The notes beneath the pieces are model-generated. The model saw nothing but the letters and a program-made list of their open reading frames with translations, was not told the DNA's origin and searched no databases. Shown here piece by piece: positions 1-64,000 of a stretch of DNA of 64,000 bases. The stretch covers positions 1-64,000 of the forward strand of contig JAFKFH010000027.1 in NCBI GenBank assembly GCA_017307375.1. The letters are read 5' to 3'. Position numbers and translations under genes: made by a program. Positions within the stretch are counted from its first letter, which is position 1, and each line of letters opens with the position of its first letter. The DNA is from Alphaproteobacteria bacterium (GTDB taxonomy: Bacteria; Pseudomonadota; Alphaproteobacteria; Ferrovibrionales; Ferrovibrionaceae).

Positions 1-191
1 TTCTCCCGCGCGTAAGAGACGTTCTTCACCTTCGTGTACGGCCGCATCCACTGCAGCCGCTGGCCTTCCTCGCCCCAGAACCCTTCCGGGTCCGAGATCG
101 ACCGCCGATACATCTCCTCGTACTGGTCCGCTCGGATCCAGGCCCGTTCACGCCAGCTGGCCGGGACCGGAAACACGTCGTTCTGGGTCAT
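1..191 (-). CDS. acs: Acetyl-CoA synthetase, N-terminal part (cut by window edge)
   Basis: The first 63 codons of an acetate--CoA ligase, which activates acetate to acetyl-CoA through acetyl-AMP in the cytoplasm. The visible residues run from a PVPASWRERAWI-like start through YEEMYRRSISDPEGFW to YTKVKN, which is the characteristic N-terminal cap of Acs. The ATG at 189-191 has a GGAGGA ribosome site about 8 nt upstream. The adenylating core lies outside the window, so completeness cannot be judged. Identification rests on the N-terminal motif only, but that motif is distinctive. Confidence 0.85.
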   Translation of the reverse strand, partial: MTQNDVFPVPASWRERAWIRADQYEEMYRRSISDPEGFWGEEGQRLQWMRPYTKVKNVSYARE

Positions 192-405
192 GATCGGGCA
201 TTCCTCCGCGACTTGAGCACTTTCTGGTCGTTCGGCCAGATTTACGGGAAAACCGCGGACGCGACAAGGCGCGGGCGGAACCCGGAACGGTGCGGCGGAG
301 GATGAGGGGGCGGCTGGTCTGCTCACGAACGTCGGGGGGAGACGCGGTGCTTGGGGGAGACACCTGGGGTCGCCAGCAGACCAGCCGATGCAGTGACAAC
401 AACCG

Positions 406-427
406 GCCGGGGGACTGGTTCCCCGGC
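406..427. other. GC-rich inverted repeat between acs and the 57-aa peptide gene
   Basis: A 7-bp perfect stem (GCCGGGG at 406-412, CCCCGGC at 421-427) with an 8-nt loop. It is followed on the plus strand by an A-run (433-440), which is the wrong polarity for a plus-strand terminator; on the minus strand the T-run precedes the stem. It lies in the 249-bp spacer (192-440) upstream of acs, where I see no gene. Confidence 0.4.
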
Positions 428-440
428 GCGTCAAAAAAAA

Positions 441-614
441 CTACTCGCCGGCGGCGACAACCGCCGGCCGGCCGGCCGGTGGCGAGATCGTCGAGATCGC
501 CTGGGTAAGCGGGGCAAGACCGTCACCGGCGAGACGGACATTGTCGTCGGGCGCGACGAGGGCGGCAAAGCCGAGGAAAACGGCCATCGCCGCCAGTGCC
601 GTGAAGTTCGGCAT
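441..614 (-). CDS. Small exported peptide, 57 aa, unknown function
   Basis: No known family recognised. The ORF starts at ATG 612-614, preceded by a strong AAGGAGG Shine-Dalgarno about 8 nt upstream, and ends with TAG at 441-443. The N-terminus (MPNFTALAAMAVFLGFAAL) is a short hydrophobic segment that looks like a signal peptide or single membrane anchor. The rest is rich in Ala, Pro and Gly with no cysteines. It is below the usual length cut-off of gene callers. It sits on the same strand as acs and diverges from the creatininase gene. The ribosome site makes it likely real; the function is open. Confidence 0.6.
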   Translation of the reverse strand: MPNFTALAAMAVFLGFAALVAPDDNVRLAGDGLAPLTQAISTISPPAGRPAVVAAGE

Positions 615-732
615 GACCTGGGCCTCCTTGGGCGAGAATCGATTATGTCAGGAAAGCGGCACGGCCCCTTCCGGTTCCAAGCGAAGTCGGCCACAGTTCG
701 CCCGTCATCTTCGAGGAGGAAACGAGGCCACC

Positions 733-1476
733 ATGTTGCTGCACCATTGTACCTGGGCGGAGGTCGACGCCTATCTGAAGCGCTCGACCGGGATCATCCT
801 GCCGATCGGCTCGACCGAGCAGCACGGCCCCAACGGCCTGATCGGCACCGATGCGATCTGCGCCGAAGTCATCGCCCGTGGCGTCGGCGAGGCGGCCGAC
901 GCGCTGGTCGCGCCGACGATCAATGTCGGGATGGCCCAGCACCATCTGGGATTCGCCGGATCGATGACGTTGCGCCCGTCGACGCTGATCGCCCTGATCC
1001 AGGACCAGCTCGCCTCGCTTGCGCGGCACGGCTTCAACCGCTTCTTCTTCATCAACGGCCATGGCGGCAACATCGCCACGGTGACCGCCGCCTTCTCCGA
1101 ACTCTATGCGGCGGCCAGCCTGCAACCTGCCGGCAACGGCACCGATCTGCGGGCCAGGCTGAAGAACTGGTGGATGTGCCCCGGCGTCGGCAAGCTGTCC
1201 AAGGAACTCTACGGCGCCGAGGAGGGAATGCACGCCACGCCCTCCGAAGTCGCGCTGACGCAGTACGCCCTGCCAGAGACGATCAAGACCGCGGCGATGA
1301 GCCCGCGCGTGGCACCGGTCGGCGATTTCACCGACGCGGCCGACTATCGCCGCAACTTTCCCGACGGGCGAATCGGCTCGAACCCGGCGCTGGCAACCCC
1401 GGAGGCCGGCAAGCGCCTGTTCGATGCCGCCGTGGCCGATATCGCGGTGGAATATCGCGAGTTCGTGGCGCACTAG
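733..1476 (+). CDS. Creatininase-family amidohydrolase
   Basis: A 247-aa metal-dependent amidohydrolase of the creatininase superfamily, which includes creatininase, MftE and formamide hydrolases of pyrimidine and riboflavin pathways. The family's metal ligands are visible: Glu and His in GSTEQHGP (about residues 27-34), Asp in IGTDA, His in INGHGGN (about 107-113) and Glu in the EEG-MHATPSE stretch (about 162-173). I chose ATG 733 because a GAGGAGGA ribosome site lies just upstream; an in-frame extension to 541 looks non-coding. The natural substrate cannot be told, as no pathway partner is adjacent. Confidence 0.85.
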   Translation: MLLHHCTWAEVDAYLKRSTGIILPIGSTEQHGPNGLIGTDAICAEVIARGVGEAADALVAPTINVGMAQHHLGFAGSMTLRPSTLIALIQDQLASLARHGFNRFFFINGHGGNIATVTAAFSELYAAASLQPAGNGTDLRARLKNWWMCPGVGKLSKELYGAEEGMHATPSEVALTQYALPETIKTAAMSPRVAPVGDFTDAADYRRNFPDGRIGSNPALATPEAGKRLFDAAVADIAVEYREFVAH

Positions 1477-1615
1477 AAAAACTGTCGCTAAGGCCGCCGG
1501 CTGTAACATCAATCCGGCTGGCGGCCGTAAAGAAAACCCAAGCCCGCCACATCTTCGCCACGGCCTGACGGTTAGCTGCGCCCGGTTCCGACGCGGCTAG
1601 TTCTGGGAGGCCGGT

Positions 1616-1858
1616 ATGGACGATCGTCACAGCCAGTCGGCGTCCGACGCCGGCGCCCGCCAGGCGGGAGACAAGAACGAGGGCAGGTCGATGACCGACG
1701 CGAGAATGCACGTCTTCTTCGAACCGACGCTCGACGATCTTCTCGGCGATCCGCTGATCGCCAAGGTGATGGCCTCCGACGGTGTCAGCCGTGAGGCATT
1801 GCGGGCGCTGGTGACACGCCAGGCCGGCCTGTTGCAGCGCCGCCGCCGCCAGGGTTGA
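1616..1858 (+). CDS. Small conserved hypothetical protein, 80 aa
   Basis: The C-terminal half (DPLIAKVMASDGVSREALRALV) resembles short helical proteins often seen in alphaproteobacteria; I do not know a function. A GGGAGG ribosome site precedes ATG 1616; an internal ATG at 1691 (MTDARM) is an alternative. The last 74 nt overlap, tail to tail, the 3' end of the DUF1194 gene on the opposite strand, so transcripts of the two would be complementary there. Confidence 0.55.
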   Translation: MDDRHSQSASDAGARQAGDKNEGRSMTDARMHVFFEPTLDDLLGDPLIAKVMASDGVSREALRALVTRQAGLLQRRRRQG

Positions 1859-2573
1859 GGGCGATCTCGCGCAGCAGCTTGGCGATGATCGCGCGGCCGA
1901 AATCGGGGAAGTCCCTGGCCACGATGAGGAAGGCGCCGGGTCCGCCCAGCACGTTGTCCATGTAGTACTGGTCGAGCGGCGGCTCGGGTTCGCCGCGCCA
2001 GTAGGGGATCGGGTTCGGCCGGTCGTTGATGATGGCGAGGCCGTTGATCACGATGCCTTTGGCCACCGCCTGATCGCGGGCATCGGTCACCGGCCGGCCC
2101 GAGTTGTTGATGCCGTCGCCCGAGATGTCGATCACCCGCCGCCGGCCCTGATGCGGGCTCTTGGCGAACTGCTCCATCGCCGCATCGATGCCGGTCGAGA
2201 TCGAGGTCCGGCCGGCGAAGCTGCGCGACTTCGATTCGAGGGCGCGCGCGAAGGCGTCGGCATCCTCGACATTGGCGATGGTCATCCAGTCGATGACGAC
2301 GACCTGTTCGGTCACCCCCGACCATTCGATCAGCGTGACTGCGATGCGTTGCAGGGCGCCTGAGGCGATCGCCTCGAGCACCCGGTCGTCGCGGAAGGCG
2401 TTGGCATAACCCTGGCGTTGCAGGTCGAATTCCCAGGCGTCGATCGAGCGCGAGACGTCGACCGACAGGACCAGTTCGAGATCGACGGGCATCGCCGCAG
2501 CCGGTCGCACGGCGGTGGCCAGGACCAGCGGCACGAACAGCAAGGCGGCAAGGAACCCCCCAAATCGGCGCAT
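1785..2573 (-). CDS. DUF1194 VWA-domain exported protein
   Basis: A 262-aa protein with an N-terminal signal peptide (MRRFGGFLAALLFVPLVLA, cleavage near AAA) followed by one von Willebrand factor A domain. The metal-binding DxSxS motif is present as DVSRS (VLSVDVSRSID), and SGDGINNSG gives the later Asp/Asn ligand region. DUF1194 proteins are periplasmic and of unknown role. Start chosen at 2573 because GGAGGT lies about 5 nt upstream; the in-frame ATG at 2585 lacks one. The gene follows the PAS histidine kinase by 27 bp, so the two are probably co-transcribed. Confidence 0.85.
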   Translation of the reverse strand: MRRFGGFLAALLFVPLVLATAVRPAAAMPVDLELVLSVDVSRSIDAWEFDLQRQGYANAFRDDRVLEAIASGALQRIAVTLIEWSGVTEQVVVIDWMTIANVEDADAFARALESKSRSFAGRTSISTGIDAAMEQFAKSPHQGRRRVIDISGDGINNSGRPVTDARDQAVAKGIVINGLAIINDRPNPIPYWRGEPEPPLDQYYMDNVLGGPGAFLIVARDFPDFGRAIIAKLLREIALNPGGGGAATGRPGVSPAPAMPHG

Positions 2574-2600
2574 GGCTACCTCCATTGCGGGTGACGGGGT

Positions 2601-4859
2601 TTACGGGTTGGGCTGCTCTTTCCCTGGCGGTGGCGTAGCGTGCCCGGGAAACCGGACGGTGACCGCGGTGCCGCGGCCCAGGACGGATTGAACCTCGATG
2701 TCGCCGCCATGCAGCGCCATGATGTGCTTGCAGATCGATAGGCCGAGGCCCGAGCCGCCGTGGACGCGCGACAATGTCGGGTCGGCTGCCTGGAACGGCT
2801 CGTAGAGCCTGGCAAGCCGCTCGGGCGCTATGCCGATGCCGCCGTCGCGTACCGTCACGGCCAGCCCGCCGCCTTGATCGTCGCCGGCCGCCTCGGCTTC
2901 CAGGGCGATCCAGCCGCGCTCGCCGGTGAACTTTACGGCGTTCGAGAGGAGGTTGATCAGCACCTGCCGGAACGCGCGCTCGTCGGCGGCAAGGCGCAAT
3001 TCGGGTACCACCAGGGCCGTCAATGCGATGGCCTTGCGCTCGGCCTGCGGGCGGACCATCGCGAGACAGTCGTGGATGACCGGGGCGACGGCAAAACTGT
3101 CGATCACGATGTCATAGCGGCCGGCCTCGATCCGGGCCATGTCGATGATGTCGTTGATGATCGACAGCAGGTGGCGGGCCGAGCCGTGGATGTCGGCGGC
3201 GTATTCCCGATATCGGCTGGAACCGATCGGCCCGAGGATCTCGCCCTTCATCACCTCCGAAAACCCGATGATGGCATTGAGCGGCGTGCGCAACTCGTGG
3301 CTCATGTTGGCCAGGAAACGGCTTTTCGACTGGTTTGCTTCCTCGGCGTGCAACAGCGCGTCTTCGAGTTCGGCTTCGTGGCGCCGCCGCTCGGTGATGT
3401 CCCTGACGACGGCGACGTGCAGTCTTCCGTCCCCGTCGTCGAGGCGGGTCAGGGCCAGTTCGGCCGGGAAATGCCGGCCGTCCTGCGCGACGCAGTCATG
3501 GACGCGCCCCCCGTCATGGGCTTCGTCTCGCTCCCAGTCCAGGTCGGGAATCAACGCAGCGATCGAACAATGGCCAAGGTCATCCTGGCGGCCGTCATGC
3601 TCCGCGCCGCCGGCCTCGGACAGTGCGAACAAGGCGCGGGCAGCAGGGTTGGCCGAGGCAAGGCGGCCTCCGCCGTCGAAGGTGACGATCGCATCGCCGG
3701 CGGTTTCCAGGATTGCCCGCAGTCGCCGCTCGCTGCCCCGCAGATTCGATTCGGCGGCGCGCAGCGCATCGGTCAGCCGCTTGTTCTCGCGGATGTCGAT
3801 ATAGAGCGTGAGCACGCGCGACACCGCTCCGTGTTCATCCTCCAGCGGCAGCTTGGCGAACAGGAATTCCCCGCGTCTGATCAGCGGGGTGTCGTTCGGG
3901 AATTCCTGCAGCGGGATCGCCTTGCCGGATTCGAGGACACGATCGTTCAGCGTCTCGATCAACCGGGCCGAGGGTGCGCTGACCGTGTCGGCGACCCGCT
4001 TGCCCACCATCGCCTCCGGCTCGAAGCCGAAAGCGCGGGCGAACTGGCGGTTGACCAGGGTATAGCGGTGGTCGCGGTCGGTGGCGCCGATCCAGACCGG
4101 CACCGCGTCGATCACCGTCTGCAACAGCCTTTCCCGGGCGGTCAGGTGGCGCTCGGCCATCACCTGCTCGGTGACGTCGCGGATGGTGACGACACCCATC
4201 ACCCTGCCGCTCAGCGGATCGCGGAACTGCGACGAGGTCATCCGCGCCTCGATGAGGCCGCCGTCCGGCCGGTGATAGCGCCGCGGCGCTTCCAGGGTCG
4301 CGCGCGGATCGTCGCGAAGGCGCGCCTGATTGCTGATGGCGGCATCGCGGAACTCGGGGTCGAGCAGATCGTAGTAGCCGTAGTTGCGCGCCTCGGCGGC
4401 CGACATGCCGAACAGGCGCTCGAACGCCGGGTTGACCAGGGCGATCGGTGCACTGGCCGCGTCGATATGGCAGACGACGATGGCGACATTGACCGATGCC
4501 ATGACTGCCGCCCAGCGGCGCTGCAGCGCAACCAATTCGGCGGACGGCGCAGGCCGCGCCGTGATCACCACCCTGCCGCCGTTCGGAATGAGTGTCAGGG
4601 CAATATCGCGCCGATCGAAGGTCCAGGGACATTCGACCCGCACTCCCCGGTTCAGGGCCTCACGGCACAGCCTGGTCAGATCGGGCAGGGGGCTGCGCGC
4701 CAGGTCGAACAGCGCGGCCGCCGCCGGGTTGGCATAGGCGAGCACGAACGGTCCGCTTGCCGGCGTGGGGCCGGGTTCGAGCACCAGGACGGCGGCATCG
4801 ACCGCATCGTAGAGAGCGAACGTCTCGACCGCACGCAACGGGTGGTCGGGGACGTTCAC
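2601..4859 (-). CDS. Multi-PAS hybrid-less sensor histidine kinase
   Basis: A 752-aa cytoplasmic sensor kinase with GTG start. Four PAS-type modules can be traced (roughly residues 15-100, 110-230, 240-360 and 370-495); two end in the classic DVTEQ and DITERR junctions. The HisKA domain carries the phospho-acceptor His in NMSHELRTPLN (about 519), followed by the N box (NLLSNAVKF), G1 (DGGIGI) and G2 (GGSGLGLSI) of the ATPase domain. No membrane segment and no receiver domain are seen, so input is likely an intracellular signal sensed by the PAS domains. The cognate response regulator is not adjacent; the only neighbour on the strand is the DUF1194 gene downstream. Confidence 0.9.
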   Translation of the reverse strand: MNVPDHPLRAVETFALYDAVDAAVLVLEPGPTPASGPFVLAYANPAAAALFDLARSPLPDLTRLCREALNRGVRVECPWTFDRRDIALTLIPNGGRVVITARPAPSAELVALQRRWAAVMASVNVAIVVCHIDAASAPIALVNPAFERLFGMSAAEARNYGYYDLLDPEFRDAAISNQARLRDDPRATLEAPRRYHRPDGGLIEARMTSSQFRDPLSGRVMGVVTIRDVTEQVMAERHLTARERLLQTVIDAVPVWIGATDRDHRYTLVNRQFARAFGFEPEAMVGKRVADTVSAPSARLIETLNDRVLESGKAIPLQEFPNDTPLIRRGEFLFAKLPLEDEHGAVSRVLTLYIDIRENKRLTDALRAAESNLRGSERRLRAILETAGDAIVTFDGGGRLASANPAARALFALSEAGGAEHDGRQDDLGHCSIAALIPDLDWERDEAHDGGRVHDCVAQDGRHFPAELALTRLDDGDGRLHVAVVRDITERRRHEAELEDALLHAEEANQSKSRFLANMSHELRTPLNAIIGFSEVMKGEILGPIGSSRYREYAADIHGSARHLLSIINDIIDMARIEAGRYDIVIDSFAVAPVIHDCLAMVRPQAERKAIALTALVVPELRLAADERAFRQVLINLLSNAVKFTGERGWIALEAEAAGDDQGGGLAVTVRDGGIGIAPERLARLYEPFQAADPTLSRVHGGSGLGLSICKHIMALHGGDIEVQSVLGRGTAVTVRFPGHATPPPGKEQPNP

Positions 4860-4987
4860 GGCCGGCTACCTCGCCGCGCACCCGCCGGAGGGCGGTGGCG
4901 CGGCTCGGCGGCTTCTGTTCGCGCAGCTACCGGCGTTCCGACGGCGCAAAAGCGTTTTCTCCCGGGTATCGAGCCCGGGATAGCCTA

Positions 4988-5038
4988 GGGAGCAAAGTGC
5001 TCCCACTCAATGGCTAAAACCAAAGGGGCGCCACCCCC
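4988..5038 (-). terminator. Probable terminator of the enoyl-CoA hydratase-like gene
   Basis: Read on the minus strand, just after the stop at 5044, GGGG/CCCC arms (5034-5037 and 5025-5028) form a short hairpin followed by a T-rich stretch (5017-5024). A second, perfect hairpin GGGAGCA-AAG-TGCTCCC lies at 4988-5004. A third inverted repeat (CCCGGG arms, 4961-4979) follows. The first is the best intrinsic-terminator candidate, although its stem is short. Confidence 0.45.
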
Positions 5039-5043
5039 AGGGA

Positions 5044-5829
5044 TCAGCGGAACGGGAACTGGGCGCGCCGCTTGCCCAGAAATGCCGCGGTACCCTCCCG
5101 GTAGTCCTCGCCGCTGAATGCGTCCGTCAGCAGGCCCAAGCTGTGCGGGGTGTCGTCCTGGGCGCCGCGTTCGACCAACCCGACGATTTCCTTGATACCG
5201 CGTACCGAGTATTGCGAGTTGGCGCAGATTTCGGCGACGTAATCGTCGAGCCGGGCGTCGAATTCGTCGACCGGTACGACAAAATCGACCAGCCCTGCCT
5301 GCGCCGCGGCCGTCGCATCGAGCAGCCTGCCGGTAAACAGCATGTCGCGGGCGCGCGAGGGGCCGACGACGGCCACCAGGCGGCGGGTATCGGGCACCGA
5401 ATAGACCAGGCCGAGTTTGGCCGGCGTGATGCCGAGCCGGGCATCGGAAGCGGCGAAGCGGATGTCGCAGGCCAGGGCAAGGCCGCAGCCGCCACCGATG
5501 CAGAGCCCGCCGATGGCAGCGATCGTCGGCTTGGGACAGGCCTCGACCCGGGCCATCGCGGTCTTGACGGTCTCGTAGAACGCGTCGATCGCGGGGGGCG
5601 AGGTGTTCTTCTCGACGAATTCGGCAATGTCGGCCCCTGCGGCAAAGGCGCGCGGGTCCCCGCCCCGGATGACCACGACCTTGACATGGGCGTCGGCCTC
5701 GGCCCGGTCCAGCAGCACCGGGATCAGGCGCCACATCGCCAGGTCCAGCGCGTTGCGCTTGTCCGGCCGGTTCAGCACCAGCGTCGCAATCTCACCCGCC
5801 CTGCGATAGAGAATCGGATCCTCGCCCAT
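5044..5829 (-). CDS. Enoyl-CoA hydratase/isomerase-family protein lacking both catalytic Glu
   Basis: A 261-aa crotonase-fold protein of normal family length. The oxyanion-hole segments AAGADIAEF and IGGLCIGGG are conserved, so a CoA thioester should bind. The two general acid/base glutamates of true hydratases (Glu144 and Glu164 of the rat enzyme) are replaced: CIGGGCGLALACD has Gly at 116 and GITPAKLG has Ala at 137. Hydration of enoyl-CoA is therefore unlikely; isomerase, decarboxylase or thioesterase-like chemistry, or a binding role, fits better. It stands alone on its strand and diverges from the lipoprotein gene. Confidence 0.85.
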   Translation of the reverse strand: MGEDPILYRRAGEIATLVLNRPDKRNALDLAMWRLIPVLLDRAEADAHVKVVVIRGGDPRAFAAGADIAEFVEKNTSPPAIDAFYETVKTAMARVEACPKPTIAAIGGLCIGGGCGLALACDIRFAASDARLGITPAKLGLVYSVPDTRRLVAVVGPSRARDMLFTGRLLDATAAAQAGLVDFVVPVDEFDARLDDYVAEICANSQYSVRGIKEIVGLVERGAQDDTPHSLGLLTDAFSGEDYREGTAAFLGKRRAQFPFR

Positions 5830-5999
5830 CTGCGAACCTTCCTTGCCGACCCTGGAAAACTGTGACGGAAGCGCGATTTACGAAAACAATCCTGGCTTGC
5901 GGAACGATCCGCCGCTAGTTTCGGTTTTGCTTGCGAATCTCGCTCCGCTGCATAACTTAAGGGAGCGCAGGGTTACCAACAAAAAAGAGGATGAGCCAA

Positions 6000-6191
6000 A
6001 TGTCTTCGATCAAGATCCTTGCCGTCGCTGCCGCCGCCTGCTTCATGCTGGCCGGCTGCGAGGGCTACAAGTATGTCGGCACCGACGTCTGCAACCAGGA
6101 AGGTGCGGTCGTCTGGTACATCAAGCCGAACAGCCAGGGCCGTGTCGACACTGCCAACATCAGCCAGGCCAACTGCTCGCTGAAGAAGTAA
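6000..6191 (+). CDS. Small lipoprotein, 63 aa
   Basis: The N-terminus MSSIKILAVAAAACFMLAGC is a lipoprotein signal with lipobox LAGC, so the mature protein starts at Cys and is about 44 residues. It contains two further Cys that may form a disulfide (near DVCNQ and ANCSL). Function unknown. I preferred ATG 6000 over the in-frame ATG 5991 because the AAGAGG ribosome site ends at 5990, giving 9 nt spacing for 6000 and none for 5991. A strong terminator follows. Confidence 0.75.
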   Translation: MSSIKILAVAAAACFMLAGCEGYKYVGTDVCNQEGAVVWYIKPNSQGRVDTANISQANCSLKK

Positions 6192-6215
6192 GTCGATCGC
6201 CGCAAGGCATCCTGC

Positions 6216-6270
6216 CCGGCCGTCCGTTGCCCTCCGACTTGGTGGGTGGCGGGCGGCCGGTGTCGTTTTA
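6216..6270 (+). terminator. Rho-independent terminator after the small lipoprotein gene
   Basis: Arms at 6216-6227 and 6249-6260 pair over 12 bp with two G-U wobbles, followed by TTTT at 6266-6269. Its position 24 bp after the lipoprotein stop fits termination of that gene. It also argues against the upstream GTG (6246) as start of the DUF192 gene. Confidence 0.65.
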
Positions 6271-6311
6271 GGGGGCATCGGACCCTTCCCGCTGTTCAGA
6301 CGAGGCATTCC

Positions 6312-6824
6312 TTGGCGGTAAAGTCGACGGCATCCTGTGGTATCGATCCGGTCCGGCGCAGCCTGCTCGCCGGCTTGGCCCTCGTCGTCGTCGTTGGCGC
6401 CGTCCCCGCTCGGGCGCAGGCGCCCCAGACCGGATTGCCGACTTCGACGGTGACCGTGGTGACCCAGGACGGCCGACAGCACGTGTTCAAGGTCGAGATC
6501 GCCGATACCGACGCCAGCCGGGCCCGCGGGCTGATGTACCGGCGCCAGATGGCCGCCGATGCCGGCATGCTGTTCGACTACAAGTTCGAGACGGAGACCG
6601 CGTTCTGGATGAAGAACACGCTGATCCCGCTCGACATGATCTTCATCCGTGCCAACGGGGTCGTCGCCAACGTGGCCGAGCGCGCGGTGCCGCTCGACGA
6701 GACGTCGATTCCCTCGAACGGGGCGGTACGCGCGGTGCTCGAAGTCAACGGGGGGACCGCGTCCCGATTGGGCATCAAGGCCGGAGACAAGGTCCTCAAT
6801 CCGATTTTCGGCAACGCCAAGTAG
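6312..6824 (+). CDS. DUF192 family exported protein
   Basis: About 170 residues: an N-terminal signal peptide (RRSLLAGLALVVVVGAVPARAQA) and a single DUF192 domain with the hallmark segments RARGLMYRR and FWMKNTLIPLDMIFI. DUF192 proteins are small beta-rich extracytoplasmic proteins of unknown biochemical role. The start is uncertain: TTG 6312 has a GAGG ribosome site at good distance, whereas GTG 6246 lies inside the preceding terminator hairpin. Convergent with gspH. Confidence 0.8.
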   Translation: MAVKSTASCGIDPVRRSLLAGLALVVVVGAVPARAQAPQTGLPTSTVTVVTQDGRQHVFKVEIADTDASRARGLMYRRQMAADAGMLFDYKFETETAFWMKNTLIPLDMIFIRANGVVANVAERAVPLDETSIPSNGAVRAVLEVNGGTASRLGIKAGDKVLNPIFGNAK

Positions 6825-6862
6825 GACGTTGCGCAGCCAGCCGTGACGCGGGCGTCGGGGAC

Positions 6863-7318
6863 CTAGTTGGCCCGGGGCAGGCACCGGGGCGGCGCCAGCT
6901 GGTAGATATAGGCATAGGCACCGACATCGACCCGGACCGAACCGCCGTCGCACATGCCGTTGGCCCGGTAGAGAATCGGCTGCGGCACCGTCACCGTCCA
7001 GCCCTGCGTCAGGTTCAGCTTGATCGAGGCGGCGTCCTGCGCCGCCAGCAGGGCGGCCTGGTCGCGCGCATTGTCCAGCCCGGTGGTCGGCTGGCTCAGC
7101 AGCAGCAGATTGCGGTTTTCCAGGAATGCCTTCTGGTTGAGCGAAGCCAGCTGGCGTTCGACATCGTCGCGGCCGAGGCTGAAGCGGAAGGCGTCGAACG
7201 TCCGGTAGAGCTGCGGGCCGGCCAGGGCGGTGATCAGCCCCATGACGGCCAGCAACACGACCAGTTCGATCAGGGTGACGCCGGCCTGGCCAAGGCTGCG
7301 GCGTCGCCGGCAAGGCAT
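6863..7318 (-). CDS. gspH: Type II secretion minor pseudopilin GspH
   Basis: A 151-aa prepilin-like protein. A short basic leader ends in GQAG, followed by the class III cleavage context G|VTLIELVV with Glu at +5 and a hydrophobic helix (ELVVLLAVMGLITALAG). The remainder fits the globular domain of GspH, a minor pseudopilin at the tip complex of the type II secretion pseudopilus. Start at ATG 7316-7318, 11 nt after the gspG stop, is consistent with translational coupling. An ORF extending upstream overlaps gspG in another frame and was not used. Could also be called a GspH/FimT-like protein. Confidence 0.8.
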   Translation of the reverse strand: MPCRRRRSLGQAGVTLIELVVLLAVMGLITALAGPQLYRTFDAFRFSLGRDDVERQLASLNQKAFLENRNLLLLSQPTTGLDNARDQAALLAAQDAASIKLNLTQGWTVTVPQPILYRANGMCDGGSVRVDVGAYAYIYQLAPPRCLPRAN

Positions 7319-7329
7319 CCGCGGCAGGC

Positions 7330-7818
7330 TCAGTTCGGCGGCAGATCGCCGATCTCGGCGTCGTTGCCGGTCCCGCCGGGCTGGCCGTCGGCACCGAGCG
7401 AGTACAGGGCATAGGCGCGGCCGTCGCGCCCCGGCAGCGAATAGACGTAGTTTCGGCCCCAGCCATCCTGCGGCAATTTGCCGCCCTCGAGATACGGACC
7501 GTTCCAGCGGGCCCGCAGCGTCTGGTCCTGTGGCGGCGTCACGAGCAGGGCCAGCCCTTCCTCGGCGGTGGGATAGCGGCCGACATCGAGGCGCAGCGTA
7601 TCGAGCGCGCCCTTCAGCATCTTCAGCTGAGTAAGCGTGGTGTCGACCTTGGCGCGGTCGACGCGACCCAGAAGATTCGGCCCGATCAGGCCGACCAGCA
7701 GACCGATGATGACCAGCACCACCAGCATTTCCAGAAGGGTGATGCCGGCTTCGGCCAGCGCATGGCGGCGGCGGGTGCGGTTCTGCAGGCGGGCGAGCAG
7801 TCGGGCGGCAAGCAGCAA
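7330..7818 (-). CDS. gspG: Type II secretion major pseudopilin GspG
   Basis: A 162-aa major pseudopilin forming the periplasmic piston of the type II secretion system. The leader is long and basic and ends in AEAG|ITLLEMLVVLVIIGLL, with Glu at +5 as prepilin peptidase requires. Diagnostic GspG features are present: VGRYPTAEEGLALL, WNGPYL and the C-terminal DGWGRNYVYSLPG, which forms the calcium-binding region of the family. It is followed by gspH and preceded by a hairpin and the NlpC-like gene. Confidence 0.95.
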   Translation of the reverse strand: MLLAARLLARLQNRTRRRHALAEAGITLLEMLVVLVIIGLLVGLIGPNLLGRVDRAKVDTTLTQLKMLKGALDTLRLDVGRYPTAEEGLALLVTPPQDQTLRARWNGPYLEGGKLPQDGWGRNYVYSLPGRDGRAYALYSLGADGQPGGTGNDAEIGDLPPN

Positions 7819-7867
7819 GATGGCACACTCCGGTAATGGCGGTCGGCAGGCCGCCGCGATTATCGCG

Positions 7868-7900
7868 ATCGGGGGCGGCAGGTCAACCGCCGCCCCCGAT
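7868..7900. other. Perfect 12-bp hairpin between the NlpC-like gene and gspG
   Basis: Arms 7868-7879 (ATCGGGGGCGGC) and 7889-7900 pair perfectly around a 9-nt loop. No T-tract follows on either strand. Lying between two co-oriented minus-strand genes, it may be an intercistronic processing or attenuation element that sets different levels for the exoprotein and the pseudopilin genes. Confidence 0.5.
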
Positions 7901-7920
7901 GCATCGGCGCGGGATCGCGG

Positions 7921-8937
7921 TCAGTTGACCGCCGAGTTCACGTCGACCAGCCGGCCGATATTGGTCTGGCCGACAGCTTGCGTGGTGAATGTGGCGACAT
8001 TGGTGCCGGCGGTATATTGCGGGAAGAAGGGGTCGCCGCCGGCGAACTGGTGCTGCAGCGGCACGCCGGAGGAATTCACGGTGAAATAGATGAAGCCGGT
8101 GCCGACCCCGCCGCCGAGGCTGTTGGCATTGCCGGTCGTCTGGCTGCAGGCCGGGTTGTTGAAGGTGCGGCTCGACGGCCAGCCCGCCGAGGCCAGCGGC
8201 GGATTGCTTGCCGTCGCCGGGTAGTGCGACAGGCAGGATTCGTCGGCGACTTCGACCGCATAGACGGCGCCCGGCAGGGATATCTTGTTCGTGCCCAGCG
8301 CCGTCGGGATGATCGAGTTGCACATCTGGCTGTTGGCGGTCGTGATCGTGCTGCAATTGACCGTCACCGGCTGGGCCGGTCCGATGGCCAGCATGACATG
8401 GCCGGTATCGCCGCTGGACGCCTTGCCGTTGCAGAAAGTCGTGCCGCACCAGGCGATGATGTCGCCCTTCTGGATCGTCCGCAGGTCGGTCACCGACGCA
8501 AATCCCGGGATGGCGGTCGGCTGGGTCTGCAACTGCTTGAAGCCTGCCGCGAACACGAACGCCTGAGGATATTTGTCACCCGACGTATAGCCGGGGTTGT
8601 TCTGCTTGAAGTTGGCCATGTAGTTGACGAAGAAGCTGTAGAATCCCGAGTAGTTGGTCGGGGCGCTACCGCCCAGCAGATAGCTGATCCAGCCCGAACA
8701 GTCCGTGTCGACTGTGTATTTGCCCGTCGTCTGATTGTAGCTGACGTTCGGGTAGCCGTTTGCGGTCTCGTAGCTGTAGAAGGTCTGGCCAAGATTGTTG
8801 ATGACCACGCCGGCGTGATTGTAGACGTTCGCCGCGGTCTGGCTGGCCTGGGCCTTGGCCTCGCCGGTGGCCACGCCGAGCGACAGGCAGCCGGCGATGA
8901 TCGTGGTTGCGGCCAGGCGGTTGCAAATGGTCGTCAT
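7921..8937 (-). CDS. Secreted NlpC/P60-like protein, candidate T2SS substrate
   Basis: A 338-aa exported protein with a signal peptide (about residues 1-30, ending AKAQ). The sequence holds the hallmarks of an NlpC/P60-type papain-fold domain: TDCSGWISYLL with candidate nucleophile Cys80, KGDIIAWCG and GDTGHVMLAIG with candidate His180. Such domains are usually peptidoglycan endopeptidases or amidases. The mature protein is rich in Asn, Ser, Thr and Gln and has several Cys pairs, as expected of an exoprotein. ATG 8937 has GGAG about 8 nt upstream. It lies between gspF/araC and gspG/gspH on the same strand. Family assignment is from motifs, without a profile search. Confidence 0.65.
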   Translation of the reverse strand: MTTICNRLAATTIIAGCLSLGVATGEAKAQASQTAANVYNHAGVVINNLGQTFYSYETANGYPNVSYNQTTGKYTVDTDCSGWISYLLGGSAPTNYSGFYSFFVNYMANFKQNNPGYTSGDKYPQAFVFAAGFKQLQTQPTAIPGFASVTDLRTIQKGDIIAWCGTTFCNGKASSGDTGHVMLAIGPAQPVTVNCSTITTANSQMCNSIIPTALGTNKISLPGAVYAVEVADESCLSHYPATASNPPLASAGWPSSRTFNNPACSQTTGNANSLGGGVGTGFIYFTVNSSGVPLQHQFAGGDPFFPQYTAGTNVATFTTQAVGQTNIGRLVDVNSAVN

Positions 8938-9041
8938 GGTAGCTCCGAAAAGCGGATGTTGGGGCGGTGCAGTCATACTGTGGCCAGTTTGCCGGGCGCC
9001 CGGCATTGACGGCAATCACGTTGTACGGCCGTGGGATTAAG

Positions 9042-9860
9042 TTAGGCCATGAGCGGCAGACGCACTGCCGTCAACCAGTCGGACGGCAGATGTTTGCGGG
9101 GGTCGTTCAGATACTCCTCGACGCAGGGGCCATCGGCCGCTTCCTCGCCCGATCCCGGTAGCCAGACCCCATAGAGGCCGCGATAGGCTCGCTCCAGTTC
9201 TGCGTAAGGACCCCGGAATTCGACTTCCGCGTACCGTCCGCCGGCAATGGCCAGCCACTCCATGCCCGCAGCCAAGGCGCCGCCGCCGGGCACCAGCAGT
9301 GCCGCCGCGGATCTGAGCTGGCTGGCCGGCTTGCTCTGCGGGTCATCGAAATAGATGCCGAAGCTGCGGGGCCGCGCCGCCAGCAGTCCATGGCCCGCCG
9401 CCCAGCTGATCAACCGCTCGAAGGCGCGGCCGATTTCCATGTAGGGTCCCTGGTGGCGAATCGCGGCGACGACCAGGGCGGGCTGTCTGCCGATCGTCAC
9501 CGCCGGCAGGGTCGCGCGCGCCGCGCTGGCCCGATAGGTGGCGGGCGTCGCCCGATAGCATGCCTGGAAGGCGCGGCGGAATGCCGTGACCGACCCGTAG
9601 CCGGCGCCGGCTGCGACGCGGGCGATGGCGACGCGTCCGGCGATCAGCTGGCCGGCTGCCCGGTGCAGCCGCAGGCGTCGCAGCGTTCCGGCCAGCGTCT
9701 CGCCGGTCATCGAGCGGTAGATGCGATGGAAATGAAACGGCGAAAGACAGGCGAGCTCGGCGAGCGCGTCGAGGTCGAGATCGTCGTCGAGATGGTCCGA
9801 GATGAACGACTGTACCCGTGCGATCCGCTCGGCATAGGCGGCGCGCGTGGCGGTTCGCAC
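9042..9860 (-). CDS. AraC-family regulator with GyrI-like effector domain
   Basis: 272 aa. Residues 1-110 form the double helix-turn-helix of AraC regulators (LACLSPFHFHRIYRSMTGETL, then VAAGAGYGSVTAFRRAFQ). Residues 120-272 form a GyrI-like small-molecule binding domain of the SOUL/BmrR type (VVAAIRHQGPYMEIG). The architecture matches Rob/SoxS-like regulators that respond to hydrophobic ligands. GTG start lies 4 nt after the gspF stop, so it is read with the secretion genes. It may control this operon or the neighbouring exoprotein gene; that is inference. Confidence 0.88.
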   Translation of the reverse strand: MRTATRAAYAERIARVQSFISDHLDDDLDLDALAELACLSPFHFHRIYRSMTGETLAGTLRRLRLHRAAGQLIAGRVAIARVAAGAGYGSVTAFRRAFQACYRATPATYRASAARATLPAVTIGRQPALVVAAIRHQGPYMEIGRAFERLISWAAGHGLLAARPRSFGIYFDDPQSKPASQLRSAAALLVPGGGALAAGMEWLAIAGGRYAEVEFRGPYAELERAYRGLYGVWLPGSGEEAADGPCVEEYLNDPRKHLPSDWLTAVRLPLMA

Positions 9861-9864
9861 GGGC

Positions 9865-11070
9865 TCAGATCTGGATGTTGGAGATCGAGGTGACGGCCAG
9901 CATGATCGCGGTGACGATCAGCCCGATCACGGCGCCGATGATGATGATCGCCATCGGCTCGATCACCAGGAGGAACCGCTTCATCCGGTCCTTGGCCGAC
10001 CGTTCGTTCAGCGCCGCCAGGCTCTTCAGCATGTCCGGCAGGTTGCCGGCCCGCTCGCCGATACGCACGAGGTTCAGGCCGATCGGCATCATCTCGGTGT
10101 GGGCCGACAGCGAATCGGCAAGGCTCTTGCCGCCGCGCACGGCCTTCTCGACCTGGGACATGCGGTCGCGCACGCTGGGCACGCGCAGGCCCGACCGGCT
10201 CAGCTCCAGCGCCTGGATCAGGGGAATCTTGTTGCGCAGCAGGATGGACAGCATCGCCGCCCAGCGGCCGACCTCGGTCTCGTCGAGCCAGCCGCCGAAC
10301 AGCGGCAGCTTCGGCGCGACTTCCATGGCCGCGGCGCGCACCGCCGGGCGGCGCGACAGCATCAGCACGGTGACGACGAACAGGCCGAAACCGAGGCCGA
10401 GTTCCAGAAGATTGTCGCGGGTGAACAGCCCGATGGTCAGCACGATCTTGGACAGCATCGGGATTTCGACCCGCGCCGACTGGAACATGGCGGCGAAGCG
10501 CGGCACGACCACGATGAAGATGAACAGCACGGCGGTGACGCCGGCCCCGACCAGGACCGACGGGTAGACCAGCGCGTTGCGAATCTCCTGCAGGACGCGG
10601 AAGTCGTAGTCCATCTGCGCGGCGCCGTCCCGCAACGCCTCGGCCAGTTGGCCGGTCATCTCGCCGGCCGCGACCAGCTGATGGACATAGGTCGGCAGCA
10701 TGGGCAGATTGGCCTTCAGCGCGACCGAGAAGCGCTGGCCCTGGCGCAGCGCCCGCTCGATCTGGTCGAAGGCCTGGGAGAGATCGAGGGGCAGGTCGGA
10801 ATGGCCGAGCGACTTCACCGCCTCGGCCAGCGCGACGCCGGCGTCGAGCAGCACCGCCAGTTCGCCCATCACCAGGATCTGGTCCTGGCGGCCGCTCTTC
10901 TTCTTTGGCGCCCGCTTGGGCTTGGCCTTGACCGTCGCCAGGCCGATCTCGACCGGCGACAGCCCCTGCGCACGCAACGACCGTTGCGCCTCGCGCAGCG
11001 AGCCGGCGCTGATCTGGCCCTTCATCATGCGGCCTTCGGCGTTGGCCGCCTCGTAGGAAAATTCGGGCAT
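9865..11070 (-). CDS. gspF: Type II secretion inner-membrane platform protein GspF
   Basis: 401 aa, the usual GspF length. Two repeated T2SSF domains, each with helices before a membrane segment: hydrophobic spans near 167-190, 220-240 and 370-395. Family motifs include LLDAGVALAEAV, LVAAGEMTGQL and VRIGERAGNL. GspF anchors the ATPase GspE to the inner-membrane platform of the secretion machine. The gspE stop and the gspF ATG overlap by one base, implying coupled translation. Confidence 0.93.
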   Translation of the reverse strand: MPEFSYEAANAEGRMMKGQISAGSLREAQRSLRAQGLSPVEIGLATVKAKPKRAPKKKSGRQDQILVMGELAVLLDAGVALAEAVKSLGHSDLPLDLSQAFDQIERALRQGQRFSVALKANLPMLPTYVHQLVAAGEMTGQLAEALRDGAAQMDYDFRVLQEIRNALVYPSVLVGAGVTAVLFIFIVVVPRFAAMFQSARVEIPMLSKIVLTIGLFTRDNLLELGLGFGLFVVTVLMLSRRPAVRAAAMEVAPKLPLFGGWLDETEVGRWAAMLSILLRNKIPLIQALELSRSGLRVPSVRDRMSQVEKAVRGGKSLADSLSAHTEMMPIGLNLVRIGERAGNLPDMLKSLAALNERSAKDRMKRFLLVIEPMAIIIIGAVIGLIVTAIMLAVTSISNIQI

Positions 11071-12833
11071 CAGCCTTCCGCTTCGTCGCCCTGGCCTTCA
11101 CCCAGGCCGGTCATGCGCAACACCTCGGCGACCGTGGTCTCGCCCCGCCATGCCTTGATGATGCCGTCCTCGCGCAGCGTGCGGAAGCCTTCGCCGCGCG
11201 CGATCTTGAGCAGTTCGGGCGGCGTCGCCTGGCGCATGATCGCTTCCGATAATGCCGGGGAGACCGCGGCCAGTTCATAGACGCCGAGACGGCCGCGATA
11301 CCCCGATCCCTGGCAGGCGCGACAGCCGACGGGCTTGCGAAAATTCGGCGCGCCCTCGAAGAAATGGGGGAAGCGCCGGCGCAGATCGTCGACGATGGCG
11401 CGTGCGGTCGGCGGCATCGGCTCGGGCTCGCTGCATTGCGGGCACAGCCCGCGCACCAGCCGCTGGGCCTGCACCGCGGTCAGGGCCGAGGCGACCAGGA
11501 ACGGTTCGACGCCCATGTTGATCAGTCGCGTGAAGGCCGACAGCGAATCGTTGGTGTGCAGGGTCGAGAACACCAGATGTCCGGTCAGCGATGCCTGGAT
11601 CGCGATCTCGGCGGTCTCGAGGTCGCGGATTTCGCCGATCATGATGATGTCGGGATCCTGGCGCAGGATCGAACGCAGGGCGCGCGCGAAGGTGTAGCCG
11701 ATTTCCGACAGGACCTGGACCTGGCTGACGCCCTTGACGTTGTATTCGACCGGATCTTCGACGGTGATGATCTTGTCTTCGCCGTTGTTGATCGCCTCGA
11801 GCGTCGCATAAAGCGTCGTCGACTTGCCCGAGCCGGTGGGGCCGGTGACCAGCACGACGCCGTGCGGCTCGGCCACGACGCGGTGGAACAGGGCCAGCGT
11901 ATCGGCCTCCATGCCGATCTTGTCCAGCCGGAAGGCCTTGCGCTCCTTCGGCAACAGGCGCAGCACGATCGATTCGCCCCAGACGCCGGGCAGGCAGGAG
12001 ACGCGCACGTCGATCTCCTCGCCCGACAGGCGCAGCGACAGGCGGCCGTCCTGCGGCAGGCGGCGTTCGGCGATGTCGATGCCGGAGATCAGCTTGACGC
12101 GGCTGGCCACCGCATCGAACCGATCGCGCGGCAAGGTCAGGCGGGTATGCAGGATGCCGTCGATGCGGAAGCGGAAATGGAAGAACCGCTCCTCCGGCTC
12201 GACATGGATGTCGGATGCCCCCTCGTTGAAGGCCTGGGCGAACATGTTGGAGACCAGCTCGACGATCGGCGCGCCTTCCGCCAGCTCGCGCAGATGGGCG
12301 ACATCGTCGAGGCCGGATTTCGCTTCCAGCCGTTCCTGCACCTGGCGGACCAGATGCAGCGCCTTGTCGAGTTCCTGATTGGCGGTCAGCCACCAGGTGA
12401 CTTCGCGCGTGCCGAAGGCCTGGGAGATCACTTCCTGGACGATCGGGCTCAGCGGGTCGCGGGCGATGACGTTGACCACGCGCTCGTCGTCGGTCCAGGC
12501 AAGGACGGCCTGATCGAGCCACCAGTCGATCGGCAGGCCCGATTCCTCGATCAGCGCCTGGAACGGCGCGGCATTGCCGGGAATGCGGTCGGGGGTGGCC
12601 ACGGGCATGGCAAGCTGGCGCGACAGCGTGTCGAGCAGCCGTTCTTCCGACAAGGTTCCCATACGTACCAGGACACCGCCAAGCCGGCCGCCGAACTGGC
12701 GCTGGAAGGCCAGCGCGCGATCGAGTTCGTCGTTCGAGATGAAGCCGGCGGCGACCAGCAACTGGCCGAGCGGGGCCAGCGCCGGGTCGAGGGGCGGCAG
12801 GGAAATCTCGACGGGGTCGGCGGTCAACGCCAT
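11070..12833 (-). CDS. gspE: Type II secretion ATPase GspE
   Basis: 587 aa. N-terminal MshEN-like domain, then the T2SSE ATPase: Walker A GPTGSGKSTTLYAT (near 333), Asp box ITVEDPVEY, Walker B PDIIMIGEIRD (near 395), His box GHLVFSTLHTND. A C-terminal tetracysteine zinc element (CPQC near 464 and CRAC near 505) supports GspE over PilT. It powers pseudopilus assembly from the cytoplasm. ATG 12833 is preferred over TTG 12857 because AAGGA lies upstream. First gene of the minus-strand gsp cluster, diverging from hspQ. Confidence 0.95.
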   Translation of the reverse strand: MALTADPVEISLPPLDPALAPLGQLLVAAGFISNDELDRALAFQRQFGGRLGGVLVRMGTLSEERLLDTLSRQLAMPVATPDRIPGNAAPFQALIEESGLPIDWWLDQAVLAWTDDERVVNVIARDPLSPIVQEVISQAFGTREVTWWLTANQELDKALHLVRQVQERLEAKSGLDDVAHLRELAEGAPIVELVSNMFAQAFNEGASDIHVEPEERFFHFRFRIDGILHTRLTLPRDRFDAVASRVKLISGIDIAERRLPQDGRLSLRLSGEEIDVRVSCLPGVWGESIVLRLLPKERKAFRLDKIGMEADTLALFHRVVAEPHGVVLVTGPTGSGKSTTLYATLEAINNGEDKIITVEDPVEYNVKGVSQVQVLSEIGYTFARALRSILRQDPDIIMIGEIRDLETAEIAIQASLTGHLVFSTLHTNDSLSAFTRLINMGVEPFLVASALTAVQAQRLVRGLCPQCSEPEPMPPTARAIVDDLRRRFPHFFEGAPNFRKPVGCRACQGSGYRGRLGVYELAAVSPALSEAIMRQATPPELLKIARGEGFRTLREDGIIKAWRGETTVAEVLRMTGLGEGQGDEAEG

Positions 12834-12979
12834 GGCCGGACGGGTTCCTTCAGGCAAATCTGCTCCGCAACGTAGAGAACCCGTCCCCCGGGTTCAAGCC
12901 GGCTATTCCCGTGTCGCGAATCGGCGCCGATGCATCGGGCCGATTGAAACGCCGCGGCTTCGCGCCGTAAACTGGGCGG

Positions 12980-13318
12980 ATGAACCAGCGCGTCAACCGT
13001 CAGGCCAAGTACACCATCGGCCAAGTCGTGCGCCACCGCGTGTTTCCTTTCCGCGGCGTGGTGTTCGACGTCGATCCCACATTCAACAATACCGAGGAAT
13101 GGTATCAGTCGATTCCGGCCGAAGTTCGGCCGCACAAGGATCAGCCATTCTATCACCTGCTGGCCGAGAATGCCGATTCGACCTATGTCGCCTACGTCTC
13201 CGAGCAGAACCTGCTGCCCGACGAGACCGGCGAACCGGTGCGGCATCCCGAAGTGGCGAGGCTGTTCGGCGAGCTGAAGGGCGGCTTCTACCTGTTGCGC
13301 GCCCCGATGGGGCACTGA
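12980..13318 (+). CDS. hspQ: Heat shock protein HspQ (YccV-like)
   Basis: 112 aa matching the hemimethylated DNA-binding/YccV fold: YTIGQVVRHRVFPFRGVVFDVDP, RPHKDQPFYHLLAEN, YVAYVSEQNLL. In enterobacteria HspQ is a heat-shock protein that acts as specificity factor for Lon protease; DNA binding has also been reported. Divergent from gspE with a 146-bp shared intergenic region, and 23 bp before the cyclase gene. Confidence 0.9.
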   Translation: MNQRVNRQAKYTIGQVVRHRVFPFRGVVFDVDPTFNNTEEWYQSIPAEVRPHKDQPFYHLLAENADSTYVAYVSEQNLLPDETGEPVRHPEVARLFGELKGGFYLLRAPMGH

Positions 13319-13341
13319 TCTCCGGGGGGGCAGGCATCGAC

Positions 13342-14385
13342 ATGGCGACCGGGCGCTGGCGCTACCGTCCTGACGGATCGACCTGGGGCGATTTCGGCCC
13401 CGACGACCAGTTGGGACGGCTTAACCTGCTGACGCCGGAGAAAGTTCTCCAGGGCGTTGCGGAAGTGCGGGAAGGCTTGAGCTTCTGTCTGTCGCTGCCG
13501 CTCGACCTGCCCGGCGGCAGCGTCCTCAACCCGCGTCGCTTCGCACCCGTCCTGTCGCCCACCGGACCGGAGGAGCGGCCGCGCTTCACCTATCCGCTGG
13601 GCCGCGACGATGCCCGCCACACCGACGTCACCTGCGACGACAAAGTCCTGATCTGCCTGCAATATTCAACGCAGTGGGACGCCCTCAGCCATTTCGGCGG
13701 CATGTTCGATGTCGACGGCGACGGCAAGCCCGAGGCGGTGTTCTACAATGGCTGGCGCGCAGGCGTCGACATCAGCGGGCCGCGCGATTATCTGGGCAAG
13801 GGCACGCCCGAGGGGCGCCATCGCGGTGCCGGGGCGCTCGGCGTCGAGGTGATGGCGGCCAAGGCCATCCAGGGGCGCGCGGTGCTGGTCGACCTGGAAG
13901 CCCGTTACGGCCGCGGGCGGCGCTTTATCGGCCATGCCGAACTGGTCGCTGCGATGGCCGCGGACAACGTCGTCGTCGAGCCCGGGGACATGCTGTGCCT
14001 GCATACCGGTTTCGCCCAATGCCTGGTCGAGATGGGCGGCAATCCGACCGCCGCCGTCGTCGACGATCTTTGCGCGGTGCTGGATGGCCGGGACCCTGCC
14101 TTGCGCAACTGGATCCGCGACAGCGGCATCGCCGCGCTGATTGCCGACAACTACGCGGTCGAAGGGTTGCCGGCCAAGGATGGCGGTGATTGTCGACATG
14201 CTGCGCTGCCGCTGCATGAACTCTGCCTGTTCCATCTCGGTATCCCGCTGGGTGAGCTCTGGTTTCTGACCGATCTCGCGCAGCACTTGCGCCGCCAGGG
14301 CCGCAGCCGCTTCTTGCTGACCGCGCCGCCGTTGCGTCTTCCCGGCGCGGTCGGCTCGCCGGTCACCCCGGTCGCGACGGTCTGA
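13342..14385 (+). CDS. Cyclase-family (kynurenine formamidase-like) metal hydrolase
   Basis: 347 aa of the cyclase/Afm family of Mn- or Zn-dependent amide hydrolases. Family features: LTPEKV start, QWDALSHFGG (the His/Asp metal motif, usually H-x-G-T-H-x-D, here with DALSHFGG) and a late HELCLFHLGIPLGE segment. Longer than KynB (about 210 aa) and closer to the 300-350 aa cyclase subgroup seen in aromatic and polyketide degradation. No tryptophan pathway gene lies nearby, so the substrate is open. Start ATG 13342 follows a G-rich stretch. Confidence 0.8.
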   Translation: MATGRWRYRPDGSTWGDFGPDDQLGRLNLLTPEKVLQGVAEVREGLSFCLSLPLDLPGGSVLNPRRFAPVLSPTGPEERPRFTYPLGRDDARHTDVTCDDKVLICLQYSTQWDALSHFGGMFDVDGDGKPEAVFYNGWRAGVDISGPRDYLGKGTPEGRHRGAGALGVEVMAAKAIQGRAVLVDLEARYGRGRRFIGHAELVAAMAADNVVVEPGDMLCLHTGFAQCLVEMGGNPTAAVVDDLCAVLDGRDPALRNWIRDSGIAALIADNYAVEGLPAKDGGDCRHAALPLHELCLFHLGIPLGELWFLTDLAQHLRRQGRSRFLLTAPPLRLPGAVGSPVTPVATV

Positions 14386-14869
14386 CAGGGAACCGGCACG
14401 GCGGGGACCCGCTTGCCCGGCTGGTCGACCAGACGATGAACGACGGCATACCCGCCTCGTTCTCCGGTCGTCCGACCATGACGGCGGCCTGCCTGGTCGT
14501 GGCGGCGCAGGGACGATGGTTCCGGGGGCTCCGGCGATCAGCGGTTGCAGGACGATCCCGCGCGAAAAGGGGGAGGGTGCGGCGCGCGCGACCCGAACAC
14601 GGTCCTGGTCCGGCCCCGCGTCAGGGCCGGCAGGCGGGGGCACGATCCGCGTCCGGATCGGCCTGGCGGGTCCAAGTCGTCGGTCTTGCGGGGGCGGCAG
14701 ACCGGCGCGCGCCGCAACCCGTCTCAGGTCTTGTTCAGGACGTTCCGGATGGCCGACAGGCCATCGATCGCCGCCGCAACGGTAAGTGACGTTCCCATCA
14801 TCTGCTGGATCCCGTCGTCGTGAAGCCGATGTGATCGATGTTATCGGTACACGTGGGGGGCCGGTAAAG
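14386..14869. other. 484-bp convergent spacer without a convincing gene
   Basis: Between the 3' ends of the cyclase gene and the diguanylate cyclase gene. Short ORFs on both strands have GC-shadow composition. The only protein-like stretch is on the minus strand ending near 14736, reading ..MMGTSLTVAAAIDGL.. for about 25 codons after ATG-ATG near 14800; it has no clear ribosome site and may be a gene remnant. Confidence 0.5.
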
Positions 14870-16456
14870 TCACAGCTGCGTCAGGCGCGAATTGCGGCAG
14901 CGCCGGGCGTATTCGTCGAGGTCGATGACTTCGGCCCCGACGGGCGCCGGCGCCGGCCCGGATGCGGGCGCGGGGTGGCACCCGGCGACGCGGACGAGGT
15001 TGCGACCGTCCCGCTTGGCCCGATAGAGCGCCTGGTCGGCGCCCTGCAGCAACTGGTCCAGCGTCGTCATCGTCGGCCCCAGCGCGGCGACCCCGACGCT
15101 GACGGTCAGTCGCAGGTGGCCGGCGCGGGTCAGGATCGGGGTCGATTCGACCGCCAGCCGGACGCGTTCGGCCATGACGGCGGCATCGACCTCGTCGGTC
15201 GCCGGCATGATCAGCGCGAATTCCTCGCCACCGAGCCGCGCCAGCAGATCGCCCTGCCGCGCCTGCCGGCGCAGCGTATCGGCCAGGGCCACCAGCACGA
15301 CGTCGCCGACATCGTGGCCGTGACGATCGTTGATCGCCTTGAAGTGGTCGGTATCGATCATCAGCGCGGCCAGCGGCCGGCGCTGGCGAAAAGCCTGCGT
15401 GACCGCTGCCGACGCGGTTTCGTGAAAGGCGCGGCGGTTGGACAGGCCGGTCAGCATGTCGGTGGTGGCGGCGTCCTTCAGCCGCGCCTCGGCCATCACC
15501 CGCCAGGTGATGTCGCGGCTGCTGCCGTGAATGTACTTCACTTCGCCGTCGGCACCAGGGATCGGCACGAGGATGATTTCCCAACTCTGGAGGCCGCCCT
15601 GATTGTCCTCGAAATGCTGGACCTCGCGGCTCAGCGCACAGCGTTCCAGATCGCCGACTATCTTGGCTGCGATCGCCGCCGGATAAAGATCGGCGAGGTC
15701 GCGGCCGATCGCGTCTTCGCGGCTGCGGCCGAGCTTGGCGAGGGCCGCGGCATTGGCGTCGTAGAGCGTGTAGCGGCCGGCGGCCTCGCGTCGCGACAGG
15801 TAAAAGCAGTCGGCGGTGTTGTGGAAGATCGCCTGGAACAGCGCGTCACGTTCCTTGTTGCGGGCCTCGACGATCAGCCGGCGGCGCGTCGATCCCAGCG
15901 CCAAGCCGAGCGCCATCACGCCGGCGACGGTGACGGCCGTCAGCGGCAGGACACCCCGCTCGAAGGCGGGTAGGGCGCGGTCGAGCGGCATCAGGAAAAC
16001 CGTCGCCTGGCACAACGATGCCACGAGGCCGAGCAGCGCCAGATCGCGGGCGCGATAGGCCCCGTCACGCGGCCGGAAAAGGCGGCTGAATGCCAGCCCT
16101 GCCAGGGCCGCCACCAGGATCGACGCGGATCCGGCCCAGATCCCTGGCCCCCCCAGAGACAGCCGGTAGGCCCCGGCAAGACCGGCGCCGACGGCGGCCG
16201 CGACCGGTCCGCCGAACGGTGCGGCCAGGGCTATCAGCATGTTGCGGGGGTCGAACACCATGTCCGGCGCGGCGCCGACCGTGTCGTGCATCGACACCAC
16301 GGCCGCGGCGCCGAAGATGACACCGGTCAGGACGTCGGCCAGTCGCGAGCCGGCCTGCGGCCCGCGAGCCAGGAACGAGTAGGCGGCAATGACCAGCGCC
16401 AGGATGCCGACGCCGTGGCCCAAGGTGAAGATGATGTCGCCGCTGATCCCGAGCAT
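14870..16456 (-). CDS. Membrane diguanylate cyclase (5TMR-LYT, PAS, GGDEF)
   Basis: 528 aa. Six or so hydrophobic segments in residues 1-190 include a 5TMR-LYT sensor region (FDPRNMLIALAAPFGGPVAA). A PAS domain follows (about 195-325, ending HGSSRDITWR), then a GGDEF domain with intact active site LGGEEFALIMP. Five residues upstream lies an inhibitory I-site RxxD (RQGD), so the enzyme should make c-di-GMP and be product-inhibited. ATG 16456 has AAAGGA upstream at 9 nt; the longer ORF start is not supported. Divergent from the ABC binding-protein gene. Confidence 0.92.
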   Translation of the reverse strand: MLGISGDIIFTLGHGVGILALVIAAYSFLARGPQAGSRLADVLTGVIFGAAAVVSMHDTVGAAPDMVFDPRNMLIALAAPFGGPVAAAVGAGLAGAYRLSLGGPGIWAGSASILVAALAGLAFSRLFRPRDGAYRARDLALLGLVASLCQATVFLMPLDRALPAFERGVLPLTAVTVAGVMALGLALGSTRRRLIVEARNKERDALFQAIFHNTADCFYLSRREAAGRYTLYDANAAALAKLGRSREDAIGRDLADLYPAAIAAKIVGDLERCALSREVQHFEDNQGGLQSWEIILVPIPGADGEVKYIHGSSRDITWRVMAEARLKDAATTDMLTGLSNRRAFHETASAAVTQAFRQRRPLAALMIDTDHFKAINDRHGHDVGDVVLVALADTLRRQARQGDLLARLGGEEFALIMPATDEVDAAVMAERVRLAVESTPILTRAGHLRLTVSVGVAALGPTMTTLDQLLQGADQALYRAKRDGRNLVRVAGCHPAPASGPAPAPVGAEVIDLDEYARRCRNSRLTQL

Positions 16457-16678
16457 GCCTGGGTTTCCTTTGGGGCGCTGCCTGCGGCGGCGGTGGACCG
16501 CCTTACCGCGCTGCCATCCTAAGCGTGCTGCGCCATCACGCGGCGTACGCTCGCTCAACAAGTTGCCTGGAATTGTAACCAGCCGTCACCGGCCCGGTGG
16601 AGAGGCCGCAATTTCCAGTCGGCAGGCGTGTTTGCGCCATGATAAGAGTCACGTAATCGTCACTCTGGGAGAGAACAC

Positions 16679-17455
16679 GTGACCAAGATCCTTACCCTTG
16701 CCGCCATCGTCGCCATCGGCGTCGGGCTCGGCTTTGCCGGCCCCGCCGCGGCGCAGCAGAAGACCATCAAGCTCGGCACCGAGGGCGCCTACAAGCCGTT
16801 CAACTACATCGACGCATCCGGCAAGGTCCAGGGCTTCGACATCGAGATCGGCAACGCACTCTGCGCCAAGATGAACGCCAAGTGCGAGTGGGTCACCCAG
16901 GATTGGGACGGCATCATCCCGGCCCTGCTGGTCAAGAAGTTCGACGCGATCATCGCCTCGATGTCGATCACCGAGGAACGCAAGAAGTCGGTCGATTTCA
17001 CCGAGCGCTATTACTTCACGCCGGCCCAGTTCATCGCCAAGAAGGGCGTCACCTTCACCGCGACGCCGGAAGGCCTTAAGGGCAAGACCGTCGGCGTGCA
17101 GCGCGCCACGATCCACGAGAACTATCTCGAGCAGAAGCTCAAGGGTGTCGTCACCGTCAAGCACTACGACACGCAGGAGAACGCCAATCTCGACCTCGCC
17201 GCCGGCCGTCTCGACGCCGTGCTGGCCGACTCGACCGTCCTGCTCGACTTCCTCAACTCGCCGGAAGGCAAGGATTTCGCCAATCTCGGCGCCCCGATCG
17301 TCGATCCGTCGATCTTCGGCGTCGGTGCCGGTATCGCGGTGCGCAAGGGCGACAACGACCTGCGCGAAGCCTTCAACAGGGCGCTTAAGGAAATCACCGA
17401 CGACGGCACCTACAAGAAGATCAACGACAAGTATTTCCCGTTCTCGATCCGCTGA
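16679..17455 (+). CDS. Amino-acid ABC transporter periplasmic binding protein
   Basis: 258 aa, SBP family 3 (HisJ/ArtJ type). Signal peptide residues 1-25 ending AAAQ, then KLGTEGAYKPFNYIDASGKVQGFDIEIG and the MSITEERKKSVDFTERYY signature. Binds a polar or basic amino acid and delivers it to a membrane permease. GTG start with GGAGAG upstream. Followed after 86 bp by one permease gene. Confidence 0.93.
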   Translation: MTKILTLAAIVAIGVGLGFAGPAAAQQKTIKLGTEGAYKPFNYIDASGKVQGFDIEIGNALCAKMNAKCEWVTQDWDGIIPALLVKKFDAIIASMSITEERKKSVDFTERYYFTPAQFIAKKGVTFTATPEGLKGKTVGVQRATIHENYLEQKLKGVVTVKHYDTQENANLDLAAGRLDAVLADSTVLLDFLNSPEGKDFANLGAPIVDPSIFGVGAGIAVRKGDNDLREAFNRALKEITDDGTYKKINDKYFPFSIR

Positions 17456-17541
17456 CGACATCCCGGGCGGGGGTGGGCCATGTCCATCCCCGCCACCTTC
17501 CGTCCGCTACCGGCGGAGCATCGAACAATGGGTAGGTGCGC

Positions 17542-18213
17542 GTGGATCTGAAGGGCTTCCTGCCCCAGCTGCTGTCCGGGGCCCAGATCACCATCCTGCT
17601 GGCGCTGAATGCTGCCGTGGTCGGCGTCCTCCTCGGTGTCGTCTTCGCACTGGCCAAGCTGTCGCGCCATGGCTGGGTGTCGCGCCCGGTGACGGCCTTC
17701 ACCAACCTGATCCGCGGCGTACCGGAATTCCTGATCCTGCTGCTGCTCTATTTCGGCGGCACGGCGGTACTGTCCGAACTGGCCGGCGAGTATTTCGAGG
17801 TCAGCCCGTGGGGGGCGGGGGTTGCAGCCCTGGGCCTCGTGCTCGGGTGCTATGCCTCGGAAACCTTCCGCGGTGCCTTCCTCGCGGTGCCGAACGGGCA
17901 GATCGAGGCGGCCCGGGCCTTCGGTTTCTCGGCTTGGAAGACCTTCCGCCATGTACGCTTCCCCCAGGCCTGGCGGATCGCGGTGCCGGGCCTGGGCAAT
18001 CTTTGGCAATCGCTGCTGAAGGATACGGCGCTGGTGTCGATCGTCGGGCTGGACGACCTGATGCGCAAGTCGAAGGTGGCGGCCGAATACACCAAGGAAC
18101 CGTTCACGTTCTATTTCTTTGCCTCGCTCGTCTATCTCCTGTTCACCGTGATCTCGATGGTGGTGATTGCCCGGGTGGAAAAGCGGGCGAACCGGGGACT
18201 GGCCCATAGCTGA
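17542..18213 (+). CDS. Amino-acid ABC transporter permease, HisQ/HisM type
   Basis: 223 aa with five hydrophobic spans. The EAA loop is present (QIEAARAFGFSAWKTFRHVRFPQA), and TNLIRGVPEFLILLLLY is typical of the polar amino-acid permease family. GTG 17542 is favoured over GTG 17536 because GGTAGG precedes it. Polar amino-acid importers usually also need a second permease and an ATPase; neither is next to it. The sequence after the stop is the stub of an unrelated GNAT gene in the same frame, which suggests the rest of the operon was lost by deletion. Confidence 0.88.
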   Translation: MDLKGFLPQLLSGAQITILLALNAAVVGVLLGVVFALAKLSRHGWVSRPVTAFTNLIRGVPEFLILLLLYFGGTAVLSELAGEYFEVSPWGAGVAALGLVLGCYASETFRGAFLAVPNGQIEAARAFGFSAWKTFRHVRFPQAWRIAVPGLGNLWQSLLKDTALVSIVGLDDLMRKSKVAAEYTKEPFTFYFFASLVYLLFTVISMVVIARVEKRANRGLAHS

Positions 18214-18459
18214 AATCCTGCTTCGGCGCCTTCCCACGCCGCGGGCCAGCCGCATGTCATGCAGGTGATCCTGTCGGTATCGGCGGGCAATGAAGCGGCC
18301 GAACGGCTCTATCGCGGCTGCGGCTTTGAAGTCTATGGGCGCGAGCCGCGCGCAGTGATGATGGACGGTCTGGCCATCGCCAAGCTGTACATGATCCTGA
18401 TGCTCGATCGGCACCAGCAGGCTATCGAAGAAGGGGTAGCACGGCGATTTGTGCCATGA
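18214..18459 (+). pseudogene. C-terminal remnant of a GNAT acetyltransferase
   Basis: Directly after the permease stop, and in the same frame, the translation reads VMQVILSVSAGNEAAERLYRG-CGFEVYGREPRAV and ends LYMILMLDR. This is the C-terminal third of a GNAT N-acetyltransferase (beta 5 to beta 7: AGN-AA-LY--GF). The N-terminal acetyl-CoA binding motif A is absent. An ORF from ATG 18259 (66 aa) could be translated but would lack the catalytic core. Interpreted as the right edge of a deletion whose left edge is the ABC operon. Confidence 0.75.
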
Positions 18460-18597
18460 TCCACTCGGCGAGCGCGGCTCATTGAGGGGAAGCAATGCGG
18501 GGATCGGACCATCGGTGAGGGTCATGAAGCGGACCTTCCTGGGCGTCCCGCAGACCTGCGCCGGCTCGAGAGGGGGGGCCCCGAGGATGAATCCCGA

Positions 18598-19293
18598 ATG
18601 AAATTCCGGCACCTGGTTCTCATCGCTGTTGGCCTGGCCGCGGCGATCTGGTTCATCGGTCAGCAGCAGGGCGGCGCGTCGGCGCCGAAGAATGCCCACT
18701 GGAAGGTCGTTGGCGAGCGGCCCGACGGGTTGAAGACCATCTACGTCGAGATGGACCCCCGGTATGCGAAAGACCGCCGGGAATACGATGCTGCCGTGGA
18801 GTACCTCTGCCGGGACCGGCACATCTGCGACGTGGCGTTTTTCCTGCCGGGCGACCGGGTCCCCAATCAAGACATCCGCACCTTCATCAGCAGCGGCGGC
18901 TGGGCCAACTACCCGGTCCTGGCCTCATGGGCGGGAAACCGGAGCAGCGGGGTGTTCGAATTCAAATCCTGGGACTGCCGACGTGCCGGCGAAGAAGGCG
19001 CCCCGCCTTCAGCGCTCTGCGGCGACGGGGTCGCCGAAGCCTACAAGGCGGTCCTGGCGCTTGCCAGCCGCGCCGGCACGGGAGAAGCCTGCGGCTGGCC
19101 CAAGACCAAGGATGCCGAGCTGGCGCAGAGCTACATTGCCAACATCAAGAACGCCGGCCGGCAGCAGGTCTTGAAAGAAGGCTTCGATTTGTTCTACCCA
19201 TCGAAGGGGCCGAATGATCGAGCCGATTGCATAAAGCTGCGCGGGAAGATCGAAGAGGCGGCCAAGGCGGCGAGGAAAACTCTCGGCTTTTAG
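18598..19293 (+). CDS. Hypothetical membrane-anchored protein, 231 aa
   Basis: Not recognised. The N-terminus MKFRHLVLIAVGLAAAIWFIG is a single membrane anchor or uncleaved signal, followed by a soluble region rich in charged residues with six Cys (for example YLCRDRHICD and WDCRRAGEEG), which suggests a periplasmic disulfide-stabilised domain. Several codons and the lower GC of its 3' part differ from neighbours. It sits between a GNAT remnant and an IS remnant, so it is probably accessory. Confidence 0.65.
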   Translation: MKFRHLVLIAVGLAAAIWFIGQQQGGASAPKNAHWKVVGERPDGLKTIYVEMDPRYAKDRREYDAAVEYLCRDRHICDVAFFLPGDRVPNQDIRTFISSGGWANYPVLASWAGNRSSGVFEFKSWDCRRAGEEGAPPSALCGDGVAEAYKAVLALASRAGTGEACGWPKTKDAELAQSYIANIKNAGRQQVLKEGFDLFYPSKGPNDRADCIKLRGKIEEAAKAARKTLGF

Positions 19294-19362
19294 GAACCCA
19301 TCCCTTGCATCGACAGCCGCATTCGGCAGTAGACTTGGCAGGTTTACTCGTTCGATAGTGAC

Positions 19363-19482
19363 GTGCTGGATCAGCAGACATTCGCCATGCTGGCGCAGCC
19401 GAAGGTGAAGCGACTTCTGTCGATCGAGCCCTTACCGGCAGATGGAAGGTTGATCGAAGCCTGGGCTTCGATGAAGGAGCTT
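19363..19482 (+). mobile_element. IS5-family transposase fragment
   Basis: The translation QPKVKRLLSIEPLPADGRLI followed by EAWASMK is clearly related to the conserved IS5-type transposase segment that normally reads like QPKVKRLLS-EHFSVDGTLIEAWASMKS. Only about 40 codons remain, the downstream part has diverged and no inverted repeats or further transposase domains are visible. It is a scar, not an active element. The ORF runs on without stop into the next gene, whose own start is at 19570. Confidence 0.7.
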
Positions 19483-19569
19483 CTAGCCGAAGGCCCCGCC
19501 TGCGGCTTCTCGGTCACGGCAAAACGCTCTATCCTTACGTCGGATGACGAGCACTTCGGGGGGAAAGCC

Positions 19570-20514
19570 ATGAGGCGGGTTGCAGCGTTGTTGTTATCCC
19601 TGCTGGTCTGGCTCGCGATGACTGCCGGGCCGACCGCGGCGCAGGCACCGGGGCCTGTGACGATCTACGACCTGCATGGCCGCGACTCGATCACCGACCG
19701 GGTCGCGCGCTTGCTGGCACCGGGCATGGAAGCGGCGCTGGGCGTGCCGGTCTCGGTCAGGCAGGCCGACGTGATCGAGATTTATCGCCAGCTTGCCGGC
19801 GGCCCCAAGGACGGGTCGATCCTGCTGATCTCGGATCCGCTCGGCCTCGATATCTCGCTCGCCAACGAAATGGCGCGGGGCCGCCCCGGGTTTCCGACCG
19901 CACCGGTGACCAAGCTGACCGACGGCATATCGGTGGCGCTCGTCGTACCCGAGGCGAGCCCGATCCGCGATTGGGCCGATTTCGTCGCAGCCACCAAGCC
20001 GGGGCCGGTCCGCCTTGCCTATATCGGTTACCATACGACCCACGGCGTCGCCGTCGGGCTGATCGAGCACCAGCTCGGCACCCGCCTGGTCGATGTCGAG
20101 GCCCTGACCCGCGAGGCGGTGCTCACGGCACTGGCGGCCGGCACGGCCGATGCCGCGCTGATGGTCTCGGCCACGCTGACGCCCGGCGCGGCCCCGGTCC
20201 GTCCGATCGTCACCTTCGGTGCCGAACGCCACCGTCCGTTCGGGACGGTTCCAGCCTTTGCCGAACTTACCGGCAATCGCCGCGACGCCTTCACGATGAG
20301 TCTCGGCCTGTTCGGCCCCCAGGGCGTGACGCCCAAGGCGGCCGCGGCGATCACCGCGGCGGCCAGCAAGGCGGCCGGCGACCCCGCGACCGTAGCGGCC
20401 GCCGCCACCCTCGGCATTCCGCTGCATGTCAGCGATGCCGCCGTGCTGGAGGAGGCCAGCCGACGCAACCGCGCACTGATCAAGCGTATCGGCATGCAGC
20501 CGGGCCAGCGCTGA
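19570..20514 (+). CDS. Tripartite tricarboxylate transporter-type (Bug) binding protein
   Basis: 314 aa with signal peptide (MRRVAALLLSLLVWLAMTAG..AQA). Motifs of the TctC/Bug family are present: GPKDGSILLISD for the early segment, TKLTDGISVALVVPEASPIRDWADFV in the middle, and VTPKAAAAITAA--KAAGDP late. Such periplasmic proteins bind carboxylates for TctAB permeases or for signalling. No tctA or tctB is adjacent, an orphan arrangement that is common in this family. Start ATG 19570 follows GGGGGGAAAG. Confidence 0.8.
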   Translation: MRRVAALLLSLLVWLAMTAGPTAAQAPGPVTIYDLHGRDSITDRVARLLAPGMEAALGVPVSVRQADVIEIYRQLAGGPKDGSILLISDPLGLDISLANEMARGRPGFPTAPVTKLTDGISVALVVPEASPIRDWADFVAATKPGPVRLAYIGYHTTHGVAVGLIEHQLGTRLVDVEALTREAVLTALAAGTADAALMVSATLTPGAAPVRPIVTFGAERHRPFGTVPAFAELTGNRRDAFTMSLGLFGPQGVTPKAAAAITAAASKAAGDPATVAAAATLGIPLHVSDAAVLEEASRRNRALIKRIGMQPGQR

Positions 20515-20520
20515 GGCGGA

Positions 20521-21027
20521 TCAGCCGCCGAGTTCGGCCAGCGGATACCCCGTGAACTCCTTGGCGGTCGCGATCACCACATAGGACGCGATCTTGTCGA
20601 CGCCGAGGCCGGCGGCGAGCAATTCGTCGGACAACTGGTGGTAGCGACGGATATCGGCGCAGACCACGCGCAGCACATAGTCGAAGCCGCCCCCGACCGT
20701 ATGCGCTTCGACGATTTCGGGGCGGCTGGCAATGGCGGCCTCGAAGCGGGTGAAATCCTCCGGCGCATGGTTCTTCATCGTGACCTCGGCAAACACGGTC
20801 ACGTGGGCATAGAGCCGCTCGAGGTCGAGCATGGCGCGATAGCGCCTGATGTAGCCAGCCGCCTCCAGCCGCTTGACCCGCTCCAGACAGGGGCTGGGGC
20901 TCAGCCCCACCAGATCCGACAGCTTAAGGTTGGTGATGCGGCCATTATCCTGCAGCGCCGCGAGGATCTTCAGATCAAGGCGGTCGAGCTTGGGGCGTTG
21001 GCGCGGACTGGAATCGATCCCGGACAT
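20521..21027 (-). CDS. Lrp/AsnC-family transcriptional regulator
   Basis: 168 aa. N-terminal helix-turn-helix (LDRLDLKILAALQDNGRITN, then LSDLVGLSPSPCLERVKRLE) and a C-terminal RAM/AsnC effector domain (VGGGFDYVLRVVCADIRRY). Regulators of this type sense amino acids and form octamers. Its own target may be in this neighbourhood, for instance the divergent RNase T2/proline racemase-family pair, since many Lrp-type genes sit beside amino-acid catabolism; that is inference. Confidence 0.92.
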   Translation of the reverse strand: MSGIDSSPRQRPKLDRLDLKILAALQDNGRITNLKLSDLVGLSPSPCLERVKRLEAAGYIRRYRAMLDLERLYAHVTVFAEVTMKNHAPEDFTRFEAAIASRPEIVEAHTVGGGFDYVLRVVCADIRRYHQLSDELLAAGLGVDKIASYVVIATAKEFTGYPLAELGG

Positions 21028-21128
21028 GGCCGGATTATCGCCGCCACCGCCGCCTTGTCCAGCCTGCGGGGGCTTGACGGACGGCCCGGTTTCCCGATCA
21101 TCGCCGGAAACCGGCTCATGGGGGGATC

Positions 21129-21776
21129 ATGCGTTTCGTACTGGCCGCACTGCTGCTTCTCGGTCTGGCCTTGCCCGCTGCGGCCCAGGGCCGCAAGGCG
21201 GCCCCCGGCAGCTTCGACTACACCCTGCTGGTGCTCTCCTGGTCGCCGCAATACTGCGCCGACCGCGGCGATCGCGCGCCGGCCCAGCAATGCGGACCCG
21301 ACCGTCGCTTCGGCTTCGTCGTGCACGGGCTGTGGCCGCAATACCAGAACGGCGGCTGGCCGGAAAACTGCTCGACCGAGCGGGTGTCGGAGCAGATGAT
21401 CGGCCGCATGCTCGACATCATGCCCTCGCGCCAGCTGGTCATTCACGAATGGCGCAAGCACGGCACCTGCAGCGGTCAGTCGGCCGACGACTATTTCGGC
21501 ACGATCCGCAAGAGTTTCACCGGCATTGCTATCCCCGATCGGTACCGGAATCCGACCGTGCCGGTGACCGTCGCCCGCCAGCAACTGATCGAGGATTTCC
21601 TGGCCGCGAACCCGAAGATGCCGCGCGAGGCGATCCGGCTGAAATGCCGCAAGAGCGAGCTGGAGGAAATCGCCGTGTGCATGGGGCGCGACGGCACGAC
21701 CCCCCAGGCCTGCGGCAAGCTGAACTTTTCCTGCAACAGCGAGACGCTGCGGCTTGCCGCGGTGCGCGGCGGCTGA
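21129..21776 (+). CDS. Ribonuclease T2 family protein, exported
   Basis: 215 aa with signal peptide (MRFVLAALLLLGLALPAAAQG). Both catalytic segments of RNase T2 are intact: CAS I FVVHGLWPQY (about 65-74) and CAS II HEWRKHGTCSG (about 107-117), supplying two His, Glu and Lys. Eight or so Cys fit disulfide-bonded periplasmic RNase I-like enzymes. It cleaves RNA to 2',3'-cyclic nucleotides, probably for scavenging. Its stop overlaps the next start by one base, so the two genes are translationally coupled even though their functions differ. Confidence 0.92.
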   Translation: MRFVLAALLLLGLALPAAAQGRKAAPGSFDYTLLVLSWSPQYCADRGDRAPAQQCGPDRRFGFVVHGLWPQYQNGGWPENCSTERVSEQMIGRMLDIMPSRQLVIHEWRKHGTCSGQSADDYFGTIRKSFTGIAIPDRYRNPTVPVTVARQQLIEDFLAANPKMPREAIRLKCRKSELEEIAVCMGRDGTTPQACGKLNFSCNSETLRLAAVRGG

Positions 21777-22780
21777 TGAGCGCCGCGGTCGACGTCCTCG
21801 ACATGCATACCGGCGGCGAGCCGGTGCGGATCATCCGCGCCGGCCTGCCGCCGGTGAGCGGCGCGACGATCCTGGAAAAGCGTGCCTACGCGCGGGCAAG
21901 GCTCGACGAATGGCGGCGCTTCCTGATGTTCGAGCCGCGCGGCCACTACGACATGTATGGCGCCTGGCTGGTCGAGCCGACCTTGCCCGGCGCCGATCTC
22001 GCCGTGCTGTTCCTGCATAACGAAGGCTATTCGACGATGTGCGGCCACGCGGTCATCGCGCTCGGCCGCTATGCCGTCGATCACGGCCTGGTCGAGAAGG
22101 TCGAGCCGGTGACCCGGGTCGGCATCGAATGTCCCTGCGGCCTGGTCGAGGCCTCGGTCGAGGTGCGCGACGGCCGGGCCGGCGCGGTCTCGTTCGTCTC
22201 CGTGCCGGCGTTCGCGCTGGCCCTCGATCATCGGACCGAGGTGCCGGGCTATGGCACGGTGACCTGCGATGTCGCCTATGGCGGCGCGTTCTACGCGCTG
22301 GTGTCGGCATCCGACATCGGCCTGGCGCTCGGCCGGCAGCGGGTCCGCGACCTGGTCGACGCCGCCACAGCCATCAGTGCCGCGGTGCGCGACAGCATCG
22401 CGATCATCCATCCTGAACATGCCGATCTCGGTTTCCTCTACGGCACCATCCTGACCGACGGGCAGGACGGCGCCGGGGCGGTACCGTCGACCAACGTGTG
22501 CATCTTCGCCGATGCGGAAGTCGACCGCAGCCCTACCGGTTCGGGCGTCACCGCGCGGCTGGCCGCCCAGGCGGCACGGGGCGCGCTCGGCAGTGGCGAG
22601 GTCAGGCGGATCGCCAGCCTGACCGGGGCGGTGTTCACCGGCGAGCTTGCCGCCGAGACGGCCTGCGGCCCGCATCGGGCGGTGCGCGTGCGCGTTGGCG
22701 GCAAGGCCCACTACATGGGCGAGGCGCGCTTCTGGCGCGAGGCCGACGACGAGATCGGCCGCGGTTTCCTGCTCAGGTGA
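21776..22780 (+). CDS. Proline racemase-family protein, trans-3-hydroxy-L-proline dehydratase-like
   Basis: 334 aa. The first active-site Cys is present (STMCGHAVIALGRY), but the second position holds Thr (DRSPTGSGVTARLA) where epimerases and racemases have Cys. The Cys/Thr pair is the signature of trans-3-hydroxy-L-proline dehydratase, which yields Delta1-pyrroline-2-carboxylate. N-terminus DMHTGGEPVRI is family-typical. A Cys/Cys paralogue (4-hydroxyproline epimerase) is at 31.4 kb. Next gene overlaps by GTGA. Confidence 0.87.
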   Translation: MSAAVDVLDMHTGGEPVRIIRAGLPPVSGATILEKRAYARARLDEWRRFLMFEPRGHYDMYGAWLVEPTLPGADLAVLFLHNEGYSTMCGHAVIALGRYAVDHGLVEKVEPVTRVGIECPCGLVEASVEVRDGRAGAVSFVSVPAFALALDHRTEVPGYGTVTCDVAYGGAFYALVSASDIGLALGRQRVRDLVDAATAISAAVRDSIAIIHPEHADLGFLYGTILTDGQDGAGAVPSTNVCIFADAEVDRSPTGSGVTARLAAQAARGALGSGEVRRIASLTGAVFTGELAAETACGPHRAVRVRVGGKAHYMGEARFWREADDEIGRGFLLR

Positions 22781-23139
22781 GCCCGCGACGCCTGGTCTTT
22801 GCCGCGCTCGGCTGCCTGTTCGTCGCCCTGGGGGTGGTCGGCGCCGTGCTGCCGGTCATGCCGACCACGCCGTTCCTGATCGTGGCGGCCGGCTGTTTCG
22901 CCCGGTCCTCGCCGCGGCTGGAAGCCTGGCTGCTCGACCATCCCCGCTTTGGCCCGACCTTGCGGGCCTGGCGGGAACGCGGCGCGATCCCGCGCCGCGT
23001 AAAGGCCATCGCCTGTATCGGCATGGCCGGCGGCTACGCCATGTTCTTCTTCAGCGTCCAGCCCTCGCTCGTGCTCGGCTTGATCGTCGCGGCGATCATG
23101 CTGGGGGCGGCGGGATACGTGCTTACGCGTCCCGACTGA
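22777..23139 (+). CDS. DUF454 (YbaN) family inner-membrane protein
   Basis: 120 aa with GTG start overlapping the previous stop by 4 nt. Features of DUF454: LGVVGAVLPVMPTTPFLIVAAGCFARSSPR with its LP--PTTPF motif, then WLLDHPRFGP and two further hydrophobic spans near the C-terminus. Role unknown. Its 3' end overlaps the end of the convergent mscS gene by 17 bp. Confidence 0.87.
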   Translation: MSPRRLVFAALGCLFVALGVVGAVLPVMPTTPFLIVAAGCFARSSPRLEAWLLDHPRFGPTLRAWRERGAIPRRVKAIACIGMAGGYAMFFFSVQPSLVLGLIVAAIMLGAAGYVLTRPD

Positions 23140-24760
23140 CCGGCGAAGGCGTCAGCGCCGCCCCCACCGGCGGCGCGGGGGCGGCGTGCCACTGGTCGGG
23201 CGCGACGATCTTGAGCCCGGCGGGATCGAGCTGGTAGTGCGGGGTCATGATCTGGACCCCGTATTCGTTGAAGACGTCGAGGACGTGGCGCTGCAACTCG
23301 GCCTGCAGCGGCAGCATCGCCAGCGGCTGGTCGCAATAGACGTTCAGCTCGTAATTCACCGCGAAGTCGCCCAGGCTGGTCTGCAGCACGAACGGCGGGG
23401 GGGAGTGCAGCAGCCCCGCCACGCGGCCCGCCGCCATCAGCAGCATCGCCTCCACCTGCCGCCACGGCACTTCATAGCCGATGCCGACGCTCATGTGCAG
23501 GATCAGCCCGTCGCTCTTGGCCAGGGCCGAGTAGTTCAACACCTCGCTGTTCAGGATCACCGTGTTCGGGATCGTGATCGCCTCGTTCTTCAGCGAGCGC
23601 AGGTGGGTGACCAGGAGCCTGATGTCGACGACGTCGCCGATCGTGTTGCCGACCTTGATCCGGTCGCCGACGCGGAACGCCCGGCGGTAGATCATCATGT
23701 AGCCGGCGATGATGTTGGCGATGACCGACGACGAGCCCAGCGACAGGATGAGGCCGATGAAGATCGACACGCCCTGGAAGGCCGCCGAATGCGACCCGGG
23801 TATGTAGGGGTAGGCGACCACCGAGGCGAAGGCGACGACCAGCAGGCGGATCACCTTGTAGGTCGGCATCGCCCATTCCGGCTCGAACGTGCCCAGGTTG
23901 ATCTCGCGCCGTTCGATCAGTTCGAAGAACAGCCGCATCAGTTCCAGCGCGTAGCGCGTGATCAGGATGATGACCGCCAGCGCGATCAGGTCCGGAATCT
24001 GGTTGACGAAGGCAAGGCCGAGATCGCCGACCGGCCCCAGCACGGTGGCCAGCGCACTGTCGGCCAGCGGCCGCGTCTTCGGGAATTGCCGCAGCACCAG
24101 CGCCAGGTAGCCGTAGGTCAGGATGGCCGCGATGGCGATCCGGGTCAGGCGCAGCAGGGCGTCGACGATCATGCTGATCGTCGTCGCCCGCAACAGCCGG
24201 AACGACTTCGCCTCCATCGACCGGATGCGGACTTCCAGCCGCCGCTTGGTCCGCCGGATCAGCCGGCCGCCGCCGCGCAGGACGACGAACATCGCGATCG
24301 CGTAGGCGATCGTGGCTCCCGCCGCGATGCCGCCGGCACCGGCGAGATTCGTGGTGCTGCGATCATGGCGGTAGGCGATCACCGCCTCGCGGATGCGCGC
24401 GACCTCGGCTTCGGCGAGTACGTCGACATGGACCTGTTCCAACGCCGCGTCGGCCGGCACGACACGGGCCACGGTCCGCTTGCCGGCGACGATCCGGATG
24501 CCGACGTCCATCGGCTCGGCCCGGATCGCCTCGGGCAGGATCGTCCGGTCTTCGGCGACCTCGACGATCGCGCGCGCGATTTCCGCGGCGCGCCGCTCGG
24601 CCGGATAGGCCGAAACGCCGCGAACGCGAAACAGGACCTCGCCGTCGACGATCACCGGCGCGGTAGGAATTTCCTGCTCGGGCGGCGCTTCCTGAGCCTG
24701 CGCCATGCCAACTGCCAACCAGCCCAGCAGGGCCAGCAGCGCGATCCTTACCAAGCTCAA
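23123..24760 (-). CDS. MscS-family mechanosensitive channel
   Basis: About 545 aa: signal peptide, a periplasmic domain (about 30-125), several membrane spans, and the MscS pore and beta domain (LSLGSSSVIANIIAGYMMIYRRAFRVGDRIKVG followed by GDVVDIRLLVTHLRS). Larger than E. coli MscS (286 aa), like YnaI or MscM-type channels. Releases solutes on hypo-osmotic shock. I prefer TTG 24760, preceded by GGGGGG at 7 nt, over TTG 24808. Confidence 0.85.
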   Translation of the reverse strand: MSLVRIALLALLGWLAVGMAQAQEAPPEQEIPTAPVIVDGEVLFRVRGVSAYPAERRAAEIARAIVEVAEDRTILPEAIRAEPMDVGIRIVAGKRTVARVVPADAALEQVHVDVLAEAEVARIREAVIAYRHDRSTTNLAGAGGIAAGATIAYAIAMFVVLRGGGRLIRRTKRRLEVRIRSMEAKSFRLLRATTISMIVDALLRLTRIAIAAILTYGYLALVLRQFPKTRPLADSALATVLGPVGDLGLAFVNQIPDLIALAVIILITRYALELMRLFFELIERREINLGTFEPEWAMPTYKVIRLLVVAFASVVAYPYIPGSHSAAFQGVSIFIGLILSLGSSSVIANIIAGYMMIYRRAFRVGDRIKVGNTIGDVVDIRLLVTHLRSLKNEAITIPNTVILNSEVLNYSALAKSDGLILHMSVGIGYEVPWRQVEAMLLMAAGRVAGLLHSPPPFVLQTSLGDFAVNYELNVYCDQPLAMLPLQAELQRHVLDVFNEYGVQIMTPHYQLDPAGLKIVAPDQWHAAPAPPVGAALTPSPVSRDA

Positions 24761-24886
24761 AATCTTTCCCCCCGCCCGGTCGCTGCCCCTTGTCTGGGCA
24801 CCGTCCAAAGTCTAACGCACGCAGGGCGCCTGCGGGAAGGTGCGGCCGACGCCGTCGGTGCGGCAACAAGCCGACGGTTCAGGGCC

Positions 24887-25516
24887 TCAACGCTCGCTTG
24901 CCGCGATCCGCAGCCCCAGCGCGACCAGCGTGGCGCCGGTGAGGGCGTCGAGGGCGCGGCGCACCCCTGGCCGCCGGAACAGCCTGCCGGCACGCGCGAT
25001 GAGCGCGGCATAGGCGGCAAGCCACAGGAAGGTCATCGCGGCAAAGACCAGCCCGAGTGCGACGAGGCCCGAGGTCATGCCGGCGCCTGCCGGTGCGAAC
25101 TGGGGCAGGACGGAGGCGAAGAACACCGCCATCTTCGGATTGCCGAGGTCGTTGATGACGCCCTGGCGAAAACCCGCGATGGTGCCGAGACGCCGGCTGA
25201 CGATGTCGGTCGGCAGGCCGGCCGCACCGCCGCGCCAGGCGGCAACGAGCGACTGCAGGCCGATGACCACGAGATAGGCCGCGCCGGCGAGCTTGACGAT
25301 CTGGAACAGGGTTTCCGAAGCCAGCAACAGCGCCACCAGCCCGATGGCGGTCATGACCGCCCAGATGACCTGGCCGGTCGCGACGCCCAGCGCCGTGGCG
25401 ACGCCGGCACGACGCCCGCCCATCAGCGTGTTGCGGATGGTCAGCGCGGTGTCCGGGCCGGGCGAGGCGATCACCAGCACGGAAATCCCGAGGAAGGCCC
25501 AGAACGATGCGGTCAT
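24887..25516 (-). CDS. LysE/RhtB-family exporter
   Basis: 209 aa, six predicted spans, family signature ASPGPDTALTIRNTLMGGRRAGVATALG at the N-terminus and NPKMAVFFASVLPQF in the middle. Exports amino acids or related metabolites. Divergent from the tetR gene; a TGAA-N6-TTCA operator-like site lies 26 bp upstream of its start, so repression by that TetR is plausible. Confidence 0.92.
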   Translation of the reverse strand: MTASFWAFLGISVLVIASPGPDTALTIRNTLMGGRRAGVATALGVATGQVIWAVMTAIGLVALLLASETLFQIVKLAGAAYLVVIGLQSLVAAWRGGAAGLPTDIVSRRLGTIAGFRQGVINDLGNPKMAVFFASVLPQFAPAGAGMTSGLVALGLVFAAMTFLWLAAYAALIARAGRLFRRPGVRRALDALTGATLVALGLRIAASER

Positions 25517-25541
25517 GGCGGTCTCCTGTGTCGCAAAGAAG

Positions 25542-25555
25542 TGAACTTCGATTCA
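25542..25555. promoter_or_regulatory. TGAA-N6-TTCA operator-like site 1 (lysE/tetR)
   Basis: TGAACTTCGATTCA, with flanking G/C extending the inverted repeat to 5 bp arms. It lies in the 95-bp divergent region between the LysE exporter and tetR. A 14-nt stretch (AAGAAGTGAACTTC, 25536-25549) is repeated identically at 26258-26271, in front of the acyl-CoA dehydrogenase gene. Confidence 0.6.
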
Positions 25556-25611
25556 CTGTCTCGCGTCAATAGCGGCTTGTCAGATCGCAGCGGCGGCGGG
25601 ACAGTCCGGCC

Positions 25612-26226
25612 ATGGCCTATCGCAAGACCGAGCGGGTGCGCGAGCAACTCGCCGACAAACGATCGCGCATCCTCGGTGCCGCCCGGCAGCTGATCAGCGA
25701 AGGCGGCTTCAACGACGCGCCGATGACGGCGATCGCCGGGCTGGCCGGCGTCGCGACCGGGACGGTCTATCGGTATTTCCCGTCCAAGACCGATCTGTTG
25801 GCCGAAGTCGTGCGGCTGGCCTCGCAGCGCGAACTGGAGGTCGTTGCCGGCATCGTCATGACCGAGGGATCGGCGGCACAGCGATTGAGCGAGGCAATTG
25901 CCGCCTTTGCCGGCCGCGCCTTGCGCGGGCGCCGGCTGGCCTATGCGCTGGTCGCCGAGCCGGTGGCGCCCGAGATCGATGCGACGCGCCTGAAGTACCG
26001 CCGGGCGCTGGGCCGCGTGTTCGAGGCGATCATCGACCAGGGCATCCGCGCCGGCGAGTTTCCGGCCCAGCCGGTGCCCGCTGCCGCCGCCTGCCTGGTC
26101 GGTGCCTGTATCGAGGGGCTGGTCGGGCCGTTGTCGCCCGAGGCGATGAAGGTCGAGGACGACGGTGCCGCGCTGGTTGCGGCCATTCAGCGCTTCTGCC
26201 TGCGGGCCGTCACCGCCCACGATTGA
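25612..26226 (+). CDS. TetR-family transcriptional regulator
   Basis: 204 aa. N-terminal TetR helix-turn-helix (ILGAARQLISEGGFNDAPMT then IAGLAGVATGTVYRYFPSK) and a C-terminal ligand domain with a conserved LVGACIEGLVGPL helix. Flanked by three near-identical TGAA-N6-TTCA repeats, one between it and lysE and two before the acyl-CoA dehydrogenase. It probably represses all three units; the effector may be an acyl-CoA or its product. This is inference from operator distribution. Confidence 0.92.
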   Translation: MAYRKTERVREQLADKRSRILGAARQLISEGGFNDAPMTAIAGLAGVATGTVYRYFPSKTDLLAEVVRLASQRELEVVAGIVMTEGSAAQRLSEAIAAFAGRALRGRRLAYALVAEPVAPEIDATRLKYRRALGRVFEAIIDQGIRAGEFPAQPVPAAAACLVGACIEGLVGPLSPEAMKVEDDGAALVAAIQRFCLRAVTAHD

Positions 26227-26236
26227 CTCCCGCCAG

Positions 26237-26250
26237 TGAATATGGATTCA
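26237..26250. promoter_or_regulatory. TGAA-N6-TTCA operator-like site 2 (acyl-CoA dehydrogenase)
   Basis: TGAATATGGATTCA: 5-bp perfect arms around ATGG. It is 27 bp before site 3, and both lie between the tetR stop and the acyl-CoA dehydrogenase start in a short AT-richer stretch. Confidence 0.55.
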
Positions 26251-26263
26251 TTTCATTAAGAAG

Positions 26264-26277
26264 TGAACTTCAGTTCA
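26264..26277. promoter_or_regulatory. TGAA-N6-TTCA operator-like site 3 (acyl-CoA dehydrogenase)
   Basis: TGAACTTCAGTTCA: 6-bp perfect arms (TGAACT/AGTTCA) around a 2-nt centre, the most symmetric of the three sites. It ends 36 bp before the GTG start, a position suited to blocking transcription. Confidence 0.6.
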
Positions 26278-26312
26278 TCGGATGCGGGAGGACGTGATGC
26301 AGGACCCATGAA

Positions 26313-27938
26313 GTGCTGAACCAGGTGCCGCCGCTGGCGGGCTACGACGCCTTCGCCGGCGACCAAGTGCTGGTCGAGGCGGTCGAGCGGGAAGGGGCGG
26401 GCTGGGCCAGATCCGCCATTGCCGCGCTGGGCGCCGATATCGGCAGCCCCGATCTGCAGGAGGCCGCGCGGCTCGCCAACACCGCGCTGCCCCAGCTCAG
26501 GACCCATGACCGCTGGGGCAACCGGATCGATTTCGTCGAATTCCACCCGGCCTACCACCAGCTGATGGCGCGGGCCTATCGCGCGGAAGTCCATGCCTTC
26601 GCCTGGAACCACCCGCAGCCCGGTGGCCATGTGACGCGGGCGGCGCTGAGCTATCTGTGGAACCAGGCCGAAAACGGCATGGCCTGCCCCACCGGCATGA
26701 GCTACTCGGCCATTCCGGTGATCGCCGCCGTGCCGGCGCTGGCAAAGGACTGGCTGCCGGCGCTGAATGCTGCGGCCTACGATCCGCGCCCGCTGCCGAT
26801 CGCGCAGAAGGCCGGGGCGACCATCGGCATGACCCTGACGGAAAAGCAGGGCGGCTCGGATCTGCGCGCCAACACGACGAGTGCCCGAGCGCTGGACGGC
26901 GGCGGGCCGGGCGGCCTTTACGAACTCTCGGGTCACAAATGGTTCTGTTCGGCGCCGATGTCGGACGGCTTCTACACGCTGGCCCGGACCGATGCCGGCC
27001 TGACCTGCTTCCTGGTGCCGCGCTCGCTGCCCGACGGGCGGCGCAATGCGTTCCACATCCAGCGGCTGAAGGACAAGCTCGGCAATCGCTCGAACGCCTC
27101 GGCCGAAATCGAGTATCGCGGCACGCTGGCCTACGCGCTGAGCGAGGAGGGCAGGGGCATTCGTGCCGCCCTGGGCATGATCCAGCTGACCCGGCTCGAC
27201 TTCACCGTCGGTTCGGCCGGGCTGATGCGCCAGGCGCTGACCCAGGCGATCCATCATGCCGGCCATCGCAGCGCCTTCCAGCGCCGCCTGGTCGACCAGC
27301 CGCTGATGCAGAACGTGCTGGCCGATCTGGCGCTCGAATGCGAGGCGGACACGGTGATGGCTTTCCGCCTGGCGCGGGCCTGCGACGAAGGCTTGCGCGG
27401 CGACGAGGGCGCGAAGCTCCTGGAGCGGATCGCCACGCCCGCCGCCAAATACTGGAACTGCAAACGCGCCGCCGGCTTCGTGCACGAGGCGCTGGAATGC
27501 CATGGCGGCAACGGCTTCGTCGAGGAGCATGTGATGCCCCGCCTCTACCGCGAAGCGCCGCTGAACGGCATCTGGGAAGGATCGGGCAACGTCGTCGTGC
27601 TCGACGTGCTGCGCGCCATCGAGCGCGAACCGGACAGCGTCGATGCGCTGCGCGCCGAGCTTGGGCTTGCCCGCGGGGCCGACCGCCGGCTCGATCTCGC
27701 GATCGGCCGGCTCGACGACCTGCTGGCCGATCGCGCCGCGCGCGAATGGCGCGGCCGCGAGATCGTCGAGGCCGTCGCGCTGGCGCTGCAGGGCGCGCTG
27801 CTGGTGCGGCATGCGCCGGCCTTCGTCGCCGATGCGTTCTGCGCCACCCGCCTCGACGGCCGCTCGGGCCGTGCCTACGGCATGCTGCCGCCGGGCCTCG
27901 ATGCCAGGGCGATCGTCGATCGCGCGCGGATGGGCTGA
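26313..27938 (+). CDS. AidB-like acyl-CoA dehydrogenase
   Basis: 541 aa, matching the longer AidB/isovaleryl-CoA dehydrogenase-like subgroup. Motifs: CPTGMSYSAIPVI and MTLTEKQGGSDLRANTT for flavin contacts, FHIQRLKDKLGNRSNASAEI, ALECHGGNGFVEEHVMPRLYRE with PLNGIWEGSGNV at the C-terminus. AidB proteins bind FAD and have weak dehydrogenase activity; E. coli AidB also binds DNA. GTG 26313 with AGGA upstream; nearby ATGs are out of frame or end at once. Likely controlled by the TetR gene upstream. Confidence 0.88.
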   Translation: MLNQVPPLAGYDAFAGDQVLVEAVEREGAGWARSAIAALGADIGSPDLQEAARLANTALPQLRTHDRWGNRIDFVEFHPAYHQLMARAYRAEVHAFAWNHPQPGGHVTRAALSYLWNQAENGMACPTGMSYSAIPVIAAVPALAKDWLPALNAAAYDPRPLPIAQKAGATIGMTLTEKQGGSDLRANTTSARALDGGGPGGLYELSGHKWFCSAPMSDGFYTLARTDAGLTCFLVPRSLPDGRRNAFHIQRLKDKLGNRSNASAEIEYRGTLAYALSEEGRGIRAALGMIQLTRLDFTVGSAGLMRQALTQAIHHAGHRSAFQRRLVDQPLMQNVLADLALECEADTVMAFRLARACDEGLRGDEGAKLLERIATPAAKYWNCKRAAGFVHEALECHGGNGFVEEHVMPRLYREAPLNGIWEGSGNVVVLDVLRAIEREPDSVDALRAELGLARGADRRLDLAIGRLDDLLADRAAREWRGREIVEAVALALQGALLVRHAPAFVADAFCATRLDGRSGRAYGMLPPGLDARAIVDRARMG

Positions 27939-28027
27939 CCAGGCAAGCTTCGCGCAATCCAGGGGCAGTAGTCCTGATCGCGCCGGCATCCGCCGGTCCG
28001 CGATCGTCCACTGCCCATGGAGCTATC

Positions 28028-29152
28028 ATGCGTATCCTGCTGACCGGTGGTACCGGCCTGATCGGCGGCGCCGTCCTGCACGAGGCCCTGTCGTCCCGGC
28101 CTGATGCCGAATGGGTGGCCCTGGTCCGTGCGACCGATGCGGCGGCGAGCCGGGAGCGGCTGATCGCGCGGCTGTCGCGGTTCACAGATCAGGGCAGCGC
28201 CCGCCGCCTGCTGGCTCCGGTCACGATCCTGCCCGGCGACCTCACGAAGGCCGACCAACTCGCCCATGCCGCCCTGGGCGGCGTCAGCCATGTCCTGCAT
28301 CTTGCGGCCGATACCGCCTGGTGGGGGCGACAACGGGTTCGGCGGGTGAATCATGACGGTACGCTGGCCTTGGCCCGGCTGGCCCGGCGCCTGCCGCGGC
28401 TTGGGCGCTTGCTGCATGTCTCTACCGCCATGATCTGCGGTGCCGCGCCGCCGCGATTGGTTGAGGAGGAATTTTATCCGAGGGCCGATGTCGATCACCT
28501 TGTCGACTACTCCCGCTCGAAAGCCGAGACTGAGATGGCGCTGGCGGCCAGTTACGCCGACTTGCCGACCGTAGTGGCGCGCCCCTCGATCGTCGTCGGT
28601 CATGCGACGCTTGGCGCGGGTCCCAGCGGCAGCATCCTCTGGGTAGTGCGTGCCGCCGACCGCCTGCGTCTGGTTTCCTGTCCCCTCGACGGCTCGATCG
28701 ACATTGTTCCGGCAGACTGGACTGCCCAGGCATTATTGCACCTACTGGCCAAACCCGATCTGACCCATAGTCTCTATCATGTTTCGGCGGGCGAAGGGGC
28801 GCGAACCCGCTGGTCCGATCTCGGCCGCGCATTCACCCGGGCCGACGGTGTGCCGCGCCAGTATCATCGCCTGCCGGCAGAGGATGGCGGCCTGCTGCGT
28901 CAGCGCTTTGCTGCGGCCTTCGGCCTGAATGATCCGGTACGCTTGACCATGTACCGGGCGATGCGGGCCTATTACCGCTTCTGCGCGCTGAACACGACCT
29001 TTGCCAATCAGCGCCTGCTGGCCGAGGGCATCGCGCCACCGCCGTCGCTGCCCGATTATCTGGGCACCTGCCTTGCAAATTCGACGGGGATCGTCGAGCA
29101 GTTTGCGGACGATCTCGACATGTTCCTGCCGGCCGCGGCAGATGCCGCGTGA
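28028..29152 (+). CDS. Extended SDR / thioester-reductase-like NAD(P)-dependent protein
   Basis: 374 aa. Rossmann motif LLTGGTGLIGG at the N-terminus, catalytic Ser in LHVSTAM and YSRSK for the Y-x-x-x-K pair. The arrangement resembles the NAD-binding 4 (male-sterility/fatty acyl-CoA reductase) and epimerase groups. It could reduce a thioester or epimerise a sugar or sterol-like substrate; there is no decisive context. It is followed by a tiny membrane-protein gene and a two-component system. Confidence 0.8.
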   Translation: MRILLTGGTGLIGGAVLHEALSSRPDAEWVALVRATDAAASRERLIARLSRFTDQGSARRLLAPVTILPGDLTKADQLAHAALGGVSHVLHLAADTAWWGRQRVRRVNHDGTLALARLARRLPRLGRLLHVSTAMICGAAPPRLVEEEFYPRADVDHLVDYSRSKAETEMALAASYADLPTVVARPSIVVGHATLGAGPSGSILWVVRAADRLRLVSCPLDGSIDIVPADWTAQALLHLLAKPDLTHSLYHVSAGEGARTRWSDLGRAFTRADGVPRQYHRLPAEDGGLLRQRFAAAFGLNDPVRLTMYRAMRAYYRFCALNTTFANQRLLAEGIAPPPSLPDYLGTCLANSTGIVEQFADDLDMFLPAAADAA

Positions 29153-29161
29153 GGGACGACG

Positions 29162-29272
29162 ATGACCCGCCGCGACATCGTCCTCGATCTCGCCATCATC
29201 TTCGGCTATCTCGCGGCACTCTGGCTGATCGCCGTGGGCATCGACCTGTTGCCGACCGCGGGTAGGAGATAG
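29162..29272 (+). CDS. Tiny single-span membrane protein, 36 aa
   Basis: Starts ATG 29162 with GAGGG about 8 nt upstream and ends TAG 29272. The product begins MTRRDIVLDLAIIFGYLAAL and ends DLLPTAGRR: one hydrophobic helix with charged ends. It sits 9 bp after the SDR gene and 6 bp before the response regulator. Small membrane proteins in such positions often modulate a sensor kinase, but nothing beyond position supports that here. Too short for routine gene calling. Confidence 0.6.
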   Translation: MTRRDIVLDLAIIFGYLAALWLIAVGIDLLPTAGRR

Positions 29273-29278
29273 GGGCGC

Positions 29279-29953
29279 TTGCGGATCCTGCTGATCGAGG
29301 ACGAGCCGGAGATGGCTGCCATCCTTTCCACGGCGCTGACGCGTGGCGGCGCCGTGGTCGACCATGTCGCGACATTGGCGCTGGGGCGCGAGGCGCTGGC
29401 CGATCCCGTGCACGATGCCGTGCTGCTCGATCGCCGGCTGCCCGACGGCGACGGGCTGGTCCTGCTTGCCGAGTTGCGGGCACGCGGCATCGCCACCCCG
29501 GTCATCGTGCTGACCGCGCTGGGCGATATCGTCGATCGCGTTTCGGGCCTGGACGAAGGCGCCGACGACTACCTCACCAAACCCTTCGCGCTGGAGGAAT
29601 TGATGGCGCGGCTGCGCAGCATATTGCGGCGTCCGGCGCTGGCGCCGTCGCAGACGATCCGGGTCGGGCTGCTCGATTTCGATCTGCAGCATCGCGCGGC
29701 CGGTGTGGCAGGGCGGCCGCTCGAACTGCCGCGGCGCGAACTCCTGGTGCTCGAATCGCTGATCCGCCGTGCCGGCCGCCCGGTATCGCGCGAGCGGCTG
29801 GAGACGGCCGTCTACGGCTACGACGAGGATGTGCTGCCCAGTGCGATCGATCCCCATGTCTCGCGCCTGCGCCGCAAGCTAGCCGAAGCCGGGGCGGGCG
29901 TCGAAATCCGTGGCATCAGGGGCATCGGCTATCTGCTGCGGGTATTGCCTTGA
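29279..29953 (+). CDS. OmpR-family response regulator
   Basis: 224 aa with TTG start. Receiver domain with acidic pocket (IEDEPE), phospho-acceptor Asp in AVLLDRRLPDGDG, Thr in VLTALG and Lys in YLTKPF. C-terminal winged helix (PRRELLVLESLIRRAGRPVS, then VDPH-type loop and RGIGYLL). Overlaps the kinase start by 4 nt. Confidence 0.93.
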   Translation: MRILLIEDEPEMAAILSTALTRGGAVVDHVATLALGREALADPVHDAVLLDRRLPDGDGLVLLAELRARGIATPVIVLTALGDIVDRVSGLDEGADDYLTKPFALEELMARLRSILRRPALAPSQTIRVGLLDFDLQHRAAGVAGRPLELPRRELLVLESLIRRAGRPVSRERLETAVYGYDEDVLPSAIDPHVSRLRRKLAEAGAGVEIRGIRGIGYLLRVLP

Positions 29954-31353
29954 CCGCGCGCACGCTGCATTGGCGGCTGGTACGCAACATCGTCGCCCTG
30001 CAGGCTGCCGGCCTCTTCGCCTTTCTCGGACTGATCATCGGGATGCTGGCGCTGAACGATGCGAACGACGACGGGAGCGTCGTCGACGCGCTCAAGGCAG
30101 CCGCGATGCGTGATGAGGCCGGTCGGCTGGCGTTGCGGGCCGATGCGACGCTCGACGACCTCCGGGCCGAGTATCCTGGCCTGTGGTTCATCATCCGCGA
30201 CGGCCAGGGCGGGGAATTGTCGGCCGGCGCGGTGCCGCCGCTCTATGCCAGCCCGCTCGGTCCGGTGCTTGACGGTGTCGATCGCGTGCGGCTGGGCTGG
30301 GGGCTGGGCCGTTCGGGGCCGACCGCCGCGATCAAGCGGGTCGAGAGTGCCGCCGGGCCGGTGCAGATCATCGCCGGTACCGGCGAGACTCGCGAGGCTC
30401 CCGGCACCGTGCGAATCAACGCCGATCTCGATCTCGAAATCGCCGATCATGTCGATGGCCTCGGCAACTGGCTGCGGATTGCCGGTGCGCTGGTCCTGGT
30501 CGTCGGCTTGATGGGCATCCTGCCAATCCTGGTGATCATGGCGGCTTCGACTGCGGTGGCGACGCCGATCGTGGTGCGACGGGCGTTGTCGACGCTGGTA
30601 CACACCGCGGCCCATGCCGCGCTGATTGATCTCGACCGCCTCGGCGTGCGCCTGCCCGAGCAGGGCGTGCCGGGCGAGGTGATGCCGCTGGTGCGTGCGG
30701 TCAATCAGGCGCTCGACCGTCTGGCCGAGAGCTATGCCCGTCACAACCGCTTCCTTGCCGATGCAGCCCACGAGCTGCGCACGCCGATCGCCATCCTGCG
30801 TGGCCGGCTGGAATTGCTGCTGCCGGGGCCAGACCGCGATCGGCTGCTCGACGATATCGGCCGTCTGGCCCAACTGGCCGAACAATTGCTGGACCTGCAG
30901 CGGCTCGACGCCAGGCCGCCCGACCTCCGCCCGCTCGACCTCGCAGCCCTGGCGCGGCGGGTGGTCGAGGACTTTGTGCCGCTGGCGCTTGCCGGCGGTT
31001 ACGACATCGCTTTCGAGGCAGCCGAGCACCCGGTCGTCGTGCCGGGCGAGCGTCTGGCACTTGAGCAGGCGCTGACCAATCTGCTGCGCAATGCGATCGA
31101 CCATGGCGGCGGCCACGGCCTGATCACCGTGCGCGTCGATCCGACCGGCGCGATCGAGGTGGCGGACGAAGGTCCTGGAATTCCTGCCGAACAGCGCGAG
31201 CGGGTGTTCGCGCCATTCCATCGCCTGGCGCCGCGGGCGACGGGTGCGGGGCTCGGTCTTTGCCTGGTGCAGGAAATCGCCCGCCGCCATGGCGGGCGCG
31301 TAACCATTGCCGAAGCCCCGGGCGGCGGGGCGCTGATGCGACTGGTGCTGTAG
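29950..31353 (+). CDS. Sensor histidine kinase partner
   Basis: 467 aa. Two membrane spans (about 13-35 and 176-205) bracket a periplasmic sensor region of about 140 residues, followed by HAMP-like helix and HisKA with His274 in DAAHELRTPIAIL. ATPase boxes: NLLRNAIDHGGG, DEGPGIP and GAGLGLCLV. TTG start overlapping the regulator stop (TTGA). The signal sensed is not evident. Confidence 0.92.
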   Translation: MTARTLHWRLVRNIVALQAAGLFAFLGLIIGMLALNDANDDGSVVDALKAAAMRDEAGRLALRADATLDDLRAEYPGLWFIIRDGQGGELSAGAVPPLYASPLGPVLDGVDRVRLGWGLGRSGPTAAIKRVESAAGPVQIIAGTGETREAPGTVRINADLDLEIADHVDGLGNWLRIAGALVLVVGLMGILPILVIMAASTAVATPIVVRRALSTLVHTAAHAALIDLDRLGVRLPEQGVPGEVMPLVRAVNQALDRLAESYARHNRFLADAAHELRTPIAILRGRLELLLPGPDRDRLLDDIGRLAQLAEQLLDLQRLDARPPDLRPLDLAALARRVVEDFVPLALAGGYDIAFEAAEHPVVVPGERLALEQALTNLLRNAIDHGGGHGLITVRVDPTGAIEVADEGPGIPAEQRERVFAPFHRLAPRATGAGLGLCLVQEIARRHGGRVTIAEAPGGGALMRLVL

Positions 31354-31358
31354 CCGGC

Positions 31359-32363
31359 TCAGCTCAGCAGGAAGCCGTGGGCGTAGGGGTCGCGGTCGTC
31401 GATGAAGATGGTGTTGAGGCCGGTGACCCGCGCCCAGCCCTCGATGGTCGGAATGATCGCCGGGCGGTCGGCCACCATCGTCTCGGCGGCGATGCCGCCG
31501 ACGAACAGCGACCCGATGATCGATTCGTGGATGAACGCGTCACCCTGCTTCAGCAGACCCTTGGCATGCCGCTGGGCCATGCGGGCCGAGGTGCCGGTCC
31601 CGCAGGGGCTGCGGTCGATCGCCTTGTCGCCGTAGAACACCGCGTTGCGCGCGGTGGCCTCGGGGATGCGCGGCGCGCCGGTCCACAGGATATGGCTGAT
31701 GCCCTTGATCCCTGGGTTCTCGGGATGGGTGATGTCGGCCACCTCGTTCAGCCGGCGGCGCAGGATCGGCGACAGCCGGACGAGGTCGCCGGCGGTGAAG
31801 TCGGCGATGTCGCGGAAATGCTCCTGTGCCTCGACGATCGCGTAGAAGTTGCCGCCATAGGCGACGTCGACGCTGATGCGGCCGCCCAGTTCGGGCATGT
31901 CGACCGCGATGTCGCGGCTGTGCAGGAAGCCCGGCACGTTGGTCAGCTTGACCGATTCGACATGCGGTCCGACCTGCTTGTATTCCGCCACCACGAGGCC
32001 GGCGGGGGTATCGAGCCGCAGCACGCCCGGCGTGCGCGGACGTACGAGGCCATGCTCGATCATCACGGTGACGGTGCCGATGGTGCCGTGCCCGCACATC
32101 GGCAGGCAGCCCGAGACCTCGATGAACAGGATGCCGATGTCGCAATCCTCGCGGGTCGGCGGATAGAGGATCGAACCCGACATCACCTCGTGCCCGCGCG
32201 GCTCGAACATCAGCCCGGTGCGGACCCAGTCGAACTCCGACAGGAAATGCGCCCGGCGCTCCATCATCGTCCTGCCTTCGAGCCGCGGTCCGCCGCCGGC
32301 CACGACGCGGACCGGATTGCCGCAGGTATGGGCATCGATGCAGAAGAAGGTTTGCGCGGCCAT
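31359..32363 (-). CDS. 4-hydroxyproline 2-epimerase
   Basis: 334 aa of the proline racemase family with both catalytic cysteines: LPMCGHGTIGTV and DRSPCGTGTSARM. The HTCGNPVRVV N-terminus and Cys/Cys pair point to trans-4-hydroxy-L-proline to cis-4-hydroxy-D-proline epimerisation. The operon context, with a FAD D-amino-acid oxidoreductase and a DHDPS-like deaminase upstream, supports this over proline racemase. Third gene of the three-gene catabolic unit. Confidence 0.9.
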   Translation of the reverse strand: MAAQTFFCIDAHTCGNPVRVVAGGGPRLEGRTMMERRAHFLSEFDWVRTGLMFEPRGHEVMSGSILYPPTREDCDIGILFIEVSGCLPMCGHGTIGTVTVMIEHGLVRPRTPGVLRLDTPAGLVVAEYKQVGPHVESVKLTNVPGFLHSRDIAVDMPELGGRISVDVAYGGNFYAIVEAQEHFRDIADFTAGDLVRLSPILRRRLNEVADITHPENPGIKGISHILWTGAPRIPEATARNAVFYGDKAIDRSPCGTGTSARMAQRHAKGLLKQGDAFIHESIIGSLFVGGIAAETMVADRPAIIPTIEGWARVTGLNTIFIDDRDPYAHGFLLS

Positions 32364-32385
32364 GGCGATGAATCCCCTGGAATGA

Positions 32386-33651
32386 TCAGTCGGCGCCGGT
32401 GAAGCGGCGGTTGACGCGGAACGGCTTGATATCGATCACGGTCGGCATGCCCGTGGCAAGGGCGGCGATCAGCCGGCCGGTCGTCGCCCCCTCGGTGAGG
32501 CCGAGATGGCCGTGGCCGAAGGCGAGCAGCACGTTGCGGTCGCGCGGCGAGACCCCGATCACCGGCAGCGAGTCGGGCATCGACGGGCGGAAGCCCATCC
32601 ATTCCTTGCCGCTGGCCGTGTTCAGGCCGGGCAGCATGCGGCGACCCAGTTCGAGCAGCGCGCGCGAACGCTGGAAGTTCGCCGGCGCCTCGAGTCCGGC
32701 CAGTTCGACCGCCCCGCCGATGCGCAGGCCCATCGCCATCGGGGTGGCGACGAACGAGCCTTCGGCCGAGGTGATCGGCCGGGAGACGACGATGCCGGGT
32801 TCGGCCAGCGTCGTATTGTAGCCCCGTTCGGTATCGAGCGGGACATCGAGGCCCAGCCTGGCGCAGAGCGGTTTCGACCAGGCACCGGCGGCGATGACGA
32901 CACGATCGAAGGCGATCTCCGGCGCGCCTGCGACCAGCGCCGCGACAGGTTTTTCGTCCTGGCGCCGGAAATCTGCGACCCGGCCGTGCAGGATGATCCC
33001 GCCTTGCGCCAGGAAATGATCGGCCAGCCCGGTGACGATGCGGTAGGGATCGGCGACGTGGCCCCAGTCGTTGATCAGGTAGCCGTGCCGGTAATGCGGC
33101 GACAGGGCCGGCTCCAGCTCGCGCAACTCGTTGCCGCCGAGCTTTTCGAAGCGGATCCCGTAATCGGCCCTGGCCGCCCATTCGCCGGCAGCCCCGGCAA
33201 AGCCCTTGTCGGTGTCGTAGACGACGAGGCTGCCGCGCTGCTGGATCAGATGCGAGATCCCGGCCTCGTCGGCGACGAGGCGCCAGTCTTCCCACGAACG
33301 GCCGGTGAGGCTGGCCAGCACGCCGGTCAGCCGGGCCACCCGCTCGCGTCCGCCGGCCAGCCAGAACCGCCACAGCCAAGGGGCCAGCCGCGGCAGGTAC
33401 GACCAGCGGATCGACAGCGGGCCGAGCGGGTCGAGCAGCATGCGCGGCACGTCCCAGATCAGCCCGGGCGTCGAGATCGGCAGGATCTCGGCGATCGCGA
33501 TGCAGCCGGCATTCCCGAACGAGGTGCCTTCGCCGGGCCCCCGTTCGTCGATGACGGTGACGGCGGCACCCGTCTTGCGCAGGGCGATCGCGCAGTTGAG
33601 GCCGATGACCCCGGCGCCGATCACCAGGATGCGTTCGGGTGCCGCCGTCAT
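32386..33651 (-). CDS. FAD-dependent D-hydroxyproline dehydrogenase (DadA-like)
   Basis: 421 aa, DAO fold. Dinucleotide motif ILVIGAGVIGLNCAIALRKTG at the N-terminus, FGNAGCIA near 46-53, and late FGHGHLGLTEG for flavin binding. In this pathway the enzyme oxidises cis-4-hydroxy-D-proline to Delta1-pyrroline-4-hydroxy-2-carboxylate and passes electrons to the membrane chain. DadA on D-alanine is the alternative but the flanking genes favour hydroxyproline. Confidence 0.87.
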   Translation of the reverse strand: MTAAPERILVIGAGVIGLNCAIALRKTGAAVTVIDERGPGEGTSFGNAGCIAIAEILPISTPGLIWDVPRMLLDPLGPLSIRWSYLPRLAPWLWRFWLAGGRERVARLTGVLASLTGRSWEDWRLVADEAGISHLIQQRGSLVVYDTDKGFAGAAGEWAARADYGIRFEKLGGNELRELEPALSPHYRHGYLINDWGHVADPYRIVTGLADHFLAQGGIILHGRVADFRRQDEKPVAALVAGAPEIAFDRVVIAAGAWSKPLCARLGLDVPLDTERGYNTTLAEPGIVVSRPITSAEGSFVATPMAMGLRIGGAVELAGLEAPANFQRSRALLELGRRMLPGLNTASGKEWMGFRPSMPDSLPVIGVSPRDRNVLLAFGHGHLGLTEGATTGRLIAALATGMPTVIDIKPFRVNRRFTGAD

Positions 33652-33655
33652 GTCT

Positions 33656-34558
33656 TCACACCTGCGGACGGGTATCGATCGCCTTCTGGATCAGCGCGCT
33701 GATCCGCTCGCGCTCGTCGCCGATCAGGCGCAGCCGGGGGGGGCGCACCGTCTCGGTGCCGACGCCGGTCATCACCTGCGCCAGCTTGATGTACTGGACG
33801 AGCTTCGGATGGTCGTCGAGATGCAGGATCGGGGTGAACCAGCGATAGAGCGGCAGCGCTTCCTTGAACTGCCCCTTGGCCAGCATGTCGAACAGCCGCA
33901 CCGATTCCTTCGGGAAGGCGTCGGTGAAGCCCGAGACCCAGCCGACGCAGCCCAGGGCCACCGCCTCGAACACCAGGTCGTCGAGGCCGCAGAACATGAT
34001 GTAGCGGTCGCCGAGTTCGTTGATCAGGTCGGTGACGCGGCGCGAATTGCCCGAGCTTTCCTTGATCGCGACCAGGTTCGGCACGTCGGCCAGCGCCTTG
34101 AACTCGGCCGGGCCGAGATCGGCGTTGTAGGCCGGCGGGTTGTTGTAGACCATGATCGGCAACTTGGTCGCATTGGCGACCGCCCGGAAATGGGCGACGT
34201 TCTCGCGTGCGTCGGCCTTGTAGACCATCGCCGGCAGCACCATCAGCCCGTCGATGCCGATTTCCTCGCAGGCCTTGGCAAAGCGGATCGACTGGGCGGT
34301 GGTGTATTCGGCGACGCCCGAGATGACGGGGATGCGGCCGCGCGTGACTTCCTTGGCCATGCGCAGCACCGCGAGTTTTTCTTCCGGCTCCAGCACCGTG
34401 TTTTCGCCGACCGAGCCCAGCATGATCAGGCCGTGCACGCCCTGGTCGATCATCGCTTCCAGCAGATGCCGGGTCAGGTCGAGATCGAGCGAGAAATCAT
34501 CCTTGAACTGGGTGGTCGCGGCCGGGAACACCCCGGCCCATTGCACTGCGCGCGTCAT
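33656..34558 (-). CDS. DHDPS-family 4-hydroxy-pyrroline-2-carboxylate deaminase
   Basis: 300 aa of the dihydrodipicolinate synthase/N-acetylneuraminate lyase barrel. Schiff-base Lys in LVAIKESSG and Tyr in IMVYNNPP are present, and MLGSVGENTVLEPEEK is the substrate loop. Known from the hydroxyproline pathway, where it deaminates the pyrroline to alpha-ketoglutarate semialdehyde. First gene of the operon, 4 bp before the oxidoreductase. The final semialdehyde dehydrogenase is not in the window. Confidence 0.88.
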   Translation of the reverse strand: MTRAVQWAGVFPAATTQFKDDFSLDLDLTRHLLEAMIDQGVHGLIMLGSVGENTVLEPEEKLAVLRMAKEVTRGRIPVISGVAEYTTAQSIRFAKACEEIGIDGLMVLPAMVYKADARENVAHFRAVANATKLPIMVYNNPPAYNADLGPAEFKALADVPNLVAIKESSGNSRRVTDLINELGDRYIMFCGLDDLVFEAVALGCVGWVSGFTDAFPKESVRLFDMLAKGQFKEALPLYRWFTPILHLDDHPKLVQYIKLAQVMTGVGTETVRPPRLRLIGDERERISALIQKAIDTRPQV

Positions 34559-34616
34559 CGGTCATCCTCCGTAGGCCGGGCCGTCTGGCGCCGGGTTGCT
34601 GCCCTTATAGCGCATC

Positions 34617-34631
34617 TGGATATTGTATCCA
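34617..34631. promoter_or_regulatory. Palindromic operator candidate between hydroxyproline operon and heparinase gene
   Basis: TGGATATTGTATCCA: 6-bp perfect arms around TTG in an AT-rich patch. It lies 59 bp upstream of the deaminase start (minus) and 78 bp upstream of the heparinase-like start (plus). The form resembles sites of FadR-type GntR repressors, which commonly control hydroxyproline operons. No GntR gene is in the window. Confidence 0.55.
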
Positions 34632-34708
34632 ATCTTAAAAAACGTTCATGTGCCGTGTCGCCCTGCGGGGGTATGGTTGCACCGCTTGCAACCGTTCCGA
34701 GGTCGTCG

Positions 34709-36484
34709 ATGCTGTCCCGCCGTACCCTCCTTGGTGCCATGCCCCTGTTGTGGGCCGGCCGGGTTCTCGCCGCCGGTGCCGCACCGGCTGATCCCACATT
34801 GCCGCCGCTGGCCCTGGACGAGGCAACCATCGCGGGCCTGCGTCGGTCGGAAGACAAGGACGTCCGCGCGACGATCGAGCGGTTGCGGCGCCGGGCGCAG
34901 GAAACCCTGACGAAGAAGCCGATTGTCCGCGAGTTCGAGCCGGGGCGCAACGTGCTGCTGCCCTCCAGCCGGCTGATGCTCGAACGTGCGCTGGTACTGG
35001 GGCTGATCGCCCGGCTCGACAATGACGAAGCGGTCGCCGCCCGCCTGGCGGTCGATCTCGAGACGGTTGCCGGCTGGGAGGACTGGGGACCGGTCCAGTT
35101 CCTCGACATTGCCGAGATGGCGACGGCGGTCGCGCTGGCGATCGGCTGGCTCGGCCCGATGCTGCGGCCGGGCCTGCGCGACACGCTGGTGGCGGCGCTG
35201 GTCGCCAAGGCGCTGGAACCGGGGCTGGCCGCCCATCGCGCCGGCGTCTACTGGACCAAGGCGACGCACAACTGGAATCTGGTCTGCAATTCCGGGCTGA
35301 CGGTCGCAAGCCTCGTCGTCCGGGCTTCCCATCAGGCGCTCGCCGACCAGGTTCTCGAGGCCGCGATCGCGTCGAGCCGCAGCGGATTCTCGGCCTACGC
35401 CCCCGACGGCGGCTACCCGGAAGGCGCCGGCTACTGGGCTTACGGCACCCGGTATTCGACATTGATGGTCTGGGCGCTGGAAAGCGTCGGGATGGGCCAG
35501 GGCCTGGCCGACAGCCCGGGTTTCGGCCTCACCGGCGACTACATCCTGCATATGCGCGGGCCGACCGGCCTTGCCTTCAACTACGGCGACGGGCCGGAGG
35601 ATGTCGGCTATGGCGGGATGGGCTGGCTCGGCCGCCGCTTCAACCGCCCGGTCGACACGTCGCTGGCGCTGGCGACCCGACTGCGCGCCTTCCAGGCGCT
35701 CGAGCTGGTCGCCGGCGCGCATGGCCATTTCGACCCGGCCAAATTTGATCTGCCGCTCAGCCGGCATTTCCGGGCGATCGACGTTGCCTGCTTCCGCTCG
35801 TCATGGACCGATCCGGGCGCCTGGTTCGTCGGCGCCAAGGGCGGCGACAACCGCGTCAACCACGCCGACCTCGATCTCGGCAGCTTCGTGCTCGACGCGC
35901 TGGGCCAGCGCTGGGCCGTCGAGCTCGGCCCGGACGACTATGCGCTGCCCGGCTATTTCGGGTCGGACAAGCGCTGGTCCTATTACCGCAAGGCGACGCG
36001 CGGCCAGAACACGCTGGCTTTCGGTACCGGGAATCAGCGTCCCGACGCGCATGCGCCGTTGACCATCGCCGATGACGGCCGTGCCCGCATCGACCTGTCC
36101 GCCGCCTGGGACCGCCCGGCCGGCAGCATCGTCAGGGATATCGTCCTGCTGCCCGATCATGCGGTGCTGGTCGACGACCGCATCGGCCCGGCCGAGGGCC
36201 GGCCGGTGGTCTGGACGATCCACAGTCGGGCGGCAATCACCGTCGAGGGCAACAAGGCACTGCTGGTCCAGGAAGGGCGCCGGCTGCGCGCCGAGATCCT
36301 GACCCCCGGCGGCAGCTTCGCCGTCGAGCCGGTGCCGGCGAACCCGCCGGAGGAGGCCAATACCGGCGTCGTTCGGCTGACCATCGCACTGCCTGCCGCC
36401 GACCGCGCCCGCCGCATCGCCGTGCTGTTCCATGCCGACGGCGCGGCGCCGGCGATCGATCGGGGTTCCTATCTGCAGGGTTGA
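34709..36484 (+). CDS. Tat-exported heparinase II/III-family protein
   Basis: 591 aa. N-terminus LSRRTLLGAMPLLWAGRVLA is a twin-arginine signal, so the folded protein is exported. Residues 60-330 form an alpha-toroid (WTKATHNWNLVCNSG, DGGYPEGAGYWAYGTRY) and the rest the beta-sandwich heparinase domain (NRVNHADLDLGSFVLDALG with candidate catalytic His). The family cleaves acidic polysaccharides by beta-elimination. Substrate unknown; no polysaccharide utilisation locus is adjacent. ATG 34709 has GAGG at 6 nt. Confidence 0.8.
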   Translation: MLSRRTLLGAMPLLWAGRVLAAGAAPADPTLPPLALDEATIAGLRRSEDKDVRATIERLRRRAQETLTKKPIVREFEPGRNVLLPSSRLMLERALVLGLIARLDNDEAVAARLAVDLETVAGWEDWGPVQFLDIAEMATAVALAIGWLGPMLRPGLRDTLVAALVAKALEPGLAAHRAGVYWTKATHNWNLVCNSGLTVASLVVRASHQALADQVLEAAIASSRSGFSAYAPDGGYPEGAGYWAYGTRYSTLMVWALESVGMGQGLADSPGFGLTGDYILHMRGPTGLAFNYGDGPEDVGYGGMGWLGRRFNRPVDTSLALATRLRAFQALELVAGAHGHFDPAKFDLPLSRHFRAIDVACFRSSWTDPGAWFVGAKGGDNRVNHADLDLGSFVLDALGQRWAVELGPDDYALPGYFGSDKRWSYYRKATRGQNTLAFGTGNQRPDAHAPLTIADDGRARIDLSAAWDRPAGSIVRDIVLLPDHAVLVDDRIGPAEGRPVVWTIHSRAAITVEGNKALLVQEGRRLRAEILTPGGSFAVEPVPANPPEEANTGVVRLTIALPAADRARRIAVLFHADGAAPAIDRGSYLQG

Positions 36485-36497
36485 CCGCCTGAAGTAA

Positions 36498-36514
36498 TTT
36501 TTGTATTGCAAAAA
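36498..36514. promoter_or_regulatory. Inverted repeat upstream of the toxin-antitoxin pair
   Basis: TTTTTG-TATTG-CAAAAA in the only strongly AT-rich stretch of the 67-bp gap before the DUF1778 gene. Position and symmetry suit an operator for the ribbon-helix-helix antitoxin, which typically represses its own operon. Confidence 0.5.
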
Positions 36515-36551
36515 GAACTACAGATCGCTACCCTGAACCAAGGAGGCGCTG

Positions 36552-36851
36552 ATGGCCGCGAACGTCGAACGCAAGGAATATCCGATATCGATGCGCCTGC
36601 CGGAAGCAGACGTGGCGATGATTGATCGTGCGGCGTCTCTTCGCGGACGGTCACGCACCGATTTCGTACGTGACGCGGCGGTTCGTGCGGCGGAGGACGT
36701 GATCATGGAGCACCGGCTGGTCCGCATGAGTCCAGAAGGGTTCGCCGACTTCGTCGAAATCCTGTCGCGGCCGGCGGCGCCGGTCGCGGAGATGGTGGAA
36801 CTGGTCAGTAGGCGTGCACCTTGGGAAGCAGGCGATGGCGCGAAAAGATGA
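36552..36851 (+). CDS. DUF1778 antitoxin (TacA-like)
   Basis: 99 aa. N-terminal ribbon-helix-helix (YPISMRLPEADVAMIDRAASLRGRSRTDFVRDAA) and a C-terminal toxin-binding tail. The next gene, 3 bp on, is a GNAT toxin. Such pairs are type II toxin-antitoxin modules in which the antitoxin represses the operon with the toxin as co-repressor. SD AAGGAGG-like just before the ATG. Confidence 0.92.
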   Translation: MAANVERKEYPISMRLPEADVAMIDRAASLRGRSRTDFVRDAAVRAAEDVIMEHRLVRMSPEGFADFVEILSRPAAPVAEMVELVSRRAPWEAGDGAKR

Positions 36852-36854
36852 GCC

Positions 36855-37373
36855 GTGGTGCTATCGTCTCCCGAACCGCTCAGCGCCGCGCATGATGTTT
36901 CCGAATTTGCCTGCGGCAAACCGACACTTGATCACTGGTTGAAGACGCGTGCCCTTGCCAACCAGGAAAAAGGCTTCACGGCGGTTCTCGTCGTTCACGA
37001 GGCCCGCCGTGTCGTTGGCTTCTACGGTCTGGCACCGACTGCCGTGGTGCCGTCGGTTCTGCCGCGATCGGTACGCATCGGCCAGCCGCCGGATCCGGTT
37101 CCCTGCCTTCTTCTGGGGCAGCTCGCCACCGATCTGGCTTGGGCCGGGCGCGGCATCGCAACCGGTCTCGTAAAGCACGCTCTTGCACGCTGCGTCCAGG
37201 CGGCTGGACTGATCGGCGGGCGCGCGTTGCTGGTCAACGCCGTCGATGAGCCGGCCGCGCGATTCTGGCAGCGCCGTGGCTTCACGCCGGCGAAAGACGA
37301 TCGGCTTGTGCTGATAGGCTCGATCGCTGCCATCGCCGCATCGCTCGCGGCGGGCCGGCCGACGCCAGTTTGA
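36855..37373 (+). CDS. GNAT-family toxin (TacT/AtaT-like)
   Basis: 172 aa, GTG start. Starts PLSAAHDVSEFACGKPTLDHWLKTRAL, the typical toxin N-terminus, followed by FTAVLVVHEARRVVGFYGLAP and acetyl-CoA loop AWAGRGIATGLVKHAL. TacT and AtaT acetylate the amino group of aminoacyl-tRNA and stop translation. The catalytic Tyr near the C-terminus of some members is not obvious here (ending FTPAKDDRLVLIGS), so activity may vary. Confidence 0.88.
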   Translation: MVLSSPEPLSAAHDVSEFACGKPTLDHWLKTRALANQEKGFTAVLVVHEARRVVGFYGLAPTAVVPSVLPRSVRIGQPPDPVPCLLLGQLATDLAWAGRGIATGLVKHALARCVQAAGLIGGRALLVNAVDEPAARFWQRRGFTPAKDDRLVLIGSIAAIAASLAAGRPTPV

Positions 37374-37383
37374 AGAAAGATTT

Positions 37384-37560
37384 TCAGTTCGGCCGCTGCG
37401 GCGGCGGCGCTTCCGGGTCTTCGTCCCAGTCGTCGGCCACCGGAATGCGATAGCCTTCCGACAGCCAGCGGTTCAGGTCGACCGTCTTGCAGCGGCGCGA
37501 GCAGAACGGCTTGAAGTCGTCGACCGGCGGGCGGCCGCAGATCGGGCAGGGCTTGCTCAT
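37384..37560 (-). CDS. yacG: DNA gyrase inhibitor YacG
   Basis: 58 aa with the four zinc-binding Cys (KPCPICGRP, FCSRRCKTVDLNRWL). YacG binds GyrB and blocks its DNA binding. ATG 37558-37560 overlaps the rng stop by 4 nt (ATGA). C-terminal acidic/proline tail is usual. Last gene of the conserved minus-strand cluster. Confidence 0.93.
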   Translation of the reverse strand: MSKPCPICGRPPVDDFKPFCSRRCKTVDLNRWLSEGYRIPVADDWDEDPEAPPPQRPN

Positions 37561-38858
37561 CGTGCCGCGCTCACGCTGAAGCGATCGTCGCGCAACGCGA
37601 CGTCGCTGCGCATCGTCACCGGGCAGCCCAGTGCCGCCGCCCAGCGCGCCAGGGTCGCATCGTCGAGGCGGGCGGCAAGATCGGGGCCGGCGGTCAGCAA
37701 CAGCGGGCGGCCGCGGCTTTGGCGCGCCTCGGCCACGGCCCGGCGGGCCAGGCGGGCGAGCAGCCCCTCGGGGCTGGCATGGCGTTCGGCGAGCGCCGCG
37801 CTGCGCCGCTCGCGGGTCAGTTCCAGCGTGCCGAACTCGGAGAACCGCGCGGCGATCTTGATCGCGGCGGGATCGGGCGCGAGTGCATGGCGCAGCCCTT
37901 CGATCAGGCCGGGATCGGCGCGGCCGCTGTCCTTGAGGAAGTCGATGACGACGAGGCCGCCGATCTCGCGCAGGCGCAACTGCCAGGCGATCTCCGGGAT
38001 CGCACGGCGGTTCACCGCACGCACCAGGCTGCGCCGGTCGCCGGCCGTCGCATCGCCGCTGTCGACGTCGATGGCGGCCAGCGTCCGCCCCGGTTCGATC
38101 ACCAGCCGGCCGCCGCCGGCCAGCGGCACGTCGGGCTGGCTGGCGGCCTCGATCATCCCGTCGAGTGCGGTAAAGCGGTCGTCGTCGGCCCTGGCGCGGG
38201 TCAGGCGCTCGGTATGATCGGGCGCGAAGCGCGCCGTCCAGGCACGGCCGGCGGCATAGGACACCGGGTCGGCGGCGACGATCCCGGCGGCATCCGGCGC
38301 TTCGCGCCACAGGCGGGCCAGCGCGCCGCCGTCGCGGAAATGTTCGCCCTTGCCGGTCGCGGCCCAGGCCTGGGTCAGTTGGGCGGCCTCGGCCACCAGC
38401 AGTTCGTCGGGGCAGCCCTGCGCATGGCCGCGCACCAGCCAGCCCTGGCCGCGCGGCAGCAGGGCGGTGATGCGGTCGCGCTCGGCCGGGTCGAGGCGGC
38501 GCGAGAAGCCGATGCCGCGCCCGCGCGGGCGGAAGGTCAGGCGGAACCCGGCAAGGCCGAGGTCGCGGGTGAATTCGGGCAGCTTGTGACCATGAGCCGG
38601 GACGGCATATTGCAGCGGCAGCTGTTCGCCTTCCGCCAGGCCGCGGGCTTCGGGCAGGAAACCGGCCGTGCCGTCGCAATCGACGAAGGCACCGCCCAGC
38701 GCCGGCTCGATCCGGGTGACCCGTCCGGGCCGGATGTCGCCGATCCGGGGCAGGGCGGGGTCAGCGGGGTCGACATGGATCGCCGCGAGCCGTCCGCCCA
38801 GCATCAGCGAGGCGCGCTCCTCGATCAGCCCGCTTTCGACCAGGATCAGCGCCTTCAT
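37557..38858 (-). CDS. rng: Ribonuclease E/G family protein (short, RNase G-like)
   Basis: 433 aa. N-terminal S1-like region (IGDIRPGRVTRIEPALGGAFVDCDGTAGFLP) and DNase I-like catalytic part with the metal Asp residues in LAAIDVDSGDA and GGLVVIDFLKDSG. The first motif usually reads IDVNTG/IDINS, so an Asp replaces the conserved Asn. The CPxCxGxG zinc link of full-length RNase E/G is absent, as is any degradosome scaffold, so this is the short RNase G-like paralogue found next to maf in alphaproteobacteria. It begins within the last 4 nt of maf. Confidence 0.88.
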   Translation of the reverse strand: MKALILVESGLIEERASLMLGGRLAAIHVDPADPALPRIGDIRPGRVTRIEPALGGAFVDCDGTAGFLPEARGLAEGEQLPLQYAVPAHGHKLPEFTRDLGLAGFRLTFRPRGRGIGFSRRLDPAERDRITALLPRGQGWLVRGHAQGCPDELLVAEAAQLTQAWAATGKGEHFRDGGALARLWREAPDAAGIVAADPVSYAAGRAWTARFAPDHTERLTRARADDDRFTALDGMIEAASQPDVPLAGGGRLVIEPGRTLAAIDVDSGDATAGDRRSLVRAVNRRAIPEIAWQLRLREIGGLVVIDFLKDSGRADPGLIEGLRHALAPDPAAIKIAARFSEFGTLELTRERRSAALAERHASPEGLLARLARRAVAEARQSRGRPLLLTAGPDLAARLDDATLARWAAALGCPVTMRSDVALRDDRFSVSAAR

Positions 38859-39427
38859 GGCTGCGGCCACACGGGAAAGCCGCGCCCGGCCAGCATCGCC
38901 GCGACATCGTGCAGCGGCAGGCCGATGACGCCGGAAGGCGAACCGCTCATCCACCGGATCAGGGCGGCGGCACGGCCCTGCAGCGCATAGCCGCCGGCCT
39001 TGCCCTGCCATTCGCCGCTGGCGATATACATGGCGATCTCAGGCTTGGTCAGCCGCTTGAACAGGACGGTCGACGTGACGAGGCGAAAGGCGCGTTGCCC
39101 GTCCGGCGTGGCAAGGCCGAGCGCCGTCATGACGCGGTGGCGCCGGCCGGAAACCAGCTCGAGGCACGAGCGGGCCTCGGCCTCCGTCTCGGCCTTGGGC
39201 AGGATGCGGCGGCCGACCGCGACCACGGTATCGGCGGCGATGACGAAGGCCTGCGGATGGCGCGCGGCGACGGCGTCGAGCTTCGCCATGGCGATGCGCC
39301 GGGCGTAGACCGCCGGCAGTTCGGCCTTGTGCGCGCTTTCGTCGAGATCGGCAGGGTCGACCAGGTCGGGCTTCAGCCCGATCTGGGCCAGGAGATCGAG
39401 GCGCCGGGGCGAGGCCGATGCCAGCAC
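38855..39427 (-). CDS. maf: Maf-family nucleotide pyrophosphatase
   Basis: 190 aa. Signature SASPRRLDLL at the extreme N-terminus, FVIAADTVVAVGRRILPKA for catalytic Asp, and GGYALQGRAA late. Maf proteins hydrolyse non-canonical or canonical nucleoside triphosphates to prevent misincorporation. The start is odd: the family normally has 5-8 residues before the SASPRR motif, and the only standard start in place is GTG 39427, right next to it. No ribosome site is seen, so translation may depend on coupling to infA. Confidence 0.88.
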   Translation of the reverse strand: MLASASPRRLDLLAQIGLKPDLVDPADLDESAHKAELPAVYARRIAMAKLDAVAARHPQAFVIAADTVVAVGRRILPKAETEAEARSCLELVSGRRHRVMTALGLATPDGQRAFRLVTSTVLFKRLTKPEIAMYIASGEWQGKAGGYALQGRAAALIRWMSGSPSGVIGLPLHDVAAMLAGRGFPVWPQP

Positions 39428-39464
39428 CAGCCGGGGTCGGGCCAGAGAAGCCAGGGCGGCAGCC

Positions 39465-39683
39465 TTACTTGAAACGGAACGTGATGCGGCCCTTGGTCAG
39501 GTCGTAGGGCGTCATTTCGACCATCACCTTGTCGCCGGCCAGCACGCGGATGCGGTTCTTGCGCATCTTGCCCGAGGTATGGGCGAGCACTTCGTGTTCG
39601 TTTTCCAGCTTCACCCGGAACATGGCGTTCGGCAAAAGCTCCTCCACCACGCCCGGAAACTCGAGCAACTCTTCTTTGGCCAT
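39465..39683 (-). CDS. infA: Translation initiation factor IF-1
   Basis: 72 aa, exact IF-1 length. [24 protein letters not shown] opening and [33 protein letters not shown] end are near-invariant for proteobacterial IF-1. It occupies the ribosomal A site during initiation. The extended ORF to 39746 is not supported by family length. Confidence 0.97.
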
Positions 39684-39763
39684 CGGGCCTCCGCAGTTTT
39701 CGGAAATTTCGGGCCAGAACATGGGCGGCCGGCCCGGCAAAAGCAAGGGGAATCCGTTGCGTG

Positions 39764-40207
39764 TCAGACCGTCGGCCCGCCCGGCCGCGGGAAACGCTGG
39801 CGGATCCGCTTCATCAGCTCGTCACGCACGTCACGATAGGCTTCCAGCTTCTGTTCGCGCGAACCCTCGACCACCGAAGGGTCGAAGGTCGGCCAGTACT
39901 GGACGTCGCAGGCCATCGTGCGGGTGAATTCGAGCGCGCGGTGATGGGCCTCGGGCGACAGGGTGACGATCAGGTCGAACGAGGAATCTTCGAGGTCGTC
40001 GAAATCCTTCGGCCGGTGCTTGGCCCGGTCGATGCCGATTTCGTCGAGCACCTGGACGACGAACGGGTCGGGCTCGCCCTTGCGCAGCCCGGCCGAGTCG
40101 ACAAACACCCATTTTCCCAGCAGATGCTTGGCGATCGCTTCCGCCATCGGCGAGCGGATGACGTTGTGGGTGCAGGCGAAGAGGATCGAGCCGGGCAGGC
40201 CTTGCAC
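39764..40207 (-). CDS. Low-molecular-weight protein tyrosine phosphatase/arsenate reductase-like protein
   Basis: 147 aa. P-loop [13 protein letters not shown] matches CX5R (Cys12, Arg18) and the general acid Asp is in the [10 protein letters not shown] loop. The resolving cysteines of ArsC are missing, so a phosphatase fits better than an arsenate reductase. The gene is in the conserved UPF0262-phosphatase-infA order. Confidence 0.87.
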
Positions 40208-40213
40208 GGCGGC

Positions 40214-40693
40214 TCAGCCCTTCAGATGCAGGACGCAGATCAGGGTGAAGATGCGGCGCGCGGTCGGATGGTCGATGGCGATCTTGCCGGCCAGCCGCTC
40301 CTGCAGCAGGGTCGAGCCTTCGTTGTGAACGCCGCGCCGCGCCATGTCGATCGCCTCGATCTTGGCGGGCGTGGCCGTCTTGATCGCCTGGTAGTAGCTG
40401 TCGCAGATCTCGAAATAGTCCTTGATGATCTTGCGGAACGGCGACAGCGCCAGGATGATCTTGCCCAGCGGGCTGTCGTCCTCCATCCGGATGTCGAAGA
40501 CCAGCCGGGTCTCGGCGATGCCGAGATGCAGGTGATAGGGCCCGCAGGCCGAGCCGATCGGCTCGAAGGTGTTTTCCTCCAGCAGGTCGTAGATCGCCAC
40601 CGCGCGTTCGTGCTCGATGTCGGGGTGGCGGCGCACCACGTTCTTCTCGTCGAGGACCAGATGGCAGATGCGGTGGTTGGGCCCGTCGCTCAT
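40214..40693 (-). CDS. UPF0262 family protein
   Basis: 159 aa, whole length matching UPF0262, an alphaproteobacterial family of unknown role always found between hisD and infA. Recognisable segments: EHERAVAIYDLLEEN, GPYHLHLGIAETRLVFDIR, SPFRKIIKDYFEICDSYYQAI and MARRGVHNEGS. Six bp before the phosphatase gene. Confidence 0.93.
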   Translation of the reverse strand: MSDGPNHRICHLVLDEKNVVRRHPDIEHERAVAIYDLLEENTFEPIGSACGPYHLHLGIAETRLVFDIRMEDDSPLGKIILALSPFRKIIKDYFEICDSYYQAIKTATPAKIEAIDMARRGVHNEGSTLLQERLAGKIAIDHPTARRIFTLICVLHLKG

Positions 40694-40715
40694 TCTGTTC
40701 CCCGGCGATGGCAGG

Positions 40716-41997
<1,282 letters not shown>

Positions 41998-42008
<11 letters not shown>

Positions 42009-42660
42009 CGAGCACCGCCTGGCAGCGTTCGATGAAGCCGCCGACTTCGCGCGGCCGCGTCTTGAGCGCGGCGCGGTTGACCACGAGGCGCGAGGAAACC
42101 TCGGCGATCACCTCGACCTCGACCAGCCCGTTGGCCTTAAGCGTCGCCCCGGTCGAGACCAGATCGACGATGCGACGGCACAGGCCCAGCAGCGGGGCCA
42201 GCTCGATCGCGCCGTTCAGCTTGATGCATTCGGCCTGCACGCCGCGGCGCGCAAAATGGGTCTGGGCGACATGCGGGTACTTGGTCGCCACCCGCACATG
42301 GCTCCACCGCGTCGGGTCGTCCTTGGCGACCAGTTCCGCCGGCTCGGCGACCGACAGGCGGCAATAGCCGATCTTGAGATCGAGCGGCGCGTGGATCTCG
42401 GGATAGTCGAATTCCATCAGCACGTCGTTGCCGGCGACGCCGATCTGGGCGGCACCGAAGGCGACGAAGGTCGCGACGTCGAACGAACGGACGCGGATGA
42501 TCTCGAGATTGTCGTGGTTGGTGCGGAAACGCAGCTTGCGCGACTTCGGATCGTCGAATTCGGCCTCGGGCTCGATGCCGGCCTGCTTCAACAACGGCAG
42601 GACCTCGTCGAGGATGCGGCCCTTCGGCAGGGCCAGGATCAGCGGTTCATTGGCGGCCAT
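41998..42660 (-). CDS. hisG: ATP phosphoribosyltransferase, short form
   Basis: 220 aa, catalytic domains only: [16 protein letters not shown] opening, [21 protein letters not shown] and [14 protein letters not shown] for phosphoribosyl diphosphate binding. It lacks the C-terminal ACT-like regulatory domain, so it should need HisZ as partner; hisZ is not in the window. First step of histidine biosynthesis. Confidence 0.95.
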
Positions 42661-42698
42661 CGGCCGAAATCCTTCTCTTCCTCACAGTCCCCGGCCCG

Positions 42699-43157
42699 TC
42701 AGAGGCCGTGGTCGGGCCGCGTCCCGGTCGCCCAGGACTGGCCCAGATCCTTCAGAATGACGTCGATGCATTCGACGCCCAGGCGGATCATGCCGCCCCC
42801 GCCGAAGATCAGCGTGATGTCGGCCGCGCCCTCGTCGCGCGGGGCGACGTCGAGCGCCAGCAGCGGCCGGGCTGCAGCCTCCGGCGCCCGCGCAGTCCAG
42901 TCGCGGCACTGGACGGACAGCACCGAATCGAAGCGCAGCAGGCTGCGGGCGCGGCGGCCGTCGCCGCTTTCCCGGCAATAGCGGCTGGCGATCAGCGCAA
43001 AGCGATGGCCGCGGCGATCGTAGGCCAGGTCCTCGTCGCGCACGATCGCGTCCTGCAGGCAGGCCGAGATCACGGCGAGATCGTCGGCATCCTCGGCCTT
43101 CAGGCGCAGGTCCTGCCCGGCGGGCAGGGTCTTGTCGGTGCCGAGGGGTTCCGCCAT
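42699..43157 (-). CDS. DUF2948 family protein
   Basis: 152 aa. KAEDADDLAVISACLQDAIV and HRFALIASRYCRE are characteristic of DUF2948, a family in alphaproteobacteria lying between murA and hisG. Function unknown. Six bp after murA, so part of the same transcript. Confidence 0.92.
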   Translation of the reverse strand: MAEPLGTDKTLPAGQDLRLKAEDADDLAVISACLQDAIVRDEDLAYDRRGHRFALIASRYCRESGDGRRARSLLRFDSVLSVQCRDWTARAPEAAARPLLALDVAPRDEGAADITLIFGGGGMIRLGVECIDVILKDLGQSWATGTRPDHGL

Positions 43158-43163
43158 CGGGGC

Positions 43164-44435
43164 TCAGCCGCTCATGCGCTCGATCTGGGCGCCGACGCCG
43201 GCCAGCTTGGCCTCGACCCGCTCGTACCCCCGATCGAGATGGTAGATGCGGTTGACGATCGTCTCGCCATCGGCGACCAGGCCCGCCAGCACCAGGCTGA
43301 CCGAGGCGCGCAAGTCGGTCGCCATGACCGGCGCGGCGGTCAGGCCGCGCACGCCGCGGACCAGCGCCGACGCGCCGTGCACGGTGATGTTCGCGCCCAT
43401 GCGCGCCAGTTCGGGGACATGCATGAACCGGTTCTCGAAGATCGTCTCGGTGATCATCGAGGCGCCCTCGGCCGTCGTCATCAGCGCCATGACCTGCGCC
43501 TGCATGTCGGTCGGGAAGCCCGGGAACGGCTGGGTCATCACGTCGACGCCCTGGATGCGGTGGCCGTTGCGCGCGATCTTGAGACCGTCCGGCGTCTGGT
43601 CGATGCGGCAGCCGGCCGCGATCAGCACCTCGACCAGCGATTCGATCAGGTCGAAGCGCCCGTCGACCAGTTCGACCTCGCCCCCGGTGGCGGCGACGGC
43701 GCAGGCAAAGGTTCCGGTCTCGATCCGGTCGGGCATGATCCGGTGGGTGGCGCCGTGCAGACCGGACACGCCCTGGACGATCAGCTTGTCGGTGCCGATC
43801 CCTTCGATCCGCGCGCCCATCGCGACGAGGCAATGGGCCAGGTCCGTGATCTCGGGCTCGCGCGCCGCATTCTCGATGACGGTCGTGCCTTCGGCCAGGG
43901 TCGCAGCCATCAGCGTGTTCTCGGTGGCACCGACCGAGACCATCGGAAAGCGCACGACGCCGCCCTTCAGCCCGTTCGGCGCCTTGGCGTGGATATAACC
44001 GCGCTCGATGGTGATCTCGGCGCCGAGCGCCTCCAGCGCCTGGATATGCAGATTCACCGGCCGGGTGCCGATGGCGCAGCCGCCGGGCAGTGAGACTTCG
44101 GCATGGCCTTCGCGCGCGACCAGCGGGCCGAGCACCAGGACGCTCGCGCGCATCTTGCGCACGATGTCGTAGGGGGCCAGCGTCGAGGTGATGGTCCTGC
44201 CTGCCAGCGCGACGGCGCTGTCCGGGCCCGTGCCGGAAAAGCTGACGCCGATGCCGTGCTGGTCGAGCAGGTTGGCCATCGAATCGATATCGGCCAGACG
44301 AGGCAGGTTGGTCAGGGTCAGCGTCTCGGGCGTCAGCAACGCGGCCGCCATCAGCGGCAGCGCCGCGTTCTTGGCGCCGCTGATTCTCACCTGGCCGATG
44401 AGGGGACGGCCGCCGCGAATGCGAATTCGATCCAT
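43164..44435 (-). CDS. murA: UDP-N-acetylglucosamine 1-carboxyvinyltransferase
   Basis: 423 aa. Opens with [30 protein letters not shown] and holds the catalytic Cys in [15 protein letters not shown] (fosfomycin target). First committed step of peptidoglycan synthesis, adding enolpyruvate to UDP-GlcNAc. No resistance-type Asp replacement is seen. Confidence 0.97.
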
Positions 44436-44495
44436 GATGCTACCTGACTGGTCAAGCGCAGGCTTTTAACGCAAAGCCGCGGTCAAGCAAACTCT

Positions 44496-44666
44496 CTAAC
44501 CTTCGCCGGGGCCGGTATCCGGGGCTGCCGGCTGGTCACGTCGGGCGCGGGCCTGCGCCTTGCGGCGATGCAGGTTGGCGCGTAGCGCCTCGGCCAACCG
44601 GGTTTCGCGGTCGGCTTCGGAAGGCTGTCTGGCCGGCCGCGGTGCCGGGGTTTCGGGTTCGGTCAT
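44496..44666 (-). CDS. Small conserved protein, 56 aa
   Basis: MTEPETPAPRPA at the N-terminus followed by a charged helix ETRLAEALRANLHRRKAQAR. Short arginine/lysine-rich proteins of this form lie upstream of murA in many alphaproteobacteria; function unknown. ATG 44666 is preferred; the longer ORF would run across the tRNA gene. Confidence 0.6.
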   Translation of the reverse strand: MTEPETPAPRPARQPSEADRETRLAEALRANLHRRKAQARARRDQPAAPDTGPGEG

Positions 44667-44685
44667 TTTTTCTCGACGGTTTCGC

Positions 44686-44714
44686 TTGCAATGCCGTTCG
44701 GCCTCTAGTATCAG
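44686..44714 (+). promoter_or_regulatory. Candidate promoter of tRNA-Thr
   Basis: TTGCAA at 44686-44691 and TATCAG at 44709-44714 with 17 nt between; an alternative -10 is TAGTAT at 44706. Lies 43 bp before the tRNA. The -10 match is weak. Confidence 0.35.
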
Positions 44715-44756
44715 TCCGCCGCGCTTCGGGCACCACCCGAAAACGACGCACCCGGC

Positions 44757-44831
<75 letters not shown>

Positions 44832-45189
44832 TCCGCCCTCGCTGGCGACCGGTCTTCTTCCTTCCTCTCAGCCTCAAATTCGCTCCAGGTCATGCAAATG
44901 GAGTCGCTGTTTGGCGATTTGTGTGCAAATCGCCGCGCATGCTGAGACTTCCTGCAAGATTACTTGCGGTTTCGGGGTGTGTTCGGCGCTCGCCTTCCGC
45001 CTGATAAAGATTATCAAAGGCGTCGAGATTTTTACAAAAATTGACTTTCTCTATTTACGCCCCGAGTTCTGTAAATTTTTATAACACCAACTTCTTTCAG
45101 CAAATTAAATCCGTATCTTCCCGGCATACCAACACAAACAACAATTGGCGGTACCAAAATAAGTCCGCCGATTTCCTAGAGGCCCATCG
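44832..45189. other. Intergenic region before the chemoreceptor, with a 9-bp perfect hairpin
   Basis: No gene found in 358 bp. GGCGATTTG (44913-44921) and CAAATCGCC (44926-44934) form a perfect 9-bp inverted repeat with a TGTG loop; no T-tract follows. From about 45010 to 45160 the sequence is unusually AT-rich for this genome and should carry the promoter of the chemoreceptor gene. Confidence 0.6.
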
Positions 45190-47820
45190 ATGTCCCTGAC
45201 CGCCCAGGCCAACGCCCCCACGGGGCGCCGGTTCCGCTTCAATGTCGCCGCCAAGCTGGCGGCCTTGCTGGTCTTGTTCGGTTTGCTTCCGGCGTCGCTG
45301 GTCTTCGTCATGGTCATGGCGGATTACGACGACATGGCCCGGCCGTCGCTGCTGCGGTTCCGCGAGGCGGCGATCACGGTCAACGACATCATCGACCGCA
45401 ACCTGTTCGAACGCTACGGCGACGTCCAGGCCTTTACCGAGAACGCGGCCACCAAGGAGCGGGCGAACTGGGGCAAGCCGGGCGACGACAATCCGCTCGT
45501 CACCGCCATGAACGCCTACATGACCAATTACGGCGTCTACAAGCTGATGCTGCTGGTCGACGACAAGGGCGTCGTCCAGGCGGTCAATTCCGTCAATGCC
45601 GACGGCAAGCCGCTCGATACCAAGGCATTCTATGGTCGCAGCTTTGCCGCGGCGCCCTGGTTTCGCAAGGCCTGGAGCGGCGATTTCCTTGTCGGCAAGA
45701 CGCCGGCTTTCACCGGCACCGTGGTCGGCCAGCCCGAGGTCTCGCCCGAGGTCGCGCGGCTCTATGGCGAGGACGGTTTCGTCATCACCTTTTCGGCGCC
45801 GGTCAAGGATGCTGCCGGCAAGCAGATCGGCGTCTGGGTCAATTTTGCCGATTTCGGCCTGGTCGACGAGATCGTGAGCGAATTTGGCGCCAGGCTCGCC
45901 GAGGACGGGATCGACGAATTCGAGATCTATCTGTTCGATCGCGACGGCCGCGTGCTGATCGACAACGAGCAGGCGACCCGGCCCGGCGGCAGCTATCGCC
46001 GCGACCTTGCCAAGCTCGAGCGCGCGACCCGCGACCTGCGATCGGATCCCGGCATGGTCAAGGCGCTGAGTGAAAAATCGGGCGCCATGGTCCTGATCGA
46101 TCCGCACCATAATGAGCGCGACGCCTCGGGCTATGCGCAGAGCGTCGGGGCCTATGGCTATCCCGGACTCGGCTGGGTGGCCGTGGTCCGCGCACCGGCC
46201 GACCAGGCCTTCAGCGCCCTGAACAAGACGATGTTCGAGCTCCAGGTCATCATCGCGATCAGCCTGGGCGTGCTGGCCCTGATCGGGATCGCGGTGGGCT
46301 TCGGTGCGGCCCGGCCGATCAAGCGACTGACCTCGCGGATGATGCTGCTGGCCGATGGCGAGGTCGAAAGCGAGATCCCGTTGCGCCGGCGGGGCGACGA
46401 GGTCGGCGACATGGCCCGCGCCGTTGCCGTCTTCCAGCGCAACATGATCGAGAACCGCCGCCTGCAGCAGGAAGCCGAGCTCGCCCGCGAGGCGGAGGAG
46501 AAGCGGCGCCTGGACCAGGCCGAGGAAGAGCGGCGTCTTGCCGAGGAGCGGCTGCGCAACGAACAGGCTCAGCACGAGATGGAGGCGCGGCTGCAGGAAG
46601 AACGGCTGAAGGCGCTGGAGGCCGAGCAGCGCGAGCGCGAGCGCCGCGCCGCCGAGGAGCGCCATGCCGCCGAGGAGAAGGCGCGGCGGTCGGCGGCGAT
46701 GGATGCGCTGGTGCAGGATTTCGAATCGGTCATGGTCGGCGTGCTGACGACGCTATCGGATGCCGCCTCCCGCATGACCGGCGCGGCCACCTCGATCGGC
46801 GCCATGTCGCAGCAGACCAATGCCGAGGCGACCAAGGTGGCCGGAGCCGCGCGCGAGACCGACGAGAACCTGCAGACCGTCGCTTCGGCATCGGAGGAAC
46901 TGTCGGCGTCGATCGGCGAGATCGGGCGCCAGATCACCGGTGCCGCCACCATGGCGGGCGATGCGGTCAGCCAGAGCCGCGAGGCCGAATCCCAGGTCCG
47001 CCGGCTGGATCAGTTCGCCGGCGAAATCGGCCAGATCGTCGAGCTGATCCGGTCGATCGCCGGCCAGACCAACCTGCTGGCGCTGAACGCGACGATCGAG
47101 GCGGCGCGCGCCGGCGAAGCCGGCAAGGGCTTTGCCGTCGTCGCCTCCGAGGTCAAGAGCCTGGCGACGCAGACCGCCCGGGCGACCGAGGATATCGCGA
47201 CCCAGATCTCGGCGATCCAGGGGTCGGTCGGGGCCACCGTGTCGACGATCGAAGGGATCGGCGGCACGATCGGCCGCCTGAACGAAGCCGCGGTCGCCGT
47301 CGCCTCGGCCGTCGAACAGCAGGCCGCGGCAACCGGCGAAATCGCGGCAAACGTCAGCAATGCGTCGCGGGCGGTGGGCGCGGTCACGCACTCGACCATC
47401 CAGGTCGTCGATTCCGCTGGCCGCTCGCTGGAGGCCGCCGACGCGGTATCCGTCGCCTCGCGCGACGTCGCCGGGGTCGTCGACGGGCTGCGCCAGCAGG
47501 TGCTGGAGTTCCTGTCTGCGGTCAAGCGGGCCGGCGACCGCCGGGTCGCCGACCGGGTCAGGGTCGACATCGCGGTCGACGCGACCGTCGCCGGCCAGCG
47601 TTCGCAGGTCAGGCTGACCGAACTGTCGCAGGGTGGGGCCCGTCTCGCCCCGGCTGTCGCGGCGAGCGTTGGGGCGGCGGTCGAGCTGGCGGTACCCGGC
47701 CTGTCGTTCCGGCTGACCGGCCGGATCGTCGGCCGGACGGGTGACGAGACCCGCCTTCAGTTCCTGCTTGACGATCGCAGCGCCGATATGGTCGATCGCT
47801 TCCTCGAGCGGTACCGGTAA
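45190..47820 (+). CDS. Methyl-accepting chemotaxis protein with C-terminal PilZ domain
   Basis: 876 aa. Membrane spans near 20-44 and 352-374 enclose a dCache-like periplasmic sensor. A HAMP domain (375-425) is followed by an unusually long charged coiled coil of about 90 residues (417-505, Glu/Arg/Ala repeats), then the MCP signalling hairpin with tip [24 protein letters not shown] (about 614-640). Residues 784-876 form a PilZ-like domain (RRVADR, ELSQGG), the c-di-GMP binding signature. It should couple second-messenger level to chemotaxis, as shown for Azospirillum Tlp1. No che genes adjoin. Confidence 0.9.
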
Positions 47821-47849
47821 CCGTCCGCCGTGCGGCCTGGCCCTGCGGG

Positions 47850-48791
47850 TCAGGCCGCGCGCCGCGACGGCTGGGTGAAATCGAGTTCCGGTCCTTTCGG
47901 GACGATCCCGGTCGGGTTGATGGTCCGATGGCTGCCGTAATAGTGGGTCTTGATCGCGTCGAAGTCGATGGTCGCGGCAATCCCGGGGACCTGATAGAGG
48001 GCGCGCAGATAGTCCCATAGCGCCGGGTAGTCGATGATGCGCCGACGGTTGCATTTGAAATGCCCGAAATAGACCGCGTCGAACCGGACCAGCGTGGTGA
48101 ACAGCCGCCAGTCCGCCTCGGTCTGGACGTCGCCGCATAGCCAGCGGCTGGTCGACAGATGCGCCTCGATCCGGTCGAGCGTGGCGAACAGGTCGTCGAA
48201 GGCTTCCTCGTAGGCTGGCTGCGTCGTCGCGAAACCGGCACGATAGACCCCGTTGTTGACGGTCGGATAGATCAGGTCGTTCCAGCGGTCGATCTCGGGG
48301 CGCAGCGCGGCCGGGTAGAAATCCGGGCCCGATGCGAGGTCGCCGAAGCCGTGATTCATCATCCGGATGATCTCGGACGATTCGTTGCTGACGATCTGGC
48401 CGGTATGCCTGTCCCACAGCACCGGTACGGTGACGCGGCCGCTGTAGTCCGGGGCGGCCTTCACATAGACCTGCCACAGCGCCGAGGCACTATTGACCGG
48501 ATCGGCGCCGGGCGGCAATTCCCAGCCGTTTTCCAGCATCAGCGGGGCGACGACCGATACCGAGATGGCGTCTTCGAGGCCCTTGAGGTGCCGGAAGATC
48601 AACGTGCGATGGGCCCAGGGGCAGGCCAGCGCGACGTAGAGATGATAGCGGCCGGAAGCGGCCGGGTAGGGTGTCGAGCCGTCGGCCGAGACGGCATTGC
48701 GGAAGCGGCTGGCCTGGCGCTCGAACCGGCCGCCGCTGTGCTTGGTGTCGTACCACTGATCGTGCCAGACGCCGTCGACCAACAGGCCCAT
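47850..48791 (-). CDS. Xi-class glutathione transferase (glutathionyl-hydroquinone reductase-like)
   Basis: 313 aa. Catalytic Cys57 in LACPWAHRTLIFR, with the family's DFYPAALRPEIDRWNDLIYPTVNNGVYRAGF and the C-terminal HYYGSHRTINPTGIVPKGP. These enzymes reduce glutathionyl-hydroquinones. Divergent from doxX and pirin genes, a grouping often seen as a quinone or oxidative-stress response set. Confidence 0.93.
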   Translation of the reverse strand: MGLLVDGVWHDQWYDTKHSGGRFERQASRFRNAVSADGSTPYPAASGRYHLYVALACPWAHRTLIFRHLKGLEDAISVSVVAPLMLENGWELPPGADPVNSASALWQVYVKAAPDYSGRVTVPVLWDRHTGQIVSNESSEIIRMMNHGFGDLASGPDFYPAALRPEIDRWNDLIYPTVNNGVYRAGFATTQPAYEEAFDDLFATLDRIEAHLSTSRWLCGDVQTEADWRLFTTLVRFDAVYFGHFKCNRRRIIDYPALWDYLRALYQVPGIAATIDFDAIKTHYYGSHRTINPTGIVPKGPELDFTQPSRRAA

Positions 48792-48820
48792 CTTGTTACC
48801 TCTCGAATGACTTCGCCGTC

Positions 48821-48836
48821 TAACATAGCGCTGTTA
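48821..48836. promoter_or_regulatory. TAACA-N6-TGTTA inverted repeat in the GST/doxX divergent region
   Basis: Arms TAACA (48821-48825) and TGTTA (48832-48836) around TAGCGC, itself partly symmetric. It lies 30 bp upstream of the GST start and 106 bp before doxX. A LysR- or MarR-type site is possible; no regulator gene is adjacent. Confidence 0.4.
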
Positions 48837-48941
48837 TTGTGCAGCTATCGGAAACAAGCTGTCGCCCGGCGGCCGGATTGTTTCGTCCAACCTTTTGCGC
48901 AACGCTGCCGGTCATTTCAGCGAGATCAGGAGCCCGCCCGC

Positions 48942-49400
48942 ATGACGACGCGCCGCATCATCCCGGCCCTGGGGCCGCTTTACGACGGGCTTGGCCCCTA
49001 TGCCGACCTGCTGACGCGCGTGGTCGTCGGCTTGTTCCTGGTCCCGCATGGCGCCCAGAAGCTGTTCGGCCTGTTCGGCGGCTACGGCATTGCCGGGACC
49101 GGCCAGTTTTTCGCCACCAAGCTCGGCATGGAGCCGGGCTGGCTGTTCGCGCTGCTGGCCGGGCTGGTCGAATTCTTCGGCGGCTTGCTGCTGGCGCTCG
49201 GCCTGCTGACGCGGCCGGCGGCGGCGGCGGCATTCGTGCTGCTGATGGTCGCGGTGATCAAGGTGCATCTGCCCGCCGGCTTCTTCATCACCGCCGGCGG
49301 TTACGAATACGCGCTGTTCTGGGCGCTGATGTGCCTTGGCTATGTCGTGCGCGGCGGCGGGCCGCTGTCGCTCGACGCCAGGCTCGGCCGGGAGTTCTGA
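48942..49400 (+). CDS. DoxX family membrane protein
   Basis: 152 aa, four spans. Opening LLTRVVVGLFLVPHGAQKLFGLFGGYG is the DoxX signature. DoxX proteins are linked to thiosulfate and quinone redox stress but the mechanism is unclear. AGGAG lies about 10 nt before the ATG. Two bp before the pirin gene start. Confidence 0.92.
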   Translation: MTTRRIIPALGPLYDGLGPYADLLTRVVVGLFLVPHGAQKLFGLFGGYGIAGTGQFFATKLGMEPGWLFALLAGLVEFFGGLLLALGLLTRPAAAAAFVLLMVAVIKVHLPAGFFITAGGYEYALFWALMCLGYVVRGGGPLSLDARLGREF

Positions 49401-49402
49401 GC

Positions 49403-50233
49403 GTGACCGAGCGCCAGGTCCTCCACATCCTGCCGCCGCAGCCGTCGAGCGACGGCGCGGGCGTCAAGCTCGACCGCTATTTCCCGGTGGCCGGGATCGT
49501 CGCCCTCGATCCGTTCCTGCTGCTCGACGCGTTCGGCTCGGAGGCTGCGACCGACTATATCGCCGGCTTCCCGTCGCATCCCCATCGCGGCTTCGAGACC
49601 GTGACCTACATGCTGGCCGGCCGCATGCGCCATCGCGACAATGCCGGCAACGAAGGCGTGCTGGGGCCGGGCGGGGTGCAGTGGATGACCGCCGGCCGCG
49701 GCATCGTGCATGAGGAGATGCCCGAGCAGGAAGAAGGCGAGATGCGCGGCTTCCAGCTCTGGGTAAACCTGCCCGCGCGCGACAAGATGCGGGCGCCGCG
49801 CTACCAGAATATCGAGCCCGAGGATATCCCCGAGGTGCATCGGCCCGACGGCACGGCGATCCGCGTGATCGCCGGCACAGTCGACGGCGTGACCGGGGCG
49901 GTCACCGAGATCGCCGTGGCGCCCGTCTATCTCGACGTGGCGCTGCCTGCCGGGCTGACCTTCCGCCATGACCTGCCATCGGCGCACACGGCGCTGGTTC
50001 AGGTCTTTGCCGGTTCCGCGCGGATCGGCGACCGGCCGATCGCGCGCGGCGACCTCGCCCTGCTCGGCGACGGCGATGTCGCCGCCGTCACCGCGGGGCC
50101 CGAGGGCGCGCGCTTCCTGCTGATCGCCGGGCAGCGGCTGAACGAACCGGTCGCCCGCTACGGCCCCTTCGTGATGAACACGAAGGAGGAGATCATGCAG
50201 GCGATCGCCGACTTCCAGTCTGGCCGCTTCTGA
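49403..50233 (+). CDS. Pirin family protein
   Basis: 276 aa with GTG start. Bicupin with metal ligands in FPSHPHRGFETVTYMLAG and the invariant GPGGVQWMTAGRGIVHEEMP. Some bacterial pirins are quercetin dioxygenases or regulators. Operonic with doxX. Confidence 0.93.
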   Translation: MTERQVLHILPPQPSSDGAGVKLDRYFPVAGIVALDPFLLLDAFGSEAATDYIAGFPSHPHRGFETVTYMLAGRMRHRDNAGNEGVLGPGGVQWMTAGRGIVHEEMPEQEEGEMRGFQLWVNLPARDKMRAPRYQNIEPEDIPEVHRPDGTAIRVIAGTVDGVTGAVTEIAVAPVYLDVALPAGLTFRHDLPSAHTALVQVFAGSARIGDRPIARGDLALLGDGDVAAVTAGPEGARFLLIAGQRLNEPVARYGPFVMNTKEEIMQAIADFQSGRF

Positions 50234-50740
50234 TCACTTGCCGGGCTGGGGCCGGACGATGTTCGGCCCCAGCGTCGCCATCACGTCGCGGGCATTGAAG
50301 GCGTTGACGTTGGCGACCGGCTTGGCGCCGGAGAACATCACGATATCGGCATAGGCCTGGTAGCTGGTGATCGCCGTGGTGGTCGACGTGCCCATGCCCA
50401 TCCCGCCATAGCCGTACCAGCCGGGGCTGTAGCGGTAGAAGCCGAAGCCGGGATAGCCGTCGAACGACGAGACATAGGTCCGGCTCGGCTCGGTCTCGCG
50501 GTCGGCGATGACGAAATAGTCGAAGCCGCTTTTGACCGTCACTTCGGCGGCGCGGTAGAGCAGATAGTTCTCGACCGTGCTGCGCGTCGTCTGCGAATTG
50601 CCGGCGAAGGTCACGCGGAAGCGGTTGGGTTCGAGCAACTGATCCGAATAGCCGTAGCCGTCGATCAATGGCTGATAGGGCGTCGGCGTCGTGCACCCCG
50701 CCAGCGCCACCAGCATTCCGACCATCGCCAACTTGCGCAT
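50234..50740 (-). CDS. Lipoprotein of the CC0125/CC1285 type
   Basis: 168 aa. Lipoprotein signal MRKLAMVGMLVALAGC with lipobox LAGC. The mature part, YQPLIDGYGYSDQLLEPNRFRV then a Tyr/Gly/Phe-rich loop, matches small alphaproteobacterial outer-membrane-associated lipoproteins with no known role. GGAGGGG just before ATG 50740. Its stop abuts the pirin stop on the other strand. Confidence 0.78.
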   Translation of the reverse strand: MRKLAMVGMLVALAGCTTPTPYQPLIDGYGYSDQLLEPNRFRVTFAGNSQTTRSTVENYLLYRAAEVTVKSGFDYFVIADRETEPSRTYVSSFDGYPGFGFYRYSPGWYGYGGMGMGTSTTTAITSYQAYADIVMFSGAKPVANVNAFNARDVMATLGPNIVRPQPGK

Positions 50741-50816
50741 GTTCCCCTCCGACTGAACGATTCGCCGGAGGGTAGAGGAACATGGTGACTGGTGCAAATC
50801 GTTCGCAATCAGGCGG

Positions 50817-51323
50817 TCAGTGCTTGCCCTGGCTGGCCAGCTTGTCCATCCAGGCGAGCAGGACGCCGGACAGGACGAACGCCATGTGGATGCCGACGAG
50901 CCAGGCCAGTTCGCGGTCCGATTTCTCGCCGACGTCCATGAAGCTCTTCAGCAGATGGATCGCAGAGATCGCGACGATCGAGGCGACCAGTTTCAGCTTG
51001 AGGCCGGAATAGTCGACCTTGCCCATCCATTCCGGGCGGTCCTTCTCGTCGGCGACGTCGATGCGCGAGACGAAGTTCTCATAGCCGGCGAAGATCACCA
51101 TCAGCAGCAGGTTGCCCGCCAGCGACAGGTCGACCATCGTCAGGACGGCCAGGATGACATCGGTTTCGCGCATCTGGAGCACGCCGGGCACGATATGAAC
51201 CAGTTCCTGCAGGAACTTGATCAGCAGGACCAGCAGGCAGACGATGAGGCCGAGATAGAACGGCGCCATCAGCCAGCGGCTGCCGAAAATGACCCGTTCC
51301 AGCAGATGTTCGGCCTTGCGCAT
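50817..51323 (-). CDS. UPF0114 (YqhA) family membrane protein
   Basis: 168 aa, four spans. ERVIFGSRWLMAPFYLGLIV and FAGYENFVSRIDV with the HLLKSFM stretch are UPF0114 features. Function unknown. ATG 51323 has GGAGGG at 7 nt; TTG 51329 is in frame but has no space for it. Confidence 0.9.
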   Translation of the reverse strand: MRKAEHLLERVIFGSRWLMAPFYLGLIVCLLVLLIKFLQELVHIVPGVLQMRETDVILAVLTMVDLSLAGNLLLMVIFAGYENFVSRIDVADEKDRPEWMGKVDYSGLKLKLVASIVAISAIHLLKSFMDVGEKSDRELAWLVGIHMAFVLSGVLLAWMDKLASQGKH

Positions 51324-51393
51324 CGCCAATCCCTCCAGAAAATCAACCGGCGCTTGCTAGCATGAATGCGCCCCATCGGAAACAGGAGGCCTC

Positions 51394-51957
51394 ATGGCCG
51401 AGCACAAACCGTGGACCCGGACCGCCAGCCGCGAGGTCTATCGCCTCGATCCCTGGCTGAGCGTATCGGTTGACGATTACAGCTTGCCGGATGGGCGCGC
51501 GGTATCGGGATATCACCGGGTGACCTGGCCCGATTTTGCCGCCATGGCGGTCGAAACGGTGGACGGCCGTTTCATCATGACCCGCCAGTGGAAGGTCGGG
51601 GTCGGCGCGACCTCGCTGATTCTGCCGGGCGGGATGATCGACCCGGGCGAGACGCCGCTCGCCGCCGCGCAGCGCGAACTGATGGAGGAGACCGGCTATC
51701 GCGCCGAGGACTGGCGCCTCTTGCACCGCATGGTGCTGCAGGGCAACCATCGCGGCTGCGAGGCGCACATCTTCTATGCCCGCAATGCCGTCCAGGTCGC
51801 CGAACCCGACTCAGGCGATCTCGAGGAAATGGAAATCCTGCTGCTCGACCGCGATGCGGTCCGCCGGGCGCTGCTCGGCCATCAGATCGTCTTGGCGGCG
51901 AGTGCCACGGCGCTTGCCATGATTCTCGCCGGCATCATTCCCGACGCCACCCCTTGA
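51394..51957 (+). CDS. Nudix hydrolase (ADP-ribose pyrophosphatase-like)
   Basis: 187 aa. Complete Nudix box [23 protein letters not shown] preceded by the usual ILP, positions about 73-96. Size and [20 protein letters not shown] start resemble the ADP-sugar diphosphatases. The last 23 nt overlap pgi tail to tail. Confidence 0.92.
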
Positions 51958-53572
51958 TCGCCTGCAACAGGCCGTTGGTCGACGAATCATGCGCTTCGGT
52001 GCGTGCCGGCCCGCGCAGTTCGGGCAGCAGGCGGCCCGCGAGCTGCTTGCCCAGTTCGACGCCCCATTGGTCGAAGGAATGGATGCCCCAGATCGCCCCC
52101 TGCACGAACACCTTGTGTTCGTAGAGCGCGATCAGCATCCCAAGCCGCCTGGGGTCGAGCTGTTCCAGCAGGATCGCGGTCGATGGCCGATTGCCGGGAA
52201 AGACCTTGTGCGGCACCAGCCGTTCGAGCGCCGCGCCGTCAAGGCCGGCGGCCGCAAGCTCGGCGCGCACCTCGTCGGCGGTCTTGCCCCGCATCAGCGC
52301 CTCGGGCTGGGCCAGGAAATTGGCCAGCAACAGGTCATGGTGGTTGCCCAGCGGGTGGTCGGCCGCGGCGGCGGCGATGAAGTCGCAGGGGATCAGCCGC
52401 GTGCCCTGGTGGATCAGCTGATAGAAGGCATGCTGGCCGTTGGTGCCGGGTTCGCCGAACAGGATCGGCCCGGTGCGCCAGGTGACCGCCGCGCCGTCGC
52501 GGCCGGTCGACTTGCCGTTCGATTCCATGTCGAGCTGCTGCAGGAACGACGGCAGCAGGCGCAGCGACTGGCTGTAGGGCAGCACGGCCAGCGCGTCGGC
52601 GCCGAGGAAATTGTTGTTCCAGATGCCGACCAGCGCCATCAGGACCGGCAGGTTTTCCGTGAACTCGGCGTCACGGAAATGCCGGTCCATCGCCGCGGCG
52701 CCGGCCAGCAGTTCCTCGAACCGGTCATAGCCGAGCGCGAGCGCGATCGGCAGGCCGATCGCCGACCATAGCGACAGCCGGCCGCCGACCCAGTCCCAGA
52801 ACCGGAACATGTTTTCCGAGGCGATGCCGAATGCCGTCACCGCCGCCGCGTTGGTCGACACGGCCACGAAATGTCGCGCGACGGCGGCCTCGTCGCCCAG
52901 CCCGGCGACCAGCCAGGCCCGCGCGCTCGCCGCGTTGGCCATGGTCTCCTGGGTCGTGAAGGTCTTGGACGATACGACGAACAGTGTCGTCGCCGGATTG
53001 CAGGCGGCCAGCGCCTGCTGGAGATCGGCCCCGTCGACGTTGCTGACGAAATGCATGTCGATGTCGGGGCGGCGGCTGGCATCCAGCGCGGCGACCGCCA
53101 TCCGCGGGCCGAGGTCGGACCCGCCGATGCCGATATTCACGACGTGGCGGATGCGCTCGCCGCGATGCCCGCGCCAGCTGCCGTCATGCAGCGCATCGGC
53201 GAAGCGGCGCATCTGGTCGCGCACCGCACGGACCTCGGGCATGACGTCGCGGCCATCGACCGTCATCGGTTCCGGCCCGAGATGACGCAGCGCCATGTGG
53301 AAGACGGCACGATCCTCGGTCGCGTTGATCCGCTCGCCCCCGAACAGCCGTGCCCGCCAGCCGGCGAGATCGGCCGCGCGCGCCAGATCCTGCAGCAAGG
53401 CCATGGTCTCGTCGGTCACGCGCTGTTTGCTGTGGTCGACCAGCAGCCCGTCGAGCACGGCCGAAAACCGCCTGAAACGGTCGGGATCGGCGGCAAACAG
53501 CGCGCGCAGCGGCGGCCTCTCGGTGGCGGCATGGGCCGCCAGGGCGGCCCATGCGGGGGTGTCGACGATCAT
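51935..53572 (-). CDS. pgi: Glucose-6-phosphate isomerase
   Basis: 545 aa, full length. Conserved segments [64 protein letters not shown] and the C-terminal [14 protein letters not shown] with catalytic Lys. Interconverts glucose 6-phosphate and fructose 6-phosphate. Confidence 0.97.
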
Positions 53573-53608
53573 ATGCCTCCGTCAGGGCATGGTTGGCGGG
53601 CAGACACC

Positions 53609-54103
53609 TTAGGCAGTGGCGGGGGCCGTGGGAAGGGACCAGGTGGAGACCGCCCCCGGCCGTGCCGGCCCGGCCAGGCCGTAATGGATCGCCAGGGCAT
53701 CCAGCGCCAGGCGCAGGGTGATCAAACCCTCGGTGCGTGCCCGACGGGGTGGCCGGCCGATGCTCTCGGCCCAACTGCCGGCCGATTCCTCGAGGCAGGC
53801 GACATGCAGCAGCACCGGCGCCAGGACCGGCCCGGCCGCCGCCAGCGCGGCGCGGCAGCGCGCGCGGGCGTCGAGCAGTGCCGAGATGTCGGCCATGCGC
53901 GGGCTGCCGCCGGCCCGGATGCGGGCCGGATCGCCCGAGGCGACCGACCGTTCCCGTGCGGCGAGATAGTCGCGCCACAACCGCAGCCCGGCCCGATGCT
54001 GGTCGGACGAGATCTCGCCGCGGCCGACATAACGGTCGAGCGGCAACCGGCCGGGGCGGCGACCCCGGGGCGGCACGGCGGGCAGGGGGGCGGCGGCGTT
54101 CAT
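53609..54103 (-). CDS. DUF6456-like regulatory/hypothetical protein
   Basis: 164 aa. The stretch LDRYVGRGEISSDQHRAGLRLWRDYL and a late TLRLALDALAIHYGL match the C-terminal domain (DUF6456) of alphaproteobacterial proteins that often also carry a helix-turn-helix; the HTH part is absent here. Start ATG 54103 overlaps the previous stop by 4 nt and has GGAGGA upstream. Function unknown. Confidence 0.7.
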   Translation of the reverse strand: MNAAAPLPAVPPRGRRPGRLPLDRYVGRGEISSDQHRAGLRLWRDYLAARERSVASGDPARIRAGGSPRMADISALLDARARCRAALAAAGPVLAPVLLHVACLEESAGSWAESIGRPPRRARTEGLITLRLALDALAIHYGLAGPARPGAVSTWSLPTAPATA

Positions 54104-54333
54104 TGCCCGTCCTCCCGCCGGCCGAACAGCCGGGTCGCCACGTTGCGGATCACCTGGGCTTCCCAGGGGTCGGCGAGTCGCGCCGGATCGATCAGCGCGA
54201 CGCCGCGGGCGCGCCAGGCGGCACGGGCGAGGCGGTCGACATCCTCGGGGGCGGCAGGCCCGGAGCGAACCACGCGGCCGAGCGGGCTGGTCGGGGGCAG
54301 GGGGCGGGGCAGCGTGTGGCGCGACGCGGTCAT
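54100..54333 (-). CDS. Small hypothetical protein, 77 aa
   Basis: Not recognised. Starts MTASRHTLPRPLPPTSPL and ends VIRNVATRLFGRREDGQ, with a helical DVDRLARAAWRARG centre. ATG 54333 has GGAGGA at 9 nt; the ATG 9 nt upstream is too close to that site. Translationally coupled to the DUF6456 gene and divergent from the XRE/S24 repressor. Confidence 0.6.
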   Translation of the reverse strand: MTASRHTLPRPLPPTSPLGRVVRSGPAAPEDVDRLARAAWRARGVALIDPARLADPWEAQVIRNVATRLFGRREDGQ

Positions 54334-54360
54334 GGCGGGCATTCCTCCAATGCATGATGG

Positions 54361-54377
54361 GAACATTTCATGAACAT
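54361..54377. promoter_or_regulatory. Direct repeat in the XRE repressor divergent region
   Basis: GAACAT occurs at 54361-54366 and 54372-54377, eleven bases apart and so on one helical face, with TTCATGAA between. The 148-bp region between the 77-aa gene and the repressor gene is AT-richer than its surroundings. Candidate operator for the adjacent repressor. Confidence 0.4.
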
Positions 54378-54481
54378 ATTGCGATTCTCATTATGGCCTG
54401 TCAATGGCGTATGGTGGCTGATATGGTGCTACCGGCAGCCGGCGGCCAAACCGGCCGGTGCGACTTGAAGGAGACGCGGAC

Positions 54482-55180
54482 ATGACCCCGGCGACGAACA
54501 CTCTGGGGGAGCGGCTGAAGGCGGCGCGCGACGCCAAGGGCCTGACCCAGACCCAACTGGCCGATGCCGTCGGCCAGCATCAGTCGACGCTGGCCCATTG
54601 GGAGCGCGGCAAGGCCCGCCCGTCACCGGAAAAGGTCGATCTGATGGCGCCGGTTCTCGGGGTGGCCACCGAATGGCTGCTGTATGGCCGCGGGGCCGGC
54701 CCGGACCTGACGCGCCTGGTCGAGCCGCCGCGGCCGGCGATGACCGAGGTCGGCCGGATCCGGCCCGCCCATGAACTGGTCGGCGACAAGGACCTGCCGG
54801 TCTATGCTTCCGCCCAGGGGGGCGTGGAGGGCATGACGATATCCTATGACCCGATCGAATACGTCAAACGGCCCGAGCCGCTGATGAGCGTGCGCGGCGC
54901 CTTCGGCTTCTACCTCGTCGGCGATTCGATGAGCCCGAAATACGAGCACGGCGATCTGTTGCTGGTCCATCCCACCCGGCCGCCCAGCCGGCGCGACGGC
55001 GTGCTGGTGATCAAGAAGGGCGACGTCGCCAGCCACGATGCGCTCGTCAAGCTGTTCATCGGCTGGAAGGACGACGGCGTGCTGCTGGAGCAGCTCAACC
55101 CGCCGCTGCAGTTCACGATCCCGCGCGAGGCGATCCATGGCCTTCACCAGATCGTCGGCGTCTACCATGGGCGCCGCTAG
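54482..55180 (+). CDS. XRE-S24 (CI/LexA-like) repressor
   Basis: 232 aa. HTH_3 domain in residues 8-60 (LKAARDAKGLTQTQLADAVG, then HQSTLAHWERGKARPS). C-terminal S24 peptidase-like domain with Ser in VGDSMSPKYEHGDLLLV (about 151) and Lys near 189 in DALVKLFIG. Such proteins are phage-type repressors or stress regulators inactivated by RecA-stimulated self-cleavage; the Ala-Gly type cleavage site is not obvious here (ASAQGG is a candidate). AAGGAG lies 9 nt upstream. No phage structural genes adjoin. Confidence 0.9.
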   Translation: MTPATNTLGERLKAARDAKGLTQTQLADAVGQHQSTLAHWERGKARPSPEKVDLMAPVLGVATEWLLYGRGAGPDLTRLVEPPRPAMTEVGRIRPAHELVGDKDLPVYASAQGGVEGMTISYDPIEYVKRPEPLMSVRGAFGFYLVGDSMSPKYEHGDLLLVHPTRPPSRRDGVLVIKKGDVASHDALVKLFIGWKDDGVLLEQLNPPLQFTIPREAIHGLHQIVGVYHGRR

Positions 55181-55421
55181 ATTATGGTAAATTGCCATTA
55201 AGCCGATCGGGACGAGTCGATCTGCCTCAGCCGCCTCTTGATTTGCCCGAGCAGGTTGGGCTTATTGCGCGGCCCCGGGGCGCCCCGCCGGGTTGCTCCC
55301 CCGCGTCGCTGGACGCCGGTCCGGCCAAAAAACTGGGGATAACTGGTGGCGCCGCATTGACCGACTCGTGGCGTCGCCTCAATACTGCATGTCGTAGGCT
55401 TCGGCTCTGGAGGTACGAGAT

Positions 55422-55946
55422 ATGGGATGGACAGCCGAGAAGATCGAACAGCTTAACAAGCTGTGGTCGGAAGGCATGTCGATCACCGAGATCGGCAAGA
55501 TTCTCGGGATGACGCGCAACGCCGTCGTCGGCAAGGCGCATCGCCTGGGCCTCGCCAAGCGGCCTTCGCCGATTGCCCGTGCCCCCGGCCCGCGCCCGGC
55601 CGCACAGCCCGCGCCCGCGGCCCAGCCGACGCGCTCGGTCGTCGCACCGGCCCCGGCCGCCGCCGTGTCCGCACCGGTGGTCGAGGCGCCGGTCGTGACG
55701 GCGAAGCCGGCGCTGCCGGTCATGCCCCAGCCGGCGCGGCCGCGCCCGGCGCCGGCCTTCCGCGCCACCCGGGTCGCCAACGGCCCGGCCTGCCGCTGGC
55801 CGATCGGCGATCCGAAGTCGCCGGACTTCCATTTCTGCGGCTCGCCGTCGATCGAGGGCAAGCCCTACTGCGAGAAGCATTGCGCGATGGCCTATTCTGG
55901 CTGGTCGGAAGCGTCGGAGAAGGCCGAGAAGCACAAGGCCGCCTGA
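55422..55946 (+). CDS. gcrA: Cell-cycle regulator GcrA
   Basis: 174 aa. N-terminal helix-turn-helix MGWTAEKIEQLNKLWSEGMS--EIGKILGMTRNAVVGKAHRLGL, an Ala/Pro-rich linker, then the sigma-70-binding C-terminal region with ACRWPIGDPKSPDFHFCG and PYCEKHCAMAY. GcrA recruits RNA polymerase at promoters with methylated GANTC and is confined to alphaproteobacteria. GGAGG lies 9 nt before the ATG; a strong terminator follows. Confidence 0.96.
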   Translation: MGWTAEKIEQLNKLWSEGMSITEIGKILGMTRNAVVGKAHRLGLAKRPSPIARAPGPRPAAQPAPAAQPTRSVVAPAPAAAVSAPVVEAPVVTAKPALPVMPQPARPRPAPAFRATRVANGPACRWPIGDPKSPDFHFCGSPSIEGKPYCEKHCAMAYSGWSEASEKAEKHKAA

Positions 55947-55968
55947 TCGCGCGGCTTGTGGATGCCAG

Positions 55969-55997
55969 GGGCGCGGCACCAGGCCGCGCCCTTTTTC
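55969..55997 (+). terminator. Rho-independent terminator of gcrA
   Basis: Perfect 9-bp stem (GGGCGCGGC at 55969-55977, GCCGCGCCC at 55983-55991), 5-nt loop, followed by TTTTT at 55992-55996. Lies 22 bp after the gcrA stop. Confidence 0.9.
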
Positions 55998-56000
55998 GTG

Positions 56001-57131
56001 CTACCCCATGGCCGCGAAGCGCTGGCGCTGGTGGTCGGCATTGCCGAACAGCACGTCCAGCATCATCAGCCGCTTGTAGTAGTGGCCGACGCTGAGTTCG
56101 TCGGTCATGCCCATGCCGCCATGCAGTTGGATCGCCTGCTGGCCGACGAACCGGCCGGACTGGCCGGCCTTGGCCTTGGCCGCCGCGACCGCGCGTGCCC
56201 GTTCGGGGGCAGGTGCATCCAGCCTGACCGCCGCGACGAGGGCGAGCGACCGGGCTTCTTCCAGTGCCGCCATCATGTCGACCAGCCGGTGCTGGATCAC
56301 CTGGAAATCGCCGATCGCCCGGCCGAACTGGCGTCGCGTCTTGACATAGGCAAGCGTCGCCTCGTTCAGCACCGCCATCGCCCCGACCGCCTCGGCGCAG
56401 GCAAAGGCGGTGCCGCGGTCGACCGCCTGTTCGAGCAACGGCAGGCCGCCCCCCGGCGGGCCCAGCAGCGCATCCGGGCCGAGGCGCACGCCATAGAAGG
56501 TAAGGTCCGAGGCGCGCCGCCGATCGGTCGTGCGGTAGTCGCGGCGGGTCAGGCCGTCGGCTTGCGCCGGAACCAGGAAAAGCGAGATGCCGTCGCGGTC
56601 GCGCTGGCCGCCGCCGGTCCGGGCGGCGACGATCAGCCGGTCGGCGCTCTGGGCGTGGAAGACCACGCTCTTGTGGCCGGACAGCACATAGCCGCCGCCC
56701 TCGGCCTTGGCACTGCAGGCGACGTCATTGAGATCGAATCGGCTCTGCGGTTCGGCCGATGCGAGCGAGAGGATCAGCCGTCCCTCGGCGATGGCGGGCA
56801 GCAGCGCCGTGCGCTGCGCGGCCGAACCGCCGGCCAGGACCAGCCCGGCGCCGACGATCGCCGTCCACATGTAGGGCTCCTGGATCAGGCCGCGGCCGAA
56901 GGCTTCGGCGATGACCATGGCCTCGACCCCGCCGCCGTTCAGGCCGCCATATTCCTCGGGCAGACAGGCGCCGAGCCAGCCGAGCTCGGCCATCCTGGCC
57001 CAGTTGGCACGATCGAAGCCGTCCTCGGTGTCCGATAGCTTGCGCCAGTTCTCGAAGCTGTAGACGTCGCGGGCAAAGCGGCCGACGCTGTCGGCCAGCA
57101 TCCGCTGCTCTTCGCTGTAGGCGAAGTCCAT
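56001..57131 (-). CDS. Acyl-CoA dehydrogenase, PimD-like small subunit
   Basis: 376 aa. MDFAYSEEQRMLADSVGRF start, HGGMGMTDELSVGHYYKRL C-terminal signature, and RRQFGRAIGDFQVIQHRLVDM for helix contacts. It closely resembles the pimeloyl-CoA dehydrogenase small subunit. Acts with its partner gene 22 bp upstream as an alpha2-beta2 type enzyme on dicarboxylyl-CoA or sterol-type substrates. Confidence 0.88.
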   Translation of the reverse strand: MDFAYSEEQRMLADSVGRFARDVYSFENWRKLSDTEDGFDRANWARMAELGWLGACLPEEYGGLNGGGVEAMVIAEAFGRGLIQEPYMWTAIVGAGLVLAGGSAAQRTALLPAIAEGRLILSLASAEPQSRFDLNDVACSAKAEGGGYVLSGHKSVVFHAQSADRLIVAARTGGGQRDRDGISLFLVPAQADGLTRRDYRTTDRRRASDLTFYGVRLGPDALLGPPGGGLPLLEQAVDRGTAFACAEAVGAMAVLNEATLAYVKTRRQFGRAIGDFQVIQHRLVDMMAALEEARSLALVAAVRLDAPAPERARAVAAAKAKAGQSGRFVGQQAIQLHGGMGMTDELSVGHYYKRLMMLDVLFGNADHQRQRFAAMG

Positions 57132-57153
57132 CGTTGTTCCTCCCCGGCTCGGC

Positions 57154-58344
57154 TCAGAGGCCGAGCACCATTTTCGCGATGACGTTGCGCTGAATCTCGT
57201 TCGAGCCGCCGTAGATCGAGGCGGCGCGGAAATAGAGATGCGCCTCCATCAGCCCCTCGGCGTGGACCGGCCCGACCGGGCTGCGGTTGTCGCCGTCGTG
57301 CAGCGCCTCGTAGGGATTGGCGTAGTAGCCGAGCGCCTCGACCGCGAGTTCGTTGATCGCCTGCTGCAGGTTGGTGCCGAGAATCTTGAGCAGGCTTGCC
57401 TCCGGCCCCGGGCCCTTGCCCGCGCTTTCGTCGGCCAGTACCCGCAGGTTGGTGAATTCGAGGGCCATCAGGTCGATCTCGGCCTGGGCGATGCGGTCGC
57501 GGAACGGCAGGTTTTCGATCAGCGGCCGGCCGCCGGCGAATTCCGCGCGCGCGATTTCCTTCAGCCGATGCAGCCGCTTCTTCGAGGCGGCGACGCCGGC
57601 GATCGAGGTCCGCTCGTTGCCCAGCAGGAACTTGGCATAGGTCCAGCCGCGCCCTTCCTCGCCCACGCGGTTGTCGCGCGGGACACGGACATTGTCGAAG
57701 AAGACTTCGTTCAGCGAATGGGCGCCGTCGATCGAGATGATCGGGCGGACGGTGATGCCCGGCGTCTTCATGTCGATCAGCAGGAAGGTGATGCCGTCCT
57801 GCGGCTTGCCGGAACCGTCGGTGCGGACGAGGCAGAACATCCAGTCGGCGAAATGGGCCTGGGTGGTCCAGATCTTGTGGCCGTTGACGACGTAGTCGTC
57901 GCCGTCGGTCTCGGCCCTGGTCTTGAGCGAGGCGAGGTCGGAACCCGAGCCCGGCTCGGAATAGCCCTGGCACCACCAGTCGAGGCCGGCGACGATGCGG
58001 GGCAGGAACCGCGCCTTCTGCGCCTCGGTCCCGTAGGTCGCGATCACCGGCCCGACCATGGCCAGCCCGAACGGCAGTTGCGGCGGGGCCCCGGCCTCGG
58101 CGCATTCCTCGTCGAAGATGTGGCGCTGGGCCGGCGTCCAGCCGGTACCGCCCAGTTCGACCGGCCACGACGGCGCGCCCCAGCCCCTGGCGTGCAGGAT
58201 GCGCTGCCAGGCCAGATAGTCCTCGCGGTCGAGATGCTGGGTCTGGCCGGCGCGCCGGCGCAGGTCGTCGGGCAAGGCGGTCTTGATGAACGCCCGCACC
58301 TCCTCGCGGAAGGCGCGCTCTGCGGCGCTGTATTCGAGGTCCAT
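57154..58344 (-). CDS. Acyl-CoA dehydrogenase, PimC-like large subunit
   Basis: 396 aa. WCQGYSEPGSGSDLASLKTRA for FAD binding and SIYGGSNEIQRNVIAKMVLGL at the end are conserved. The MDLEYSAAERAFREEVRAF start and pair organisation match PimC. ATG 58344 is chosen; the longer ORF is not family-like. Confidence 0.9.
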   Translation of the reverse strand: MDLEYSAAERAFREEVRAFIKTALPDDLRRRAGQTQHLDREDYLAWQRILHARGWGAPSWPVELGGTGWTPAQRHIFDEECAEAGAPPQLPFGLAMVGPVIATYGTEAQKARFLPRIVAGLDWWCQGYSEPGSGSDLASLKTRAETDGDDYVVNGHKIWTTQAHFADWMFCLVRTDGSGKPQDGITFLLIDMKTPGITVRPIISIDGAHSLNEVFFDNVRVPRDNRVGEEGRGWTYAKFLLGNERTSIAGVAASKKRLHRLKEIARAEFAGGRPLIENLPFRDRIAQAEIDLMALEFTNLRVLADESAGKGPGPEASLLKILGTNLQQAINELAVEALGYYANPYEALHDGDNRSPVGPVHAEGLMEAHLYFRAASIYGGSNEIQRNVIAKMVLGL

Positions 58345-58410
58345 CGGCGTTTCCCCTGTCAGGTTACCGAATGGTAGGGTAGGGGTTGCCGCGGGTCCTG
58401 GCAATGGGGC

Positions 58411-60147
58411 TCAGACGACGCCGGCCCAGCCGCGGAACAGCGCTTCGTAGGCCGCCAGCGGCGCCTGCTGGTCCAGCAGCGTCGGCAGCCCCGCTTCGAT
58501 CGCCTCGATGCAGCGGGTGCGAAAGTCGGGGTCGGTGGCGACGCGCACGGCCAGTGCAACATAGGCTTCCGGCGTTGCCGCCACCAGGTCGGTGAAGCCG
58601 ATCGCCCGATACATGCCGACGGTCATCCGTTCGCGCATGAACCGCCCTTCGGCCGTGACCACCGGCAGTCCCAACTGCAGCGCCTGGAACGACGTGTTGC
58701 CGCCCGAGAAATGCAGCGAATCGAGCATCACGGCGCCATGCCTGATCAAGGCGAGATACTCGGGCAGCGGCAGGCGCGGCATCACCACGAGCCGCGCGGC
58801 CAGCGCGCCGAGGCGACGGCGGATGCGCTCGATCACGGTGCGGCCGTGTTCGACCGGCATCATCTCGAAGAGGATCAGGCAGCCTTCGTCATCGCGCTCC
58901 AGGATGGCGGCGAGGATGTCGTCGAAGGCGGGATGCAGCTTGTAGGTCGTCTGCGCGCAGATATAGAGACGTGCTCCCGACGGGACCCCGGCGGGCAGCC
59001 TTGCTTCGGCCGCGACGTCGAGCCGGGGATAGGGCGTAACCTGGCCGGGCAGGCGGACCAGCCGCTCGGTGTAGTGGGCTTCGCCGTCCGCCGGCTCGGC
59101 CTCGGCGCTGGCGATGAAGTAGTCCAGCGAGGGCAGGCCGCTGGTCTCGGGGTGGCCGGGCAGCAAGGCCTGCACCGGGGCCAGCCGCGCGGCGGCAAGC
59201 ATGTAGAAGAAGAAGTCGATGTGGACATCGGTATAGATCAGGATGTCGAACTGCAGTGCCGCGATCAGCCGGCGCGCCTCGCCGACGTGGCCGGGCAGGG
59301 CATGAACTTGTGTGCCCGGGGCGAAGGGCGCGGCGGGCGCCAGCAGGGTCAGCACGTGGACGTCGAACCTGCCGGGATCGAGCCGCTCGGCCAGCGGCCT
59401 GAAGTAGTGGATGTTCGAGGTGATGTTCCAGCTGCCCGCGATCCCGATGCGGATGCGCCGGCGACCGGCCGGCGGGTCGGGCAGATGCGGGCTGGTCCAC
59501 AGGAAATCCGGGACTATGCGCGCATAAAGCCGCGCGATTCGTTCGAGGATCGGCCGGTCGTCGACGCCATGATAGGCGAGCAGCATGAGGTTCGAGGAGT
59601 AGCCGGCGAAGTAGTCGACGAGGTCGACCTTCAGGCCCGGACAGGCCATCAGTTCGTCGAGCCCGGCCGATAGCCGGGCGCGGGTTTCCCCAATGCCCGC
59701 GACCGATTCCTCGCCATACCGCAGCAGTAGCCGCCGCATGACCAGCGCCGCCCCGGGGCCGACCAGGTGCGCGGCCCGGTCGAGCGCCTTTTCGGCCGTC
59801 GGCCAGTCGGCCAGCTGCAGTGCTGCCAGCGCCAGCGCCCGCAACGCTTCCTCGTCGCCCGGGTCGCAGGCGACCGCGGCGCGGGCGACCGTCGCCGCGG
59901 CACGATAGCGCAGCGCGCCGAAGTAATGGCCGAGCAGTGGGGCGACGTCGATGAACGGGCGCGGCGACGACGGCAGGGCGGCGGCGATAAACTGCCAGGC
60001 TTCGAACGTGGTGCCGCCATGGCTGATGGCGCTGCCGGTGGCCAGCAGCAGGTGGCCCAGCGTGACCAGCCGGGCGTGGCTGCGGTCGCCCCGCAGGATC
60101 GCCTGAAAATGCTGTTCGGCTGCGGGCGGGACCGTCGCCTCAGCCAT
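58411..60147 (-). CDS. OGT-like glycosyltransferase (SPINDLY/GT41 type)
   Basis: 578 aa. TPR-like helical N-terminal half (residues 1-200) followed by a GT41 catalytic region: RRIRIGIAGSWNITSNIHYFRPLAERLDPGRFDVHVL and LDSLHFSGGNTSFQALQLGLPVVTAEG, the UDP-sugar binding motif. Bacterial members glycosylate proteins such as flagellin or adhesins. No such target is adjacent. Divergent from gspI with 126 bp between. Confidence 0.85.
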   Translation of the reverse strand: MAEATVPPAAEQHFQAILRGDRSHARLVTLGHLLLATGSAISHGGTTFEAWQFIAAALPSSPRPFIDVAPLLGHYFGALRYRAAATVARAAVACDPGDEEALRALALAALQLADWPTAEKALDRAAHLVGPGAALVMRRLLLRYGEESVAGIGETRARLSAGLDELMACPGLKVDLVDYFAGYSSNLMLLAYHGVDDRPILERIARLYARIVPDFLWTSPHLPDPPAGRRRIRIGIAGSWNITSNIHYFRPLAERLDPGRFDVHVLTLLAPAAPFAPGTQVHALPGHVGEARRLIAALQFDILIYTDVHIDFFFYMLAAARLAPVQALLPGHPETSGLPSLDYFIASAEAEPADGEAHYTERLVRLPGQVTPYPRLDVAAEARLPAGVPSGARLYICAQTTYKLHPAFDDILAAILERDDEGCLILFEMMPVEHGRTVIERIRRRLGALAARLVVMPRLPLPEYLALIRHGAVMLDSLHFSGGNTSFQALQLGLPVVTAEGRFMRERMTVGMYRAIGFTDLVAATPEAYVALAVRVATDPDFRTRCIEAIEAGLPTLLDQQAPLAAYEALFRGWAGVV

Positions 60148-60273
60148 GCCGCGTCCCGCGGCGGCGGTAACCAGGATTCGTTGAAATGAGGGCCGTCACG
60201 GCGTCCTTCGCTGGGTATTTTGCACGCTGGGACCCGGAAAGCTAGCACGCGGGAACCCGCCGGGGTATGAACG

Positions 60274-60732
60274 ATGGCGATGAGTGCGCCATTTTCCGGA
60301 AGGCAGCGCGAGGCCGGCTTCACCCTGCTCGAGGCGATCGTCGCGATCGCCCTGCTGGGTGCCCTGCTGGTGCCGCTCTACACGCTGATGAGCCGGAATC
60401 TCGACGGCCTCGTCAGGGTGGGGCAGGCCAATCTGCAGAGCGAGGTGACGCTGAATGCGCTGGCCGTGCTCGACACCGTCAATCCGATGGAAAGACCTGA
60501 GGGCAGCGTGGCGCTGGGGGCCTACCTCCTGCGCTGGCGCAGCGCGGCGCTGACCACCCCTGTCGACGGCGTCGGCTTTCCCGCCGGCCAGAGCCTATAT
60601 CAGGTGGCGATGTACCGGACGCAGGCCGAAGTTTCGCGCCTTGACGACCGTGGTGCGACGACGCCCTGGTTCACCTTCGACCTGCGCCAGGTCGGGTGGC
60701 GCCAGGTCCGCCAGTTCCGGCTGCCGTTCTGA
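60274..60732 (+). CDS. gspI: Type II secretion minor pseudopilin GspI
   Basis: 152 aa. Leader ending REAG|FTLLEAIVAIALLGALLVPLY with Glu at +5, then a small beta domain ending WRQVRQFRLPF, as in GspI. First gene of the plus-strand gsp cluster. Its TGA overlaps the gspJ ATG by one base. Confidence 0.92.
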   Translation: MAMSAPFSGRQREAGFTLLEAIVAIALLGALLVPLYTLMSRNLDGLVRVGQANLQSEVTLNALAVLDTVNPMERPEGSVALGAYLLRWRSAALTTPVDGVGFPAGQSLYQVAMYRTQAEVSRLDDRGATTPWFTFDLRQVGWRQVRQFRLPF

Positions 60733-61364
60733 TGATGTCCCGGCGTTGCTGCCGCCGCGAGGCGGGCATGACCCTGCTGGAGGTGCTGGTTGTCGTGGTG
60801 CTGGTCGGCATGCTGGCGACGGCCGCCTTCGAGGGCCTCTCCCGCATCTTCGACCTGCGCCAGCGGCTGGGCGCCTGGATCGACCTGGCGGGGGACAATG
60901 CCATCACCTCGTCCTGGCTGCGCGATTCGCTGGCCGGTGTGGTTCCCGAATACGAAAACGGCCCGAATCCCTTCCGGGGTAGCGAGCGATCGGTACGCGG
61001 CCTGACCATCGCAGGCCTGCGGTCCCGGCCGGGCGTGCCGGTGCCCTTCGAGTGGCGTATCGCCGAGGGGCGTCAGTCGGCGCTGGAATATCGCGAAGGC
61101 CTCGATCCCAGTTTCCGGCAGTACTGGCAATGGGAAGGCCAGCGCGGTCGCTTCGTCTACGTCGCCGAGGACGGCAAGACCTACCCGACCTGGCCGCCCG
61201 AAGGCGTGACCTTGCCCACCGGTGCGGTCATTCCCCAGCTTCCGGCGGCGATCGAGGTGGAGTTTGGCGGACCGCCGCTGGGCCGGCTGGTCGTCTACGC
61301 GGGGATCATCACGATGCGCGACGCCGACAAGCTGATCACGCCGATGGGAACGCCTGTCCAATGA
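60732..61364 (+). CDS. gspJ: Type II secretion minor pseudopilin GspJ
   Basis: 210 aa. Leader REAG|MTLLEVLVVVVLVGMLATAAF, then a domain with DNAITSSWLRDSLAG, SALEYREG and a long loop, as in GspJ. Met after the Gly of the cleavage site is unusual but tolerated. Part of the I-J-K tip complex. Confidence 0.88.
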   Translation: MMSRRCCRREAGMTLLEVLVVVVLVGMLATAAFEGLSRIFDLRQRLGAWIDLAGDNAITSSWLRDSLAGVVPEYENGPNPFRGSERSVRGLTIAGLRSRPGVPVPFEWRIAEGRQSALEYREGLDPSFRQYWQWEGQRGRFVYVAEDGKTYPTWPPEGVTLPTGAVIPQLPAAIEVEFGGPPLGRLVVYAGIITMRDADKLITPMGTPVQ

Positions 61365-62443
61365 CCGGGTTGCGCAGGGACGACGGCTTCGTCCTGGTGA
61401 TGACCATTCTGGTCGTCATGGCGATCGCGCTGGGCCTGGCGGTCTTTACCGAATGGGTCGGCGGTGCGACCAATCGCGCCTTCGACCTGCGCCAGCGGGT
61501 CGAGGCCGAGCGGCGCATCGCGGAGGCGCGCGCCGACGTGCTGTACTGGTTCGGCACCCAGCTGATGTCCCCGCGCGGCCTCGAACTCGCGGCGATCGGC
61601 GGGCCGAGCAGCACGATGACGATGTCGCAGGAAGACCGCATCAAGCAGATGCTGGCCGGGGGCAGCGGGGTCACCCAGGCCGCCACCTACCTGCGGCTCG
61701 ACGATACGCTGTATCGCAACCGCGAAGGGACCCTGGTGCGGATCCAGGATTCCCGCGGCCTGATGAACCTCAACTTCGCCGAACCGGACGACGTCGTCAG
61801 GTTGCTCAGCGCCTTCGACGTGCCGGCGGAATCGCGGGCGGCGCTGGTGCCCAAGCTGCTCGACTACATCGATACCGACGACCTGGTTCGCCTGAACGGG
61901 GCCGAACGGCTGCAATATGTGTCGGCCGGCCGGCAGCCGCCGGCCAACGGCCTGCTGCGCACCCCCTGGGAAGCGCGCTCGGTGATGGACTGGGACCGGT
62001 TCGACCAGCTGTGGAAGGCGGAGGGCGGGTTGCCGTCGGCCACGTCGGCCACCCGCACCGTCGGCATCAACATCAATACGGCGCCGGCCGCGGTGCTGGA
62101 GGCGATCGGCCTGCCGGCCGAGAACATCGCCAAGCTGCTGGCCGTACGGCAGGAACGTCCGCTGGAAAACATCGGCGAGATGTCGGCCCTGCTAGGTGCG
62201 GTCGCGGCGGTCGATCCGTTCCGCTTCCTGATCAATCCGACCAACAGCTTCCGGCTGACGCTTCAGGCGGCCGGCATACCGCTGAAGCGTGAACTGGTGG
62301 TGACATTGACCCCGCAATCGACCCGGGGGCCGTGGCGTATTGACTATATTATCGCTTTGCCCTCATCTGGCGCCCATGCAGGCAATCAACCAACTGCGTC
62401 GGAGCCTTTCCCCGAGCCCGCAGCGCTTCTTTCACCGGGTTGA
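61361..62443 (+). CDS. gspK: Type II secretion minor pseudopilin GspK
   Basis: 360 aa. Leader DDG|FVLVMTILVVMAIALGLAVF lacks Glu at +5, which is normal for GspK. Large domain with DSRGLMNLN, LLDYIDTDDLVRLNGAE and VGININTAPAAVLEAIGLP (a helix-hairpin-helix-like motif). Caps the pseudopilus tip. Starts within the last 4 nt of gspJ. Confidence 0.92.
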   Translation: MTGLRRDDGFVLVMTILVVMAIALGLAVFTEWVGGATNRAFDLRQRVEAERRIAEARADVLYWFGTQLMSPRGLELAAIGGPSSTMTMSQEDRIKQMLAGGSGVTQAATYLRLDDTLYRNREGTLVRIQDSRGLMNLNFAEPDDVVRLLSAFDVPAESRAALVPKLLDYIDTDDLVRLNGAERLQYVSAGRQPPANGLLRTPWEARSVMDWDRFDQLWKAEGGLPSATSATRTVGININTAPAAVLEAIGLPAENIAKLLAVRQERPLENIGEMSALLGAVAAVDPFRFLINPTNSFRLTLQAAGIPLKRELVVTLTPQSTRGPWRIDYIIALPSSGAHAGNQPTASEPFPEPAALLSPG

Positions 62444-63449
62444 GGGCGTGACGCCGCCGGACGGCGGGCGCGGTCAGAAGCAATGGGTGTTGAGCCGGGC
62501 GCTCTGCCGCTTTGCCACCTTCAGCCTGCCGCAGGGATTGGCCCCTGCCGATCGTGAGCGCGCGCTCAAGCTGATGATCGACGAAGCGTCGCCCTATGCG
62601 ACGACCGGGTATCTGGCCGAATGGGGCAAGGGCGAGGCCGGTGCCTGGCTGTGGGACCAGGAAGCCGTGACCCAGGCCGTGATCACCGCCGGGCATGATC
62701 CGCGCGCGGTTGTCGTGCTGCCGGAGACGGCGCTGCAGCAGCCGGGCGAGACCGGTGCGCGGCTGGTCGAGGTCCTCGACGGCCATGAGGGGCAGGTATG
62801 GCGCGGCGGCTTGCTCAAGGCCAGCCGCTACTGGCCGCGCCAGCCGGATCAGGCGGAGTGGATCCGGTTTCTGCGTGCCAGCGGCGATCCCGAAGCCTTG
62901 CGGCATGCATCCGTGACGGCCCCGGGCGCCCCGGTCTGGCTGGAGCGGCCGTGGCCGCGGCGCTCGGCCGGATCGCCGTTCAGCGAGTTTCGCGGCTGGA
63001 AGGTGGCGGCGGCGATCGGCTGCTGCGCCGTCCTGCCCTTCGCCTATCAGGTCGGTCAGATCGCGGTGATGGCGGCGGAGGCGCGCCGGCTCGGCGCCGA
63101 TCTGCGCCGAATCGAGAGCGAGGCGGCACCCGTGCTGGCAGCCCGTGACGCCGCCGTGAAAAGTGCGGCCCGCGTCCGCCAGCTCGAGGCGCTGCGGCCT
63201 TATCCCGGCCCGGTCGAGGTGATGGCCCGCATCGCCGAAAAGCTGCCGACCAACGGCACGGTGCTCCAGGACTTGAACTACCAGCAGGGCGAAGTGCGCT
63301 TCACCCTGAGCGGCCAGCCGAACTTCGATGCCCCCTTCTATGTGCGCGCGCTGTCTTCGGTACCGATCTTCACCGACGTGAATGCCGAGAATTCGCCGGC
63401 CCCGGGCACGCTGGTCCTGCGTCTCAAACTCGTCAGGCAGACGTCGTGA
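62376..63449 (+). CDS. gspL: Type II secretion assembly protein GspL-like
   Basis: 357 aa. N-terminal region resembles a reduced GspL cytoplasmic domain, with one membrane span (VAAAIGCCAVLPFAYQVGQIAVMAA, residues about 210-233) and a C-terminal ferredoxin-like part (PVEVMARIAEKLPTNGTVLQDLNYQQGEVRFTLSG). Starts 68 nt before the gspK stop, in another frame, with no strong ribosome site, which suggests coupling. GspL links the ATPase to the pseudopilus platform. Confidence 0.8.
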   Translation: MQAINQLRRSLSPSPQRFFHRVEGVTPPDGGRGQKQWVLSRALCRFATFSLPQGLAPADRERALKLMIDEASPYATTGYLAEWGKGEAGAWLWDQEAVTQAVITAGHDPRAVVVLPETALQQPGETGARLVEVLDGHEGQVWRGGLLKASRYWPRQPDQAEWIRFLRASGDPEALRHASVTAPGAPVWLERPWPRRSAGSPFSEFRGWKVAAAIGCCAVLPFAYQVGQIAVMAAEARRLGADLRRIESEAAPVLAARDAAVKSAARVRQLEALRPYPGPVEVMARIAEKLPTNGTVLQDLNYQQGEVRFTLSGQPNFDAPFYVRALSSVPIFTDVNAENSPAPGTLVLRLKLVRQTS

Positions 63450-64000
63450 GCCTGGCCGACAACATGCGCGCGGCCTTCGCCCCGGTGCGCGAGCAGATCG
63501 CGCAGGCGATGGCGCCGCTGGTGGCCCAGGTCCGGTCCAATCGGCGCCTGGCCATCGCCCTGGCGCTGATCCCCGTGATGCTCTGGGGCTATCTGGTGCT
63601 GTCGACCCAGGCCTGGGTCGACGATGCGGTCAGCCGGCTGAACCAGCGGCGCGAGGAAGTCGCCCGGCTGGAGCGCGTGGCCGGCGACGCCGCCTGGGCC
63701 CGGCGGGCGCGCGAGGCCGACGCCCGGCGCAGCGAACTGGAAAATCGCCTCTGGCGCATCGAAACCGAAGGCCTGGCGCGCGCCGAATTCCAGGAGTGGC
63801 TGTTGTCGTCGGCCCGCAAGGCCGGGATCGGCCGGCCCACCGCGACCTCGCAGCGCACCGACGGCGAAGCCACGGCGCAGGCGGGGTATCGGGCGATCAG
63901 CGTGTCGTTGTCGGGCGACTTCAGCCCCGAGTCGCTGCAGGCCCTGCTGGCGACCATTGCGAATGAAAAGCGTCTCATTATAATCAACAGCATGCGGATA
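63446..64000 (+). CDS. gspM: Type II secretion protein GspM-like (cut by window edge)
   Basis: First 185 codons; GTG start overlaps the gspL stop by 4 nt (GTGA). One membrane span (LAIALALIPVMLWGYLVL, about 34-51) after a short cytoplasmic leader, then a coiled coil (DDAVSRLNQRREEVARLER) and a domain typical of GspM. C-terminus not in the window. Assignment leans on order and topology. Confidence 0.8.
   Translation, partial: MSLADNMRAAFAPVREQIAQAMAPLVAQVRSNRRLAIALALIPVMLWGYLVLSTQAWVDDAVSRLNQRREEVARLERVAGDAAWARRAREADARRSELENRLWRIETEGLARAEFQEWLLSSARKAGIGRPTATSQRTDGEATAQAGYRAISVSLSGDFSPESLQALLATIANEKRLIIINSMRI

What the first reader, a model, noticed from the sequence alone, without database searches (positions are those of the whole stretch)
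7921..8937. NlpC/P60-like exoprotein and its own regulator lodged inside the gsp operon
A 338-aa exported protein with a plausible Cys80/His180 papain-fold pair lies between gspF-araC and gspG-gspH. Cargo genes embedded in a secretion operon are rare, and papain-fold proteins exported by a T2SS could be cell-wall or predation enzymes. Its sequence is Asn/Ser/Thr/Gln-rich, unlike the cytoplasmic proteins around it.
Basis: partly seen in the sequence, partly recalled or inferred. Interest (0 to 1): 0.6.

Follow-up and report, generated by a model that had tools for sequence, protein, structure and literature searches.

The report
Exported papain-fold enzyme inside T2SS genes
A gene placed between the core genes of a bacterial protein-export machine encodes an exported protein from a small, uncatalogued family that looks papain-like, most likely a cell-wall-cutting enzyme that the machine itself secretes.

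Summary
A 338-aa ORF (window 8937-7921, minus strand) with an export-signal-like start lies between gspF-araC and gspG-gspH. Pfam, NCBIfam, PHROGs and PDB sequences gave no hit. Seven distant relatives (23-28% identity) were found: four in Alphaproteobacteria (one with RTX repeats), one each in Cytophagales, Mycobacterium and Nostoc. A low-confidence model puts them on the canonical papain elements. Its two best PDB alignments are wall hydrolases, Tse1 and PlyC (Z 7.3 and 6.6; suggestive only). In the three genomes with the closest T2SS found, gspF runs straight into gspG, so the insertion is probably derived. The T2SS is also split: gspI-to-gspD lies 47 kb away on the other strand. "Its own regulator" is not shown: the AraC-type gene is 4 nt from gspF and about 100 nt from the exoprotein gene. 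Export by the T2SS and a peptidoglycan substrate are inferences with one close precedent (PnpA, PMC7860986).

The parts
7921..8937 (-). 338-aa exported papain-like protein (exoprotein gene)
   Evidence: relatives; alignments
8845..8937 (-). N-terminal export signal (residues 1-31, AQA/S cleavage site by eye; a lipobox-like IAGC at residues 14-17 is an alternative reading)
   Evidence: read directly; no signal-peptide predictor was available
8698..8700 (-). codon of Cys80, predicted nucleophile
   Evidence: invariant in 8 of 8 rows; first residue of helix 51-62 (mature numbering) in the model, block pLDDT 69
8398..8400 (-). codon of His180
   Evidence: invariant in 8 of 8 rows; first residue of strand 151-155 in the model, block pLDDT 77
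8242..8244 (-). codon of Asp232, predicted third catalytic residue
   Evidence: invariant in 8 of 8 rows; on strand 195-205 in the model, block pLDDT 51
9042..9860 (-). AraC-type HTH plus GyrI-like ligand-binding domain regulator, 4 nt behind gspF
9865..11070 (-). gspF
   Evidence: T2SSF 5.8e-43; TIGR02120 GspF 4.8e-74, below that model's cut-off
11070..12857 (-). gspE ATPase with an MshE-type c-di-GMP motif at residues 29-81
   Evidence: T2SSE 8.7e-133; TIGR02533 557 bits, below its cut-off of 630; NF053729 65.4 bits against cut-off 38
7330..7818 (-). gspG major pseudopilin
   Evidence: TIGR01710 170.5 bits, above cut-off 88.85
6863..7318 (-). gspH-like minor pseudopilin (start by eye)
   Evidence: N_methyl E 0.11 only; matches ORFs in the gspH place of G031, G115 and G194 at 36-40% identity
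7868..7900 (.). perfect 12-bp inverted repeat between the exoprotein gene and gspG, overlapping a promoter-like TTGACC-16-GATAAT on the minus strand
8990..9005 (.). 16-bp perfect palindrome between araC and the exoprotein gene
60274..64000 (+). gspI, gspJ, gspK, gspL and the start of gspM; the rest (gspM-C-D) lies beyond the window, to contig position 67010 (gspK by eye)

Best explanation
The gene encodes a secreted papain-like cysteine hydrolase of the NlpC/P60-CHAP-amidase branch. Steps: (1) a Sec-type signal takes it to the periplasm (read from the sequence, no predictor used); (2) it folds there, perhaps with disulfides among its six other mature cysteines (inferred); (3) the T2SS in whose genes it sits moves the folded protein out of the cell (inferred from position and precedent); (4) Cys80, activated by His180 and Asp232, attacks an amide bond, most likely in peptidoglycan stem peptides of other bacteria or of wall debris (inferred). 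My step estimates: exported 0.93, papain fold with that triad 0.85, T2SS cargo 0.55, peptidoglycan substrate 0.5. The gene and the araC-type gene beside it probably came in between gspF and gspG after this T2SS lineage had a contiguous cluster (inferred from three other genomes).
For: Relatives: six by motif scan of a collection of 84,980 species genomes, two of which (L012, L014) had also been met by whole-protein search, and one on a Nostoc plasmid by whole-protein tblastn from the Mycobacterium relative. In the 8-row alignment Y54, D79, C80, A126, G158, T178, G179, H180, M182, D232, H238, R257, G277, G279 and G281 are invariant. By reading rows against the two scan patterns, Cys was not needed for the hit in L013, L015 and L016, His not in L011, neither in L012, L014 (whole-protein search) and Nostoc; Asp232 and Arg257 were in no pattern. 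Model from 7 rows: pTM 0.60, mean pLDDT 52, no residue at 90 or more, 92 of 309 at 70-90; Cys at a helix N-end, GD before strand 1, His on strand 2, Asp on strand 3. VIA-align: Tse1 4fgi Z 7.3 (3.7 A, 130 residues), PlyC 4f88 residues 310-464 Z 6.6 (3.4 A, 129 residues), next row 3.3. hhalign against 20 NlpC/P60 domains: score 30.6 with 7 rows and 31.8 with 8, reached by 0 of 60 column shuffles each time, GD and GHV in register. The Nostoc relative hits NLPC_P60 at E 0.021, over Cys and His, below the cut-off. The closest T2SS loci found have no insert between gspF and gspG: G031, G115, G194. Precedent: PnpA, an NlpC/P60 endopeptidase secreted by a T2SS and active on peptidoglycan of two Vibrio species (PMC7860986, passages).
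Against: No curated family hits the window protein, and a PF00877 search of its own genome finds nothing. hhalign probability against NlpC/P60 is only 26-34%; with 8 rows CHAP is reached by 2 of 60 shuffles and DUF2272 by 1 of 60. Foldseek found nothing at E <= 0.001; Z under 8 can be a common arrangement (note). The Asp232 region of the model is poor (block pLDDT 51). Cys and His are 100 residues apart, against 46 in the NlpC/P60 domain L078 (counted). The GD aspartate is missing in 1 of 8 rows (L015 has GA). Nothing tests export by the T2SS; relatives carry other export signatures (RTX repeats, lipoprotein-like start), so the domain does not need a T2SS. No wall-binding domain was recognised. 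A lipobox-like IAGC leaves open a membrane-anchored protein.
Confidence: 0.45

Rival explanations
1. Papain-like protein that is exported but acts on a surface protein or other substrate (protease, transglutaminase-like or acyltransferase-like), for example processing or cross-linking surface-layer or matrix proteins, not peptidoglycan.
For: One relative carries RTX repeats (L012) and one a lamin-tail domain (L015), parts of extracellular and surface proteins. An exported Asn/Ser/Thr-rich ORF follows gspD in the same genome, and an exported-looking 447-aa Ser/Thr-rich ORF adjoins gspE in G194. Surface-layer genes next to T2SS clusters are published (PMC10765051, passages).
Against: The two best structural alignments are to wall hydrolases and the best profile match is NlpC/P60, although fold does not fix substrate. 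The two exported ORFs beside the T2SS loci are not clearly related to each other (E 0.14 at best).
Confidence: 0.28
2. Periplasmic or membrane-anchored cell-wall enzyme that merely landed in the gsp genes and is not T2SS cargo.
For: Only position argues for T2SS export. A perfect inverted repeat follows the gene, a palindrome precedes it, and a promoter-like site precedes gspG, as if it were its own transcription unit. Lipobox-like residues 14-17; the Mycobacterium relative begins like a lipoprotein.
Against: Sporadic distribution does not fit housekeeping: of 61 genomes only the window's own has it, none of the 17 others of its family. Composition is that of an extracellular protein. No promoter-like site was found upstream of the gene itself.
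Confidence: 0.2
3. Not papain-like: the Cys/His resemblance is chance or convergent.
For: No curated family hit, no significant Foldseek match, low-confidence model, Cys-His spacing about twice that of an NlpC/P60 domain.
Against: The order Cys helix, GD strand, GHV strand, Asp strand is that of the canonical fold and is shared across four phyla; the Nostoc relative scores below cut-off for both NLPC_P60 and CHAP over the same residues.
Confidence: 0.07

Closest known systems
PnpA of Photobacterium damselae subsp. piscicida (NlpC/P60 endopeptidase secreted by a T2SS; PMC7860986, passages read)
   Same: Sec signal, papain-like cysteine hydrolase, T2SS present in the host
   Different: PnpA is a recognised NlpC/P60 protein with proven T2SS export and activity; here neither is tested, the sequence is outside the Pfam family, and the gene sits between gspF and gspG
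Tse1 amidase of Pseudomonas aeruginosa, PDB 4fgi
   Same: best structural alignment of the model, Z 7.3 over 130 residues; peptidoglycan amidase of the papain-like branch (PMC10318531)
   Different: Type VI effector; PMC10318531 groups Tse1 with DUF2272, and the DUF2272 profile is not clearly above shuffles here
PlyC endolysin, PDB 4f88 (CHAP lysin in PMC10318531; that residues 310-464 are its CHAP domain is recalled)
   Same: second structural alignment, Z 6.6 over 129 residues; sub-threshold CHAP hits on L015, L016 and Nostoc
   Different: phage lysin; the CHAP profile score is not clearly above shuffles with the 8-row alignment
psp beside hxc in Pseudomonas fluorescens SBW25 (PMC2225411, passages) and npdA beside gsp (PMC10765051, passages)
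   Same: exported protein gene physically linked to T2SS genes
   Different: those flank the cluster; here the gene lies between two core genes

Membership tests
NlpC/P60 (PF00877) | reaches the Pfam gathering score (23 bits) | tested here: not met
   no hit for the window protein nor anywhere in its genome; Nostoc relative 15.2 bits
NlpC/P60 (PF00877) | profile similarity with Cys, GD and His motifs in register | tested here: inconclusive
   hhalign 26% and 34%, 0 of 60 shuffles reach the score each time; the Cys motif aligns only when the alignment is forced over the whole length
CHAP (PF05257) | reaches the Pfam gathering score (26 bits) | tested here: not met
   no hit for the window protein; L015 14.2, L016 12.6, Nostoc 14.0 bits
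DUF2272 (PF10030, Tse1 group) | reaches the Pfam gathering score (27 bits) | tested here: not met
   no hit for the window protein nor in its genome
DUF2272 (PF10030, Tse1 group) | profile similarity above shuffled columns | tested here: inconclusive
   3 of 60 shuffles and 1 of 60 reach the real score; only 8 DUF2272 sequences used
Papain-like cluster II of PMC10318531 (NlpC/P60, CHAP, amidases) | Cys at N-end of core helix, His and third polar residue on the following strands | tested here: inconclusive
Papain-like cluster II of PMC10318531 (NlpC/P60, CHAP, amidases) | GD motif on strand 1 with an Arg partner on strand 5 | tested here: inconclusive
   GD in 7 of 8 rows (GA in L015); Arg257 in 8 of 8 but not scored invariant in the 7-row alignments; whether that Arg is the partner is not known
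Papain fold | structural match to solved papain-fold proteins | tested here: inconclusive
   Foldseek no match at E <= 0.001; VIA-align Z 7.3 and 6.6, below 8
T2SS substrate | Sec or Tat export signal | tested here: inconclusive
   read by eye from residues 1-31; no predictor available, lipobox-like alternative
T2SS substrate | secretion lost in a T2SS mutant | not testable with these tools
   needs an experiment

The most novel reading that the evidence does not exclude
An undescribed papain-like family whose members leave the cell by different routes (free enzyme in a T2SS locus, RTX-tailed protein, lamin-tail protein, lipoprotein) and which here is a dedicated T2SS cargo, brought in together with a ligand-sensing regulator that makes a T2SS, whose GspE also carries a c-di-GMP motif, into a switchable launcher of a wall hydrolase.
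Probability: 0.12. Interest if true: 0.65.

Novelty: new variant of a known kind. Interest (0 to 1): 0.4.

Why it matters
If right, it adds a family to the papain-like wall-enzyme branch that the searched libraries miss, gives a case beside PnpA of a papain-like enzyme tied to a T2SS, and offers a T2SS locus whose cargo can be guessed from the DNA, which is seldom possible because T2SS cargo is mostly encoded elsewhere (general knowledge, not from a call).

Tried and rejected
Single-sequence structure prediction gave pLDDT 30 and was discarded. Scans of genome and viral collections with the single protein found no relative; alignment scans of viral contigs found none; plasmid and phage tblastn with the window protein found none, nor plasmids with P0003, nor phages with L016. 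A hit in G095 (L004, E 3.1e-4, three stops inside, antisense to a frame that looks by eye like a Rieske-type oxygenase) was dropped as spurious. PADLOC: no hit. A PDB profile search gave only EF-Tu chains and an M protein at E above 1, rejected. Families not listed by VIA-align are not excluded; it compared only 109 chains that Foldseek had ranked. The GspK query was out of frame (it held stops), so gspK in the relatives rests on an ORF of the right place and look in G194. My first extraction of CHAP and NlpC domains mis-oriented minus-strand loci and was redone. The CHAP set holds 20 of 27 places listed (those with loci), the NlpC/P60 set 20 of 20, the DUF2272 set 8 of 8. The tail of the L011 protein was not scanned for families. 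Literature searches; others (NlpC P60 + T2SS + exoprotein; RTX + NlpC/P60 + type I) listed 0 papers. No search could name this family, so that it is undescribed in print is not shown. That lapA lies inside the hxc cluster, and cbpE in a T2SS cluster, is recalled, not taken from a call.

Full report
What is there. Window 8937-7921, minus strand, encodes 338 residues with an export-signal-like start. It lies in the order gspE, gspF, AraC-type regulator, this gene, gspG, gspH, all on the minus strand. The AraC-type gene starts 4 nt after gspF; the exoprotein gene starts 104 nt after the regulator ends and stops 102 nt before gspG (coordinates and the ATG). N+S+T+Q is 33.4%, against 11.8-20.6% for the five neighbouring gene products. 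GC is 63.0% and GC3 87%, against 67.9% GC for the window, so base composition gives no strong sign of foreign origin.

The host. G000 is unnamed. Two genomes that the tool calls 'same class', G541 and G348, have contigs of the same length as Methylobacterium oryzihabitans NZ_SACP01000001.1 and Acetobacteraceae KSS8 JAMSKV010000001.1, so the window is very probably from an alphaproteobacterium (inference).

The T2SS around it. The secretin and gspI-J-K-L-M-C-D are on the same contig, plus strand, 60274-67010. The gap between gspE and gspI is 47 kb. The best GspF matches in other genomes are G115 (47%), G031 (45%) and G194 (42%). In G031 and G194 matches to gspE, F, G, H, I, J, L, M, C and D follow one another on one strand; in G115 the contig holds the end of gspE through gspL (gspK not testable, see Tried and rejected). 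gspF is followed directly by gspG in all three. More widely I scanned 34 distinct GspF loci from other genomes (3 listed matches had no locus and were not scanned). A GspG match lay nearby in 17; in one of these, L033, it runs on the opposite strand and was dropped. Of the other 16, 15 have the GspF and GspG matches within 122 nt and one (L022) 377 nt apart; in the window 2,046 nt separate the two genes. In the remaining 17 no GspG match was seen within the flank, so they say nothing. The simplest history is insertion of the two-gene block and one inversion with a breakpoint between gspH and gspI; this is inference.

Relatives. The gene was found in 1 of 61 genomes of the nearest relatives, the window's own; the 17 other genomes of its family have none. 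Of 385 class genomes 3 matched, own included, one of them (G095) rejected; of 398 phylum genomes 3, own included; with the 3-row profile 1 of 149 genomes of G541's family, G541 itself; with the 7-row profile 2 of 367 class genomes, own included. These samples overlap. A motif scan of the 84,980-species collection matched 20 stretches, of which 6 encode relatives: Methylobacterium oryzihabitans, three Acetobacteraceae records, a Cytophagales MAG and Mycobacterium sp. 1165178.9. A further relative sits on a Nostoc sp. C052 plasmid, annotated as hypothetical protein. The Methylobacterium protein has RTX repeats (HemolysinCabind 1.9e-38, 8 stretches), L013 has only weak RTX signals, L014 no Pfam hit, and the Cytophagales protein a lamin-tail domain. 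So the same domain occurs in proteins with several export signatures.

Fold and active site. In the 8-row alignment Cys80, His180, Asp232, His238 and Arg257 are invariant. The model from seven rows has pTM 0.60 and mean pLDDT 52. In mature numbering Cys51 opens helix 51-62, the GD pair precedes strand 131-134, His151 opens strand 151-155 and Asp203 lies on strand 195-205; the ten-residue blocks that hold them have mean pLDDT 69, 75, 77 and 51. Cys at the N-end of the core helix, His and a third polar residue are the canonical triad, and GD on strand 1 marks the NlpC/P60-CHAP-amidase cluster (PMC10318531: passages and sections 4 and 9). VIA-align ranks Tse1 (Z 7.3, 3.7 A, 130 residues) and PlyC residues 310-464 (Z 6.6, 3.4 A, 129 residues) well above the third row (3.3), but its note warns that Z under 8 may be a common arrangement. 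Foldseek alone was not significant: best E 0.78, to a mitoribosomal chain.

Profile tests. Against 20 NlpC/P60 domains taken from relatives' genomes hhalign gives 26% (7 rows) and 34% (8 rows), with 0 of 60 column shuffles reaching the score in each case. CHAP is reached by 0 of 60 with 7 rows and by 2 of 60 with 8. DUF2272 is reached by 3 of 60 and 1 of 60. The protein is therefore best called papain-like, nearest NlpC/P60, and not a member of PF00877.

Regulation. The adjacent regulator has an AraC-type HTH and a GyrI-like ligand domain and is closer to gspF than to the exoprotein gene. A 16-bp palindrome lies upstream of the exoprotein gene, and a perfect 12-bp inverted repeat and a promoter-like site lie between it and gspG. 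The scan of 7300-9200 found that one promoter-like site where shuffles give 0.3 on average, none upstream of the exoprotein gene, and did not list the inverted repeat as a terminator. This fits separate transcription of gspG-H and perhaps of the exoprotein gene, but shows neither.

Function. PnpA shows that a papain-like peptidoglycan endopeptidase can be T2SS cargo and act on other bacteria's walls (PMC7860986, passages). By that precedent the best guess here is a secreted wall hydrolase; a role on surface proteins is the main rival, because two relatives carry RTX or lamin-tail parts.

Noticed in passing
window 6863-12857 and contig 60274-67010: The T2SS is split into two opposite-strand halves 47 kb apart, breaking between gspH and gspI; in G031 and G194 the cluster is contiguous.
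   Followed up: partly
window 11070-12857: GspE carries an MshE-type c-di-GMP binding motif above the NCBIfam cut-off, so secretion by this T2SS may respond to c-di-GMP.
   Followed up: no
L006:7359-7730 (contig 67358-67729): Exported-looking Asn/Ser/Thr-rich ORF about 350 nt after gspD, cut by the contig end; no Pfam hit. Possibly a second cargo.
   Followed up: partly
L056:6207-7550: In G194 a 447-aa exported-looking Ser/Thr-rich ORF lies divergently beside gspE, without a Pfam hit.
   Followed up: partly
window 58411-60147: A protein with a glycosyltransferase family 41 match (7.6e-16) and TPR matches below cut-off lies divergently beside gspI.
   Followed up: no
window 7868-7900: Perfect 12-bp inverted repeat with a promoter-like TTGACC-16-GATAAT overlapping it, between the exoprotein gene and gspG.
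   Followed up: no
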